Shown piece by piece: positions 1 through 56,767 of a DNA stretch of 56,767 nucleotides. Under the pieces are notes generated by a model. That model searched no databases. It was not told the DNA's origin and saw nothing but the letters and a program-made list of their open reading frames with translations. Position 1 is the stretch's first letter. The number at the start of each line of letters is the position of its first letter. The position numbers and the translations under genes are program-made. The DNA comes from an uncultured Eubacteriales bacterium (GTDB taxonomy: Bacteria > Bacillota > Clostridia > Christensenellales > Aristaeellaceae). The stretch is from the NCBI GenBank assembly GCA_902785105.1, contig CACZXF010000005.1, positions 1,121-57,887 of the forward strand, given 5' to 3'.

Positions 1-105
1 CATTTCTTCCTGTAGCTTATCACATTTGGCTCTGCGCCGCGAGGGGTGTTTCTATTTTGTCATTTTTGTTTTGGATTCTTAATTCATGCGGTTGTCGTGC
101 GTTTT

Positions 106-2094
106 TTACCAGACTGTGATCTCACCGGAGCCCTCGCTGAAGGGACCGGGGAGGGCACTCAGGCCGCGATGATTGCCGAAATAGTCTCGGTCAAAGGTGA
201 TGGCCGTGCTGTCGGGGTTCTCAAAGCACTCCTCGGGCTCGAAGGCGCAGCCCAGGATGTCGCTGGTGACGATGGCGTCCCGGAAATCCTTAATGTAATC
301 ATAGACATTGGTCTTGAGGACGCATTTTCCGTCCGCTTCCGCAAGCTCGACCCTGATTGCCGCCTCGTTGTCGGCCAGGCCGTGCTTCTCATGGCGGCTG
401 ACGGTTGCACCGTTAAAATAGGCGTTGCCGTCCACCCAGGCCGGGAGATGGCCGAAGTGGTACTGGGCCAGGGCGTGCATGTCCGGCTCGCGGTCCATCA
501 TGAAGTTGGCGATCCACTCATCGTAGCTGGGGAAGATGTCGAAGGGTGCGGTACCGGTCACTTCATAATCCGGGGCGGTGGGCTGGCGCTCGGGGTCGGT
601 GACGGGCCAGCGCTGGACGATGATGTTGTTGTACACCCGGTCGTCGCCGTGGAGTATGGTCATGAAACCGGCGACCTCGGTGCGATGGCGGATGTGATAG
701 GGCGTGTAGCGGGGCTCCCGCTGGCCGTTGACGACGCTGTCCACGCCGGAGTTGATGAGGCCGAAGGCGCCGCACATCAGGTTGTGCACCACCGCGAGGC
801 CCTCGCTGGGCATGACGACGCTCATCTTTGACAGCATAATGTTGTTGTCGATCAGCGTCGGGCCGTGGCCCACCTCGATGAACACGTCGTTGGAGAACAT
901 GGCCCCCTGGGCGGGCTGGATGCCCTCGGGGCGCTGGTTGTCATGGAGCAGGTTCTGGGTGATGCGCGCGCCCTGGGCCTCCCAGTCCAGCCAGACGCCC
1001 ATGATGCAGTTGTGGATGTGGTTGCGGCGGATGGTGACGTCGATGGCGGCGTGCAGCTTGATGCCCGCGGTTTCCGCGCCGCCGAGCTGCTGGCTGTTGC
1101 AGACGTGGTGGATGTGGCAGTCCTCGATGGTGGAGAACACCGCGCCCATGCGCCCCACGATGCCGGTCTGTTCACAGTGGTGGATGTGGCAGCGGCGGAC
1201 GATGTGGCTGCCCACCTTCTCCTTGAGCCAGCCGTGATACTGGCCCCGGCAAACGGCGTCCCGCTCCATCTGGGTCGGGCTCTTGATGTGCTTCGTGTAG
1301 AAGTACATGTCGTTCTCCGGGTCGCGGTACTTGCCCAGAGAGATGCCGCAGCACTTGCTGCCCCAAACCTCGCAGTCCTCGATGATCCAGCCCTTGGACC
1401 AGTGAGGACCGATGAGGCCGTCCTGATAGGCGGCGGGCGGTGCCCAGGTGGTCGCGCCCTTGTTGATGTCGAAGCCGGAGACGGTAATGTAGTCGATGCC
1501 ATTTTCCTCGGGCATGAAGCAGTTGCGGCGGACGAGTATCTCCACCTTCTCGGCATTGGGGTCGAGGTCGTGGAAGTTGGCGTACAGCACGGTTTCGTCC
1601 CCGTCCTGCTCAGTGTACCACTTCCAGGTGGACGCCGCCTGATCCCAGGCACAGGGGTCGGCCTCCCCGGCTTTGCACTCGTCCAAGGTGACCGTCTCAT
1701 ACATCATCTTATCATTGAGGAACACTGCGCCGGTGTGGCGTACGGTGGGCGCGAAATACCAGTCGCCGCAGACCATTTCCTTATACGGATTATAGGCGCC
1801 AAAGACGCCGTTCTTCACGCGGTTCGTCCAGACATTGCTTTCCAGCTTCGTCCAGCCGGTCAGCGGCTCCGCGCCGGTGATGACCGCGCCCAGCGGCACC
1901 TCCGAACGGTAGACGATGCGGGCGTCTTCCCGCCCCGGGTGGCGCGGAACGACGGTCTCACGATAGATGCCCGGGGCGACGATGATCTCATCCCCCGCCA
2001 TGGCTTTCTGCGCCGCGTCGTTGATGTGCTTAAAGGGCATGGTTTTGGAGCCGTTTCCGTCCCGTCCCGCGTCAGCATTGACATAAAGTATCAT
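106..2094 (-). CDS. GH120 beta-xylosidase
   Basis: This 662-residue protein is a right-handed parallel beta-helix glycosidase that closely resembles GH120 beta-xylosidases such as XylC of Thermoanaerobacterium saccharolyticum, as I recall that sequence. Family 120 enzymes release xylose from short xylo-oligosaccharides with retention. The match runs the whole length, including the N-terminal DUF1565-like start and the segment VWLDWEAQGAR. The family nucleophile corresponds to Asp370 (in WLDWEAQG) and the acid/base to Glu407 (in DVFIEVGHGP), both present. There is no signal peptide, so it should act on imported xylo-oligosaccharides in the cytoplasm. The ATG at 2094 follows GGGAGG. It is divergent from a sugar-sensing diguanylate cyclase gene, which may respond to the same sugars (inference). 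Confidence 0.9.
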   Translation of the reverse strand: MILYVNADAGRDGNGSKTMPFKHINDAAQKAMAGDEIIVAPGIYRETVVPRHPGREDARIVYRSEVPLGAVITGAEPLTGWTKLESNVWTNRVKNGVFGAYNPYKEMVCGDWYFAPTVRHTGAVFLNDKMMYETVTLDECKAGEADPCAWDQAASTWKWYTEQDGDETVLYANFHDLDPNAEKVEILVRRNCFMPEENGIDYITVSGFDINKGATTWAPPAAYQDGLIGPHWSKGWIIEDCEVWGSKCCGISLGKYRDPENDMYFYTKHIKSPTQMERDAVCRGQYHGWLKEKVGSHIVRRCHIHHCEQTGIVGRMGAVFSTIEDCHIHHVCNSQQLGGAETAGIKLHAAIDVTIRRNHIHNCIMGVWLDWEAQGARITQNLLHDNQRPEGIQPAQGAMFSNDVFIEVGHGPTLIDNNIMLSKMSVVMPSEGLAVVHNLMCGAFGLINSGVDSVVNGQREPRYTPYHIRHRTEVAGFMTILHGDDRVYNNIIVQRWPVTDPERQPTAPDYEVTGTAPFDIFPSYDEWIANFMMDREPDMHALAQYHFGHLPAWVDGNAYFNGATVSRHEKHGLADNEAAIRVELAEADGKCVLKTNVYDYIKDFRDAIVTSDILGCAFEPEECFENPDSTAITFDRDYFGNHRGLSALPGPFSEGSGEITVW

Positions 2095-2138
2095 TTATAT
2101 ATGACCTCCCTGCTTCTGTCTGTAAGTATCCTGTGGAA

Positions 2139-2167
2139 ATTATATCACCGCATCACCGCAATTGCAA
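2139..2167 (-). promoter_or_regulatory. Promoter of the GH120 gene
   Basis: On the minus strand TTGCAA (2167-2162) and a perfect TATAAT (2144-2139) are separated by 17 nt, about 45 nt before the GH120 start. The -35 lies inside the small palindrome ATTGCAAT. The -10 is consensus and the -35 matches 4 of 6, so the call is good but not certain. Confidence 0.55.
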
Positions 2168-2280
2168 TGGTTGTATGGACCAAACATCGAACGGTGCAGA
2201 GCAAACGTTATCGCTCAGCGTCCTCCACAAAAACACGGATTTGGTGGGCTGTGCCCACACCCCTATTGCTGCCGCGCATA

Positions 2281-2605
2281 GGCAACGGTCTTTGAGGGCC
2301 ATAGATCCGAGTTCCCAGGCGACTCAGCCCAAATCTTCGATTTGGTCTGAGCCGTCCGGCCTAAAGGCGACAAGCCCAATAGGGCTTGTCGGTCAGCCCT
2401 TTGGGCTGACTGTCCCGGTTGAATCAAGACACCGCCGGATAGCTTTGCCAAATGCAAAGCTACCTCAAAGTCTGCGTACAAAGGCCCTTTCGCAGTTTTT
2501 GAGGTCGTGCTTTTTGACCTCAAAAACGTCGCTTACTGCTAACATATTATTAAGAATGCAACATAGGTCCTGGGGGCTCGGACCTATGGTCCCCCAGGAC
2601 CGGTC
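2281..2605. repeat. Cluster of six short perfect hairpins
   Basis: Six non-overlapping perfect inverted repeats lie in about 275 nt of the 695-nt gap between divergent genes: 2329-2345 (7-bp stem), 2369-2390 (9 bp), 2392-2410 (8 bp), 2440-2462 (9 bp), 2498-2524 (9 bp) and 2566-2601 (11 bp). Loops are 3-14 nt and no stem has a T-run after it, so these are not ordinary terminators. The same CAAATC-TTC-GATTTG unit reappears at 56729-56746. An open frame crosses the region on the plus strand but it is composed of these repeats, has no ribosome site and resembles nothing. The rest of the gap (2170-2280, 2606-2719) shows nothing I recognise. Confidence 0.75.
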
Positions 2606-2719
2606 ACCTAAGCGCGGCAGGTCTGGGGTGCGGGCACAGCCCGCCAAATTCCAAATCATCGAACATGCAGAGCCACCGCCGCCATATTTTAAATGTTTGG
2701 AGAATCTTAACCCTTGAAC

Positions 2720-2748
2720 TGGACAGTCTGGTACAAAAGGAGTATAAT
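2720..2748 (+). promoter_or_regulatory. Promoter of the sensor-diguanylate cyclase gene
   Basis: TGGACA (2720-2725), a 17-nt spacer and a consensus TATAAT (2743-2748) lie about 45 nt before the TTG start at 2791. The spacing is ideal and the -35 matches 5 of 6. Confidence 0.65.
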
Positions 2749-2790
2749 TAATAAAGTTACATAATTACTGTATGTTGGAAGGTCATAGCC

Positions 2791-4677
2791 TTGATTTTTT
2801 CAAATCGCAAAACCATCGGCGTGTTTATCAGCAAAATATTTGCTCCTTTTGACAACGCGGTGTTTCACGCGCTGGAGCGCGAGGGTCGACGGCTGAACTA
2901 CGATATCGTGGTTTTCACCACCACCGGTTATTTTGCGACGCAGAACGAATACGACATCCAGGAGAAGAACATATTCCGCACGGCCGCCATCGACAAGCTG
3001 GACGGCATCATCATCGTGCCCGAAAGCTACGAGCAGGGCGATTTCCGCGAGCTGCTCTTCGACATGCTGCGCCGCCACGCCCAGTGCCCCGTGGTGGCCA
3101 TTCGCCACAACGGCAATGAGTTCGACTGCGTCTATACCGATGAGACCCAGGCCATCCGGCCGCTGGTGCGCCACCTGATCGAGCATCACGGACTCAAAAG
3201 GATATGCTTTCAGACGGGCTTTCCCACGCACATCGAGGCGAATATGCGGCTTGCCGCCTTCCGGCAGGAGATGGCCGAGCATGGCCTTGAGGTGCGGGAT
3301 AAGGACGTCTGTCCAGGCACCATGTGGACGGACTGCGCCAGGGAGGCCTATGAGCGCTTCTTCTCGGACCCCGAAGACCGGCCCGAGGCGGTGGTCTGCG
3401 CCAACGACTACATGGCGGTGAGCCTGATGCGCCTGCTGATGGAGAAGGGCCTGCGGTTGCCCGAGGATGTCATTGTGACCGGCTTCGACAACATCATTGG
3501 CGCGGGCCCGGACATGCCCGGCCTGACCACGATACAGCCCGACTACGACGCGATGGTGGTCCGGGCCATGGACCACTTGGACCGCCGCATTCGCGGTGTC
3601 TCCGAATGGCACCGTCAGGCGCGGTTCAGCCTGGAGGGCAGGCTGGTGCTTGGCGAGAGCTGCGGATGCGGCAAGCGTTCGCCCGACTACTTCCGGGATG
3701 TCAGCCGGCGCACCACCGCGCTGCTGGCACTGGAGGACGAACAGGACCGGATCATGAACAGCCTGAGCATCGATCTGGGCGCCTGCGCCGACCTGAAGGA
3801 GCTCCACGAGGCGCTGATCAGCAACCGGGCGAAGAGCGCCAACATCCGGGATCACTACCTGTGCCTGTTCGGCGAACCGGGCGCGCTGATGCAGGAGAAG
3901 AGCGGCAAGGCTACGCTGGTCCACGCCATACGAGATGGCCGGGACTGCGGCATCCCCATGATCTCCTTCGACCGGCCCCACTTGCTGCCCGCCATGGCCG
4001 AGCGCCCGGAGGAGCCCCAGATGCTCTTTATGAAGCTGCTGCACCAGCGGGGCAACAATTTCGGTTACAGCATCTCCCAGTATGTGCCGGGGGACGGACC
4101 CTCGCGCATCTTCGTACAGGTGAACGCGCTGCTGTCCATCGCGCTGGAGAATATCTCCCGGCGTGGGGAGCTCATGCGGCTCTATGAGGAGCGGCGCATG
4201 AGCAGCATAACAGACCTGATGACGGGCCTTCTGAACCGCCGCGGACTCATGGAGCGCCTGGAGCCCCTGTGGCCGGGCCTGAAGGGCAGGACCACGGCCT
4301 TTGTCAGCATCGACATGGATCGCCTGAAGTACATCAATGACAATTTCGGCCATGCCGCCGGGGACTTCGCCATCCGACTGCTGGCCCGGGCGATACAGGC
4401 CGCTCTGCCCCGGGATGGCATCGGCGCGCGCATCGGCGGCGACGAGTTCCTGATCTTCCTGCCCGACGCGGGCAATGGCGAAGAGCAGGCTTTCCTGGAC
4501 CGGTTCAACCGGGAGCTGCAAAGGCTCAATGCCGAGGAGAACCGATCCTTCACCGTTTCCGCCAGCGTGGGCTGCGTCACCGAGCAGATCGACGAGCTGG
4601 ACACCATCGAAGGCTGTATCCACGACAGCGATACCCGCATGTATCAGGTCAAGGAAGCCCACCATATGGTCAGGTAA
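2791..4677 (+). CDS. LacI-type sugar-binding domain fused to diguanylate cyclase (GGDEF)
   Basis: A 628-residue predicted c-di-GMP synthase. Residues about 7-285 form a type-I periplasmic-binding-protein fold like the effector domain of LacI repressors, but no helix-turn-helix precedes it. There is also no signal peptide or membrane segment, so it should sense a small ligand, probably a sugar, in the cytoplasm. A CGC motif follows this domain, as in other LacI-like/GGDEF proteins. Residues about 300-450 are an unassigned middle region. A GGDEF domain (about 465-625) has an intact GGDEF signature at 549-553. A canonical RxxD inhibitory site is not evident upstream of it. The start is TTG, chosen for the GGAAGG site at 2777-2782 eight bases upstream. 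The gene diverges from the GH120 xylosidase, which suggests a pentose or oligosaccharide ligand (inference). Confidence 0.85.
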   Translation: MIFSNRKTIGVFISKIFAPFDNAVFHALEREGRRLNYDIVVFTTTGYFATQNEYDIQEKNIFRTAAIDKLDGIIIVPESYEQGDFRELLFDMLRRHAQCPVVAIRHNGNEFDCVYTDETQAIRPLVRHLIEHHGLKRICFQTGFPTHIEANMRLAAFRQEMAEHGLEVRDKDVCPGTMWTDCAREAYERFFSDPEDRPEAVVCANDYMAVSLMRLLMEKGLRLPEDVIVTGFDNIIGAGPDMPGLTTIQPDYDAMVVRAMDHLDRRIRGVSEWHRQARFSLEGRLVLGESCGCGKRSPDYFRDVSRRTTALLALEDEQDRIMNSLSIDLGACADLKELHEALISNRAKSANIRDHYLCLFGEPGALMQEKSGKATLVHAIRDGRDCGIPMISFDRPHLLPAMAERPEEPQMLFMKLLHQRGNNFGYSISQYVPGDGPSRIFVQVNALLSIALENISRRGELMRLYEERRMSSITDLMTGLLNRRGLMERLEPLWPGLKGRTTAFVSIDMDRLKYINDNFGHAAGDFAIRLLARAIQAALPRDGIGARIGGDEFLIFLPDAGNGEEQAFLDRFNRELQRLNAEENRSFTVSASVGCVTEQIDELDTIEGCIHDSDTRMYQVKEAHHMVR

Positions 4678-4705
4678 GCTTGGAGCAGATTCGGTTCGCA
4701 TCTAT

Positions 4706-4775
4706 AAAAAGGGATTTGCCGAGGAGCCGCGTCTCCCAAAAGCCTTCCCAGGTTGGGAAAGGTGGCCGAACGGTG
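4706..4775. repeat. Degenerate copy of intergenic repeats A and C
   Basis: The stretch contains GGGATTTGCCGAGG, like the outer end called A elsewhere, and then CCAAAAGCCTTCCC with GGTGGCCGAACGG, a decayed version of element C (intact near 32640 and 52290). It marks the start of a decayed zone running to about 6.8 kb. Confidence 0.5.
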
Positions 4776-4779
4776 AAGT

Positions 4780-4826
4780 GGCTGTTGCAGATGATAGAAA
4801 AAGCTGCAACAGCCTTCATTATTTTA
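4780..4826 (+). terminator. Hairpin terminator after the GGDEF gene
   Basis: An 11-bp perfect stem (4780-4790 with 4804-4814) encloses a 13-nt loop and is followed by TTCATTATTTTAT. It lies about 100 nt after the diguanylate cyclase stop. The T-tract is interrupted, so efficiency is uncertain. Confidence 0.5.
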
Positions 4827-4879
4827 TACAGAAGGCACCGTATACAGAAAAAAGGTAAGCACTTCCTCGCCGTTAATGA

Positions 4880-5030
4880 AAACAGGACAGCATCTTCAGG
4901 TTGTTGAGCCTCTGAAGATGCTCTCCTGCGCCATACAGAGAATGCCGGTCAGGAATCCATAGGCCAGATGCTGGTTGTCCTTAAGAACGCCGGAGAACAG
5001 ATTGCGCATGAAGCGGATCCTCTATTCATC
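4880..5030 (-). pseudogene. Fragment of an AAA-ATPase-like/PD-(D/E)XK protein
   Basis: Minus-strand translation from 5009 reads MRNLFSGVLKDN, then LTGILCMAQESIF, and after a frameshift LNNLKMLSCF (about 4914-4885). This is the order and wording of a conserved core block in AAA-ATPase-like proteins that carry a C-terminal nuclease domain (PF09820 group), where one finds forms like VLKxN, ITGxLRxAKESIF and GLNNLK. Only about 45 codons remain, with a stop just upstream and a frameshift inside, so it is a dead remnant. The assignment rests on my memory of the family; confidence is moderate. Confidence 0.5.
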
Positions 5031-5074
5031 CTTGCCACAGGGCTTTTGGAGGTTTGGAGAAAAAATATTTGTAA

Positions 5075-6504
5075 GATCACGGGGTGGACCTGGTGTTCAC
5101 CGACATCCGCATGCTCCGGCTGAATGGCATGGATCTGGCGAGACAGCTTCGGAAAAAACAATCCTCAACAAAGTTTGTGTTTATCAGCGGCTATGATGAT
5201 TTCGCACTGGTTCGGCAGGCACTGCAAATGCGGGCCTGCGACTATCTGCTCTAGCCTCTGGAACCCGATGTGCTGACGGAACTGCTGACGTGCTTGGACA
5301 GGGAATCGGAATCCGCGCCCACGCTGACTCCCGAGGAACTGGATCAGCTGAATCAGGACGCCCGGATCGCCTGGCGGCACCGGGCCCAGAAGGCACTGCG
5401 CCGGGTGGTGCTGGACAACCGCCCACTGAGCAAGGCGGAAGTGGAGCTGTTGACGCCTGAACCGGGCATGGCCTGACAGCTGATCGCCGCGGAGGTGGAG
5501 CGATTCTATGAGCGCTACGCTAATCTCAGTGCGGAGCGACCGGGCCCTATGCAGGACAGTCATTCAGAGGAATTGCAGGCGATCTGCGGCAGAGACAGCA
5601 TCGTATTCCCGCTGGGCGAGGGGCGTTACGGCCTGTGCCTTTAAGGGGAAGAAGCCGGGCTGGATGAGGCAGACCACAAACTGATCCAGAGACTGGCGCG
5701 TCTGCCCAAGTCCGGGGACCGGCTGATCTGCTTTGACGGCGGTCAGGCCCGCAGGCCCGATAAACTCGGCACTCTCTATGAACGGTCCATGCGCCTGGGA
5801 GGACCACTTTTCACCGACAGAGACAGCAATCCCCGGTAGCCACGATGACCGCTTGAACAGCGCGGTCAACGCGGTGCGGCTGAGCGACCAAATGCTGCTG
5901 GAGCGGCGGGTCCGGGAGCTTGAAGCCATCATCGCCGGGGAGGGCGGGCACTCCTTCCTGTATACCCAGGTGAATTACGCAAATCATTACGCTCAGGCTA
6001 TTCGCTATGTCGCCGATACGAGCGGCTCCATCAGCGAATTATTTAACGATCCTCTGAGAGAGTATCGCGCCGTGTACAACGGGCATAATCTGGAGAAGGC
6101 TTCCCGGAGCATGCTGCGGATACTCAGCGCCATCGCGAATTATCTGCCCCCGTGTCAAAGGGGAAACACCACCACGCAGATTCGCAAGGCAAAGCGCTAT
6201 ATCGACAATCATCTGGAGGATTCCTCCCTCAGCATACAGTAGGTTGTCGATGGTTTTTCCATGTCCACCAGCTATTTCAGCACCGAATTCAGAAAGATTG
6301 TGGGCTATACCTTCACCGAATATCTGATGATGGCGCATACAGCAGGCCGGCAAGAGGCTTCGACACTCCAAGCTCAAGATCTACGAGATTGCCGAAACGC
6401 CGGGCTATGAGAATGCCACCTATTTCAGCACCTTGTTTAAGCGCCAGTATTGCATCACGCCCAAGCAGTACAGGGGCGAAAGATGTTGTAATGCGGCGCA
6501 ATGA
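5075..6504 (+). pseudogene. Broken YesN/AraC-type response regulator
   Basis: Stitching frames gives a full response regulator. A receiver core (VDLVFTDIRM at 5084, then FVFISGYDDF and YLL) comes first. A linker region follows with in-frame stops at 5252, 5474, 5642 and 5837. After a frameshift near 5830 there is a long helical region, then an AraC-type DNA-binding domain: KRYIDNHLEDSSLSIQ, a stop at 6240, MSTSYFSTEFRKIVGYTF, and after a second frameshift near 6350 the final helix-turn-helix KIYEIAETPGYENATYF and TPKQYRG. The first part of the receiver is missing. In living relatives such regulators pair with a YesM kinase and control sugar uptake; no such kinase remains here. With at least five stops and two shifts it cannot be functional. 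Confidence 0.88.
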
Positions 6505-6789
6505 ACAGTTGCATCGCCCAAAATGAGCTGTTGTAGGGCACCTAAAAAGCATTGTACCTCCCGACCATGATAAGTTATTATTATACTCAATTTAAAACAT
6601 ATACAGATTCGGAGCAGAGTTTTGTTCTGTCTATGCTGGAGGTTGGGAGGCACAGCGGTACTGCGTTATTCGGAGTGAAGTAACGAAAGGTCGAATGTAG
6701 AACGACACCTGTTAGTGTTGTTGATCTCAGGGTGCGTAAGTAATACAATTTTGACTCCTCAGCGCAGAAGAATTGCGTGCCCGGGTTTC

Positions 6790-8046
6790 TCATTTCAACA
6801 GGAACTGGTCAAATCCCGTTGTCTCCAGTATCTCCCGAACATCGTCACTGACGCCGGTCATATCAAAGCTGTCCTTGTTTTCCAGAGACTTGTACATCAT
6901 CAAAAGCACACGCAAACCGGCGGAGGACACATAGGCCATCCGGCTCACATCGACATGAATCGCCCTGATTCCTGTCCCTGCATTCTGGAACTGCTTCAAC
7001 AGTTCCGGCGCGGTGATCGTGTCCATGCGTCCCTGGATGGATACTTCAAAGACTCCATCCTTCACTTCGCTTACGACCCTGAAGGGAAGATTGATGTCAA
7101 CGGGAGCGGGCTTCGAAGTCACATTCTTCGCTACAGTGAGCTCCCAGAACTTCATTTTCCCGAATACATCCCGCACGGCAGGCTCCACTTCCGGATTGCC
7201 ATTGAGAGAAGCGATCTGGTCGGGCAGATAGTCGGCCATGCAGATCTCATGAAGCTCAAAGCCCATCTTCCGGATAAAGTCTCTGACCTTTCCGTCGTCG
7301 GGATCGAAAAATACGCTGTCATTGAATTTGACATCCGCCGTCGTGGCGGCGGCGCGGTTTGTCACCGCGGCGTACATGGCGGTCAACTGAGGATCGTTGT
7401 TCAGCGTAGCGGCGACTACCTCTTTATCATACAGGAAATAGGCCCTGTCGGCGATCACCCAGCTCCCGCCGTATTTCTGAAGGAGGCAGCGGATGTTGGA
7501 AAACACCTTCTCCAGCTCGGACTGGACAAAGTACATCAGCAACCCTTCCGTGGTCACCAGAAGGTTGCGACTATCCTCGGTAAAGGCATTCTCCAGGGAC
7601 TCGTAATTCGTGGCGTCCACAGCATGATAGGTCACCGCTTTGTTTTTTCCGATAATTGATTCCACCGCGGGCCCCATAGCATCTATGACAGCGGGAAGGT
7701 CTAATCCAAAGTAAGTTCTCCCCTGGCGGGACAATCGTATGCCGCGGGAGGTATACCCGCAGGGCAGGTCTGCGATCTGGCGTTCTTCCATGCGTTCGAT
7801 CAGTCGGTTCATGGTCTGGAACCGCGTCTCGATGATGATCGTATATGCAGGAAAGAGCTTTCTGACCTGCTCGAGCATCTCCTTGGGTATAGGCTTATTC
7901 GACATCTGCGCGCCGAAGGGCGGAAAGCCCAGGGCGTCGAGAAGGCGCTGTGCGTCTTTGTCTCCCGAAGCAGCACTGAGCTGGACACAGGATTTGGCCG
8001 TGTTGAACACAGGATTGACAAGTTCCCTCAAATCTTGATTATTCAT
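6790..8046 (-). CDS. LCM-type SAM methyltransferase fused to a STAS domain
   Basis: A 418-residue two-domain protein. The first about 305 residues resemble leucine-carboxyl-methyltransferase/TcmP-type SAM methyltransferases (PF04072 group): there is the family phrase TEGLLMYF and a Rossmann-like GLDLPAVIDAM segment. Residues about 325-418 are a STAS domain like anti-sigma-factor antagonists, with DVSRMAYVSSAGLRVL; Ser374 or Ser375 sits where SpoIIAA/RsbV proteins are phosphorylated. The substrate of the methyltransferase is unknown. I chose ATG 8046 because GGAGGG lies 6-7 nt upstream, inside the longer TTG-start frame. It stands alone among decayed sequence. An RsbW-like domain occurs in this window only in the MATE fusion at 44132-45874; a link between the two is speculation. 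Confidence 0.75.
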   Translation of the reverse strand: MNNQDLRELVNPVFNTAKSCVQLSAASGDKDAQRLLDALGFPPFGAQMSNKPIPKEMLEQVRKLFPAYTIIIETRFQTMNRLIERMEERQIADLPCGYTSRGIRLSRQGRTYFGLDLPAVIDAMGPAVESIIGKNKAVTYHAVDATNYESLENAFTEDSRNLLVTTEGLLMYFVQSELEKVFSNIRCLLQKYGGSWVIADRAYFLYDKEVVAATLNNDPQLTAMYAAVTNRAAATTADVKFNDSVFFDPDDGKVRDFIRKMGFELHEICMADYLPDQIASLNGNPEVEPAVRDVFGKMKFWELTVAKNVTSKPAPVDINLPFRVVSEVKDGVFEVSIQGRMDTITAPELLKQFQNAGTGIRAIHVDVSRMAYVSSAGLRVLLMMYKSLENKDSFDMTGVSDDVREILETTGFDQFLLK

Positions 8047-8802
8047 AAAAAAACCCTCCAATATTCAGTCCATCACTTTCTGAATTATGCTGCTCTACAA
8101 GAATGTTGTATTCCTTGAATCCTTCACAGGCCCTTTAATCTTCTCCACGTCAACAGCAATGATTCGGTACAAACCCTTGCTCCATGATTTCACCTGCAAG
8201 AGTCCCCCTTCGATATGCGATTTCCCCATTCACTATTTTACCATAGCATCTGTGGCACTGTCCAGATATCATATATCCCAAAATGGAGATGACTTGGGCG
8301 ATACAGCATCGCCGATCACATCAATGCTCGGTATCGGTATCAATAATAGAAATCCATCGTCTTTTCAGAAAGCATGTGGTTGTCGCTTTTGACCACCGCT
8401 GGTTACATCAGCAGGCAGGGCAATATACGCGCGCAAAAGCTCTTTTTCATAGGTTCCTTTCATGCCATTGAGCGTCAATTGATCCCTTAATCTGCTTTAG
8501 ATTGAGTCCATGTATAGTAAGGCCAGACCTGCTACATCTTCATTCTATAAGCTCAGGCTTTTAAAATGGTAGGTTTTTTGACTGGCTGTCAAACATACCG
8601 AATATAATGTAGTAGTCCCTTATAAACAGGAATTTGCAGGGGTGACGAACCTCTCAGTCAGCCTGCGGCAGACAGCTCCCTTTAAAAGGGAGGCCAAGGC
8701 TGCCGCCTGCAAACTAAACCTTGCCCCGGAAAACCGCAAATAAACAACAGTGATTATTAATCAAAAATAATAAAGGCGGCGCGGTCAGTAACATATTTTC
8801 GC
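8047..8802. other. Gene-poor stretch with a repeat
   Basis: No convincing gene is visible in these 756 nt. A minus-strand frame beginning near 8463 (MKGTYEKELLRAYIALPADV) lasts only 32 codons and I cannot place it; with its frameshifted surroundings it may be another decayed gene. The plus-strand frame at 8087-8392 lacks a ribosome site. Near 8620-8642 is a copy of repeat end A (ATAAACAGGAATTTGCAGGG), followed to about 8705 by a CTCAGTCAGCC...AAAAGGGAGGCCAAGG element of a type common between clostridial genes. Confidence 0.5.
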
Positions 8803-8831
8803 TTGATAAGTTCAGAATGATGTGTTATAAT
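8803..8831 (+). promoter_or_regulatory. Promoter of tRNA-Leu
   Basis: TTGATA (8803-8808), exactly 17 nt, then TATAAT (8826-8831), ending 11 nt before the mature tRNA 5' end. This is a near-consensus sigma-A promoter. Confidence 0.88.
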
Positions 8832-8842
8832 AACATTGCTGT

Positions 8843-8925
8843 GCGGCAGTGGTGGAATGGCAGACACCTTAGACTTAAAATCTGATGCCCCTTCGGGCGT
8901 GCGGGTTCGAGTCCCGCCTGCCGCA
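8843..8925 (+). tRNA. tRNA-Leu (anticodon UAA)
   Basis: An 83-nt type-II tRNA. The acceptor stem GCGGCAG (8843-8849) pairs with CTGCCGC (8918-8924), and A8925 is the discriminator as expected for leucine. The anticodon loop reads CTTAAAA, giving anticodon TAA. A long variable arm (GATGCCCCTTCGGGCGT region) precedes the T-arm GGGTTCGAGTCCC. CCA is not encoded. It is a single-gene transcript with its own promoter and terminator. Confidence 0.96.
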
Positions 8926-8938
8926 CTGACCCAAAATT

Positions 8939-8968
8939 GTCTGATTCATATCGAGTCGGACTTTTTTG
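8939..8968 (+). terminator. Terminator of tRNA-Leu
   Basis: A 9-bp stem with two G-U pairs (8939-8947 with 8953-8961), a 5-nt loop and six T follow the tRNA by 14 nt. Confidence 0.8.
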
Positions 8969-9037
8969 TTTTTGGATCTGTTTCCAAATTCACAGAACTA
9001 TATCTATGCGCGACTTAGTATTCTGAGCGCCGCATAC

Positions 9038-9997
9038 TTATCTTACGCGGTCATACTCAAAAATCTCGTGCAATTCACGATCGTACCCCTGATAGAAGCC
9101 CTTCGGCATACCCAGAACAATCTGCGCGCCGCGGTTGTAGCTGATCAACATGCGATCTGTTTCCCGGTCAAAGGAAATGCCCTCAATCTCGCCCTGCAGG
9201 GCAACGTCGTCCAGCGTTCTTTCAAGCATGACCGACCATGCCGTGCGCGCAGTGTCCACGCGACAGCGATAGACATGATCCGGTTCGCCAAGATCCGCGG
9301 TTCCATCGTCTGCCGTCATATAGATCCAGCCATCGTCGTACGCGATTCCCTGTATCCACTGTGGCACAGGCTGCAAATGATGCTTGCCAAGATATGCACC
9401 GGATTCCAGATCATATCGGTAAAGATAGCGTCCGCTCTCTCCGTCCGCCCAGGAACACAGCCAAATGGAGCCACTGTCCGGATCTACGGCAATGCCGGAC
9501 ACCTCCGTCTGGCCGCTTCCCGCGTCAAAAGCATAGGTTCTCGTCAGTTCGAGCGTCTCTGCGTCGTACACCGCGATCTGAATGTTCCTGGCTTCCCCAT
9601 CCATAAAGTACTCCACACCGGCATAGAGTTCACCGTTGTAAACGTCGATATCCCCGATGTGATTAACTTCATCGGTAAAGGCTGAAAAAGGTTTTGACGC
9701 GGTGACCACCTGCTTCCAGTCCCTGTCATACCGTGACAGCGTGGTACTGCCGCTGATGTAATAGCTGTCTCCTTCCCAGGCGATTCCCTGACGTCCATCG
9801 ACAGCGTGGCTGTCTTTCAGAGAATAAGAATAGAGTGGGCTCAAATCATCCGCCTCAGCTCTCCCCGGCACCGTGGTCGGCGCAGACGGCTGTTCCGCTT
9901 CTGCCAGACCAGTTCCAGAAAGAACAGAAATGGTCAGTTGCGCAACCAGCAATAGCAGTAGAAATACGCGAGAATACAGATACTTGTTCGTAATCAT
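9038..9997 (-). CDS. Secreted beta-propeller-like protein of unknown function
   Basis: A 319-residue protein with a signal peptide (about residues 1-33, a hydrophobic run LLLLLVAQL and a likely cleavage after GLAEA). The rest is a chain of short blade-like repeats (GIAWEGDSYYISG, GDIDVYNGELYAGVEYF, GIAVDPDSGSIWL, GIAYDDGWIYMTA, GISFDRETDRMLI), typical of SMP-30/NHL-like six-blade propellers. I see no catalytic signature and cannot name a substrate. The ATG at 9997 follows AAGGAGGAG by about 6 nt. It has its own promoter and lies downstream of the arabinan genes in the same direction, but not obviously in their operon. An export-linked binding or lactonase-like role is possible; unknown otherwise. 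Confidence 0.65.
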   Translation of the reverse strand: MITNKYLYSRVFLLLLLVAQLTISVLSGTGLAEAEQPSAPTTVPGRAEADDLSPLYSYSLKDSHAVDGRQGIAWEGDSYYISGSTTLSRYDRDWKQVVTASKPFSAFTDEVNHIGDIDVYNGELYAGVEYFMDGEARNIQIAVYDAETLELTRTYAFDAGSGQTEVSGIAVDPDSGSIWLCSWADGESGRYLYRYDLESGAYLGKHHLQPVPQWIQGIAYDDGWIYMTADDGTADLGEPDHVYRCRVDTARTAWSVMLERTLDDVALQGEIEGISFDRETDRMLISYNRGAQIVLGMPKGFYQGYDRELHEIFEYDRVR

Positions 9998-10035
9998 GTT
10001 ATCTCCTCCTTCGGGGTATCCCTATGATGTCAATT

Positions 10036-10065
10036 ATTATACATCATTCTCCTGTATGTGCGCAA
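10036..10065 (-). promoter_or_regulatory. Promoter of the beta-propeller gene
   Basis: On the minus strand TTGCGC (10065-10060), an 18-nt spacer and TATAAT (10041-10036) lie about 38 nt before the start codon at 9997. Confidence 0.55.
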
Positions 10066-10129
10066 CAGTTCAGCCCTGCACGAAAATCAATTTTATTTAG
10101 AACAGGAATGGATACCGGGTGCATGACAC

Positions 10130-11086
10130 TCACCTCAAATCCGGCACATTTTCCCAATCGTGATTATACATGCGCTGATACTCCGCCTCACTGATTGAAA
10201 GAATCGTGCCATGTTTGAAGCCGTAGGGAAAGCTGAACACAGCCTCGCTACGTACAAAATCTCCCTTGGACAGGCGCTCTCCCAGGAAGGGCACATAGCC
10301 CTGGCGCTCGCCCGGTTGTCCGTAATAGTCGATAAACAGGCACCAGCGTCCATCCGCCAGCCGCACGGCGGTGGGCGCTTCATACTGGCCTTGCGCCACC
10401 GCCGACATGGATTCGTCAAAGCGCGTCACCCGTCGAAAGGGACCGGTTGCGCGGTCGCTTTCCAGCTCGATCATCGTCTGCGGGTTGGCTTCGCTCTTGA
10501 CAAAGAGATAGTATCGCCCATCCTCCCGATACATGGCGGAGTCGATACAGCCGCTGTCCGGCTTGCGGTAGAGCAGTTCGGGGTTGGAGAAGGTCGCAAA
10601 GTCCCGTGTGCGGCAATAGTAAATAGCCTTGGGACCATAGTCGTTCGAAGCATGCGACGCGGAGAAGTGGAGCAGGTAATGCCCGTTCTCCTCATCATAG
10701 ATCACATCCGGCGCCCACAGACAGCCGAAATCATCGCTGCCCAGTTGAAGCATCCGCTCCTCCGACCAATGCACGAGATCGTCCGATTCCCAATGCGCCA
10801 GACATTTGCTGCCGTATCGGGAGATGTTGTCCCAGTCATGGGCATATTTGCCGCGCATACCATAGGCCAGGGACAGATCGGTGGCAAGGATGTGAAACCG
10901 CCCTGTGTGACAGTCTCGAACGATGGTCATGTCCCTCACGCCGTGGTCGCCGTAGAAGGCCCACAGCACGGGCCGCCCGCCGTTCAGCGCCTCCCAGTGA
11001 AAGCCGTCCCGGCTCAGCGCAAAGTGCACCTGTTCGCCATCGGGCGTCGTCTTTTCCCTGAAGTGCACAAAGAGATAGCACGCCAT
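10130..11086 (-). CDS. GH43-like five-bladed propeller glycosidase
   Basis: A 318-residue intracellular protein with the repeating blades of GH43-type arabinosidases and xylosidases: FALSRDGFHW, CLWAPDVIYDEENGHYLLHFS, GCIDSAMYREDGRYYLFV, YEAPTAVRLADGRWCLFID. By analogy Asp52 (VRDMTIV) would be the base, Asp182 (CIDSAM) the pKa modulator and Glu236 (QYEAPTAV) the acid; these are alignments by eye. The ATG at 11086 was chosen because GGGGGAG sits 6 nt upstream; an in-frame start at 11128 has no site. It is the last gene of the leftward arabinan block, 74 nt after araA with a hairpin between, so it may be transcribed at a lower level. The exact glycosidic bond is not predictable. Confidence 0.72.
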   Translation of the reverse strand: MACYLFVHFREKTTPDGEQVHFALSRDGFHWEALNGGRPVLWAFYGDHGVRDMTIVRDCHTGRFHILATDLSLAYGMRGKYAHDWDNISRYGSKCLAHWESDDLVHWSEERMLQLGSDDFGCLWAPDVIYDEENGHYLLHFSASHASNDYGPKAIYYCRTRDFATFSNPELLYRKPDSGCIDSAMYREDGRYYLFVKSEANPQTMIELESDRATGPFRRVTRFDESMSAVAQGQYEAPTAVRLADGRWCLFIDYYGQPGERQGYVPFLGERLSKGDFVRSEAVFSFPYGFKHGTILSISEAEYQRMYNHDWENVPDLR

Positions 11087-11100
11087 ATGTCGCTCCCCCA

Positions 11101-11141
11101 TCAAAACACCGGGCAGGGGAAACGCCATCTCCCCTGTCCGG
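11101..11141 (-). terminator. Hairpin between araA and the last GH43-like gene
   Basis: A 12-position stem with one mismatch (11109-11120 with 11130-11141) is followed on the minus strand by TGTTTTGA. It probably ends much of the araA transcript while letting some through to the next gene. Confidence 0.55.
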
Positions 11142-11160
11142 TATGTATATCATGTGTTTA

Positions 11161-12591
11161 TCAGATTTTTCTGAGATCGGCTTCGGTGGTGTCATCGCCG
11201 ATGACGATCAGCTCGGTGCCCGTCAGGTGGGCAAACATGGCGATATCCTCGCGGGTCAGCGCGGTGGACACCACGCTGTGGTGCGCGCCGCCGGCATAGC
11301 ACCAGGCCGCGGTGCCGATGCGGAAGTTGGGCTTGTGGCGGTACATGATTTGGGCCACGGGCAGCTTCGGCATGGGATGGGGCACCTTCACCAGCTCGAT
11401 GTCGGCGCAGATGATGCGGAAGTGGTCGCCCAGGTCGATCAGCGTCACCTGGATGCCGTCGCCGGTGACAGAATCAAACACCAGACGGGCGGGATCAGCC
11501 TTGTTGCCGATGCCCAGCGGATGCACCTGGATCTTCGGCTGAGTGGCGGCGAAGGAGGCGGGCACCTCCAGCATGTGGCTGGCCAGCTCCAGCTCCTGGC
11601 CGGGGGTGAGGTCATAGGTGTAGTCCTCGATGAAGCCGGTGGCGCCCTTGCGGCCCTCGGCCATCTTCATCAGCACGGCGGAGAAGGCGGAGATCTTATA
11701 GTCGCCCTCGGGACCGAAGCCCACGCCCTTCGCCATCAGATTCTGAGCGGCGATGCCGGGGAGCTGATTCATGCCGAACAGGTCCTGGAAGGTGTCTGTG
11801 AAGGCCTGGCACTCGTTCTTCGCCATGAACTTCTCAAAGGCAATCTCATACTTCGCCTGCTCCCGGACGGCGGCCAGGTTGTCAGTGTCCATGATGTACT
11901 TGTCGGTGTATTCCTTCAGCTTGGCGTCGGCTTCCACCTCGGTCACGGCGTCGGCCAGCCTGGCAATTTCGCCGATGCCCCAGTATTTGATCTCCCAGCC
12001 GAACTTGATCTCGGCCTCCAGGCGGTTGCCGTCGGTGACGGCCACATCGCGCATGTTGTTGCCAAAGGTCGCGACCCTGAGATGATAGGAATAGTCGATG
12101 GCCTTGGCGACCTGGGCGAAGCGGCGGATGCCGGCCAGCACGTCCTCGTGCTCGTAGTAGCCCGCCACCACCTCATGGGGAATGTGCAGCTTGGCGAGTA
12201 TGAAGCCATACTCGCGGTCGCCGTGGGCCGCCTGGTTCAGGTTCATGAAGTCCATGTCGATCTCATCGTAGGGCAGCTTCTCGTTGGCCTGGGTGTGCAG
12301 GTGCAGCAGCGGCTTGCGCAGGAGCTGAAGGCCCTTGATCCACATCTTGGCGGGCGAGAAGGTGTGCATCCAGGTGATGACGCCCACACAGTCGTCGTCA
12401 TCCATGGCCCGGCGCATGTCCTCCACGCAGATACGGGAGGTCTCCACCGTGGGCAGCAGCTCAAAGGCGATGGTGTCCCCCAGCTTTTCATTGAAGAACG
12501 CCACCATGCGCGCGCAGTCCTCAGCCACCTGGCGCAGGCACTCCGCGCCGTAGAGATCCTGGGAACCGGGGATAAAGTACAGCTTTTTCAT
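11161..12591 (-). CDS. araA: L-arabinose isomerase
   Basis: L-arabinose isomerase converts L-arabinose to L-ribulose, the first cytoplasmic step of arabinose catabolism, using Mn2+. The protein is of normal family length (about 476 residues) and holds the metal ligands known from E. coli AraA: counting from the upstream ATG at 12597, Glu297 (FGPEGDY), Glu324 (GFIEDYTY), His341 (ELASHMLEV) and a histidine of GGAHHSVVS at 439-440. Two ATGs are possible; I prefer 12591 because GGAGG lies 9 nt before it and only 3 nt before 12597. The gene follows the GH43 gene by about 10 nt in the arabinan operon. No araB or araD is present in the window, so ribulokinase and epimerase must be encoded elsewhere. 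Confidence 0.96.
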   Translation of the reverse strand: MKKLYFIPGSQDLYGAECLRQVAEDCARMVAFFNEKLGDTIAFELLPTVETSRICVEDMRRAMDDDDCVGVITWMHTFSPAKMWIKGLQLLRKPLLHLHTQANEKLPYDEIDMDFMNLNQAAHGDREYGFILAKLHIPHEVVAGYYEHEDVLAGIRRFAQVAKAIDYSYHLRVATFGNNMRDVAVTDGNRLEAEIKFGWEIKYWGIGEIARLADAVTEVEADAKLKEYTDKYIMDTDNLAAVREQAKYEIAFEKFMAKNECQAFTDTFQDLFGMNQLPGIAAQNLMAKGVGFGPEGDYKISAFSAVLMKMAEGRKGATGFIEDYTYDLTPGQELELASHMLEVPASFAATQPKIQVHPLGIGNKADPARLVFDSVTGDGIQVTLIDLGDHFRIICADIELVKVPHPMPKLPVAQIMYRHKPNFRIGTAAWCYAGGAHHSVVSTALTREDIAMFAHLTGTELIVIGDDTTEADLRKI

Positions 12592-12606
12592 TTCCATTGT
12601 CCTCCG

Positions 12607-13581
12607 TTATTGTTGATACAGTTGGTTGTCCGGGCTGAACACCGGCATTCCGTCCTCGAACGGAATGCGCATGATGTAGCAGTGACGGTTGGGGTCATAG
12701 AGGGGATCGCCGATGATCTCATCGTAGGGACGGGCATGATAGGAGGTGTAGACCTCCCCCGCGGCATCGGTGAAGAAGGTGTTGTGACCGGGGCCAAAGA
12801 GGCCCTTTTCTGCGTCGGTGGTGAGCACAGGGTGGTTCAGCTTATGCCATGCGGAGATGTCCATCAGGTCGGCGTTGGCATCGGCCCACAGAAGTCCCAT
12901 GCAGTAGGCCGGGCTGGTGTCGCTGGCGGAATAGGTCAGATAGACCTTGTCGCCATGAGCGATAAAGGCGGGGCCCTCGTTGACCCAGAATTCGTGCCGC
13001 TCCCAGGCGTAGGACGGCGAGGTCAGCAGCATCTGAGGCGTTTTCAGCGTCAGCGGGTCGGCCATCTCGGCGATGTACAGATTTGAAATCTTTCTGCCCA
13101 CGCTGACCTTCTCCGCCCAGACGCAGTAGCGGCGGCCGTTGTGGTCGAAGACCGTCATGTCCAGCGAGAAATCGGTAAAGCTGAAATCATCGCCGTCGGC
13201 GCGGCGGAGCTGGCCGCACTCTGTCCACGGTCCAGCCATGGGATCGTCGCTCTCGCAGCGCAGCACCCATGGGCGCAGCGCCCAGATGTCGTCCTTCCGA
13301 CTGGCGGCGAAATAGATATACCACCTGCCATCCAGGCAGTGCAACTCCGGGGCCCAGATATGCTGGCTCATTTCCCCGCTTTCGTGGGCGCGCCAGATGA
13401 CGGTCTCCTCCGCGTTCCGCAGGCCCTCCAATGCGTCGGCACGCCTCAGCGCAATGCGATCGTATTCCGGCACGGAGGCGGTGAAATACCATTTCTCCCC
13501 ATGCCGAAGCACATAGGGATCGGCCCGCTGGGCGATGAAGGGCGTATTCCAATCGGTGTGTCGGTAGTTGTTTTGATTCAT
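12607..13581 (-). CDS. GH43 exo-alpha-L-arabinofuranosidase, subfamily-26-like
   Basis: A 324-residue cytoplasmic GH43 enzyme. The early block RADPYVLRHGEKWYF, then TASVPEYDRI and MSQHIWAPELH, resemble the exo-1,5-alpha-L-arabinofuranosidase Araf43A of Streptomyces avermitilis (GH43_26) as I remember it; that enzyme removes single arabinose units from linear arabino-oligosaccharides. The GH43 catalytic triad is visible: Asp21 (ADPYV, base), Asp141 (SLDMTVF, pKa modulator) and Glu202 (NEGPAF, acid). There is no signal peptide, so it acts on imported oligomers. It lies between GH51 and araA in the same operon, which supports arabinan as the substrate. Confidence 0.88.
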   Translation of the reverse strand: MNQNNYRHTDWNTPFIAQRADPYVLRHGEKWYFTASVPEYDRIALRRADALEGLRNAEETVIWRAHESGEMSQHIWAPELHCLDGRWYIYFAASRKDDIWALRPWVLRCESDDPMAGPWTECGQLRRADGDDFSFTDFSLDMTVFDHNGRRYCVWAEKVSVGRKISNLYIAEMADPLTLKTPQMLLTSPSYAWERHEFWVNEGPAFIAHGDKVYLTYSASDTSPAYCMGLLWADANADLMDISAWHKLNHPVLTTDAEKGLFGPGHNTFFTDAAGEVYTSYHARPYDEIIGDPLYDPNRHCYIMRIPFEDGMPVFSPDNQLYQQ

Positions 13582-13636
13582 GGCCCTCTCCTCGATAAGG
13601 GGATGGAGACGACAGCATCCCCATCCCCCCTATTGA

Positions 13637-16488
<2,852 letters not shown>

Positions 16489-16489
16489 A

Positions 16490-17356
16490 TCAGCCCTTCA
16501 CCGCGCCGGCGGTCATGCCCTCGACGATGAAGCGCTGGGCGAACAGGTAAATGAGCAGCAGCGGCAGTATGGCGAAGCAGGAGCCGGTGATCATCAGGTC
16601 GTAGTTGTTGCCGTAGGGGGTCCAGAGGGTATTCAGGCCGATGGGGATGGTGTACTTGGTATCGGAGGACAGCACCAGCATGGGCCAGAGCAGGGCGTTC
16701 CACGCGCCCATGCCCGTGAGGACCGCCATGGAGGCGTAGGCGGGCTTCATGACCGGCATGATGATCTTGAAGAAGATGCCGTATTCGGTGCAGCCGTCCA
16801 CGCGGGCGGCCTCGATCATCTCATAGGGGATGCCGGAGAGGAACTGCCGGAAGAAGAACACCGAGCTCATATTCACCAGGAAGGGCAGCATGACGCCCGC
16901 GTAAGTATTGCGCAGGCCCATGGCGTTGACTTGGGTGTACATGGGGAGCATCAGGATCTCCAGGGGCACCATCATCACCAGCAGCACGCTCATGAAGATG
17001 AAGTTGCGGCCCTTGAAGTTGTATTTGGCCAGGCCGTAGGCGACCATGGAGGACAGCAGCAGGGTCAGCGTGCCCTGCACCGCCACCACGCCCAAGCTGT
17101 TGCGATACCACAGGAAGTACTTGTGGGGACTCAGCTCGCCGTTGGCCATCACGCCGGTGAACAGGTAGCGCCAGGCGTTCAGGTGGAGCTTGCCGAAATC
17201 GGGGTTCAGGTTCAGGCCGCTGACGAACAGCTCCGCGCCGCCCTTGAAGGTGCCCAGCACCAGCGCGTACAGCGGTATGATGAACAGTATGCACAGTACC
17301 ACGAAGAACAGCGTCATCAGTATGGACGGAATGGGATTGTTTTTCTGCTCTTTCAT
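16490..17356 (-). CDS. Sugar ABC transporter permease (MalG type)
   Basis: A 288-residue inner-membrane permease with six hydrophobic segments and the cytoplasmic EAA loop that contacts the ATPase, here MIEAARVDGCTEYGIFFKI near residues 180-200. It pairs with the MalF-type permease encoded four bases upstream and the family-1 binding protein at 18728-20011. No ATPase gene is present, so a shared MsmX-type ATPase encoded elsewhere is expected (established for many Bacillota CUT1 systems). The substrate is inferred to be arabino-oligosaccharide from the downstream genes. Confidence 0.92.
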   Translation of the reverse strand: MKEQKNNPIPSILMTLFFVVLCILFIIPLYALVLGTFKGGAELFVSGLNLNPDFGKLHLNAWRYLFTGVMANGELSPHKYFLWYRNSLGVVAVQGTLTLLLSSMVAYGLAKYNFKGRNFIFMSVLLVMMVPLEILMLPMYTQVNAMGLRNTYAGVMLPFLVNMSSVFFFRQFLSGIPYEMIEAARVDGCTEYGIFFKIIMPVMKPAYASMAVLTGMGAWNALLWPMLVLSSDTKYTIPIGLNTLWTPYGNNYDLMITGSCFAILPLLLIYLFAQRFIVEGMTAGAVKG

Positions 17357-17360
17357 GATC

Positions 17361-18554
17361 TCAATCCTCCTTCTTCCCGATCACGCCGGTAAACCAGAGC
17401 TGCAGCACGGTGACGATCATCGCGCCGCCCAGCAGCACCAGGCCCACGGCGGAGGCGAAGCCGAACTTGTCGACCTTCTCGAAGCCGTAGCGGTACAGGT
17501 AGCCGACGATGGTCAGGCCGTAGTTCTTCGGGCTGTTGTTGCCGCCGAAGATCATGTAGCTCTCGGTGAACATCGAAAGGCCCGCGTAGATGGAGATGGT
17601 CAGCACGTAGATGATGGTGGGCTTCAACAGGGGCAGACAGACCTTGGTGAACTTCTGCACGCTGTTGCAGCCGTCGATGTCCGCCGCTTCATAGAGCTCC
17701 TTGGGCACGGACTTCAGGCCCGCCATGTAATACAGCATGTTCATGCCCGTCCAGCGCCAGAAGCACAGCAGGACCATGGCGAACATGGAGCCGCCGGCGG
17801 TTTTGAGCCAGGCGATGGGCTGCATGCCCAGCAGCTTGCGGAGCTGGTTCATCATTGCGCCGTCCAGCTCGGAGAACATCATGCGGAAGATGATACCGGC
17901 GACCACGACGGAGCACAGCACCGGCATAAAGGCCACGGTCTTGAACAGGCCGCCCGTCTTGCTGAGCTTGGATTCCGCCATGTAGGCCAGCAGCAGCGGC
18001 ACGGGGATCAGTATGGCGCAGGTGAGCACCATGTAGACGCAGGAGTTCTTCACCGCGGTGTAAAAGGTCTTGTTGGAGAAGAGGTCCGAATAGTTCTTGA
18101 CCCCGATCCAGCGGGTGCCCGCGCCGGTGATCTCCTGGAAACTCATCAGTATGGTGGAGATCAGCGGATAGGCGAAGAATACCGCGAAGGTGATGATGAA
18201 GGGCAGTACGAACACATAGGGGGCCACCTTCTGGGAATACAGCAGATCCCGGTTCATCGCCACATAGACCGCGATGAACGCAATGCCCGCGAGCATCACC
18301 CAGAGTCGGTAGCGGCAGATGGTGAACCACAGGTTCTGGAGCGCGGAGTAGCTCTGCCCCTCCTCCAGCGCGCCGAAGAAGAAGGGACTCATGTCATCGT
18401 GGGAATCGTAGGCGCTGTCGTAGCGCATGGCCTTGCCCTGGAGGGAAACCAGCGCGCCGACGCCGAGGGCCAGCAGCAGCAGGCCGATAATCAGCAGGAA
18501 GATGGCCCGCCTGCCGTCGCCCCGGGAGGACGGCACAACCGCGGAAGCTTGCAT
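17361..18554 (-). CDS. Sugar ABC transporter permease (MalF type)
   Basis: A 397-residue permease. An extra N-terminal part with two hydrophobic segments (about 18-40 and about 85-105) precedes the usual six-helix permease core, and the EAA loop is YEAADIDGCNSVQKFTKV. The start is ATG 18554 after AAAGGAG; the longer frame to 18644 runs through a dispersed repeat and is not coding. It follows the binding-protein gene after a terminator-like hairpin and a repeat, and is four bases from the MalG-type gene. Together they form the channel of the arabino-oligosaccharide importer (substrate inferred from neighbours). Confidence 0.92.
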   Translation of the reverse strand: MQASAVVPSSRGDGRRAIFLLIIGLLLLALGVGALVSLQGKAMRYDSAYDSHDDMSPFFFGALEEGQSYSALQNLWFTICRYRLWVMLAGIAFIAVYVAMNRDLLYSQKVAPYVFVLPFIITFAVFFAYPLISTILMSFQEITGAGTRWIGVKNYSDLFSNKTFYTAVKNSCVYMVLTCAILIPVPLLLAYMAESKLSKTGGLFKTVAFMPVLCSVVVAGIIFRMMFSELDGAMMNQLRKLLGMQPIAWLKTAGGSMFAMVLLCFWRWTGMNMLYYMAGLKSVPKELYEAADIDGCNSVQKFTKVCLPLLKPTIIYVLTISIYAGLSMFTESYMIFGGNNSPKNYGLTIVGYLYRYGFEKVDKFGFASAVGLVLLGGAMIVTVLQLWFTGVIGKKED

Positions 18555-18590
18555 CGTGAAGGCTCCTTTCTCAGTCATATGGTGGAGAAA

Positions 18591-18668
18591 CTGACAATTG
18601 AGAATTGAAAATCGAAAATGAACGGCTGACCACCTGCAACTCAATTTTCAATTATCAATTGTCAATTC
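18591..18668. repeat. Repeat D: AT-rich inverted repeat
   Basis: Left arm TGACAATTGAGAATTGAAAA and right arm TCAATTTTCAATTATCAATT are imperfect inverted copies around a short core. Similar arms occur at 51060-51160 and 52229-52493. It lies between the binding-protein terminator and the first permease gene. Confidence 0.6.
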
Positions 18669-18671
18669 CAT

Positions 18672-18711
18672 AAAAAAGACACGGGAGGGAGCATGGCTCC
18701 GCTCCCGTGTC
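18672..18711 (-). terminator. Internal terminator after the binding-protein gene
   Basis: A perfect 10-bp stem (18678-18687 with 18702-18711) is followed on the minus strand by six T (18677-18672), 17 nt after the binding-protein stop. Placed inside the operon, it should make the binding protein far more abundant than the permeases and enzymes behind it, a common arrangement in sugar ABC operons. Confidence 0.85.
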
Positions 18712-18727
18712 GAGGGGGTGAGGGAAT

Positions 18728-20011
18728 TTAGAACAGATCGCTCTCGATGGATTCCTGCGCGGTCTCCAGGGCCTCAGCGGTGTCCACGCCATCCACATAC
18801 ACCTCGTTCCACAGGGTGGAGCCCAGGTAGCTGTTGATGGTGGGGCTGATGGAGGTGGACAGGATGTAGCCGATGCTGTCCTTGATGGGCAGGAGGGCAT
18901 CGATCGGGTAGCCGATGAAGTACTGGTTGAACTTGTTGTCGTCGGTCTTCATGATGGCGTCGTCGTCCCAGATGGAGGTGTTGCAGGGGTCGAAGCCCAT
19001 GACATCCCAGATCTGAGCCTCGCCTTCGGGAGAAACCTTGGCGTAGGCCAGGAACTCGGCACACAGGGCGGGGTTGGTGCCATTGGCGTACACGACGGTG
19101 CCGGTACCGCCCTGGCCGATGGACTGGAGCTGGCCTTCCTCAAACACAGGGCAGGGCGCGAGGACGTAGCGGTCCTTGCAGCTCTCGCCGATCTCATCGG
19201 TGAAGCGGCTCATGAACCAGAAGGGCATGATGACGCAGGCGATCTTGTTCTGGGCGATGTAGGCCTTGCCCTCCTCGGTGTCGGGCTGGCCGCCGGGGCA
19301 CACCTCGCAGATGCCGGCCTCGAGCCAGGACTTCTGGGTATCGATGATCTTGGCCACCTCGGGGGTGTTGATGAAGGCGCTCTCGCCGTCCTGCCAGTCC
19401 TTGCCCTGCTGCGCCAGCATCAGGGAAGCGACCCACTGGGTGGAGGTCTCAACGGTGCCCATCCAGGCTTCCGGATCGGCTTCCTTCAGCTTCAGACCGG
19501 CCTGATACCAGTCGTCCCAGGTCTTGATGTCTTCGTAGTTGACGCCGGCGGACTCCAGCAGAGCCTTGTCATAGAAGCAAACCATGGCGCCGACGTGAAG
19601 GGGCGCGCCGTAGTACTTGCCGTCCTTGGCGTAGATCTCCAGGCGGGCCTTCACCAAGTCAGCCATGTAGGGGCTCATGGCGTCGGTCAGGTCAACCAGC
19701 TTGTCGGAGAAGGCCAGGATGTTCGGGAACTGGCCCAGCTCGACGTCGCACATGTCGGGCGCGCCTTCGTCAGCCTGGAGGGCGACCTTCAGCTTGTTGT
19801 GCATGTCGTCATAGCCGATGGTGGTCACTTCAACCGCGATGGGACGGTCAGGATTGTCGCCGTTCCAGCGCTCGGCGGCCTTCTCAAAGAACTCCTGATG
19901 CTGGGCGATGAACGTCCACATCGTCAGGGTGGTCACTTCCTCGGCGCAGGCTGCGGACAGAGTGCCAAGCAGCATGCACAGAACCAGAGCCATTGCAAAC
20001 AGTTTCTTCAT
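18728..20011 (-). CDS. Extracellular sugar-binding protein, family 1
   Basis: A 427-residue solute-binding protein of the CUT1 group, first gene of the arabinan operon. An N-terminal export signal (MKKLFAMALVLCMLLGTLSAACAEE) is evident from the hydrophobic run; cleavage after ACA or lipid attachment at the cysteine are both possible, though the lipobox is poor (L-S-A-A-C). The mature part has the usual two-lobe signature with LTMWTFIAQHQEFFEKAAERW, a central FWFMSRFTDEIG and IGQGGTGTVVYANG. It should capture arabino-oligosaccharides and deliver them to the two permeases. AAGGAGG precedes the ATG. Isoleucine is written mostly ATC here, also before CTG, as in other highly expressed genes of the window. 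Confidence 0.92.
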   Translation of the reverse strand: MKKLFAMALVLCMLLGTLSAACAEEVTTLTMWTFIAQHQEFFEKAAERWNGDNPDRPIAVEVTTIGYDDMHNKLKVALQADEGAPDMCDVELGQFPNILAFSDKLVDLTDAMSPYMADLVKARLEIYAKDGKYYGAPLHVGAMVCFYDKALLESAGVNYEDIKTWDDWYQAGLKLKEADPEAWMGTVETSTQWVASLMLAQQGKDWQDGESAFINTPEVAKIIDTQKSWLEAGICEVCPGGQPDTEEGKAYIAQNKIACVIMPFWFMSRFTDEIGESCKDRYVLAPCPVFEEGQLQSIGQGGTGTVVYANGTNPALCAEFLAYAKVSPEGEAQIWDVMGFDPCNTSIWDDDAIMKTDDNKFNQYFIGYPIDALLPIKDSIGYILSTSISPTINSYLGSTLWNEVYVDGVDTAEALETAQESIESDLF

Positions 20012-20110
20012 GGGGATACCTCCTTATATTTTGATGAGCCCGGAGGCTCAACAATATACCACATAATGCAATATCCTGTCATCTGACAAATCATATAAAT
20101 TATTATCGTT

Positions 20111-20128
20111 CACATTATCGTTAATGTG
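20111..20128 (-). promoter_or_regulatory. Perfect 18-bp palindromic operator of the arabinan operon
   Basis: CACATTA-TCGT-TAATGTG is a perfect 7-bp inverted repeat with a 4-nt centre. It sits about 17 nt past the -10 box in the transcribed leader, the usual site of a road-block repressor. ATTATCGTT also occurs just beside it (20102-20110), making a partial second site. The regulator is not encoded in the window; an AraR- or LacI-type repressor is the plausible partner (inference). Confidence 0.7.
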
Positions 20129-20144
20129 TCCTGTTGTTAAGTGT

Positions 20145-20174
20145 ATTATAACAAACTCGCCCCCGAATTGTCAA
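20145..20174 (-). promoter_or_regulatory. Main promoter of the arabinan operon
   Basis: On the minus strand TTGACA (20174-20169) and TATAAT (20150-20145), both perfect consensus, are 18 nt apart. The predicted start of transcription is near 20138, giving a leader of about 125 nt. Confidence 0.88.
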
Positions 20175-20338
20175 CCCCTTAATTTAAATTTTTTGAAAAC
20201 TTCTCAAAATCAACGTTACTGCTCAGAGTCCTCGATAAATTGGAATTTGTTTGGGTGAGTTTCAAATGGGAAATGACAAATGGGAAATGGAGACAGTCGC
20301 TGCCGCCCTGTAATTACAGGCGTTTTCAGCGAACTCTG

Positions 20339-20374
20339 AAAAAGGGAGCAGGCAAAAACTCATTGCCTGCTCCC
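20339..20374 (-). terminator. Terminator of the truncated adhesin gene
   Basis: A perfect 11-bp stem (20344-20354 with 20364-20374), a 9-nt loop and five T on the minus strand, 15 nt after the stop codon. Between here and the arabinan promoter (20175-20338) there is only a partial copy of repeat end A (AAATTGGAATTTG at 20237) and a short CAAATGGGAAATG direct repeat. Confidence 0.88.
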
Positions 20375-20388
20375 TGAATCCAAGGGTT

Positions 20389-23073
20389 TTAACCAGCCTT
20401 TACAGCGGTCTGGATGCTCTGCCATACGGGCTGTCCGGCCTTGATGGTGATATTCAGATTGCCGTCGAGGAGACCCTCAATCCGGGTGTAATCGGATTCG
20501 AAGATATCATCGTCCAATTCGGCCCGGTACGCGCCGTCAAAGGCGCTGATGATGCCGTCTTCAGCATACTGCACAGTGTAGAAGTGGTCGAGTATGGAGC
20601 AGGCGGGCATGTTCCCGGAAGCGCCCAGCCAGAACGTGCGAAGCACGATCCGCAGGGGCCTGGGGATCTCCAGGCTCTTGCCGTTGACAACATCAGTAGA
20701 CACCACGACCTTGCTGGGCGTTCCCGCCGGGGTGTCAAAGAACAGGGCGTTATACACTTCCAGGCCCTTGCGATCCGAATTGGAATCGCGGAACAGCCAG
20801 AGCGACACATCCACCGGGGCAGCGCCCCGGGCGATCATGTTCACGCTCGTGCGGAAGGCGTCCACCTCGTCGGTCTGTTCATTGATGACGATGTAGACCA
20901 GCACCTGATCCGGGTCCTTGGCGGTCTCCGGGGTATCCTCCAGCCAGAAGCGCCGGATGTTCTGCGGCAGGCCCTTGGAGTCCTCTGTCATGCCCTGGAT
21001 GATCGTGGCATTGGCGGTCAAATCTCCTCCGATTGCATCGGCGCTGATCGCCTCATTCGCATCCAGCCTGCGGATGTAGTTTTCATCCAGTTTTTCCAGC
21101 AGCCACTCGCCGGAGATCTCATGCAGATACAGTTCAAACTGCGCCTGCGCGGGGAACTTCAGCTCGCAGGTGTTAAAGTTCAGGGAACCGGTACTGCCGA
21201 TGGGAATGACCGGGTTGATGCCGGCAGAGCGGGTCAGGGGGATGACAATGTCGATATCGTAGCTCACACCGTTGCCCCTAATGTCGCCCCGCAGCACCTC
21301 GGCCACGTACTGAAGGACCATATCGCCGTAGGCATACAGCCTTGTGGCGTTGGGCAGCATGTAGACATCCCTGAAGACATCAATGTTATTCCACAGCCGG
21401 TATTCCCTGACGTCTTTCCTGGTCAGCAGCATATCGCTGTTCAGAATGCTCTGCGTATCGATATCGAAGAGCGCGCCGGCCGCCTTGGTATCGTCCCATT
21501 CGACCCTTGCCTTGAACACATTGGCGTCCTCGATGGTGCTGCGCTGGATGTCCCGGAGGGCGTCCAGGGTCTTGTTCAGTGTCGAGATGGGTGCCAAAGC
21601 CTTCTCGCGGGCGGTCTTCATGGCGGAGCTGGTACTGCGCTCTGTCACACTGTCCACCGTAGAGCTGGTGCCTTCAAGGCAGAAGTCGCAGCGGTTCCTG
21701 GCGGCCATCTTCCAATCGTTGTGCGTGTCGCCGCCGGGAATGATGATGAGCGGCGGCGGCGAATACTGCTGGGAGACCGTGAGCTTATACTCGGTGTCAT
21801 CGTAAGGATTGACTGCCGTGTGGGTGAAGTTCTTCCCCGTCACGCGAACATTGCGCGTATTGGTGGACTTGATCTGGTTGTAGGGCGTGCCCCTCAGATA
21901 GGAATCGGCATCGCACGCGCCGCCGCCGCCATAGAGCTCGGCTTCAGACTCGGCCTTAATGACCGGCCAGGAGTCACTGCCCCGGTTGTCCGCCTTCAGG
22001 TTCACGTAGCCCTGCGCCATCAGGTTGGCCTTGTCCACCCAGATGGTGTTCTTGTTGTTGGCCGTGATGTCCGCTTCGGCGTCAGAGCCGCCGCCCACGC
22101 CGCCGGCGCGGGCATGGCCGTAGGCATACACATTGAGATTCTGATTGCTGACTCTGATGTTGATATTGCCGTCCCGGGGCTCCGCGCCATTGGTCTTGAG
22201 CTGGGTGATGCTCTTGCCCTTGCGGTTGATGTTGATGTAGGTGGTCAGATTCATCACCACGTCCGCGTCGGCATTGGGGATCAGGATCGCTCCGTAGGTA
22301 TTGACGTCACACTTGGTCAAAACGCCCTCTTCGCCGTTGGCCTGATGGCTGGTGGCGACGGCGTTCAGGTTGATATCGCCATAGGAATTGATCTCAACCT
22401 CTTTGCCGACATTGATCTGGTTCTCGGAGGTCAGCTTCGTGGTGGCCGTGCCGTTGCCGACGGCGATGAGGCCGCCGTTGTCGATCAGCGCCTTGGTGAC
22501 GATCTTATCCCCCGCGCCGGAGATGGTCTTCAGGTTGACGCTGCCGACGTCGGAGGTCAGGTGCGCTCTGTCGCTGAGATTGATCCGCATGCGGCGGGTG
22601 ATGATGTTGTCGGCGAAGGCCGCGGTGCCGTCGATGATGCCGCCGCCGTCCAGGTCGGTAACGGCCTCGGCCTCGGTGCTGGTGGAATTTGAAATGTTCA
22701 TGGAGCCCTTGGCCCAGAGGTTCGCGCCGGTGCCGATGTCGATGTTGTTCTCCTCGTTGATGCTGTTCTCGCCCTTCATGTAGTTCAGGTTGAACGCCAC
22801 ACCCACCTGTACGGCACTCACCTTGGAGGTGGCCTTGTTGTTGGTGCGTGCGTCGATGTTCAGGGCGTACTTGCCATTCAGATCCGGGTCCTTCCAGTCC
22901 GCCTCGATCAGCTCCTTCCGTGCGGTGATGGAGGCGCGGTCGCCGATCACGACGCCGGTATCATACCAGGATTCGGTGGGCTGGGAGGAAACGCCCACGG
23001 ACACGATGGAGGCGGAGACGCCACGGGCGACCTTCGCCTTGGCCTCGCCCTTGTTGATGGCTTCGATGTTCAC
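20389..23073 (-). CDS. 5'-truncated large filamentous-adhesin-like protein (LktA family-like)
   Basis: An 894-codon open frame rich in Asn, Asp, Ala, Gly and Thr. The first about 420 residues repeat beta-helix-like units (NIDARTNNKATSKVSAVQVG, NIDIGTGANLWAKG, NVYAYGHARAGGVGGG, NTIWVDKANLMAQGYVNL), like clostridial 'leukotoxin LktA family filamentous adhesins', which are normally several thousand residues long and exported. The last about 450 residues are non-repetitive. There is no signal peptide and no ribosome site before the GTG at 23073. The coding pattern continues a few codons upstream (FSATVNIEAI) until a stop near 23098, so the 5' end has been cut away. A true terminator follows. It is therefore probably a remnant of a giant surface protein, not expressed as exported product. 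Confidence 0.6.
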   Translation of the reverse strand: MNIEAINKGEAKAKVARGVSASIVSVGVSSQPTESWYDTGVVIGDRASITARKELIEADWKDPDLNGKYALNIDARTNNKATSKVSAVQVGVAFNLNYMKGENSINEENNIDIGTGANLWAKGSMNISNSTSTEAEAVTDLDGGGIIDGTAAFADNIITRRMRINLSDRAHLTSDVGSVNLKTISGAGDKIVTKALIDNGGLIAVGNGTATTKLTSENQINVGKEVEINSYGDINLNAVATSHQANGEEGVLTKCDVNTYGAILIPNADADVVMNLTTYININRKGKSITQLKTNGAEPRDGNINIRVSNQNLNVYAYGHARAGGVGGGSDAEADITANNKNTIWVDKANLMAQGYVNLKADNRGSDSWPVIKAESEAELYGGGGACDADSYLRGTPYNQIKSTNTRNVRVTGKNFTHTAVNPYDDTEYKLTVSQQYSPPPLIIIPGGDTHNDWKMAARNRCDFCLEGTSSTVDSVTERSTSSAMKTAREKALAPISTLNKTLDALRDIQRSTIEDANVFKARVEWDDTKAAGALFDIDTQSILNSDMLLTRKDVREYRLWNNIDVFRDVYMLPNATRLYAYGDMVLQYVAEVLRGDIRGNGVSYDIDIVIPLTRSAGINPVIPIGSTGSLNFNTCELKFPAQAQFELYLHEISGEWLLEKLDENYIRRLDANEAISADAIGGDLTANATIIQGMTEDSKGLPQNIRRFWLEDTPETAKDPDQVLVYIVINEQTDEVDAFRTSVNMIARGAAPVDVSLWLFRDSNSDRKGLEVYNALFFDTPAGTPSKVVVSTDVVNGKSLEIPRPLRIVLRTFWLGASGNMPACSILDHFYTVQYAEDGIISAFDGAYRAELDDDIFESDYTRIEGLLDGNLNITIKAGQPVWQSIQTAVKAG

Positions 23074-23114
23074 GGTAGCACTGAATCGAGTTTTGTGTTA
23101 TTTTTCTATACTCC

Positions 23115-23143
23115 TTGGCAATTATCCTGAAATATGTTATTAT
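23115..23143 (+). promoter_or_regulatory. Promoter of the CmpB-like gene
   Basis: TTGGCA (23115-23120), 17 nt and TATTAT (23138-23143), about 110 nt before the ATG at 23257. It lies within 45 nt of the adhesin truncation point. Confidence 0.55.
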
Positions 23144-23256
23144 TAGGGGGGAATTTTTTTATGAAGAGACCTGTTTCGGCATGAAGACCAGTTTGTCAAG
23201 TCGGACTGAACCGTAATTTCCCAAAATCATACCACCCAACAAGGAGACAATCTTTA

Positions 23257-24189
23257 ATGGAATATTGGATCAACATCGTTCTACAGTTTTTCATCTTTGG
23301 CTTTGCCGGCTGGTGCATGGAAGTCATACTGAAATACCGGCAGTTTCACCGGTTTATCAACCGCGGCTTTCTGACGGGGCCGATACTGCCGATCTACGGC
23401 TTTGGGGTGATACTGATCACCCTCGTCATAGGCAATCTCGCCAGCGTCGAGTCCGGCGTCGTGATGACCTTTGCCCTGTCGCTGGTGATCTGCGGCATCG
23501 TGGAATACCTGACGAGCTTTGTGCTTGAAAAGATCTTCCATGCCCGCTGGTGGGATTACAGCCAGAAGCCCATGAATCTGCACGGGCGGGTCTGGATCGG
23601 CAATCTGGTGCTCTTCGGGCTGGCAGGCGTGGCGATCATACATATCGTGAATCCATTCCTCTTTCCGGCGCTGAACCGCATTCCCCTCGGCGTCCGAAGA
23701 ACCATCGCGACGGTGCTCCTGGCCGTCCTGGCCGCGGACTTCGTCATCTCCTACTTCGTGCTGAAGCTGGTCAAGAGCGGCATCGACAGCAGCGAGGCCG
23801 ACAATACTGAGGAGATCAGCAAGGAGGTCCGCCAGATGCTGACGAACAGATCCTATTTCTACAGCCGATTCGCCGACGCCTATCCCGAGGTAGTCTATAA
23901 GACCGAGCGCGTGCAGGCCAGACTTGCCGCGGTAAAGGCGGAAGCCGAGCACATGCAGCAGGAGGCGGAGAGGCGCTTTGAGGCCCAGAAGGGCAAGGTT
24001 GCGGAGAGGCTTGAACCCGCTTCCCTGATCCGCGCTGACCTGATCGGTAAGCAGGAGGCTTTGATCGCGATGCTCTACGATGAAAATTCGGCGAACGACG
24101 ATATGAGGAAGCTCAAGGCCGAGATCGACCGGCAAAAGGGCCGCTTGGAGAGCCATTCCCTCAGCAAGCGTCTGCATGGCGGGCGCTGA
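23257..24189 (+). CDS. CmpB-like membrane protein (putative ABC permease family)
   Basis: A 310-residue integral membrane protein of the family annotated as putative ABC transporter permease (PF06541, CmpB). The N-terminal about 180 residues have five hydrophobic helices with the family phrases FGFAGWCMEV, NRGFLTGPILPIYGFG and WWDYSQKPMNLHGRVW. The last about 120 residues are charged and heptad-like (RVQARLAAVKAEAEHMQQEAERRF), a likely cytoplasmic coiled coil. The function of this family is unproven. AAGGAG lies 10-11 nt before the ATG. It is monocistronic, ending at a hairpin. Confidence 0.8.
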   Translation: MEYWINIVLQFFIFGFAGWCMEVILKYRQFHRFINRGFLTGPILPIYGFGVILITLVIGNLASVESGVVMTFALSLVICGIVEYLTSFVLEKIFHARWWDYSQKPMNLHGRVWIGNLVLFGLAGVAIIHIVNPFLFPALNRIPLGVRRTIATVLLAVLAADFVISYFVLKLVKSGIDSSEADNTEEISKEVRQMLTNRSYFYSRFADAYPEVVYKTERVQARLAAVKAEAEHMQQEAERRFEAQKGKVAERLEPASLIRADLIGKQEALIAMLYDENSANDDMRKLKAEIDRQKGRLESHSLSKRLHGGR

Positions 24190-24214
24190 AACGCGAAGTG
24201 ACAGGTGAAAGGTT

Positions 24215-24250
24215 GACGGATATCCGCGATATCCGTCGGCCTTCCTTATT
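24215..24250 (+). terminator. Hairpin after the CmpB-like gene
   Basis: A perfect 10-bp stem (24215-24224 with 24228-24237) with a 3-nt loop, followed by a poor T-tract (CTTCCTTATTTAT). The remainder to 24484 is AT-rich and probably holds the promoter of the next operon; an extended -10 (TGATACTAT, 24405-24413) is the best candidate but lacks a -35. Confidence 0.55.
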
Positions 24251-24484
24251 TATGCCCATGACACATCTTCGCGAAAAGACGCCTCATTGATAAATGATCT
24301 CAATGTAAATGTGCCAATGCTTGATTATCGTCGCTTTATGCGTGAATTATCAAGGTTATTTTGGTGAAACTGTCAATAGACTAAAGATAATTTTTGTATT
24401 AAAATGATACTATGTTTACAGAGTTGCTTCTAATTGTGAAGGAAGCAGCGAGGGTCATACTATCATCAAAAGCAGGAGGCGCCT

Positions 24485-25405
24485 ATGAAAATTGCGTTTG
24501 ACGTCGATGTACTCGCCAAGCAGATGAGCATCACCGACATGGTCCACAAGGTGGCGGACTGGGGCTACAAATACATCGAACAATCCCCCCATCCCCGCAT
24601 CAATCCCTTCTATAAGCATCCGCTGTTCTCCAAGGAGTGCGAGGCGGAGTACCGCAAGGCGCTGAAGGAGACGGGCGTCGAGATCTCCTCCTTCATCGTG
24701 GTCTATCGCTGGTCCGGTCCCACCGAGGAGCAGCGCCAGCACGCCGTAGCGAACTGGAAGCGTATCATACAGATTGCCGTGGATATGGGCGTGCCGGTCA
24801 TCAACACCGAGTTCTCCGGCGACCCCAACCAGCAGGAGATCTGCAACGGCATGTTCTTCAAGTCCATGGACGAGCTCCTGCCCATCATCGAGCGCGAAGG
24901 GCTGCGCGTGGAAATTCAGTCCCATCCCTACGACTTCTGCGAACTGAACGACGAAGCCTGCGACATCGTGAAATCCTTTAGGTCGAAGAACCTGGGCTAC
25001 GTCTACTCCGCGTCCCATGGCTTCTTCTATGACAACGGCAAGGGCGACGTGCGCCACATGCTGAAATACGCCGGCGACGAGCTGACCCACGTATTGTTTG
25101 CCGATACCTACAACCAGACCAAGGACTGCCGTTACATCCTCAATCCGCCGTGGCTCAATGCCCGCGGCCGCGCCGACGTGACCATCCATCAGCACACCGC
25201 CATGGGCGAGGGCGAGGTGGACTTTGACGGCATCTTCGAGACGCTGCGCGAGATGGACTTCGCCAACCGCCAGTTGAAGCCCGACGCACCCAAGGTCGGC
25301 GGCGACTCGATCGCCTGCGTTTCCTACTTTGGCTTCCCGGAGAAGATGGACAAGCAGGCCCCCGAGGCCCGCGAGCGCATCGAGAAGGAATTGCTGGGCA
25401 AGTAA
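24485..25405 (+). CDS. Sugar (phosphate) isomerase/epimerase, TIM barrel
   Basis: A 306-residue xylose-isomerase-like TIM-barrel protein (AP-endonuclease-2 superfamily), cytoplasmic. Metal-binding strand ends are visible: NTEFSGD, VEIQSHPYDF, HVLFADTYN and the final GEGEVDFDGIF typical of IolE/IolH and related epimerases. AGGAGG lies 8 nt before the ATG. The next gene, iolB, starts 2 nt after its stop, and a ribose-type importer follows. Myo-inositol catabolism needs IolG, IolE, IolD, IolC and IolJ as well; none is here, so I cannot say whether this is a 2-keto-inositol dehydratase-type enzyme or an isomerase for another polyol. Exact reaction unknown. Confidence 0.8.
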   Translation: MKIAFDVDVLAKQMSITDMVHKVADWGYKYIEQSPHPRINPFYKHPLFSKECEAEYRKALKETGVEISSFIVVYRWSGPTEEQRQHAVANWKRIIQIAVDMGVPVINTEFSGDPNQQEICNGMFFKSMDELLPIIEREGLRVEIQSHPYDFCELNDEACDIVKSFRSKNLGYVYSASHGFFYDNGKGDVRHMLKYAGDELTHVLFADTYNQTKDCRYILNPPWLNARGRADVTIHQHTAMGEGEVDFDGIFETLREMDFANRQLKPDAPKVGGDSIACVSYFGFPEKMDKQAPEARERIEKELLGK

Positions 25406-25407
25406 GT

Positions 25408-26199
25408 ATGGAAAAGAAGGTTTTCGGCTATCCGACGTTCGATGAGCAGGGCGAAAAGGTCCTCACCACCTACGACAACGCCTACGCCGACATGCTCATG
25501 GACATCCGGGTCTACCGGATGCAGCTGGGTGAAAAGCGTAGCTTCAAGGTGGACAGCGAGGAGCTGGCCGCGCTGCTTTTGAGCGGCGAGGTGACGCTGT
25601 CCTGGGGGAATGAACGCCGGACGGTTTCCCGCCGGGATGTGTTCACCGACGGACCCTGGGCGCTGCACGTCTCCACCGGCGCAGAGGCCATCGTGGAAGC
25701 CTCAAAGCTCTCCGAGATACTGGTCCAGCGCACCCGCAACGACAGGGCGTTCCCGGCTCGCCTCTACGGACCGGAGGACGCGCCATGGAGCGATTCCTGT
25801 TTCGGCAAGTTCGGGAACACCGCGCGGCGGCGGGTAAACACCATATTCGACTACGACATACAGCCCCTGTCCAACATGGTGCTGGGCGAGGTGGTCAACG
25901 AGCCGGGCAACTGGTCGGGCTACCTCCCCCACCGCCATCCCCAGCCCGAGACCTACTACTTCATGTTCGACCGGCCGGAGGGCTTCGGGGCCAGCTTCGT
26001 GGGCGATCAGGTCTTTAAGAGCGTCCACGGCAGCTTCTCCGCCATCCCCGGCGGGCTGACCCATCCCCAAGCCGTCGCGCCGGGCTTCCGCATGTACACC
26101 TGCTGGATGATCCGCCATCTGGACGGAAATCCCTGGCTCAGGAGCGACTGTGTGGAGGATGAGCGGTATACCTGGCTGCATGGGGCGAAATTCGATTAA
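25408..26199 (+). CDS. iolB: 5-deoxy-glucuronate isomerase
   Basis: A 263-residue bicupin of the IolB/KduI group. In inositol catabolism IolB converts 5-deoxy-D-glucuronate to 5-dehydro-2-deoxy-D-gluconate. The metal-binding cupin motif is intact: His175 and His177 (YLPHRHPQPET), Glu181 and His219 (GLTHPQAV). Length and the phrases GNWSGYLPHRHP and ETYYFMFDRPEGFG fit the family. It begins 2 nt after the epimerase stop, so the two are co-translated. Because the rest of the iol pathway is absent from this locus, a related substrate cannot be excluded. Confidence 0.9.
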   Translation: MEKKVFGYPTFDEQGEKVLTTYDNAYADMLMDIRVYRMQLGEKRSFKVDSEELAALLLSGEVTLSWGNERRTVSRRDVFTDGPWALHVSTGAEAIVEASKLSEILVQRTRNDRAFPARLYGPEDAPWSDSCFGKFGNTARRRVNTIFDYDIQPLSNMVLGEVVNEPGNWSGYLPHRHPQPETYYFMFDRPEGFGASFVGDQVFKSVHGSFSAIPGGLTHPQAVAPGFRMYTCWMIRHLDGNPWLRSDCVEDERYTWLHGAKFD

Positions 26200-26213
26200 G
26201 GAAGCGTGTAACT

Positions 26214-26274
26214 CGACAAATTGGAATTTGTCGGGCTGTGCAGGTATCCCCCCGATAAATCCCTGTTTTTCCGC
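26214..26274. repeat. Repeat A, coreless copy
   Basis: AAATTGGAATTTGTCGGG is followed almost directly by CCCCGATAAATCCCTGTTTT. Elsewhere in the window these two ends are separated by core B or C. Here they meet, inside the gap between iolB and the ABC ATPase gene. Confidence 0.65.
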
Positions 26275-26298
26275 TCAAAACGTGAGATTGGAGTTTAT

Positions 26299-27792
26299 AT
26301 GGAATACATTCTGGACATGCAAAACATCAGCAAGACCTTTCCGGGCGTGAAAGCGCTGGACGGGGTGCAGCTGAAGGTGCGGCCCGGGGAGGTGCACGCG
26401 CTGATGGGCGAAAACGGCGCGGGCAAATCCACCCTGATGAAGATACTGATGGGCATCTACACCATGGACCCCGGCGGCGCCATCACCTTCAACGGCCAGC
26501 CCTATGTGGTGCACAACCCCAAGGAGGCCATGGACACCGGCGTGGCCATGATCCATCAGGAGCTGAACCCGATACTGGACATGACGGTCTATGAGAACAT
26601 ATTCGTGGGCCGTGAGCTTCGGAAGCATGGCATCGTGGACAAGAAGGCGGAGATCGAGGAGGCCAAGCGGCTGATCGAGGAGTGCGGCCTCCACGTCTCT
26701 CCCACCGAGACACTGAGGCATCTGACCGTGGCCCAGTGCCAGCTCATCGAGATCATCAAGGCCATCTCCGTCAACGCCAAGGTCATCATCATGGACGAGC
26801 CCACCGCCGCCATCACGGACCGCGAGGTGGAGCTGCTCTTCGGCCACATCCGCAGGCTGAAGGCCAAGGGCGTCGCCATCATCTACATTTCCCACCGCAT
26901 GGATGAGATATTCGCCATCTGCGACAGCGTCACGGTCTACCGTGACGGCCGATACATCGGCTGCGGCACCACGAAGGAGCTGGACGAGGCGGCGCTGATC
27001 AAGATGATGGTGGGCCGCGAGATCACCGATGTGTTCCCGAAGCTGGAGGCGAAGATCGGCGAGACCATCTTCGAGGCGAAGCACGTCACCCGCGCGGACA
27101 ACAAGGTCCGGGACGTCAGCATCTCCGTGAAGCGCGGCGAGATACTGGGCATCGGCGGCCTGGTCGGCGCGGGGCGCAGCGAGCTGGTGGAGGGCATCTT
27201 CGGCATGCACCGGCTCTCGGGCGGCGAGATCACCGTCAAGGGCAAGCCGGTCCACGTCCACTCTCCGGCGGACATCATCCGGGAGGGCGTGGCGCTGGTG
27301 ACCGAGGACCGCAAGGTCACGGGCCTGAACCTCACCGGCTCCGTCAACGACAACATCAGCATGGTCGCCATCCACAAGACGCTGGTCAACGGCCTCTACA
27401 GCAAGGGCAAGGCCCGGAAGCTTTCGCAGGAATACATCGAAAAGCTGAACATCAAGACGCCCTCCGGGGACCAGATCGTCGGCAACCTCTCCGGCGGCAA
27501 CCAGCAGAAGGTGGTCATCTCCAAGTGGCTGCTGAACGACCCGGACATCATCATCATGGACGAGCCCACCCGCGGCATCGATGTCGGCGCGAAGCGCGAC
27601 ATCTACCTGCTCATCGGCTCTCTGGTGCAGCAGGGCAAGGCGGTCATCATCATCTCCTCGGAGATCCCGGAGCTGATGGGCGTGTGCGACCGGATCGTCG
27701 TCATGGCGGAGGGCCACATGTCAGGCGAGATGAGCCGCGCGGACTTTTCCCAGGAGAGCATCATGAGACTGGCTTCGGACATTGCGGTTTAA
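26299..27792 (+). CDS. Ribose-type sugar ABC transporter, double ATPase
   Basis: A 497-residue RbsA/MglA-type protein with two ABC domains. The first (about 5-240) has Walker A GENGAGKSTL, a degenerate signature LTVAQCQLIEI and Walker B VIIMDEPT. The second (about 250-497) has the degenerate P-loop GLVGAGRSEL usual in this family, signature LSGGNQQKVV and Walker B IIIMDEPTRGID. It energises import of a monosaccharide or polyol bound by the protein at 28968-29924. The start is ATG 26299 with GGAG 5 nt upstream; the longer frame begins inside repeat A. Permease and binding-protein genes follow in the same direction. Confidence 0.93.
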   Translation: MEYILDMQNISKTFPGVKALDGVQLKVRPGEVHALMGENGAGKSTLMKILMGIYTMDPGGAITFNGQPYVVHNPKEAMDTGVAMIHQELNPILDMTVYENIFVGRELRKHGIVDKKAEIEEAKRLIEECGLHVSPTETLRHLTVAQCQLIEIIKAISVNAKVIIMDEPTAAITDREVELLFGHIRRLKAKGVAIIYISHRMDEIFAICDSVTVYRDGRYIGCGTTKELDEAALIKMMVGREITDVFPKLEAKIGETIFEAKHVTRADNKVRDVSISVKRGEILGIGGLVGAGRSELVEGIFGMHRLSGGEITVKGKPVHVHSPADIIREGVALVTEDRKVTGLNLTGSVNDNISMVAIHKTLVNGLYSKGKARKLSQEYIEKLNIKTPSGDQIVGNLSGGNQQKVVISKWLLNDPDIIIMDEPTRGIDVGAKRDIYLLIGSLVQQGKAVIIISSEIPELMGVCDRIVVMAEGHMSGEMSRADFSQESIMRLASDIAV

Positions 27793-27805
27793 CGCGGAGG
27801 GACAT

Positions 27806-28753
27806 ATGGAAAACAAGAAGAAAGCATCGTCGTTTATCAGCGAGTATTTTATCTTTTTCATCTTTATCGCCATCGTCGTCATACTGACGATCATGAAGCC
27901 CAGCTTCATCTCCCCGCGCAACCTGGGCAACATACTGAAGCAGGCCTCCATCAACGGCATACTGGCCTTCGGCATGATGTTCGTCATCATCTCCGGCGGC
28001 TTCGACATGTCCGTTGGCTCCACGCTGGCCTTCGCGGGCATACTGGCCGCCATGCTGGGCAAGGGCCAGGTGCCGCTGATCCTGCCGCTGATCATCTCCA
28101 TGTTCGCGGGCCTGTGTGTGGGCATACTGAACGGCGTGGGCATCTCCGTGGGCAACCTGCCCGCCTTCATCATGACTTTGGGCACGCAGACCGGCATCCG
28201 CGGCCTGGCGCTCCTCATCTGCGGCGGCAACCCGGTGACGGGCCTGAGCGAGGGCTACCGCAACCTGGCGGCGGGCACCATACTGGGCATACCGACGCTG
28301 GCTGTGTTCTGGATCGTCGTCGCCGCCATCTGCTCCTTCGTGGCCACCAAGACGGTCTACGGACGCAGGGTGTTCGCCTGCGGCGGCAACATACAGGCCG
28401 CGCGCGTGGCGGGCATCAACACCAACTTCATCCGCATCTCTACCTTCGCCATTGCCGGCCTGCTGGCGGGCCTCAGCGGCTTTTTGATGACCTCCCGCGT
28501 CACCATCGGCCAGCCGACGGCAGGCGAGAGCTACGAGATGGACGCCATCACTGCCTGCGTGGTGGGCGGCGTCTCCATGTCCGGCGGCGTGGGCAAGCCC
28601 TGGGGCGTCATCGTCGGCACCCTGCTGATCACCATCATCGCCAACGGGCTGGATATCCTCGGCGTCTCCGCCTACTGGCAGAAGATCGTCAAGGGCCTCA
28701 TCATCGTCGTGGCGGTGCTCATCGATGTGAAGGGCAAGAGCAAGAAGGATTGA
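27806..28753 (+). CDS. Ribose-type sugar ABC transporter permease
   Basis: A 315-residue RbsC-type membrane permease with eight or more hydrophobic helices and the family phrases ILAFGMMFVIISGGFDMSVG near residues 48-67, FIMTLGTQTGIRG and GGVGKPWGVIVGTL. GGAGG lies 5 nt before the ATG at 27806, which I prefer to the upstream in-frame start at 27782 overlapping the ATPase gene. It forms the channel for the preceding double ATPase. The binding-protein gene is 215 nt further on, separated by repeat B. Confidence 0.93.
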   Translation: MENKKKASSFISEYFIFFIFIAIVVILTIMKPSFISPRNLGNILKQASINGILAFGMMFVIISGGFDMSVGSTLAFAGILAAMLGKGQVPLILPLIISMFAGLCVGILNGVGISVGNLPAFIMTLGTQTGIRGLALLICGGNPVTGLSEGYRNLAAGTILGIPTLAVFWIVVAAICSFVATKTVYGRRVFACGGNIQAARVAGINTNFIRISTFAIAGLLAGLSGFLMTSRVTIGQPTAGESYEMDAITACVVGGVSMSGGVGKPWGVIVGTLLITIIANGLDILGVSAYWQKIVKGLIIVVAVLIDVKGKSKKD

Positions 28754-28793
28754 TGTTCCGGTTTACGCGCACATGATAAGGGCATGAAGTATC

Positions 28794-28873
28794 CCTGTAG
28801 GGGCGGCGTTTCGCCGCCCGCCGCTCCGATGTACTTTAATAAAGGACGGGCAGTGCAACGCCGCCCCTACAGG
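28794..28873. repeat. Repeat B inside the sugar ABC operon
   Basis: CCTGTAGGGGCGGCGTTTCG opens and CGCCGCCCCTACAGG closes an 80-nt imperfect inverted repeat. The same element is at 41142-41224 and 41809-41893. Here it separates the permease and binding-protein genes and could fold in the mRNA. The rest of the 28754-28967 gap shows no clear promoter. Confidence 0.8.
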
Positions 28874-28967
28874 TACCATTCATTCTATTGTCATATGTGT
28901 TAGTTTATGGAACACATGCTTCTTTGCTTGAAGCCTTTGCATAATATTAAACAGGAGGAAACACAAC

Positions 28968-29924
28968 ATGAAGAAACTGACTCTCGTGATGGCCATCATC
29001 CTGGCCGTGGCGCTGCTGACGGGCACGGCCTTTGCGGCGCAGATGGAGAACGGCGTGCTGCGCGCGGGCGCAGGCGCGGGCGCGGGCTACAAGATCCTGC
29101 TGCTCCAGCAGCACAGGAACAACGCCTTCCAGAACGGCGTTTACGATGCCGCTGTCGCCGCCGCCGAAGAGCTGGGCTGCGACCTGACCATCCTGAGCTC
29201 CGACTCCGACGCCGCCACCCAGATCGGCCAGATCGAGCAGGCCATCGGCGAGTACGACGCCATCCTCTTTGAGCCGGTGAACCCCGACGCCCTGGGCGCG
29301 GCCTCCAAGGAAGCCGCCGACGCCGGCGTGGTCGTCATCAACATCATCTCCGCCTGCACCGACTGGGAGAGCTACGGCATTGCCGCGCTGTCCTGCGGCG
29401 ACAACGTGACCGCGGGCGAGACCGAGATGCAGAACGTGGCCGACCTGCTGGGCGGCAAGGGCAAGATCGCTATCCTGACCGGCCCCTCCGGCGACTCTGG
29501 CGGACTCCAGCGTCTGGAAGGCTACACCAATATTCTGGCCAACTATCCTGAGATCGAGCAGGTCGTCGAGCCCGCTGACTGCGGCTGGGACACCGCTTCC
29601 GCTCAGACCACCGTCGAGAGCTGGCTGTCCGCCTATGAGCTGGACGCCATCGTCTGCGAGAACGACGGCATGGCCATCGGCGCGGGCAACGCGGCTGGCG
29701 CCAACAGTGGCATCATCATCACCGGCGTTGACGGCACTCCTGACGGCTTCGAAGCCATCAAGGACGGCCGCGTCACCGGCACTGTCTCCCAGAATGGCGG
29801 CGAAATGGCGGCCAACGGCCTGAACGCGGCTGTGCTGCTGCTCAAGGGCGAGACCCTCGAGTCCAACACCCTGATCACCACCAACACCTGGATCGATGCC
29901 AACAATCTGGCTGATTACGAATAA
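28968..29924 (+). CDS. Ribose-type sugar-binding protein
   Basis: A 318-residue RbsB-type binding protein with a signal peptide (about 1-24, cleavage near TAFAA). The two-lobe type-I fold is clear: NNAFQNGVYDAAVAAAEELG, FEPVNPDALGAASKEAADAG, ILTGPSGDSGG, VCENDGMAIGA and GVDGTPDGFEAIKDG. An odd Ala-Gly repeat (AGAGAGAGYK) lies just after the mature N-terminus. A separate AGGAGG ribosome site, the distance from the permease gene and ATC-rich codon use suggest high expression. Substrate is unknown; the upstream iolB and epimerase genes suggest a polyol such as inositol (inference). Confidence 0.92.
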   Translation: MKKLTLVMAIILAVALLTGTAFAAQMENGVLRAGAGAGAGYKILLLQQHRNNAFQNGVYDAAVAAAEELGCDLTILSSDSDAATQIGQIEQAIGEYDAILFEPVNPDALGAASKEAADAGVVVINIISACTDWESYGIAALSCGDNVTAGETEMQNVADLLGGKGKIAILTGPSGDSGGLQRLEGYTNILANYPEIEQVVEPADCGWDTASAQTTVESWLSAYELDAIVCENDGMAIGAGNAAGANSGIIITGVDGTPDGFEAIKDGRVTGTVSQNGGEMAANGLNAAVLLLKGETLESNTLITTNTWIDANNLADYE

Positions 29925-29935
29925 GCCAAACTAAT

Positions 29936-29969
29936 AATCGGCGCGCAGGTCATGCGCGCCGATTTTTTG
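29936..29969 (+). terminator. Terminator of the iolB-ABC operon
   Basis: A perfect 11-bp stem (29936-29946 with 29954-29964), 7-nt loop and a run of T right after it, 12 nt past the binding-protein stop. Confidence 0.93.
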
Positions 29970-29989
29970 TTCTCTTTGGGCAACCTTCA

Positions 29990-30062
29990 GTCCTCCCATA
30001 AACAGGGATTTGTGGAGGTTCATATTCCCAACATATTCCAATTTGCCGTGGGAGGACTGATA
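29990..30062. repeat. Repeat A, inverted copy
   Basis: CAGTCCTCCCATAAACAGGG opens and ATTCCAATTTGCCGTGGGAG closes a unit that is the reverse orientation of the A ends at 26214. A second partial copy (ACATATTCCAACTTGCC) is at 30838-30860, upstream of queC. Confidence 0.6.
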
Positions 30063-30066
30063 CATG

Positions 30067-30747
30067 TTACACCTCTAAGGGATCTTTAACGCCGTTCAGA
30101 TGGAAGGCTTTGAGGCGGTCGATGCAGGTGCCGCACTGGCCGCAGGGCTTTTCGCCCCCGGCGTAGCAGGACCAGGTCTTTTCGTAGGGCACACCCAGTC
30201 TGAGCCCGGCCTTCACTACCTGAGCCTTGTTGCACTGAATGAAGGGGGCCACGATGTGCGCGTTGCCGCCGGAGCCCTCACAGATGGCCCGGTCCATGGC
30301 CTCCACAAAGGCAGTGGAGCAGTCTGGATAGGCGCTGCCCGCGGCATCGTCGGCATGGGCGCCGTAATAGATCTGCGTCGCGCCGACGCTGTCGGCCACG
30401 CTGGCCGCGGCGGCGAGCATCAGGCCGTTGCGGAACGGCACATAGGTGCTCACGGGCTTGCCGGGGGCCTCCGCCTGCTGCTCGGCATAGGAGCCCGTCG
30501 GGAGCTCCGCGTCCGAGCTCTTGAGCAGCGTGCAATCACTCCTGACGAATATGGCGGACAGGTCCAGCGACATCAATTCCACGCCATAGTGGGCGGCGAT
30601 GTCCTTCGCCGACTGAATCTCCCGGTCGTGCCGCTGCCCATAATACATGTTGACCGCCAGCACGTCCTCCGGCTTGCAGTCCACAAGCGCCTCCGCGAGG
30701 CAGGTGGAAGAATCCACCCCGCCAGACAACAAAACAACTCTCTTCAT
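30067..30747 (-). CDS. queC: 7-cyano-7-deazaguanine synthase
   Basis: QueC makes preQ0 from 7-carboxy-7-deazaguanine, ammonia and ATP in queuosine biosynthesis. The 226-residue protein has the ATP-binding PP-loop LSGGVDSST (7-15), the family phrase YVPFRNGLMLAAAAS and the C-terminal zinc site Cys194, Cys202, Cys205, Cys208 (CYAGGEKPCGQCGTC). The ATG at 30747 follows AGGAAAAAGC. It is isolated: queD, queE and queF are not adjacent, and I found no preQ1 riboswitch in the short leader. It is flanked by repeat A copies on both sides. Confidence 0.96.
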   Translation of the reverse strand: MKRVVLLSGGVDSSTCLAEALVDCKPEDVLAVNMYYGQRHDREIQSAKDIAAHYGVELMSLDLSAIFVRSDCTLLKSSDAELPTGSYAEQQAEAPGKPVSTYVPFRNGLMLAAAASVADSVGATQIYYGAHADDAAGSAYPDCSTAFVEAMDRAICEGSGGNAHIVAPFIQCNKAQVVKAGLRLGVPYEKTWSCYAGGEKPCGQCGTCIDRLKAFHLNGVKDPLEV

Positions 30748-30880
30748 GCTTTTTCCTAATCACTTTCTTTTTATTAACAAATCAATTATCCCAATATAGC
30801 AGAGGCACACGCCCCTACAAGGTTGTTTCGCATCCTCAACATATTCCAACTTGCCGGGATAAACTGAATCGTGTATAAAA

Positions 30881-32563
30881 CTAACGCTTACTCTCCTCAC
30901 CCTTGTAATACTGCTCTATCATCGCGTCAAGCGACAGCGGATCGGAGAAATAACTGCCCTGCAGCGTGGTGAGGCTGAATTTGCGCACGATATCCCGCTT
31001 TTCGCGATTATCTATGCCCTTGACGTTGATGTATCCCACATATTCCGCAGCCACCCTTGTGAGGTAATCCAGGGTGCTGCGCGCGCGGGCATCCGTCTCG
31101 ATGTCCCGGGAGAACTGGCTGTTGATGCTCACCGCGTCGACGGGCGCGATGCGCAGAAAGCCGATGGAATCGGTGCCGCTGCCAAAGTCCTCGATGATCG
31201 TCAGTATTCCGCGCTCGTGCAGCGCCTGTATGACGCTCTTCAGGCGCTCCATGCCAATAAAGCGGCAGCCGTCGTCGAACTTGAGGCTCAGCTGGTGGGG
31301 CGGGAAGCCCGTCACACGGAGATAGTGAAGCAGCGTGTCGATGAAGTAGCTGGATTCAAGCTGTATGCGCTGCACATTCAGGCACAGCAGGAAGCCCGGA
31401 TGATATTTGAGCAGTTTTACGCCGTCGGAAAGACCCCTTTCGAGTATGAAATCCCCGATCTCCTCAAATATGAAATCCCGCTCCAAAATGGGCATGAACA
31501 CCTCCGGCGCCACCTTGCCGTATCGCTCATCCCGCCAGCAGATGATGGCCTCCGCGCCGTTGATGCCCTCGTTTTTGGCGTCGATCACGGGCAGATATTC
31601 CAGCTCAAAGCCGCGGCAGCCCTCGGCGGCGCATTCGCGGATTGTGTTGATCAGCTCCAGCGTTTCCGTGCCGTCGTAATTGACGCTGCCGTTGAAGTCC
31701 ACCAGGTCGCCGTGCTTGTAACGACGGGATTCCTCATAGGCATAGTTCATGCAGGCAAACACGGTGGAGGCACTGACCTCGGTGCCGACGCTGGAGATCA
31801 TGCCGCCGCCCGCCGTCAGTATGTTTTTGATGCCATTGACCATGATGCCCCGCTGGAGCTGATACCGAATGTGATCGTATATGGCGGCCACTTCGTCCCG
31901 GGTCAGCGTGTCGGACAGGATCACGAAGGACGCGCCCTCGGCGCGGCAGACGGTGCCGCGCTCCTTCACGACCTCCTGGATGCGCCAGGCGACCTCCTGG
32001 AGGGTCCTGTTGCCGTAGGTATAGCCGTGGACCTCGTTGATCTGGGAGAAGCGGTCAATGCCGATCAGCAGCGAAATGACGCTTTTGCCCGCCTCCAGCA
32101 GCTCTGTCAGTTTATCCTGATAGGCGTTTTTGTTGGGCAGCACGGTCACCGGGTCGGTGTTCTCCGTCAGTCCCTGGTTGATCATCGCCCCGCCGATCAG
32201 GCTGGGCTTGCCGTCGCTGCCCCGCAGCACCGCACCCACAGCCCTGAAATTCACGTATTCGCCCTTCACCGTCCGCACCCGGTAGGTGAGGTCATAGGTC
32301 TGAGTACCGCCGGTCATCAGCGGCAGCATGACGTCCATGTAGCGCTTCCGGTCCTCCGGGTGCAGATAGTCGTTCCAGTCCATGGCGCCGTTGGGGATGT
32401 ACTCCCCCGGCAGGCCGAACAGCTCCACCGCCCCGGCGGAATAGCGGGTAAAGCCGCCGTCCACGTGCATCAGCGTTACAAAACCGCCATTGGAAAGCAT
32501 GGTGAAGGCGTCAAATACGTCGTCCAGCATCTGTTTTTGCAGAGGGTCCATATTGATTGCCAT
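30881..32563 (-). CDS. PAS-GGDEF-EAL protein with both catalytic domains degenerate
   Basis: A 560-residue cytoplasmic signalling protein. A PAS domain (about 15-130) is followed by a GGDEF domain whose signature is EGASF (209-213) instead of GGDEF, so it cannot be a cyclase. A C-terminal EAL domain (about 310-550) has EAI at 338-340. Residues expected for Mg2+ and catalysis are replaced: the ITES-like glutamate is lost (LKFDDG), DDFG is EDFG (458-461) and the KID lysine is lost (SIN, 479-481). It may instead bind c-di-GMP or a partner as a receptor. The start is ATG 32563, with AGGAGG 8 nt upstream; the longer frame runs into repeat C. The next upstream gene is a hybrid kinase in the same direction. 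Confidence 0.87.
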   Translation of the reverse strand: MAINMDPLQKQMLDDVFDAFTMLSNGGFVTLMHVDGGFTRYSAGAVELFGLPGEYIPNGAMDWNDYLHPEDRKRYMDVMLPLMTGGTQTYDLTYRVRTVKGEYVNFRAVGAVLRGSDGKPSLIGGAMINQGLTENTDPVTVLPNKNAYQDKLTELLEAGKSVISLLIGIDRFSQINEVHGYTYGNRTLQEVAWRIQEVVKERGTVCRAEGASFVILSDTLTRDEVAAIYDHIRYQLQRGIMVNGIKNILTAGGGMISSVGTEVSASTVFACMNYAYEESRRYKHGDLVDFNGSVNYDGTETLELINTIRECAAEGCRGFELEYLPVIDAKNEGINGAEAIICWRDERYGKVAPEVFMPILERDFIFEEIGDFILERGLSDGVKLLKYHPGFLLCLNVQRIQLESSYFIDTLLHYLRVTGFPPHQLSLKFDDGCRFIGMERLKSVIQALHERGILTIIEDFGSGTDSIGFLRIAPVDAVSINSQFSRDIETDARARSTLDYLTRVAAEYVGYINVKGIDNREKRDIVRKFSLTTLQGSYFSDPLSLDAMIEQYYKGEESKR

Positions 32564-32605
32564 GGTGGTGGCCTCCTGTTGGGTTTGGTATGGGGAAATA
32601 GCATG

Positions 32606-32795
32606 AGAAATTGGAATTTGTAGGGATACGCGGGTAGGCCACCTCATCCGCCCTCACGGGCACCTTCCCCTCAAGGGGAAGGCAGGGGCCGGGCTGACAG
32701 GTAACCAAAAGCCTTCCCCTTGAGGGGAAGGTGCCCCGAAGGGGCGGATGAGGTGGCCTCGAACTATCATCCCAACAAATTCTTGTTTATCCAAC
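32606..32795. repeat. Repeat A ends enclosing element C
   Basis: GAAATTGGAATTTGTAGGG (from 32607) is followed by element C at 32637-32758, an inverted repeat from GGCCACCTCATCCGCC to GGCGGATGAGGTGGCC with an inner CCTTCCCC/GGGGAAGG stem. A decayed A end follows (CAACAAATTCTTGTTTATCC). It fills the gap between the two signalling genes. Confidence 0.75.
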
Positions 32796-32801
32796 ATATT
32801 T

Positions 32802-35800
32802 TCAGTCTCGAATCAATTCCTGAAGTGTCTCCTTCAGCCGGTCGATATCGACGGGCTTGGAGAGGTGGGCATTCATGCCGGCCTGGAGGGAGCGCTGCAC
32901 ATCCTCGTCGAAGGCGTTGGCAGTCATGGCGATGATGGGGATTTGTTGGGCGTCGGGACGGGGCAGCTTTCTCAGCGCCCGGGTCGCCTCGAGGCCGTCC
33001 ATGACCGGCATACGCACATCCATCAGCACGGCGTCGTAATAGCCCGGCGCGCTCTGATCGAACATCTCCACGGCGATCCTGCCGTTTTCGGCGTGGTCCG
33101 AGGCGATATCGAACATATCCAGCAGGTCGGCCAGTATTTCGGCGTTGATGGGCATGTCCTCCGCGATGAGCACCCGCCGGCCCGTCAGGTCCGCGGGGGC
33201 CTTCTCCCGCCGCGTCAGGCGCTTGTCCTCCATGACGCGCTGGAACATGGGCAACACGTTGGACGCGAACAGCGGCTTCGACATGAAGCTGTCCACCCCG
33301 GCCGCCCTGGCTTCTGTCTCAATCTCATCCCAGTCGTAGGCGGTCAGCACGATCACGGCGGAATCCCGCCCCACGATGCTCCGGATCGCCCTTGTGACCT
33401 CAATGCCGTCCTGTCCGGGCATCTTCCAGTCCACGAACATCAGGTTGTAGGCCTCGTGGCGGGCGACCTTGAGCTGTATCATCTCGATGGCCTCTTCGCC
33501 GCTGGCGGCGGTGTCCGCGGCGATGCCGAGCTCCTCCATCACGTTCCGGGCATGTTCCCGGGAGATGGGATCGTCGTCGATCACCAGCACCCGAAGGTCC
33601 TGGGCCCGCACTTCGTCCATCTGGCGCTCCCGGCGCTCGCAGTCCCGCAGCGTCACCTCCACGGTGAAGGTAGTGCCCACGCCCTTCGTCGATTCCACTT
33701 CGATGCGGCCGTTCATCTGCTCCACGATGCTCTTGGTGATGGCCATGCCCAGGCCCGTGGAGCCGTAACGGTTGGCGCGGCTTGCGTCCTCCTGGGAGAA
33801 GGCGTCGAACAGCTTCGGCAGATATTCCGCATCCATGCCCACGCCGGTGTCCTGCATGGTGAAGCGCAGGGCACTCTGGCCCTCGAATTGGGAGATGCGC
33901 TCCACGGTAAAGATCACCATCCCGCCCTCGGGAGTGAACTTCACCGCGTTCCCCAGAATATTGATGATCACCTGCTTGAGCTTCATGGCGTCGCCGATGT
34001 AGTCATCGTCCACCTGACCGATGACACGGCAGTCATAATGGAGCTTCCGATCCTGACACTGGGAGCTGATCATGGTGTTGATCTGCTCCAGCATCTCCGA
34101 GAAGGAAAATCCCTCGTTGCGGATGGTCAGCCGGCCGCTCTCGATGCGGCTCATGTCCAGTATGTCGTTGATGAGGTTCAGCAGGTGCCGGGCGCTGGAG
34201 CCGATCTTCTCAAGCTGCTCGCGGGTGCGCGGGGGCAGGTCCGGGTCCCGCAGGGCGATGCTGTCCAGGCCGATGATGGCGTTCACGGGCGTGCGGATCT
34301 CGTGGCTCATGCTGGAAAGGAAGGCCGTCTTGGCCACGCTGGCCTGATTGGCCGCCTCAAGAGCCTGCTGCAAATGCTCGTTCAGCGCCATGTGCTGCTT
34401 CTGGATCTCCGTGGTGTCGCTCTTCAGGAGTATGTAAAAGCGGGCCTCGGGATTGACGCTGTAGAAGTCAAACTGCTTGTAATAGGTCTCCCCCTCCACC
34501 TCGACGGCCAGATCCACCACATATGGGTTCTTCTGGCGAAGCTCCCGCTCCACCGTCTCCATGCTGAGGGCTTCGCGCATCCGGGCGCGCTCGGCGTCAT
34601 CGGACAAGGCCGGCAGCACCTGGCCCTCCAGCCACGCCCGGTATTCGCCGTTTCGGGTGGTCGGGAAGATGCCGCCGCGATGCTCCTGGCTCGCGTCGCC
34701 GATGGTCACGCCGTATCTGCCGTTCACCAAGTAGGCCACCATGTCGAACTGCTGGGCCAGTATCCTGTCCGCCAGTGTGTCCTTCACCTTCTCACTGTTG
34801 CACTGGCGCTCGGTGATGAAGGCTACGATGTCGCCGGTCAGCGGGTGGCGTGTGACGGAGGCGGAGATATTCACGAAGCATGACAGGCCGCCCTTGCGCA
34901 CGGAATACAGCATCAGCGAAGTGTTGGGCCTGCCCGCCGCGTAGCGCTGCATCAGGCCCTCCCGGTCGAACAGCTTGATATACTGCGCCCGCTCCGACGC
35001 GATGGGATAGTGGGCCGCCCGCAGGCGGATGGCGTCGGAATAGGTGTTGCTCATATCGTCCGTGTCAAAGATGTCCGCGCCTTTGATTTCCTCGAACACA
35101 TTTCGCGTCAGGTTCACGCGCAGGTTGGTCAGCGTCATCTCCCCCGCCTGATAGAAATTGTTGCCCAGGCTGGAATAGGTGGTGCGCAGGCGCTCCTCGT
35201 GGGCCTTCAGCGTCGTCACATCCGTATAGGTGCAATAGATATAGTGCTCGTCAAAATCGTCGATGAAGGCATAGTGGGCGTTCACCCAGACCTTGTTGTG
35301 CTTCGCGGTGACCTTTTGGACGGTCAGCCGGCTGGAGCCGTCGAAAGCCACCCGGCGCTCCATCATGCTGCGCACCAGTGGGCGGTCGTCGGCCACGGTG
35401 GTCTTGAATATGCCGATGCCGGACAGTCGGGCCTTCGCCTCCGCCTCGCTGCATTCCATCATCCGGGCGTATTCGGCGGACACGAAGATCGGGTCCAGAT
35501 GGCCGTCCGCCTGCCGCTGGATCAGCACCGCGTTGTTGCCCATCTGCCGAATGTTCCGGAGGAAATGGTCCCGGGCGTCCCAGTACACGTGGCTGGTGAT
35601 ATTGGTCAGATAGAAGCCCGCGTAGGGCGCGGGCAGATCCGGTATCGGCTCAAAGTACAGGTGAAGGTTCACCATGGGCATGTAGGTCATGAAGGCATGG
35701 GGCTTCTGCGTGATGAACCGCTCCATCATCTCCAGGGAATAGTCGTCCATGAGGGTGCTCTCCTTCAAAAGCGCCCCCAGATAATCCTCGTTGTGATAGA

Positions 35801-35954
35801 TGGCCACCCAGTCCCGCGCGAATATATCACTGGCGTAAAGTATGCGAAAGTCCTTTAATGTGCCGTCGGCATTGTATATCGGCTCATAGATAAAGGAGCT
35901 TATATCATGATACTCATATCGTCCGGTCTCAAAGGGCAGCAGCGATCCCGCCAT
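32802..35954 (-). CDS. Hybrid sensor histidine kinase with two receiver domains
   Basis: A 1050-residue soluble hybrid kinase; I see no membrane segment. An N-terminal sensor region (about 1-510) contains several PAS-like modules (for example FVSAEYARMMECSEAEAKARL and NPEARFYILLKSDTTEIQ). The kinase core has His551 (SMSHEIRTP), N-box Asn669 (NILGNAVKFTPEGG), G1 DTGVGM and G2 GSTGLGMAI. Two receivers follow: REC1 (about 787-910) with Asp842 (FVDWKMPGQDG) and REC2 (about 926-1048) with Asp979 (LMDVRMPVMDG). No phosphotransfer (HPt) domain or output domain is attached, so an HPt protein elsewhere, or REC-mediated protein contacts, must carry the signal. It precedes the degenerate GGDEF-EAL gene. 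Confidence 0.93.
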   Translation of the reverse strand: MAGSLLPFETGRYEYHDISSFIYEPIYNADGTLKDFRILYASDIFARDWVAIYHNEDYLGALLKESTLMDDYSLEMMERFITQKPHAFMTYMPMVNLHLYFEPIPDLPAPYAGFYLTNITSHVYWDARDHFLRNIRQMGNNAVLIQRQADGHLDPIFVSAEYARMMECSEAEAKARLSGIGIFKTTVADDRPLVRSMMERRVAFDGSSRLTVQKVTAKHNKVWVNAHYAFIDDFDEHYIYCTYTDVTTLKAHEERLRTTYSSLGNNFYQAGEMTLTNLRVNLTRNVFEEIKGADIFDTDDMSNTYSDAIRLRAAHYPIASERAQYIKLFDREGLMQRYAAGRPNTSLMLYSVRKGGLSCFVNISASVTRHPLTGDIVAFITERQCNSEKVKDTLADRILAQQFDMVAYLVNGRYGVTIGDASQEHRGGIFPTTRNGEYRAWLEGQVLPALSDDAERARMREALSMETVERELRQKNPYVVDLAVEVEGETYYKQFDFYSVNPEARFYILLKSDTTEIQKQHMALNEHLQQALEAANQASVAKTAFLSSMSHEIRTPVNAIIGLDSIALRDPDLPPRTREQLEKIGSSARHLLNLINDILDMSRIESGRLTIRNEGFSFSEMLEQINTMISSQCQDRKLHYDCRVIGQVDDDYIGDAMKLKQVIINILGNAVKFTPEGGMVIFTVERISQFEGQSALRFTMQDTGVGMDAEYLPKLFDAFSQEDASRANRYGSTGLGMAITKSIVEQMNGRIEVESTKGVGTTFTVEVTLRDCERRERQMDEVRAQDLRVLVIDDDPISREHARNVMEELGIAADTAASGEEAIEMIQLKVARHEAYNLMFVDWKMPGQDGIEVTRAIRSIVGRDSAVIVLTAYDWDEIETEARAAGVDSFMSKPLFASNVLPMFQRVMEDKRLTRREKAPADLTGRRVLIAEDMPINAEILADLLDMFDIASDHAENGRIAVEMFDQSAPGYYDAVLMDVRMPVMDGLEATRALRKLPRPDAQQIPIIAMTANAFDEDVQRSLQAGMNAHLSKPVDIDRLKETLQELIRD

Positions 35955-36110
35955 ATGTCAATACCTCATTTGCGTTATTTATAAAACAATATGATACATT
36001 ATAACCTTTTAAAAGGGAAAATGCAATAGCTGTATTTTTACTCTCCTGTGGGGACGATCGCCGAAACAGTACCCAATTTATGTATTCAAGCATCCGTGAA
36101 AATCGGCGGA

Positions 36111-36157
36111 TATGAAAATTCCCTGAGCGGTGTTTTCATTTCCAGCACCACTCAGGG
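36111..36157 (-). terminator. Terminator of the esterase/46-aa ORF operon
   Basis: A 12-position stem with one mismatch (36121-36132 with 36146-36157) is followed on the minus strand by AATTTTCATA. It lies 21 nt after the stop of the 46-residue ORF. The stretch 35955-36110 upstream of the kinase shows nothing else I can name. Confidence 0.55.
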
Positions 36158-36178
36158 AGTTTATGTTATGCTTCTTTT

Positions 36179-36319
36179 TCAGCTCGTCAAAAGCTCAGCC
36201 CTATATGGTTTTTCCTCAAATAGAAAAGGGAGGTTATTCCCTGCCTCCATCGGCACAAAAAGCTTTGAGATCCCAATGCTGAACGTCAACACCATGATAA
36301 ACGCGATGCTCCGCCTCAT
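36179..36319 (-). CDS. Small 46-residue ORF translationally coupled to the esterase
   Basis: The frame starts with an ATG that overlaps the esterase stop codon (ATGA at 36319-36316) and reads MRRSIAFIMVLTFSIGISKL, then FVPMEAGNNLPFLFEEKPYR, ending AELLTS. Two arginines followed by a hydrophobic run suggest a signal peptide or single membrane anchor, leaving a mature part of about 25 residues if cleaved. The stop lies 21 nt before a terminator hairpin, so it is placed as the last gene of the operon. I do not recognise the family; the coupling is the main evidence that it is real. A truncated remnant of a longer gene is the alternative. Confidence 0.45.
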   Translation of the reverse strand: MRRSIAFIMVLTFSIGISKLFVPMEAGNNLPFLFEEKPYRAELLTS

Positions 36320-37320
36320 GCCTTTACCTGCTCGAACAGCCAGTCGCGCACGGCCTCGATCTTATAGGCGTAGTCAAAGGACGTCATGTGTTCGCCCGCA
36401 CCGCCGCCGGAGGTCTGGCCGTCGACCAGCGTGGTGCCAAGCGTGAACGTGACGAAATTGGCGCTGTGGCCCTCGGCCAGCATATCCGCCACCTTTTGGT
36501 CCTGCGCGTCATCCTGCGCGGACCACTCCGCCGCGCTGTAGGCGACTCCGTCCGAATCGAACAGCGCCATCAGCTCCGCCTGTCCCGCGGAGGCCTTGGG
36601 GTCGCCCGCGGAGACGATGTAGAAGAAGGTATCCCCTTCCAACACATTCAGCACGTTGATGTCCCACTGGCTGCCCACGAACAGCGACGCGGCGAACAGA
36701 TCCGGGCAAGTCACATTCAGATAAAAGGAGGTCATGCCGCCCATGGACTGGCCGGTGGTGTAGATGCGGCCGGTGTCGATGCTGTAGGTCTCCGTCAGAT
36801 ACTGTATGAGTTTCACCGCCGTCTCGATCTGATCGGAGGTGTTGAAGCTGTCATCAACGATGGTCTCGGTAAACACCGGCACCACCACAAAGCAGGGGTG
36901 CTTGGCCTGCTCGGCCTCCGTCGCCCAGATCAGGCCGCCCCAGCCCTGGGTCAGTACGACGTCCGCGCCATTCCCCACCACGCTGGCGTCGGGGATGAAC
37001 TGGACGAGGGGATAGCTGGTCGATTTATCGTAGTTTTCCGGGACGAAGAGCTGGTATTGAAGCTCCGCGCCGGTGTCAGGGTCGGTGAAGGTCAGAAGCT
37101 GGAACTTCGGGGCGACCTCCGCGATCATGGCCTGGAGCTCGGTGTCGGAGGACTTGTCGTTCATGCGTCCCCCGCCGCCGCCCATGCGGGGACCGCCCAT
37201 CCCGCCGCCGGGGCCGCCCATGCCGCGACCGCCCATCATGCTGCCGTCCTCCGCAAGGGCCACGACGCCCGTCATCAGCATCAGTACAGAAAGTACCATA
37301 CAAATCAAGCGTTTCATCAT
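36316..37320 (-). CDS. Secreted alpha/beta-hydrolase (PHB-depolymerase/feruloyl-esterase-like)
   Basis: A 334-residue exported esterase. A signal peptide (1-24, ending VVALA) is followed by a strikingly Gly/Met-rich segment (about 27-53, e.g. MGGRGMGGPGGGMGGP), then an alpha/beta-hydrolase domain of the Esterase_PHB/LpqC type: YQLFVPENYDKSTSYPLVQF, the nucleophile elbow GQSMGG, SAGDPKAS near the acid and a C-terminal GAGEHMTSFDYAYK where the histidine is expected. Such enzymes split acetyl or feruloyl esters from plant polysaccharides (family knowledge; substrate unproven here). Two adjacent ATGs at 37320/37317 follow AGGAGG by 6 nt. Its stop overlaps the start of a 46-residue ORF. Confidence 0.78.
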   Translation of the reverse strand: MMKRLICMVLSVLMLMTGVVALAEDGSMMGGRGMGGPGGGMGGPRMGGGGGRMNDKSSDTELQAMIAEVAPKFQLLTFTDPDTGAELQYQLFVPENYDKSTSYPLVQFIPDASVVGNGADVVLTQGWGGLIWATEAEQAKHPCFVVVPVFTETIVDDSFNTSDQIETAVKLIQYLTETYSIDTGRIYTTGQSMGGMTSFYLNVTCPDLFAASLFVGSQWDINVLNVLEGDTFFYIVSAGDPKASAGQAELMALFDSDGVAYSAAEWSAQDDAQDQKVADMLAEGHSANFVTFTLGTTLVDGQTSGGGAGEHMTSFDYAYKIEAVRDWLFEQVKA

Positions 37321-37529
37321 CCATTGCCTCCTGTCGATATGTTTATGCCTATTTTTTCTTTGGAAGTATCCGGACTTACGCTCGCGCTGCACGATACCTC
37401 ATCGCAGGTTCTCTCCTGCTGTGATTGCATTGTAACAGGGAATCCTTAAACAAGCCTAAAAAGCCGAAAAAATAACGTTTCCTTTCGCCTTAAGGGGTGA
37501 ATCAATATTAAGTCGAAGCCTCCTGCCCG

Positions 37530-37558
37530 TTGATACTGACATCAATTTCTGTTATAAT
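37530..37558 (+). promoter_or_regulatory. Promoter of the GH5 gene
   Basis: TTGATA (37530-37535), 17 nt and TATAAT (37553-37558), near-consensus, 57 nt before the ATG. Confidence 0.85.
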
Positions 37559-37614
37559 GGTTAAAATAGAGCTGCAAATCAATCGAACATGTATATATAA
37601 GGAGGCTTAGTATT

Positions 37615-38649
37615 ATGCGCATATTTGACGGTTTCCAGCACGGCGTCAATCTGGGCGGCTGGCTTTCTCAATGCGACGCCACCACCGAGGATCACTTCAA
37701 CACCTTTATCACCGACGCGGACATCAAGTGGATTCACGGCATGGGGCTGGACCATGTGCGCCTGCCGGTGGACTACAACTGGATCGAGGACGAATCCGGA
37801 GCCCCCATCGAAGAGGGTCTGAAGCACATCGACGACTGTATCCGCTGGTGCGAGGATGTGGGCCTCAACCTTTTGCTGGACCTGCACAAGGCCTATGGGT
37901 ACACCTTTGACCCGCTGGATAAGGATGCGGACCGGGAGATCTTTTTCCACGACAAGGGGCTCCAGGAGCGCTTCATCGCCCTGTGGCGGCGGCTGGCTCA
38001 GCGCTACGGCAGCCACAGCGGCGTGGCCTTCGACCTGCTCAACGAGGTCATCTCTCCGGATGTGGTGGACGAATGGAACGACATCGTCGATCGGACCATC
38101 TCGGCCATCCGTGAAATCGCCCCGGACACCTGGATCGTCATCGGCGGCGTGCGCTACAACAATGTGCGGAGCGTGCCGCTGCTGGCCGCGCCTCACGATG
38201 AAAAGGTCGTTTACAACTTCCACTGCTATGAGCCGATGATATTTACCCATCAGAAGGCCTATTGGGTCGAGGGTATGCCCGCCGACCTGAACGTAGCTTA
38301 TCCCGACGACCTGAAGCATTACATCGAGCTGTCCGAGCGGCTTTCCTTCGATCTGGCAGGCGCCATCGCGGGGCAGCGGGTCCGCGTCATGGGGAAGCAG
38401 TTCTTCGAGGCGCTGTTTGTGCCGGCAATCGAAGCCGCCGAGAAGTACGACGTGCCGCTTTACTGCGGCGAGTATGGCGTCATCGACCGCGCGCCTGTGC
38501 AGGATACATTGCGCTGGCTCAAGGACATCACCGCCGTGTTCAACCGCCATGGCATTGGCCGCGCCCTTTGGAACTACAAGTGCAAGGATTTCGGCCTGAT
38601 CGACGCCCACTATGACGCGGTGCGGGACATGATGATCGGCATGATGTGA
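37615..38649 (+). CDS. GH5 glycosidase (intracellular cellulase-like)
   Basis: A 344-residue GH5 TIM-barrel enzyme. Family landmarks: HGVNLGGWLSQ at the N-terminus, HVRLPVDYNWIE, the acid/base Glu144 (FDLLNEV), HCYEP and the nucleophile Glu286 (LYCGEYGV). No signal peptide, so it should hydrolyse imported beta-glucan, cellodextrin or manno-oligosaccharides; GH5 covers many specificities and the sequence alone does not decide. AAGGAGG lies 9 nt before the ATG and a strong promoter precedes it. It is monocistronic and divergent from the secreted esterase gene. Confidence 0.92.
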   Translation: MRIFDGFQHGVNLGGWLSQCDATTEDHFNTFITDADIKWIHGMGLDHVRLPVDYNWIEDESGAPIEEGLKHIDDCIRWCEDVGLNLLLDLHKAYGYTFDPLDKDADREIFFHDKGLQERFIALWRRLAQRYGSHSGVAFDLLNEVISPDVVDEWNDIVDRTISAIREIAPDTWIVIGGVRYNNVRSVPLLAAPHDEKVVYNFHCYEPMIFTHQKAYWVEGMPADLNVAYPDDLKHYIELSERLSFDLAGAIAGQRVRVMGKQFFEALFVPAIEAAEKYDVPLYCGEYGVIDRAPVQDTLRWLKDITAVFNRHGIGRALWNYKCKDFGLIDAHYDAVRDMMIGMM

Positions 38650-38763
38650 GATTATTATGGACCCATGCAGAAGTAATCCATACATTACGCCCGTCTGGAT
38701 CCGCCAATGCCTCGTTGACAGAAGGTCCGCTCCCAGCGGTACAATGATTTTCTATGAAAAACT

Positions 38764-39174
38764 CTATTTCCCTTTGCATACGCAATAATGGCAGGTGGTA
38801 TTGGGATCATTCGACTTTGCGGGACATTCATAGACCATTCGCCCCTCATCCCGCATAACTGTGATGTGCAGCATATCAATCGGGTGCATGGGACGCTCCG
38901 CGATGAAGGTCAGATAGAGGCTGGCAGTGATTATCCACTGCCACGCCTCGGGCGCTTCCGGCAGATAGCGCCGAAGATAATCCTCTGTGACCTTGCGCAG
39001 GCCGATTGTTTTCGCCTCGTCAACCACCCCGGGGCCCCGCGCCTCCGTCTCCCGCAGCTCCAGCAGCACAGCGCGGTTGAAGGCGCTGACCTTCAGCCTG
39101 CCTTCCGCCAGCGCCTCCCACTGTTCATCCGTTATGCCGCCGCGCAGCTTCGCCAGCATCTCGGCTTTGTTCAT
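38764..39174 (-). CDS. Conserved hypothetical protein (UPF0305/DUF2115-like)
   Basis: A 136-residue protein with a C-terminal cysteine cluster (ECPAKSNDPNTTCHYCVCKGK), possibly a metal site. Together with the phrase HPIDMLHITVMRDEGRMVYECP this recalls the UPF0305/DUF2115 family, best known from methanogens; the function is unknown and my assignment is from memory. Its ATG overlaps the stop of the upstream 55-residue gene (ATGA), so it is translationally coupled. It is the last gene of a five-gene leftward operon. Confidence 0.6.
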   Translation of the reverse strand: MNKAEMLAKLRGGITDEQWEALAEGRLKVSAFNRAVLLELRETEARGPGVVDEAKTIGLRKVTEDYLRRYLPEAPEAWQWIITASLYLTFIAERPMHPIDMLHITVMRDEGRMVYECPAKSNDPNTTCHYCVCKGK

Positions 39175-39338
39175 AGTATCTCATACTGAAGCAGTTCATA
39201 CTTCAGCCTCGTGCCCTCGTCGATGGCCTCCGGCAGCAGGGCACGGGCTACGAGCAGCGGCTCCTCCTCCGCGTCCGTCCGATTCAGCCAGGCGTAATCG
39301 CCGTCGATCCTGGCAACGATGTAATACTTTGTTTCCAT
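39171..39338 (-). CDS. Small DUF3006-like protein
   Basis: A 55-residue protein read METKYYIVARIDGDYAWLNR, then TDAEEEPLLVARALLPEAID, ending EGTRLKYELLQYEIL. The pattern (short beta hairpin with GDYAxL, then LPEAIDEGxxL) matches DUF3006 proteins, which are small, acidic and of unknown function. AGAGGAG lies 5 nt before the ATG at 39338. It starts 11 nt after the yaaA stop and its own stop overlaps the next gene by 4 nt, so it is clearly part of the operon. Confidence 0.75.
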   Translation of the reverse strand: METKYYIVARIDGDYAWLNRTDAEEEPLLVARALLPEAIDEGTRLKYELLQYEIL

Positions 39339-39349
39339 AGAAACTCCTC

Positions 39350-40126
39350 TCAGAAATCCGACAGTCGGTGTTTGCCGGGAATCTCCTTCCTGAGGAATAT
39401 GTATTCCGCATCGGTGGAGCGCGCGTCGTCGAAGTGATAGCCGCTTCTGTCAAAGCCTTTGAGATGTTCCGGCTTTTTGGCTCCGATCTCGGCCATATAG
39501 CGCACCATTTCGCCCCTGGCCATCTTGGCATAGACGCCCTTCTGGACCACCTTATCGCCCTCCGGTTCGCCGAACACGCAGGTGATGAAGCGGTCGCCGG
39601 GGGCCAGGTACTTCTCCACACATCTGGAATACTCTTTGGAGGCCAGATTGACGATGATCCCGCTGTCATCCAGGACCTCCCGGTACAGGGCATCTCCCCA
39701 GAATTCATAGAGATCACGGCAGCCCTCCACCCTGGCCTTCGCCTGCATTTCCAGGCGGTACGGGACCACGCCGTCCATGGGCTTTAATACGCCATAGAAC
39801 CCAGATAAGATTCGCACATGCCGCTGGACATAGTCAAACTGGCCATCCTCGAACACAGACGGTGCCATACAGGTAAACTGAATGCCATCGTAGGCCAGGA
39901 TCGCGGGTGTAAGATTCTTTTTGAGATCCATTTCAGCAAAGCGCTCGGCATTCTCCCGGGCAATGACGTCGTTGCAGGCCCACAGCTTTTTCTGTTCAGC
40001 ATAGGACAGCCCTCTAATCCATTCCATCAATGCTTCAGTCTTTTGCAGAAATACCGGCAGCCCGCCACACACAAGCGAGTCGGTATCGACTCGCATCTTC
40101 TTTGCGGGGGAAATAATCACTCTCAT
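39350..40126 (-). CDS. yaaA: YaaA family peroxide-stress protein
   Basis: A 258-residue YaaA (DUF328) protein. In E. coli YaaA lowers free intracellular iron during H2O2 stress and binds DNA. The family signature is intact: MRVIISPAKKM at the start, LSYAEQKKLWACND, LAYDGIQFTCM, HVRILSGFYGVLKPMDGVVPYRLEM, and NLASKEYS. It follows the flavodoxin gene by 25 nt in one operon. The pairing of a flavodoxin with YaaA suggests a role in oxidative stress in an anaerobe (inference). Confidence 0.95.
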   Translation of the reverse strand: MRVIISPAKKMRVDTDSLVCGGLPVFLQKTEALMEWIRGLSYAEQKKLWACNDVIARENAERFAEMDLKKNLTPAILAYDGIQFTCMAPSVFEDGQFDYVQRHVRILSGFYGVLKPMDGVVPYRLEMQAKARVEGCRDLYEFWGDALYREVLDDSGIIVNLASKEYSRCVEKYLAPGDRFITCVFGEPEGDKVVQKGVYAKMARGEMVRYMAEIGAKKPEHLKGFDRSGYHFDDARSTDAEYIFLRKEIPGKHRLSDF

Positions 40127-40151
40127 TCCAAATACGCTCTCAGCTTCCCTG

Positions 40152-40652
40152 TTATTTTTGGCGTGGTGACATCAGTTTATCGCAAAACGCCCTGATCTTT
40201 GTATCATTATCTGCGTTCGGCTTGTCCTTCGGGTCGATCAGCACCAACTCCGCCTCAAGGTTGTCGATACCCAGGCACCCCTTTAGCTTTCCAAAGGCTT
40301 TCTCCGCCCCGGCGCCGCTCTGGCAGGCAAAAGCGGCGATGCGCTTGTCCCTGAGAGCCTTCTGATTTTCCCGCGCAAAGGTGCGCAGCGGCGGTGTCAC
40401 ATTGCCCGCCCAGACCGGGAACCCAAAGATGATGCGCCCGTATCGCTCAGGCTGGAAATCATAGGGCTGAAGCTCCGGCGCTTCCGCCATCATGGCGCTC
40501 TTGCCGCCCCAGAAGAACTTGCTGAAGCCGCTGCTTGGATAGGCTTTGACCGGCTCGATTCTGAGCAGGTCCGCTTCAAGGACAGCCGCCATTGCCTTTG
40601 CCGCGTATTCCGTGTTCCCTTCAAGAGAATAGTAGACAATCAAACTCTTCAT
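40152..40652 (-). CDS. Flavodoxin
   Basis: A 166-residue flavodoxin-fold protein. The FMN phosphate loop is at the N-terminus (YYSLEGNTEYAA) and the second loop is GFPVWAGNVTPPLRTF, as in menaquinone-independent or 'flavodoxin_4' type proteins. It is a cytoplasmic electron carrier or NAD(P)H-quinone-reductase-like protein. The gene begins 4 nt after the preceding small gene and is 25 nt before yaaA. Its partner reductase cannot be deduced. Confidence 0.88.
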   Translation of the reverse strand: MKSLIVYYSLEGNTEYAAKAMAAVLEADLLRIEPVKAYPSSGFSKFFWGGKSAMMAEAPELQPYDFQPERYGRIIFGFPVWAGNVTPPLRTFARENQKALRDKRIAAFACQSGAGAEKAFGKLKGCLGIDNLEAELVLIDPKDKPNADNDTKIRAFCDKLMSPRQK

Positions 40653-40656
40653 GTTT

Positions 40657-40980
40657 TCATCTCACTCCCATTAAAAAGGCCATCCTGTCCCGGAGGTCGT
40701 CGCTAAAACCCTCCAAATCCTTCAATGTAATCGCGCCGTCGGTAAGCAGTGACAGTATATTCATGTACATTTTCGATCGGCTCATCTCCGCAACGACGCC
40801 GACGCGCCTCTTGTCCTTGTTGACCCGCTTCTCCAGCGCCCAGAACTTGTCCGAAGCCAATCCCGGCGATGTGAGAAGGGCGATATACTCCCTGTCCAGC
40901 CGATCCATATAGGCTTCCTGCCAGCCGGGCAGCCTGCTCCTGAACAGCTTCCAATCAGCTTCATTGACCTTTGCTTCCAT
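40657..40980 (-). CDS. Conserved hypothetical protein (107 residues)
   Basis: A small, charged, probably helical protein: WKLFRSRLPGWQEAYMDRL, REYIALLTSPGLASDKFWAL, EKRVNKDKRRVGVV and SRSKMYMNILSLLTDGAI. Homologues of this type are frequent in Clostridia, often with the unsupported label 'multidrug transporter', but there is no membrane segment. Function unknown. It is the first gene of the operon leading to flavodoxin, yaaA and two small genes, with a consensus promoter about 50 nt upstream. Confidence 0.75.
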   Translation of the reverse strand: MEAKVNEADWKLFRSRLPGWQEAYMDRLDREYIALLTSPGLASDKFWALEKRVNKDKRRVGVVAEMSRSKMYMNILSLLTDGAITLKDLEGFSDDLRDRMAFLMGVR

Positions 40981-41031
40981 TCGTCCACCCTCTCCCCTAA
41001 ATATCCATTTCCTTCATTATATCATATGCCC

Positions 41032-41061
41032 ATTATAAACATCCGGGCCTGTCTGTGTCAA
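41032..41061 (-). promoter_or_regulatory. Promoter of the flavodoxin-yaaA operon
   Basis: On the minus strand a perfect TTGACA (41061-41056), 18 nt and a perfect TATAAT (41037-41032). A second TATAAT-like hexamer occurs 16 nt further downstream. Confidence 0.8.
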
Positions 41062-41107
41062 TGGGCACGATTGAGAAAACGGTTGGCTGGTACTGCCCAG
41101 AGTCCTC

Positions 41108-41256
41108 AATAAATTGGAAATTGTCGAGGTGTCAATCCAACCCTGTAGGGGCGCCGTTTCGGCGCCCGCCCCCTGCGAGACGGCACGTCCTACCCGGCGG
41201 GCGGCGAAACGCCGCCCCTACAGGAGAGCGTGAATCTCCCCGACAAATCCCTGTAT
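41108..41256. repeat. Repeat A ends enclosing core B
   Basis: TAAATTGGAAATTGTCGAGG (41110) and CCCCGACAAATCCCTGTATA (41238) bracket core B at 41142-41224, an inverted repeat opening CCTGTAGGGGCGCCGTTTCG and closing CGCCGCCCCTACAGG. It fills most of the gap between the flavodoxin operon and the Rrf2 gene. Confidence 0.8.
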
Positions 41257-41294
41257 ATTGACATGGTCAAATCTTTTTTACATGTTTTTCCTTC

Positions 41295-41323
41295 TTGTAA
41301 TCCCTATTCCCTTGTAGTATAAT
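41295..41323 (+). promoter_or_regulatory. Promoter of the Rrf2 gene
   Basis: TTGTAA (41295-41300), 17 nt and TATAAT (41318-41323), 28 nt before the ATG. The short leader would let an Rrf2 protein repress its own gene, a common arrangement for the family. Confidence 0.75.
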
Positions 41324-41351
41324 AGGTATATGAACACAGGGAGGTGCATGT

Positions 41352-41759
41352 ATGATTTCGACACGGGGACGGTATGCGCTTCGGGTGCTGGTGGATCTGG
41401 CGGAGCAGGACAGCGATGACTTTGTGCCGCTGAACGAGATCGCGACCCGTCAGGGCATATCCATCAAATATCTGGAGATCATATTAAAGACGCTGGTGCG
41501 CAACGGGCTTTTAAAGGGACATCGGGGCAAGGGCGGCGGCTATAAGCTCACCCGAAGGCCGGAGGAATACCGGGTCGGCGAGATATTGGAGCTGACCGAG
41601 GGGCCGCTGACCTCCGTGGCCTGCCTGACACCGGGAGCAGAGCCCTGTCCGAACCGCGAAAACTGCCGGACGCTGCCCATGTGGGAAAAGTTCGACACGA
41701 TGGTCCACGATTTCTTCTACAATATGACGATAAAGGATCTGTTATCGGAGGACAAATAA
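41352..41759 (+). CDS. Rrf2 family transcriptional regulator (IscR/CymR-like)
   Basis: A 135-residue winged-helix regulator. The N-terminus MISTRGRYALRVLVDLAEQ and the recognition region IATRQGISIKYLEIIL are typical of Rrf2 proteins, and the wing is GHRGKGGGYKL. Three cysteines, Cys91, Cys99 and Cys105 (ACLTPGAEPCPNRENC), lie where IscR binds its [2Fe-2S] cluster, with C-x7-C-x5-C spacing, so iron-sulfur or redox sensing is likely, rather than CymR-type cysteine sensing. No isc, suf or cysteine genes are adjacent. GGAGG lies 6-7 nt before the ATG. Confidence 0.92.
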   Translation: MISTRGRYALRVLVDLAEQDSDDFVPLNEIATRQGISIKYLEIILKTLVRNGLLKGHRGKGGGYKLTRRPEEYRVGEILELTEGPLTSVACLTPGAEPCPNRENCRTLPMWEKFDTMVHDFFYNMTIKDLLSEDK

Positions 41760-41808
41760 TACTCACTTTTCCACGGCAAAGTGGAAGTTGACAGGGAGAC
41801 AAACTATC

Positions 41809-41932
41809 CCTGTAGGGGCGCCGTTTCGGCGCCCGCCCCACCTGCGACACGGCATGTTTTGTCGGGCGGGCGGCGCAACGCCGCCCCTACAGGAGAGCGG
41901 GTAACTCCCCTACAAATCCCTGTTTATAGACC
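41809..41932. repeat. Core B with one clear A end
   Basis: Core B (41809-41893) is followed by CCCCTACAAATCCCTGTTTA (41907), the right A end. The left A end is degenerate. Second B copy within 600 nt. Confidence 0.75.
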
Positions 41933-41956
41933 ACAATTGCACACGATTGCCCTGAT

Positions 41957-42505
41957 TTATTCCATATGTTCCAATGCCAGCCCAAGGGCGTTGTCGCGGT
42001 TTTCGTCGATGTATCGCAGTATCTCCTCGAGGAGCATTTCCTCCGTCACGGGCTCGATGAAGGCGCAGTAGGCCCGGCCCTCGGCATCCTCGACAATGGT
42101 GCCCGTCCGGGCGATGTTCAGTTCCTTCATGATGTCGATGAGCTTCCCGCCGGTTTCCCGGTCAAGTATGGCCATGTCCATCAGCTTCAGCACGAAATCG
42201 TAGGCGTTCAGCGGCTTGTCGGGTTTGGTATAGGGGGCGCACTCGTAGTCGATCACCGTCTCCACCAGATCCGCGTGGGTGCGGGGCAGATGGTTCTCCA
42301 GGTGGTGGGGCTGGGTCTGTATGTGGAGCTGCTGGGCCTTTTGCTGATCCATGAACAGGTACATCACCATCTTGTCCATGTCGTGTATCCGGGCGCGCCG
42401 AAGGAGCTCCGCACGAAGCGTGGGGTCCTGTACATATTTTCGTGCGCAGTATTCAAAGGCCCTTCGGTGGCGATAGGTATAGGCCAGCCATTCCTTGTTG
42501 CGCAT
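41957..42505 (-). CDS. DUF5662-like protein of unknown function
   Basis: A 182-residue cytoplasmic protein. It begins MRNKEWLAYTYRHRRAFEYC and contains RIHDMDKMVMYLFMDQQKAQ and HHLENHLPRTHADL: a histidine-rich, HD-domain-like pattern (HD..K, then HH..) seen in DUF5662 proteins, suggesting a metal-dependent hydrolase fold without known substrate. The start ATG 42505 follows GGGAGG by 7 nt; the longer frame overlaps the response regulator gene. It is separated from that gene by a terminator, so it probably has its own expression. Confidence 0.6.
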   Translation of the reverse strand: MRNKEWLAYTYRHRRAFEYCARKYVQDPTLRAELLRRARIHDMDKMVMYLFMDQQKAQQLHIQTQPHHLENHLPRTHADLVETVIDYECAPYTKPDKPLNAYDFVLKLMDMAILDRETGGKLIDIMKELNIARTGTIVEDAEGRAYCAFIEPVTEEMLLEEILRYIDENRDNALGLALEHME

Positions 42506-42520
42506 AGCCTCGCCTCCCTG

Positions 42521-42551
42521 ATAAAACCAGAGCCGGGAATCCTCCCGGCTC
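42521..42551 (-). terminator. Terminator of the PhoB-type regulator gene
   Basis: A perfect 9-bp stem (42530-42538 with 42543-42551), 4-nt loop, then TGGTTTTAT on the minus strand, 12 nt after the stop. Confidence 0.7.
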
Positions 42552-42563
42552 AAATTATTTTGG

Positions 42564-43256
42564 TTATTTCGGCTCCACCATCTTGTACCCGACGCCGCGC
42601 ACGGTCTCGATGAGCTTCGCCTCGTCGCCCAGCTTGGCGCGGATGTGGCGGATGTGGACATCGACGGTGCGGGTCTCGCCGTAGAACTCATAGCCCCAGA
42701 TGCGGTCCAGCAGGAAGTCGCGGGTCAGCACCTTGCCCTTGTTCTCGGCCAGCAGCTTCAGAAGCTCGTACTCCTTCAGCGTCAGGGACAGCTTTTCGCC
42801 GTTGATGAACGCCTCGTAATTGGAGGAATCAATGGTCAGAGGACCGGCCTTCACCAGCCCGCCGGTGGGCGCGGCGGAGGCGGAGCGGCGCAGCAGCGCC
42901 TTCACACGTGCGGTGAGCTCCCGCACGGAGAAGGGCTTGGTGACATAGTCGTCCGCACCCAGTTCCAGGCCCAGTATCTTGTCCGTCTCGGAGTCCTTGG
43001 CGGTCAGCATGATCACCGGGATACCCGCGGTGAGGGGCGTGGCCTTCAGGCGCTTGCAGACCTCCATGCCGCTCAGGTCGGGCAGCATCAGGTCCAGCAG
43101 CACCAGCGCCGGGGTGGAGGCGGTGGCCAGGGCCAAGGCGTCGGTGCCGTTGGCCGCGGTGATGGTCGCGTAGCCCGCGGCTTCGAGGTTAAAGGTGAGC
43201 AGGTCCAGGATATGCTGCTCATCATCTACACAGAGAATAAGGGGTTTATCAGCCAT
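42564..43256 (-). CDS. OmpR/PhoB family response regulator
   Basis: A 230-residue two-domain regulator. The receiver has the acidic pair Asp11/Asp12 (CVDDEQ), phospho-acceptor Asp55 (LVLLDLMLPD), Thr85 in MLTAKD and Lys107 (DDYVTKPFS). The C-terminal winged helix carries LTLKEYELLKLLAENKGKV and the recognition part RTVDVHIRHIRAKLGD, close to PhoP/PhoB/RegX3 regulators. No histidine kinase gene is adjacent, so the partner is elsewhere. It begins 17 nt after the cinnamoyl-esterase gene, so both may be one transcript. Confidence 0.94.
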   Translation of the reverse strand: MADKPLILCVDDEQHILDLLTFNLEAAGYATITAANGTDALALATASTPALVLLDLMLPDLSGMEVCKRLKATPLTAGIPVIMLTAKDSETDKILGLELGADDYVTKPFSVRELTARVKALLRRSASAAPTGGLVKAGPLTIDSSNYEAFINGEKLSLTLKEYELLKLLAENKGKVLTRDFLLDRIWGYEFYGETRTVDVHIRHIRAKLGDEAKLIETVRGVGYKMVEPK

Positions 43257-43273
43257 AGTCGATTTCTCCTTCC

Positions 43274-44032
43274 TTATCTGCCGCCGTGGCGCGGCTCCAT
43301 CCAGTTCTTTACAGCGTCGACCACCTGGTCGAGATGATAGTCATAGCAATGGGTGTCTCCGGGAATCAGCACCAGATCGCAATTCCGATAGCGCTTCGCG
43401 GCGGCAATGCCCACCTCCACCGGCACGGCTTCGTCGGCATCACCGTGGACGATCAGCACAGGGCCGGGGTATTTGTCGATGGCAGCCTCAACGTCGATCA
43501 TCTGCGCCACCCGCAGATAGTTACCGCCCAGGGTGTAGCCCTCCTTGTACTCCAGCGCCTCCGGGAAGTGATCCGGGTCGAAGGGTATGCCCAGCAGCTC
43601 GCCCTTTCGCGCGTTCTCCGGGATCATCGCCGCCGGGGACAGCGGTATCAGGCCCTTGACGCGGTCCCGCTCCATCGCCGCCGCCAGCATCACCAGAAGC
43701 CCGCCCTGGGAGTGGCCGCAGAGGTACAGGTCGGTGACGAAGTCCAGTGTACGGGCGAAGTCAATCACCGTCAGAGCGTTGGTCAGCCATTTAAACAGGG
43801 TGTGATCGCGGAAATAGCCGTCGCTCTCGCCGTGACCGTACATGTCCACCCGCAGCGTGGCAAAGCCGACCTCGTTAAGCCCCTTGGAAACCGCGATGAT
43901 GTGCGGCTCCTCCTTGTAGCCCGAGAAACCGTGGATCACCACCACCAGCGGACAGCACTCCCCATTCGGCCTGTCCAGTATGGCGCTCAGTCGCAGACCG
44001 TCGCAGGAAATCCAGAATTGTCTCGTTTGCAT
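43274..44032 (-). CDS. Cinnamoyl/feruloyl esterase (Est1E-like)
   Basis: A 252-residue cytoplasmic alpha/beta-hydrolase very similar, as I remember it, to Est1E, the feruloyl esterase of Butyrivibrio proteoclasticus: shared phrases include YGHGESDG, DHTLFKWLTNAL, LPLSPAAMIPE-like LIPLSPAAMIPENAR, and HGDADEAVP. The triad would be Ser108 (CGHSQGG), Asp200 and His228 (GDTHCYDYH), offset by exactly three from Est1E Ser105/Asp197/His225. Such enzymes remove ferulate from arabinofuranosyl side chains of xylan. Lack of a signal peptide means it acts on imported feruloylated oligosaccharides, in line with the GH51, GH43 and GH120 genes here. The ATG at 44032 follows GGGGGAG. Confidence 0.88.
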   Translation of the reverse strand: MQTRQFWISCDGLRLSAILDRPNGECCPLVVVIHGFSGYKEEPHIIAVSKGLNEVGFATLRVDMYGHGESDGYFRDHTLFKWLTNALTVIDFARTLDFVTDLYLCGHSQGGLLVMLAAAMERDRVKGLIPLSPAAMIPENARKGELLGIPFDPDHFPEALEYKEGYTLGGNYLRVAQMIDVEAAIDKYPGPVLIVHGDADEAVPVEVGIAAAKRYRNCDLVLIPGDTHCYDYHLDQVVDAVKNWMEPRHGGR

Positions 44033-44131
44033 GGGCGCTCCCCCATTTCGATATTTACATTATATCACAAATGCCCCACGCCTTGTATGGCGAATCTGTG
44101 TCTTTTGGCAAATTTATTTAACGATTGACGA

Positions 44132-45874
44132 TTAAATGTCACCCTTGACCACCATCAGGTTGTTCAAATTCATGGAATAGGTGTATCGCACCTCGTCCGC
44201 CATGGAGAGCACGATGCGTATGCCCATGCCAGCCTCCTGGCCCTCGGCGGGGACGTAGTGGACGGGGTCGAAGGCGCCGCAGTCGTCCCGAAAGCGGAGC
44301 GTCCAGCGGCCATCCTTGTGCTGCAGGCGCATAGACAGATGATTATCCGCCTGTGGGTCAAAGCCATGGGTGACGATATTGGAGCCCATCTCCTCCACGA
44401 ACAGCGCCACGCGCCAGCAGAGGCCGCTGCTCCCGCCGTGGGTGCGGCAAAACGCCTCCGCGGCGTGGGAGGTGGCCATGACATCGCCCATATGGCTGAT
44501 ATCCGCCTCCAGCAGATCCTCCCTGGGCACGCCGAAGCCGTCGGGCAGCAACAGCACGTCCTCGGTTTTGATGGTCAACCGGCGATATTTAATACAGACA
44601 TAGCCAAGGATGCCGATCAGCGTCAGCAGCTCACCCGCAAAGAAGAAGAACCACGCGCCGGTGATACCCATGAACCGGGACAGCACAAACGCGGACAGCA
44701 GGGGCAATCCCGCGCCCTCCAGCAAGGAGATGACCTCCGTGGCGCGGACTCTTCCGACACCCTGATAGCTGCTCTTCAGGGCGTTGTTGATGCAGCAGGG
44801 CAGCAGGCCCAGAGCGAACAGCCGCACGCCGAATATGGCCATGTGCTGGCTCTCCCCCGCCTCCGGAATGAAAAGGCCCACGAGGAAGGGCGCGAAGCCA
44901 ATGAGCAGTGCCCCCGCCGCAAGACCCAGCGCGACAGCCCGCCGCACCAGCAGGCCCAGCAGCACCTTGAGGCCGGTCTGGTCCTCCTCGTTGAAGAGTA
45001 TGCCGGAGAGGGTCAGCGCCACGCCGCCGGTGCCGGTGCTGATGCAGTTGCTGGCGTTGCCGAGGGTCATGACCACGGTATACGCCGCCACCGCCACCGC
45101 GCCGCCCACGGACAGCAGCAGCTTGTTCATGCAGAAAATCAGTATGACCGAGGATACCATGTTGAAGGCCGCGGGCACGCCGCCCGTAAACAGCTCCCCG
45201 ATCTTTTTCCGGCTCACGCGCTTTGTGGAGAACTTGAACACGCTGCGCTTCGACAGGAAATAGAACGCGCCCATCACCATCGCCACATAATAGCTCAGCG
45301 ACGAGGCCAGCCCCATGCCGAACATGCCGCCGTGTAACACGGTGACGTTGAGTATGTCCAGCCCGATGTCCGTGACGGTCATCCCCAGCACGGCGGCGAT
45401 GAGCAGCCCGCTCTTTCCCGCCATCTGCATGAAGGGCACCAGTATCAGCGCCCCCATGGACGCCGGCGCGCCGATGATGAAACCGGCCAGATAGTCCCGG
45501 GTATCCTTCAAAAGGATTTCGTCGCCCTCCGCGCCCATCGCCTTGGCCAGCGGCGTCCGGAAGAGCAGCACCAGCGCCATGAAGGACAGGGAGACGACCG
45601 CCGTGATGGCGATGGCGGAGGAATAGCCCGCGTTGGTCTCCTCCTGGGAGCCGCGCCCCAGTGAACGGCTGCAAACCACCTGCACCCCCGCCGCCAGCAT
45701 ACTGCCGATCGCGCCGATGATCAGCAGCACCGGGTTCGCCAGACCGTAGGCCGCGATGGCCTTGACGCCGAGATACCGGCCGATCATGATGTTGTCGATC
45801 AGCAGACACACCGAAACCGTCAGGGCGGAGAGGATCTGCGCCGCCAGCATCTGACGCACGAGCTTGCGTATCAT
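44132..45874 (-). CDS. MATE exporter fused to an RsbW-like HATPase domain
   Basis: A 580-residue fusion. Residues about 1-435 are a MATE-family transporter with twelve hydrophobic segments (LVRQMLAAQILSALTVSVCL, DNIMIGRYLGVKAIAAYGLA). After a short linker, residues about 455-580 form a GHKL ATPase like the anti-sigma kinases RsbW/SpoIIAB: N-box FVEEMGSNIVTHGF with Asn499, G1-like RDDCGAFDP (529-537) and G2-like GMGIRIVLSMAD (about 549-560). So a drug/metabolite exporter carries a cytoplasmic domain that normally phosphorylates a STAS partner or binds a sigma factor. The upstream GAAGGAG is about 11 nt from the ATG at 45874; a longer GTG start at 45916 overlaps that site. It diverges from a second MATE gene. 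Confidence 0.88.
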   Translation of the reverse strand: MIRKLVRQMLAAQILSALTVSVCLLIDNIMIGRYLGVKAIAAYGLANPVLLIIGAIGSMLAAGVQVVCSRSLGRGSQEETNAGYSSAIAITAVVSLSFMALVLLFRTPLAKAMGAEGDEILLKDTRDYLAGFIIGAPASMGALILVPFMQMAGKSGLLIAAVLGMTVTDIGLDILNVTVLHGGMFGMGLASSLSYYVAMVMGAFYFLSKRSVFKFSTKRVSRKKIGELFTGGVPAAFNMVSSVILIFCMNKLLLSVGGAVAVAAYTVVMTLGNASNCISTGTGGVALTLSGILFNEEDQTGLKVLLGLLVRRAVALGLAAGALLIGFAPFLVGLFIPEAGESQHMAIFGVRLFALGLLPCCINNALKSSYQGVGRVRATEVISLLEGAGLPLLSAFVLSRFMGITGAWFFFFAGELLTLIGILGYVCIKYRRLTIKTEDVLLLPDGFGVPREDLLEADISHMGDVMATSHAAEAFCRTHGGSSGLCWRVALFVEEMGSNIVTHGFDPQADNHLSMRLQHKDGRWTLRFRDDCGAFDPVHYVPAEGQEAGMGIRIVLSMADEVRYTYSMNLNNLMVVKGDI

Positions 45875-45937
45875 GGGCAGAGGTACTCCTTCGTCGCTTT
45901 TACTTCTACAAATCACGGAGGATTATCCTCCTCTATT

Positions 45938-45967
45938 ATTGTAACCTGTTTACCACACTTTTGTCAA
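45938..45967 (-). promoter_or_regulatory. Promoter of the MATE-HATPase gene
   Basis: On the minus strand TTGACA (45967-45962), 18 nt and TACAAT (45943-45938), about 65 nt before the start. The divergent MATE gene starts within 180 nt, so a shared regulator could act here. Confidence 0.75.
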
Positions 45968-46109
45968 CCTTTTTAATGATGAAACATAACCTTCCGCCGG
46001 GTTCGATTTAACTGAATCGGGCTTTCTTTCCCGGCAAATCGGGATAAAATATATGATTCAGAAAGGCAAAATCAAAGATGCGCTTGCGTCTTTGGGAGGA
46101 CAAAAATAT

Positions 46110-47477
46110 ATGGTCAGGGACATGACACACGGTACCCCGCTCAAACTGATCTTTTCCTTTTGGTTTCCGCTGCTGCTGGGCAATCTCTTCCAGCAGGTCT
46201 ACAACGTGGCCGACAGCGTGATCGTCGGGCGGTTCGTGGGAGTAAAGGCCTTCGCGGGCGTCAGCGCCACGGCCTCTTTAAACTTCATGATCATCGGCCT
46301 GCTGCTGGGCATGTGCTCGGGCTGCGCCATACCGGTAGCACAGGCTTTTGGTGAAAACAACCCTAAAAAGATGCGGCGGTACTTCGCCAACGCCATCTAC
46401 CTCTGTGGCGGTCTGGCGCTGGTGATGTCTATCGCAACGGCGCTGCTGGCCCGGCCCATACTGCGCTGGATCGGCACGCCGGAGGACATCATGGCGGAGG
46501 CCTATCATTACATCGTCTACATCTTCGCCGGTATGCTGGCGACGATGCTCTACAACCTGGGCAGCGGCGTGCTCCGCGCCGTGGGCAACACCCGGACACC
46601 CCTGTTTTTCCTGGTGATGTCCTGCGTCGTCAATGTCGCGCTGGACCTGCTGTTTGTGGTAGGGCTTCACATGGGGGTCACCGGCGCGGCGGTGGCAACG
46701 GTCACGGCCCAGCTCCTTTCGGGCATACTCTGCATGTGGGTGATCTTCAGCCGCTACGACGTGCTGCGCATCCGGGGCGACGAGTGGAAGCCCGACACCG
46801 GATACATCCACAGACTGGCCGGCATGGGTTTGCCCATGGGGCTTCAGTTCTCCATCACCGCTATCGGGTCGCTGATCCTGCAGACGGCGGTCAATGGCCT
46901 GGGTTCCGATGCCGTGGCGGCCATCGGCGCGGGCGGCAAGGTGTACACCCTGTTCTGCTGCCCTTTCGAGGCCATCGGCGCGACCATGGCCACCTGGTGC
47001 GGGCAGAACCTCGGCGCGAAGCGGCTGGACCGCGTGCGCGAGGGCGTGCGGGTGGCGCTGGTGGTCATGACCATCTACGCGCTGCTGGCCAACATCGCGG
47101 CACGGTTCGCGGGCGAGCCGCTGGTGCGGCTGTTCATCACCGACGGCAGCGATGGCATCATACTGAACGCCGTCAAGCACCTGCGGATGGCCGTGAATTT
47201 CTTTATCCCGCTGCTGTCCATATTCATCTTCCGCAATTCCCTGCAGGGACTGGGCTTCTCCCGCATCGCCATGTTCGCAGGGCTGTTTGAGCTGGTAGGG
47301 CGCGCTTTTGTGGCCTTCGTGCTGGTACAGCGCATGGGCTTCGACGGGGCCATACTCGCCCACCCCGCCGCTTGGCTGATGGCAAACGTGCTGCTCATCC
47401 CCGCCTATTTCGCCGCCCTGCGGCGTCTGGAGCATCGCCCGGAATACAGCCTCGCCCGCACCGCGATACGGACATAA
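46110..47477 (+). CDS. MATE family efflux transporter
   Basis: A 455-residue multidrug/toxin exporter with twelve membrane helices: PLLLGNLFQQVYNVADSVIV, GRFVGVKAFAGVSATASL, LGSGVLRAVGNTRTPLFF and IVPLGLQFS-type GLPMGLQFSITAIGSLILQ are the usual landmarks. It is a complete, single-domain protein, unlike its divergent fused neighbour. I start it at ATG 46110 (MVRDMTHGTPLKL, the normal MATE N-terminus) because GGGAGG lies 10 nt upstream; an upstream ATG at 46053 adds 19 residues but has no ribosome site. Its substrate is unknown. Confidence 0.93.
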   Translation: MVRDMTHGTPLKLIFSFWFPLLLGNLFQQVYNVADSVIVGRFVGVKAFAGVSATASLNFMIIGLLLGMCSGCAIPVAQAFGENNPKKMRRYFANAIYLCGGLALVMSIATALLARPILRWIGTPEDIMAEAYHYIVYIFAGMLATMLYNLGSGVLRAVGNTRTPLFFLVMSCVVNVALDLLFVVGLHMGVTGAAVATVTAQLLSGILCMWVIFSRYDVLRIRGDEWKPDTGYIHRLAGMGLPMGLQFSITAIGSLILQTAVNGLGSDAVAAIGAGGKVYTLFCCPFEAIGATMATWCGQNLGAKRLDRVREGVRVALVVMTIYALLANIAARFAGEPLVRLFITDGSDGIILNAVKHLRMAVNFFIPLLSIFIFRNSLQGLGFSRIAMFAGLFELVGRAFVAFVLVQRMGFDGAILAHPAAWLMANVLLIPAYFAALRRLEHRPEYSLARTAIRT

Positions 47478-47484
47478 CAATTAT

Positions 47485-47532
47485 AGGGGCTGTCTCAAAA
47501 TGATTTGAAAGAGTCAATTTGAGGCAGCCCCT
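47485..47532 (+). terminator. Long hairpin: terminator and IS-end-like sequence
   Basis: A 15-bp stem with one G-U pair (47485-47499 with 47518-47532) begins 8 nt after the MATE stop. The arms (GGGGCTGTCTCAAA and its complement) look like insertion-sequence terminal inverted repeats brought face to face, and a dead transposase lies next to it. It probably serves as terminator of the MATE gene although the T-tract is short. Confidence 0.55.
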
Positions 47533-47764
47533 TCATTACGCAAAGAATCAGAGCAGAGAACTACAGCAAGGTAAGAAAAGAGATAAAACTCAAGTAGACC
47601 ATCTGCAAAAGCTGATCCAAGGCGATATGTGAAAGAGGGGAAAAACTTACAATCAAGCTTGGAATCCTTTAGGGGAACACCGCACATATAGCCAATAAAC
47701 CGGATAAGCCTGTAACAGGTAGATCATTGAACCAGTCGAAGATGGTATTTGTTCGGAGAAAGCA

Positions 47765-48365
47765 AACACACTCAGGCTGAAATAGCAAAGCGAATATCAG
47801 CCAGAAAGAGGTTTGACAGAGCAAATACCATATTCAGTTGTGAGTTCACCTTAACCTGACCTCGGTATCGTGTTTTTCGACATCGAAACAACAGTTTTAC
47901 CGCAGCAAAGACATGTTCTACCTTGCTGCGAATTGATGATTTCTTAAACTCCGCCTTTTTCGCTTTGTATTGGCCGCTCCTGCTCAGTTTCTTCACTGTT
48001 GAGGGGCATCTGTAAACACGATAGACCTCTGATGCAAATGATGTCTCGTAAGCAAACTGTAAATCTCTGTTCTTGATACCTTTGTCACAGGCTCTGAGTA
48101 ACGCAATCACATACAATTGCTTTGCAGTTTTGATGTCAAAGACTGCTGCCAGCTGCTGTAGAAGGTCGCGGCTGCTTTATTGCACAAGGCAAATTCACCA
48201 TAATCTTTTAATCGATTGTCTTTGCTGCTTCTTAGGCACAGTTCGAGTTTCTACGTATTTCCCGTCATTGATTGCACCTATGGTTCCCAGATCAACAGGC
48301 TTGGCTTTCCCATCAACTCGTTTTTTTGCTTTTCTCTTTCCTGTTTGTATCGGGGATGTTGGTGG
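47765..48365 (-). pseudogene. Degenerate IS5-family transposase
   Basis: The C-terminal DDE block is clear on the minus strand at 47772-47960: KKSSIRSKVEHVFAAVKLLF, then CRKTRYRGQVKVNSQLNMVF and ALSNLFLAD, the normal ending of IS5-type transposases. An N-proximal block in another frame (48365-48195) reads GAINDGKYVETRTVPKKQQR, corresponding to the 'DGK-VE---P-QRNSREEN' region of that family. Between them are stops and frameshifts. The segment is AT-richer than its surroundings. It is a dead element; 47533-47764 is the AT-rich remainder with no gene. Confidence 0.75.
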
Positions 48366-48382
48366 GAATTTTTTAATTAGTG

Positions 48383-48418
48383 AAGCCGGGAACACCATAT
48401 TACAGGCGTTCCCGGCTT
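48383..48418 (-). terminator. Terminator of the glycogen phosphorylase gene
   Basis: A perfect 11-bp stem (48383-48393 with 48408-48418), 14-nt loop, 12 nt after the stop. The minus-strand tail TTCACTAATT is T-poor, so the strength is uncertain. Confidence 0.6.
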
Positions 48419-48429
48419 TATCTGTACTA

Positions 48430-50880
<2,451 letters not shown>

Positions 50881-50959
50881 CCAAGTCACCTCCGGTAATA
50901 TTGGCTGAAGGGATGAGAAAACGCGATGAAAATCATCGGAATTTCCTTTGATAACTGGT

Positions 50960-50988
50960 AATATAGCACATCAAAGACCGTCGCGCAA
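50960..50988 (-). promoter_or_regulatory. Promoter of glgP
   Basis: On the minus strand TTGCGC (50988-50983), 17 nt and TATATT (50965-50960). In the leader, GATGAAAATCATC (50923-50935) is a short palindrome of unknown role. Confidence 0.55.
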
Positions 50989-51059
50989 CCAATCCCGCGT
51001 TTATTTTCGGTTTGCTTACCAACTTTTAATTTCAAATCGCGATAGATAACGGGGATTTA

Positions 51060-51165
51060 TCAGGGAAAATTGATAATTGATCCGCCATCATCGAATCGGG
51101 AAGCATCGTATGTAAATGCTAATAATCATCCGTTATCCATTATCATTTTTCAATTCTTCTATGTT
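51060..51165. repeat. Repeat D arms between glgP and metF
   Basis: AAAATTGATAATTGATCCG (51065) and CCATTATCATTTTTCAATTC (51137) are diverged inverted arms of the D type, around a core I do not recognise. Apart from the two promoters the 50881-51298 gap holds nothing else. Confidence 0.45.
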
Positions 51166-51193
51166 ATTTTGTGACGATTTTTAGGCTTTGGAC

Positions 51194-51222
51194 TTGCCTA
51201 AACTGCCGGATTGTGCTATGAT
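51194..51222 (+). promoter_or_regulatory. Promoter of metF
   Basis: TTGCCT (51194-51199), 17 nt and TATGAT (51217-51222). The leader contains a small hairpin (CGTGCG at 51246, CGCACG at 51262) but no SAM riboswitch that I can see. Confidence 0.5.
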
Positions 51223-51298
51223 ATAGTACGGTAACATGTAAAGTCGTGCGTAACTTTTCGCGCACGGCCCACCACATTACAGAAGGGACGTTTTCAAC

Positions 51299-52228
51299 AT
51301 GAGCGTAGCAGACATCTTGAAGGATCGCATGGCGTTTTCCTTTGAGGTTTTCCCGCCGAAGACCGACGTCGGCATGAACAAGCTGTGCGGCGAAGGCGGC
51401 GTACTGGATCACCTGTACGAGCTGAACCCGGACTACATCTCCTGCACCTACGGCGCGGGCGGCACCAACGTGGGCAAGAACCTCGAGGTTCTGGACAAGA
51501 TCAAGAAGGACGGCAAGGCCATCCCCGTGACCCACTTCACCTGCGTCGCCAACACCAAGGAGGGCATCAAGGAGCAACTCGAGAAGTACCTGGCCCACGG
51601 CATCGACCACATGCTCGCCCTGCGCGGCGACATTCCCTTTGGCTGGACCGGCACCGGCGGCGACCTGCACTATGCCACTGAGCTGGTGAAGTTCGTCCGC
51701 AAGGAGTTCGGCGACAAGTTCACCATTGCCGTCGCAGGCTCCCCCGAGGGCCACATCGCGTGTCGAAGCATCGAGGCCGACATCTCCTTCCTGAAGCAGA
51801 AGCAGGATGAGGGCGCGAACTACATCATGACTCAGCTCTGCTGGGACATGGACCAGTTCCGCTGGTGGATGGACGCCATCCGCGCCGCCGGCATCTGGCT
51901 GCCCGTGGACGTGGGCATCATGCCCGTGCTGGACGCCGCCGCCACCATCAACATGGCGCTGAGCCGCAACGGCTGTGTCATGCCCCGCGCGCTGTCCGAG
52001 ATCATCTCCAAGCACTGGATCTTCCCGAACCCCTTCGCCCCCAACGAGAGCGAGGAATCCATCGCCGCCAAGAAGGCCGCCTTCAAGGAGGCGGGCATGG
52101 AATACACCATCAAGCTCATCGACGAGTACCGCGTCGCCGGCATCGACGGCATCCATCTCTACGCGCTGAACAAGTATGAGGATGTCACCCGTCTGGTCAA
52201 GGAATCCGGCATCGTCGATCTCATCTAA
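51299..52228 (+). CDS. metF: Methylenetetrahydrofolate reductase
   Basis: A 309-residue MTHFR TIM barrel that reduces methylene-THF to methyl-THF, the last reductive step of the Wood-Ljungdahl methyl branch and the methyl source for methionine. Landmarks: MAFSFEVFPPKT at the N-terminus with the catalytic Glu, YGAGGTN, HFTCVANTKE, MLALRGDIP and MTQLCWDMDQF. AGAAGGGACG precedes the ATG. The metV partner found in many acetogens is not adjacent. Its position ahead of cooC-like, acsD, acsC and acsE suggests use in C1 metabolism, not only in methionine synthesis (inference). Confidence 0.96.
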   Translation: MSVADILKDRMAFSFEVFPPKTDVGMNKLCGEGGVLDHLYELNPDYISCTYGAGGTNVGKNLEVLDKIKKDGKAIPVTHFTCVANTKEGIKEQLEKYLAHGIDHMLALRGDIPFGWTGTGGDLHYATELVKFVRKEFGDKFTIAVAGSPEGHIACRSIEADISFLKQKQDEGANYIMTQLCWDMDQFRWWMDAIRAAGIWLPVDVGIMPVLDAAATINMALSRNGCVMPRALSEIISKHWIFPNPFAPNESEESIAAKKAAFKEAGMEYTIKLIDEYRVAGIDGIHLYALNKYEDVTRLVKESGIVDLI

Positions 52229-52493
52229 TGATAATTGAAAATGAAAAATTGAGAATGGATGGTTGAACCCACTTGAAGAGGTAAGCGGGAATCCACCTCA
52301 TCCGCCCCTTCGGGGCACCTTCCCCTCAAGGGGAAGGCTTTTGGAAAGCGGTAACCATGCTCCTTGCCTTCCCCTTGGAGGGGAAGGTGCCCGTGAGGGC
52401 GGATGAGGTGGGCTTCGAACAAACCTCAAGCAATTCCTAATTAACGACGGGATTGAATAATTGTCAATTTTCAATTCTCAATTTTCCATTCAG
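52229..52493. repeat. Composite repeat: D arms enclosing element C
   Basis: Left D arm AATTGAAAATGAAAAATTGA (52235) and right D arm GTCAATTTTCAATTCTCAAT (52462) bracket element C at 52293-52411. Compared with 32637-32758 this C copy is in the opposite orientation: its CCCTTCGGGG half is on the left and its CGTGAGGG half on the right. It fills the whole gap between metF and the cooC-like gene. Confidence 0.75.
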
Positions 52494-52504
52494 GAGTCTT
52501 AATC

Positions 52505-53278
52505 GTGTCAACGCATGTAATCGCTGTGGCCGGCAAGGGCGGCGTCGGGAAGACGACGACCTGCGGCATGATCATCGAATACCTGGTCAACAAGGGCAAG
52601 GGGCCGATCCTGGTGGTGGACGCCGACGCCAATTCCAACCTCAACGAGGTGCTGGGCGTGGAGGTCGAGACCACGCTGGGCGACATCCGCGAGGAGATGG
52701 CGCGGGCGGAATTGCTGCCCGTCTCCCCCATTCCCTCGGGCATGACCAAGCAGGAATACGCCGAATACAAGTTCAATTCAGCCCTCATCGAGGAGGACGA
52801 CTATGACATGCTGGTCATGGGCCGGACCCAGGGCAAGGGCTGCTATTGCTATGTCAACGGGGTGCTGAAGGCCCAGGTGGACAAGTATTACGGCCAGTAC
52901 GGGTATATGGTGGTCGACAATGAAGCGGGGCTGGAGCACATCGCCCGCGGCACGCTGCCCCATGTGGACACGCTGCTGCTGGTGAGCGACTGCTCCCGGC
53001 GGGGCATACAGGCGGCGGCCCGCATCGCCGAGATGGTGGGCGAGCTGGAGCTGAAGCCCGGCCAGATGAAACTGATCGTTAACCGCGCGCCAGGCGGCAA
53101 ACTGAGCGACGGGGTTAAGGAAGAGATTGAGAAGCACGGCCTGGACCTGGCCGGGGTGCTGCCCCACGACGAGCTCGTCTACGAGTACGACTGCGACGGC
53201 AAGCCCAGCTCCAAGGTACCGGAGGATACGCCGGTCAAGGCGGCGCTGAATTCAATCATGGCAAAGCTGGGCTTCTGA
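52505..53278 (+). CDS. cooC: CooC/AcsF-type nickel-insertion ATPase
   Basis: A 257-residue MinD-type ATPase used to mature nickel enzymes of the CODH/ACS system. It has the deviant Walker A GKGGVGKTTT (10-19), VDADANSNLNEVLG and the family-specific GRTQGKGCYCYVNGVL with Cys113 and Cys115, the pair that binds metal at the dimer interface in CooC. PHDELVYEYDCDGKP near the end also fits. The start is GTG 52505, with AGGAG 8 nt upstream. It lies just upstream of the corrinoid protein genes, while the CODH and ACS catalytic subunits it would serve are not in this window. Confidence 0.93.
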   Translation: MSTHVIAVAGKGGVGKTTTCGMIIEYLVNKGKGPILVVDADANSNLNEVLGVEVETTLGDIREEMARAELLPVSPIPSGMTKQEYAEYKFNSALIEEDDYDMLVMGRTQGKGCYCYVNGVLKAQVDKYYGQYGYMVVDNEAGLEHIARGTLPHVDTLLLVSDCSRRGIQAAARIAEMVGELELKPGQMKLIVNRAPGGKLSDGVKEEIEKHGLDLAGVLPHDELVYEYDCDGKPSSKVPEDTPVKAALNSIMAKLGF

Positions 53279-53317
53279 CCCGGCAGGAACGAAACGCCCG
53301 AAGCTGCGCTGTAGATG

Positions 53318-53380
53318 AGTTGGAAGTGGAGAGTGGGAAGCTGTCAGACAGCTTTCACTTCCCATTCTCCACTTTCAACT
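53318..53380. repeat. 23-bp-stem hairpin between cooC and acsD
   Basis: The arms 53318-53340 and 53358-53380 are complementary at 21 of 23 positions (the other two are G-U). Inside is a second small palindrome CTGTCAGACAG (53341-53351). The long reading frame across it, upstream of acsD, is not coding. It may act as an RNA processing or stability element between cistrons (inference). Confidence 0.75.
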
Positions 53381-53437
53381 CCCAACTTCACAGCCTCGCG
53401 GCAAAACGGCACAACTACAAACAGGGGGAATACAATC

Positions 53438-54382
53438 ATGGCTTTCACTCCGAAAAAGCAGGCGTTTAATGCCAAGATCAATGCCGTCACCCTCGGCACA
53501 GGGGACAAGAGCATCGTGATCGGCGGCGAAAATGTTCTGCCCTTCTACACCTTCGACGCACCCATCGCAAACAAGCCCAAGATCGCCATCGAGATTTCCG
53601 ACAAGGGCCTGGAGGGCATCGTGTCCCCCGGCATCAAGGAATTCTACGCCGGCTGCAATACCCCCGTGGAAATGGCCGTGAAGGCCCAGTCCATGGAAGG
53701 CGCTTCCGCCATCTGCCTGCACTTCGAGTCCGCCGATCCCAACGGTGAGAACACCTCCGTTGAGGATTGCGTGGCCCTGGCCAAGGCCGTGGCCGACGCC
53801 ATCGAAATGCCGATCATCGTGATGGGCTGCAAGAACATCGAAAAGGATGCCCAGATCTTCAACGCCGTCTCCGACGCGCTGCAGGGCAAGAACATCCTCG
53901 TCCTCTCCGCCCGCGAGGAGAACTACAAGAACGTCGGCGCTTCCGCCGGTCTGGCCTACAACCAGAAGGTCGGCGCGGAATCCGCCGTGGACATCAACCT
54001 GGCCAAGCAGCTCAACGTGCTGCTCTCCCAGCTGGGCGTGCCGGACGCCTCCGTCTGCATGAACGTGGGCTCCTCCGCCGCCGGCTATGGCTTTGAGTAT
54101 CTGTCCTCCACGCTGGACCGCGTGAAGGCCGCCGCCCTGGCCCAGAATGACAAGCAGCTCCAGATGCCCATCGTCACCCCCATCTCCACCGAGACCTGGG
54201 GCGTGAAGGAGTCCATGTCCCCCGAAGAGGAATCTCCCGAGTGGGGCCCCCTGGACGAACGCGCCATCGAAATGGAAGTCTGCACCGCCTCCGCCTGTCT
54301 GGTCGGCGGTTCCGATATGGTCATCATGAGGCACCCTGCCGCTGTCGCCACGATCGCCAAGTTCATCGACAGCATGATGTAA
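53438..54382 (+). CDS. acsD: Corrinoid iron-sulfur protein, small subunit
   Basis: A 314-residue AcsD/CdhD-type TIM-barrel subunit of the corrinoid iron-sulfur protein, which carries the methyl group from methyl-THF to acetyl-CoA synthase. Landmarks: GGENVLPFYTFD, IEISDKGLEGIVSPGIKEFY, ICLHFESADPNGENTS, NVGSSAAGYGFEYLSSTLDR and TPISTETWGVKE. The start is ATG 53438 with GGGGGA 8 nt upstream; an in-frame upstream extension to 53315 runs through the hairpin repeat. The partner acsC gene is 24 nt downstream. Confidence 0.96.
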   Translation: MAFTPKKQAFNAKINAVTLGTGDKSIVIGGENVLPFYTFDAPIANKPKIAIEISDKGLEGIVSPGIKEFYAGCNTPVEMAVKAQSMEGASAICLHFESADPNGENTSVEDCVALAKAVADAIEMPIIVMGCKNIEKDAQIFNAVSDALQGKNILVLSAREENYKNVGASAGLAYNQKVGAESAVDINLAKQLNVLLSQLGVPDASVCMNVGSSAAGYGFEYLSSTLDRVKAAALAQNDKQLQMPIVTPISTETWGVKESMSPEEESPEWGPLDERAIEMEVCTASACLVGGSDMVIMRHPAAVATIAKFIDSMM

Positions 54383-54406
54383 TGCAGGGAAGGGAGGATA
54401 TATACC

Positions 54407-55753
54407 ATGGCACTGAAAGGTCTTGACATCTTTAAGCTGACCCCTAAAAAGAACTGCAAGCAGTGCGGCAGCCCCACCTGCATGGCGTTTGCCATGAAGG
54501 TGGCCCAGGGCTCCGTCTCCATCGATAAATGCCCCCATATGTCCGCCGAGGCTCTGGCGACCCTGTCCGAGTCCACTGCGCCCCTGATGAAGACCATCAC
54601 CGTGGGCACCGGCACCAACGAGCACAAGCTGGGCGGCGAGACCGTGCTCTTCCGTCATGAGAAGACCCTGGTCAACCGCAACCTGTACGCCGTGAACCTC
54701 TGCTCCTGCATGGAGGACGCCGAGATCGACGCCGCCATCGAGGAGATGAAGAAGGTCGATTACGAGCGCATTGGCGAGCGCGAGTTCGTGGAATTCCTGT
54801 TCCTGAACTACGCCGGCAACGGCGCGGACAAGTACGTCGCGCTGGTGAACAAGGCCCTGGCCGCCGACCGCGCGCTGGTGCTGAACTGCGCCGACGCCGA
54901 GGTCGCCAAGGCCGCGCTGGATGTCTGCAAGGCGGGCAAGCCCATCCTGAACGGCGCCAACAAGGACAACCTGGACGCCATGAACGAGGCCGCCAAGGCC
55001 GCGGGCGTTGTCCTGGGCGTGGGCGGCGCGAACATTTCCGAGATCTATGACAACATCAAGGCCCTGGAGGGCAAGGGCAACAAGAACCTGATCATCGACT
55101 GCACCGGCGCGGACGCCAAGGAAACCTTTGCCAACGCCGTCCTCGTGCGTCGTGGCAATCTGAAGGATCAGGACCGCACCCTGGGCTATCCGAGCATCGT
55201 CAACCTGGCCAAGGTTGCCGGCGGCGACCTGCACATGCAGACCGCCCTGGCCGCCGCCTTCACCCTGCGCTACGGCTCCATCATCGTCATGGAGAAGATG
55301 ACCTACGCCGAGGCGCTGGCGCTCTACGGCCTGCGGCAGAACATCTTCACCGACCCGCAGAAGCCCATGAAGGTCGAGCCCGGCATCTACGCCCTCAACG
55401 GCGCGGACGAGAACTCCGTCTGCTCCCTGACCGTTGACTTCGCGCTGACTTACTTCCTGGTCTCCGGCGAGTACGAGCGCTCGAAGTGCCCGGTCAACCT
55501 GCTCATCACCGATGCCAGCGGCATGTCCGTGCTGACCGCCTGGGCGGCCGGCAAGTTCTCCGCGGGCACCATCAAGAAGTTCTTCGACGAGGCGGACATT
55601 GAGAACAAGATCAAGTCCCGCACGCTCATCATCCCCGGCAAGGTCGCCGTCATGAAGGGCGAGATCGAGGCCAAGCTTCCCGGCTGGAACGTCGTGGTCG
55701 GCCCCATGGAGGCCGTGCAGCTGGTCAAGTTCATCAAGGACTTCCAGGCCTAA
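54407..55753 (+). CDS. acsC: Corrinoid iron-sulfur protein, large subunit
   Basis: A 448-residue AcsC/CdhE-type subunit. The N-terminal domain binds a [4Fe-4S] cluster through Cys17, Cys20, Cys25 and Cys42 (NCKQCGSPTC, then KCPH), a TIM barrel follows, and the C-terminal domain (about 330-448, with LLITDASGMSVLTAW) holds the cobamide. It accepts the methyl group from AcsE and passes it to acetyl-CoA synthase. AGGGAGG lies 8-10 nt before the ATG. A hairpin with a T-tract separates it from acsE. Confidence 0.96.
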   Translation: MALKGLDIFKLTPKKNCKQCGSPTCMAFAMKVAQGSVSIDKCPHMSAEALATLSESTAPLMKTITVGTGTNEHKLGGETVLFRHEKTLVNRNLYAVNLCSCMEDAEIDAAIEEMKKVDYERIGEREFVEFLFLNYAGNGADKYVALVNKALAADRALVLNCADAEVAKAALDVCKAGKPILNGANKDNLDAMNEAAKAAGVVLGVGGANISEIYDNIKALEGKGNKNLIIDCTGADAKETFANAVLVRRGNLKDQDRTLGYPSIVNLAKVAGGDLHMQTALAAAFTLRYGSIIVMEKMTYAEALALYGLRQNIFTDPQKPMKVEPGIYALNGADENSVCSLTVDFALTYFLVSGEYERSKCPVNLLITDASGMSVLTAWAAGKFSAGTIKKFFDEADIENKIKSRTLIIPGKVAVMKGEIEAKLPGWNVVVGPMEAVQLVKFIKDFQA

Positions 55754-55764
55754 TTCTGTAAATC

Positions 55765-55806
55765 ATGCCGATGCGGCGGCATATCCCCCGTATCGGCATA
55801 TTTTGA
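55765..55806 (+). terminator. Partial terminator between acsC and acsE
   Basis: A 12-bp stem with one G-U pair (55765-55776 with 55788-55799) followed by ATTTTGATATTT. It starts 12 nt after the acsC stop and probably lowers acsE transcription relative to acsCD. Confidence 0.7.
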
Positions 55807-55832
55807 TATTTCGCACAGGAGGATTGATACCT

Positions 55833-56618
55833 ATGGCAAAGTTCATTACCATCGGCGAACGCATTTCCGTCACCGCTCCCGCGATCCGCAGGGCTTTTGA
55901 AGAGCGCGACCCCGAGCCGATCATCACCCGCTGCGAGCAGCAGCTCAAGGCCGGCGCGAACTACATCGACGTCAACATCGGCCCCGCCGAGTCCGACGGC
56001 GAGGAGCGCATGACCTGGGCTGTCAAGCTGCTCCAGGAGCGGTTCGACAACGTGCCCCTGGCGCTGGACACCTCCAACATGAAGGCCATCGAGGCCGGCA
56101 TCCAGGTGTACAACCGCGAGAAGGGCAAGCCCATCGTCAATTCCGCCGACGCCGGCGATCGCTTCAACCGCATCGAGCTGGCCGCCAACAATGACGCCAT
56201 CGTCATCGCCCTGTGCTCCGCCAACGGCATCGCCTCCGATAACGACGAGCGCATGGCCCATTGCCAGCGCATGCTCGAGGAAGGCCTGATGCACGGCATG
56301 GAGGCCGAGGATCTGTGGTTCGACCCGCTGTTCCTGGTGGTCAAGGGTATGCAGGACAAGCAGATGGAGGTTCTCGAGGCCATCAAGATGTTCTCCGACA
56401 TGGGCCTCAACTCCACCGGCGGCCTGTCCAACAACTCCAACGGTATGCCCAAGCACATCCGTCCCATCTTCGACAGCTGCATGCTGGCCATGGCGATGAT
56501 GCAGGGCCTGACCTCCGCTATCGTCAACCCCAACGACCAGCGCCTGATGGAGACCATCAAGACCTGCGACATCATCAAGAACAACAATCTGTACGCCGAT
56601 TCCTATCTGGAGATCTAA
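55833..56618 (+). CDS. acsE: 5-methyl-THF:corrinoid iron-sulfur protein methyltransferase
   Basis: A 261-residue pterin-binding TIM barrel (MeTr) that moves the methyl group of methyl-THF to the cobalt of AcsCD. Landmarks: ITIGERISVTAPAIRRAFE, AGANYIDVNIGPAESDGEER, LALDTSNMKAIEAGI, IVNSADAG and GGLSNNSNGMPKHIRPI. The start ATG 55833 follows AGGAGG by 10 nt; an in-frame codon at 55803 has no site. It is the last gene of the cluster and ends at a strong terminator. Confidence 0.96.
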   Translation: MAKFITIGERISVTAPAIRRAFEERDPEPIITRCEQQLKAGANYIDVNIGPAESDGEERMTWAVKLLQERFDNVPLALDTSNMKAIEAGIQVYNREKGKPIVNSADAGDRFNRIELAANNDAIVIALCSANGIASDNDERMAHCQRMLEEGLMHGMEAEDLWFDPLFLVVKGMQDKQMEVLEAIKMFSDMGLNSTGGLSNNSNGMPKHIRPIFDSCMLAMAMMQGLTSAIVNPNDQRLMETIKTCDIIKNNNLYADSYLEI

Positions 56619-56628
56619 GACAGATGAA

Positions 56629-56665
56629 AATCCCGCTGAACCTTTGAGGCCAGCGGGATTTTTTT
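56629..56665 (+). terminator. Terminator of the acs cluster
   Basis: A perfect 10-bp stem (56629-56638 with 56651-56660), a 12-nt loop and a run of T immediately after, 10 nt past the acsE stop. Confidence 0.93.
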
Positions 56666-56767
56666 GTCAAATTGGAATTTGGCGAGCTGAGCGGGAGTCC
56701 ACCTCATCCGGCGCTTCGGTGCCGCGCCTCAAATCTTCGATTTGAGCCGTGGCAGTCTGGCCTTTGG
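56666..56767. repeat. Repeat A end, start of element C and a hairpin unit
   Basis: CAAATTGGAATTTGG (56668) is an A end, followed by CCACCTCATCCGGCGCTTCG (56699), a diverged start of element C, and CTCAAATCTTCGATTTGAG (56728-56746), the hairpin unit seen near 2329. The window ends inside the element. Confidence 0.7.

Follow-up and report, generated by a model that had tools for sequence, protein, structure and literature searches.

The stretch of DNA analysed here (the window, 56,767 nucleotides from an uncultured Eubacteriales bacterium) encodes a MATE exporter with an RsbW-type ATPase domain fused to its C-terminal end, and this fusion is firm. The fused proteins form a single clade, and the genes beside many of them are those of partner switching, which encode STAS, SpoIIE and RsbW-type proteins. 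The switch domain probably controls the pump itself, and the reading that best accounts for the family, partner switching with the exporter in the seat of the sigma factor, is given about an even chance of being correct. Among the titles and abstract openings of the matches listed in the open PMC literature, no description of a MATE-RsbW fusion was found.

The fused gene and its two domains

The gene is a single open frame of 580 amino acids plus stop (Table 1). It starts with ATG at 45874, preceded by AAGGAG at 45891-45886; an alternative GTG at 45916 would give 594 amino acids, and the homologues agree with the ATG instead. The promoter listed in Table 1 is a consensus match only, one of three in the region against 1.4 expected. 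Pfam recognized MatE (82.7 bits, cut-off 24.9, E 3.1e-23) and HATPase_c_2 (49.2 bits, cut-off 27.4, E 6.5e-13, residues 465-572), as the first-pass annotation had anticipated in describing a MATE transporter and a GHKL domain within one uninterrupted frame. These were the only Pfam domains at E up to 1; no STAC, histidine-kinase dimerisation or SLC5 domain was found.

Eight relatives match the window protein over its full length with 56-62% identity, colinear and with neither stop nor frameshift between the domains, so an assembly join or frameshift artefact is ruled out. Chance similarity of the tail is also ruled out by the Pfam, profile-to-PDB and fold matches. Two of the ten loci returned by the search for relatives match just 71-103 residues (35-37% identity). 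The records of the eight near relatives carry the labels Clostridiales, Clostridia, Lachnospiraceae, Christensenella and, in one case, Synergistes; RUG names denote rumen genomes, and several of these relatives come from rumen or gut. The window protein matched no PADLOC anti-phage defence family at E 0.01, and a defence role was dropped.

Table 1. Features of the fused gene (positions in the window) and gene orders at related loci; MATE.HAT stands for the fused gene.
Feature	Position	Strand	Basis or remark
Whole gene, MATE exporter with RsbW-type HATPase_c_2	44132..45874	(-)	Frame, Pfam, relatives
MATE domain, about residues 14-430	44585..45835	(-)	Pfam MatE; model, Foldseek
TM1 aspartate D27	45794..45796	(-)	Asp in 38/46 fused, 41/41 unfused
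E296-x-D298, fused-clade motif, TM8-TM9 loop	44981..44989	(-)	Putative ATPase-domain contact site
Linker and C-terminal RsbW/SpoIIAB-type ATPase domain, residues 433-580	44135..44578	(-)	Pfam; model, Foldseek
N-box, residues 494-504	44363..44395	(-)	E494 and E495 in 47/47, N499 in 34/47 fused proteins
G1-like box D-D-C-x-x-F-D-P, residues 530-537	44264..44287	(-)	D530 in 40/47
G2-like box GMGI, residues 549-552	44219..44230	(-)	G551 in 43/47
Sigma-70-like promoter TTGACA-18-TACAAT	45938..45967	(-)	Just upstream of gene; 11/12 consensus matches
Contig C97, same genome	6.75 kb	one strand	MATE - MATE.HAT (tail decayed) - SpoIIE - STAS - STAS - RsbW-type - MATE fragment
L141 operon			STAS - MATE.HAT - SpoIIE, gaps about 24 bp
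L070 operon			STAS - SpoIIE - MATE.HAT - STAS.APH.HATPase
L094 operon			NRPS - MATE.HAT - STAS - SpoIIE.HATPase
L097			STAS - GH3 - MATE.HAT - SpoIIE - HATPase
L148			STAS-Condensation - NRPS - MATE.HAT

Judged by its sequence, the window protein is a divergent MATE. It scores 123.5 bits against the NCBIfam matE model TIGR00797, below the cut-off of 147.4, and the solved structure nearest to the model of its MATE part is PfMATE (3wbn_A, E 9.6e-14, TM 0.84 by target length). D27 lies at the usual cation-coupling position of MATE proteins; export by the window protein may be cation-coupled.

The model of the full protein (mean pLDDT 82.7; 51-68 over the last 50 residues) shows helices to about residue 430 and then an alpha/beta domain at the C-terminus. 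Modelled alone, the ATPase domain adopts the Bergerat fold (pLDDT 82.2), on which its RsbW/SpoIIAB-like assignment in the first-pass annotation had been staked. By Foldseek the nearest solved structures are RsbW (6m37) and SpoIIAB (1til/1l0o), with E about 8e-8, and the 19 best are all anti-sigma factors of the RsbW, SpoIIAB and UsfX types, some of them solved with STAS partners or a sigma factor. A profile of 31 fused tails retrieved six PDB sequences at E 0.01, ranked as the sensor kinase VraS (1e-4), RsbW (5e-4) and four SpoIIAB (2e-3 to 3e-3). The score against the anti-sigma F equivalog TIGR01925 was 12.3 bits, far from its cut-off of 135.

The three motifs that had been read from the letters alone were also found, with E495, N499, D530 and G551 all present. 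The N-box E495-x3-N499 lies within VEEMGSNIVTHG, the G1-like box reads D530-D-C532-x-x-F-D-P and the G2-like box G549-M-G551-I. Cys532 stands in the window protein where the canonical D-x-G of G1 has glycine, and this residue is Cys in 23 and Gly in 19 of the 47 fused proteins. E494, E495, Y564 and N571 are invariant in all 47, and E495, N499, D530 and G551 are kept together in 34, including the window protein and its eight near relatives.

One MATE clade and its spread

In a first tree, 38 fused and 41 unfused MATE parts fell on opposite sides of a branch supported at 100/98. A second tree, a quick search without bootstrap and with long branches, placed 46 fused proteins, five with seemingly decayed tails and three own-genome relatives on one side and 28 unfused MATEs on the other (SH-aLRT 98). 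Its unfused input comprised 14 of the earlier 41, the 12 nearest unfused MATEs (drawn from the 13 matches of normal length that scored best among those listed) and two more without a tail; a truncated fused gene, L082, was left out of both trees. A single clade fits these branches better than repeated independent fusions do. A single origin of the fusion is well supported within a sample found mainly with the clade's own tail profile, by which a MATE joined to a different HATPase was possibly missed. On the fused side the label 'fused' needs five changes, since decayed and tailless members are nested inside it. The fusion has the appearance of a single ancient subfamily of MATEs.

When the clade MATE profile was run on 391 genomes, the best 30 among the matches listed were all fused (349-554 bits), scores that are partly by construction since many of these genes had gone into the profile. 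They were followed by a decayed-tail MATE (326), the fused protein of L152 (322) and unfused MATEs from 316 down. The fused-side tails of L151 and L153-L157 gave no HATPase match and look decayed by eye. It was also observed that MATEs with HATPase-negative tails directly adjoin large NRPS genes at L155, L156, L157 and L158.

The fused proteins share with the MATE exporters PfMATE, DinF and NorM the fold and the TM1 aspartate, and differ in lying on the other side of the tree from the 28 unfused MATEs, in the C-terminal ATPase domain and in a loop between TM8 and TM9 where E-x-D replaces GA-x4-R. E296 was found in 42 of 46 fused and two of 41 unfused proteins, D298 in 42 of 46 and one of 41, and both together in 38 of 46 against none of 41; among the 12 nearest unfused MATEs, D298 occurs in four, E296 in one and the pair in none. 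The residues of the usual loop, A296 and R301 (each in 35/41 unfused proteins), are both absent from the fused ones (0/46). Because the loop, which by MATE topology we take to face the cytosol, would share that side with the ATPase domain, the E-x-D loop is a candidate and possible site of contact between the two.

The fusion is patchy in its distribution within the sample. A tail profile (A2) matched 26 of the 391 genomes of the window's class at E 1e-8, in 32 places. One of these is the window and one a stand-alone protein; the remaining 30 are fused genes, one of them truncated, which add to the eight full-length relatives. The truncated gene (L082, 348 amino acids) was retained among the 38 loci discussed below. 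The patchiness follows from the absence of any match to the fused tail in the one same-family and 19 same-order genomes listed in the class sample. A wider tail profile, run on 398 genomes of the phylum, found seven fused loci in five genomes outside the class. Pfam was applied to four of the outside-class loci and found MatE in all four; HATPase_c_2 exceeded its cut-off in L143 and L148 but fell short of it in L141 and L149. Candidates L146, L147 and L150 were dropped as SpoIIE or SpoIIE-HATPase proteins without MATE, and L100 as a stand-alone HATPase.

Genes beside the fused relatives and in the window's genome

With profiles for STAS, SpoIIE and HATPase that were built in-house on the window's genome, 17 of 30 fused class loci were seen to carry a STAS, SpoIIE or RsbW-type gene against four of 40 hand-picked, non-random unfused-MATE controls (Fisher p 4.2e-5). 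With eight further fused loci the count became 24/38 against 4/40 (p 1.1e-6). Several fused loci share genera and are not independent; by genus the count is 15/18 against 2/14 (p 2e-4). The co-occurrence with STAS genes that the first-pass annotation had thought worth checking is therefore real for the family. A partner gene is directly adjacent, on the same strand and within 100 bp, in 13/38 fused and 0/40 control loci, and a partner or biosynthetic gene is directly adjacent on the same strand in 23/38 and 0/40; anywhere in the fetched stretch, either kind was found in 32/38 and 9/40. Fourteen of the 38 fused loci lack a partner gene over the stretch fetched. The controls were picked from the best 40-plus PF01554 places listed, and each of 24 of the same 25 genomes supplied one or two, no place being listed for G174. 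Places next to a fused gene were passed over, as was one that lay at the end of a contig. The control stretches measured 5.5-16.5 kb (mean 15.3) and the fused ones 10.0-16.5 kb (mean 14.9). Linkage of the family to partner-switch genes is firm.

NRPS, GH3 or APH-type domains were found in 18/38 fused and 5/40 control loci, those of the controls being single adenylation-type domains; this enrichment is post hoc, the profiles having been built from fused loci after such genes had been noticed, and by genus it is not significant (11/18 against 5/14, p 0.29). In many relatives the cargo would probably be a small metabolite that comes from these neighbouring enzymes. NRPSs with terminal reductase domains are of the type able to give peptide aldehydes. 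Genes for NRPSs that end in a reductase domain adjoin the fused gene at L088, L093, L094 and L152, the L094 enzyme having 2196 amino acids with two A domains, two C domains and the terminal reductase. These loci resemble gut NRPS clusters of the ruminopeptin type, ruminopeptin being described as a dipeptide aldehyde (PMC12327764); the window locus differs from such clusters in having no NRPS.

Other gene types also recurred. STAS-Condensation hybrids are encoded near the fused gene at L148 (1355-2944) and L149 (4752-6341), and a STAS-APH-HATPase hybrid (L070:8452-10038) and a STAS-APH hybrid (L077:6721-7926) adjoin it. Companion proteins of about 200 amino acids, which gave no Pfam match, are encoded beside a small STAS gene (L008:10557-11110, L070:4232-4813, L072:5950-6561, L098:2411-2992 and L163:3133-3804). 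Longer relatives of the companion (399 amino acids) also adjoin STAS genes at two of the control loci, L108 and L126.

At the window locus the genes around the fused one encode an alpha/beta hydrolase, a PhoB-type regulator and, in divergent orientation, an ordinary MATE, with no STAS, SpoIIE, RsbW-type or biosynthetic gene nearby; assignment of the window protein therefore rests on its relatives. The ordinary MATE (46053-47477, +) is unfused and groups with the unfused MATEs. The nearest STAS domain lies 36 kb off, at the C-terminus of a Leucine carboxyl methyltransferase-like protein (6790-8061, -; 23.3 bits, cut-off 22.3), and STAS places in frames of 431 amino acids were also found on contigs C9 and C20 of this genome. 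Among the eight near relatives, several on short contigs, a partner gene was present in the fetched DNA only at L001, where an intervening gene separates it from the fused one, and at L008.

The window's genome (3.44 Mb, 92% complete) holds 11 HATPase_c_2 places (eight above cut-off), eight STAS and 10 SpoIIE places. Contig C97 carries a distant second copy of the fused gene, the tail of which lacks Pfam HATPase_c_2 at E 0.1 and matches the clade profile at E 6e-7; the tree groups all three MATEs of this contig with the fused ones. Contig C62 encodes a companion-STAS pair like those beside the fused gene in L008, L070, L072 and L098, with the STAS protein 68% identical to that of L008 and 71% to that of L070, and the companion only 30-35% identical to those of all four loci. 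In a comparison of the eight own-genome STAS stretches with 10 STAS genes of fused loci, C62 was best for nine, and the L097 STAS scored one point higher with C97 (216 against 215). The cognate STAS protein of the window protein probably has its gene at an unlinked place in the genome, and the STAS gene of C62 is the proposed candidate.

Another class of transporter in the same genome also appears to carry an RsbW-type domain. On contig C3 (L162:2061-3152) an ABC-transporter ATPase (E 2.8e-37) carries a C-terminal HATPase_c_2-like stretch (25.7 bits, just below the cut-off of 27.4), with a STAS gene and two SpoIIE genes near.

Proposed switch control of the exporter and its alternatives

Partner switching is known mainly for freeing sigma factors. 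With the exporter in that seat, its C-terminal domain would bind a small STAS protein, which a membrane SpoIIE-type phosphatase would dephosphorylate on sensing its signal. The dephosphorylated STAS protein would then dock on the ATPase domain and change exporter activity, perhaps via the TM8-TM9 loop, until the fused domain, or a separate RsbW-type kinase where that domain is decayed, rephosphorylates it and resets the switch. The first-pass annotation had put forward two kinds of role, in which the domain gates transport through ATP binding or through phosphorylation of a partner, or else holds a sigma factor or an antagonist at the membrane. Of these the partner route gains from the gene linkage, and sigma tethering gains little: 68 Pfam-scanned proteins from the neighbourhoods and the window included one sigma factor, of the ECF type, at the edge of L141; a sigma look-alike frame at L142 was outside the scanned set. 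A sigma output is possible at L141, given that gene and a decayed ATPase domain in this neatest of three-gene operons.

The domain resembles RsbW, SpoIIAB and UsfX in its Bergerat fold, N-box and G1 and G2 positions, in having them as nearest solved structures and in the partner genes near many fused relatives. It differs from them in being fused to an exporter, in having a sigma gene near one locus only among the neighbours scanned, in the G1 cysteine of the window protein and of 23 of the 47 fused proteins, and in its decay in 13 of the 47. SulP/SLC26 transporters carry a C-terminal STAS domain. A partner-switch domain on the cytosolic end of a transporter is thus common to both, but there the STAS side is fused, whereas the fused exporter carries the kinase side.

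Decay, defined as loss of N499, D530 or G551, affects 13 of the 47 fused proteins, and STAS or SpoIIE genes are nearby at 10 of these 13 loci, compared with 14 of 25 loci that have flanking sequence and an intact domain. From these counts the fused domain seems able to do without kinase action while the linkage persists. The case for stand-alone kinases that share the work with decayed fused domains was considered and found weak: a stand-alone kinase is present at 6/13 decayed and 3/25 intact loci (p 0.04), or 6/10 and 3/14 of those with STAS or SpoIIE (p 0.09), and any second HATPase at 6/13 and 8/25 (p 0.49).

That the linkage outlives the nucleotide site fits an exporter that is the target of the switch better than one that is its sensor. 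An exporter acting as a transceptor, in which the MATE part senses its substrate and passes the signal through kinase activity on STAS to some other target (a sigma factor or an enzyme), is accordingly judged unlikely, though it is the alternative to be taken most seriously. Substrate binding is plausible with the MATE fold kept and the TM1 aspartate in 38/46, the nucleotide-binding residues of the window protein are intact, and the ECF-type sigma gene near L141 could be such a target. Transporter-kinase fusions do exist, as in the CbrA transceptor (SLC5-STAC-histidine kinase), in which, according to a preprint, an SLC5 transporter is joined to a histidine kinase (PMC13022988). CbrA and the fused exporter both combine a secondary transporter with a cytosolic GHKL-type ATPase; the fused exporter differs in having MATE rather than SLC5, an RsbW-type domain, and STAS and SpoIIE as linked genes. 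Against a sensing exporter, a dead kinase cannot signal by kinase activity, no separate output gene recurs among the neighbours scanned, and some of the linked SpoIIE proteins seem to be sensors in their own right, with HAMP matches in L085, L094 and L098 (one of the three above cut-off).

The STAS-tagged enzymes suggest another role, in which the fused domain would anchor such enzymes at the exporter, so that the product is made at the gate and the switch positions the enzymes instead of gating transport. A STAS-Condensation protein adjoins the fused gene in L149 and lies one gene off in L148, and STAS-APH(-HATPase) proteins are its direct neighbours in L070 and L077 and lie a little further off in L071 and L073. 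Yet the remaining linked NRPS and GH3 proteins have no STAS domain, and free STAS or SpoIIE genes are commoner than STAS-tagged enzymes; anchoring is judged improbable.

Slightly less probable still is that ATP or ADP binding opens and closes the exporter with no protein partner. The window gene and six of its eight near relatives do lack a partner gene in the fetched DNA, and N499, D530 and G551 are intact in the window protein and all eight of these relatives, but STAS/SpoIIE linkage is family-wide and the nucleotide-binding residues are lost in more than a quarter of the fused proteins. That the domain is a functionless evolutionary passenger, as the tails without HATPase match in some branches (L151, L153, L155, L157) might suggest, is very hard to believe with four residues invariant across deep divergence.

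Control of the pump by partner switching thus remains the preferred reading. A broader version, held tentatively and thought rather more probably wrong than right, is that switching in this clade controls, after translation and through a pump-docked STAS protein, the export of peptide aldehydes built by NRPSs and of further conjugated metabolites, with the pump of the window's genome answering to the unlinked STAS of C62. If true, an exporter subfamily with a built-in switch kinase domain, often encoded in operons with the phosphatase and the STAS protein or with enzymes that may supply the cargo, would mean that secretion is controlled directly at the protein level. How such bacteria regulate the release of NRPS products thereby becomes open to experiment, and the pairing of a MATE with an RsbW-type domain may serve as a handle for finding exporters of those products.
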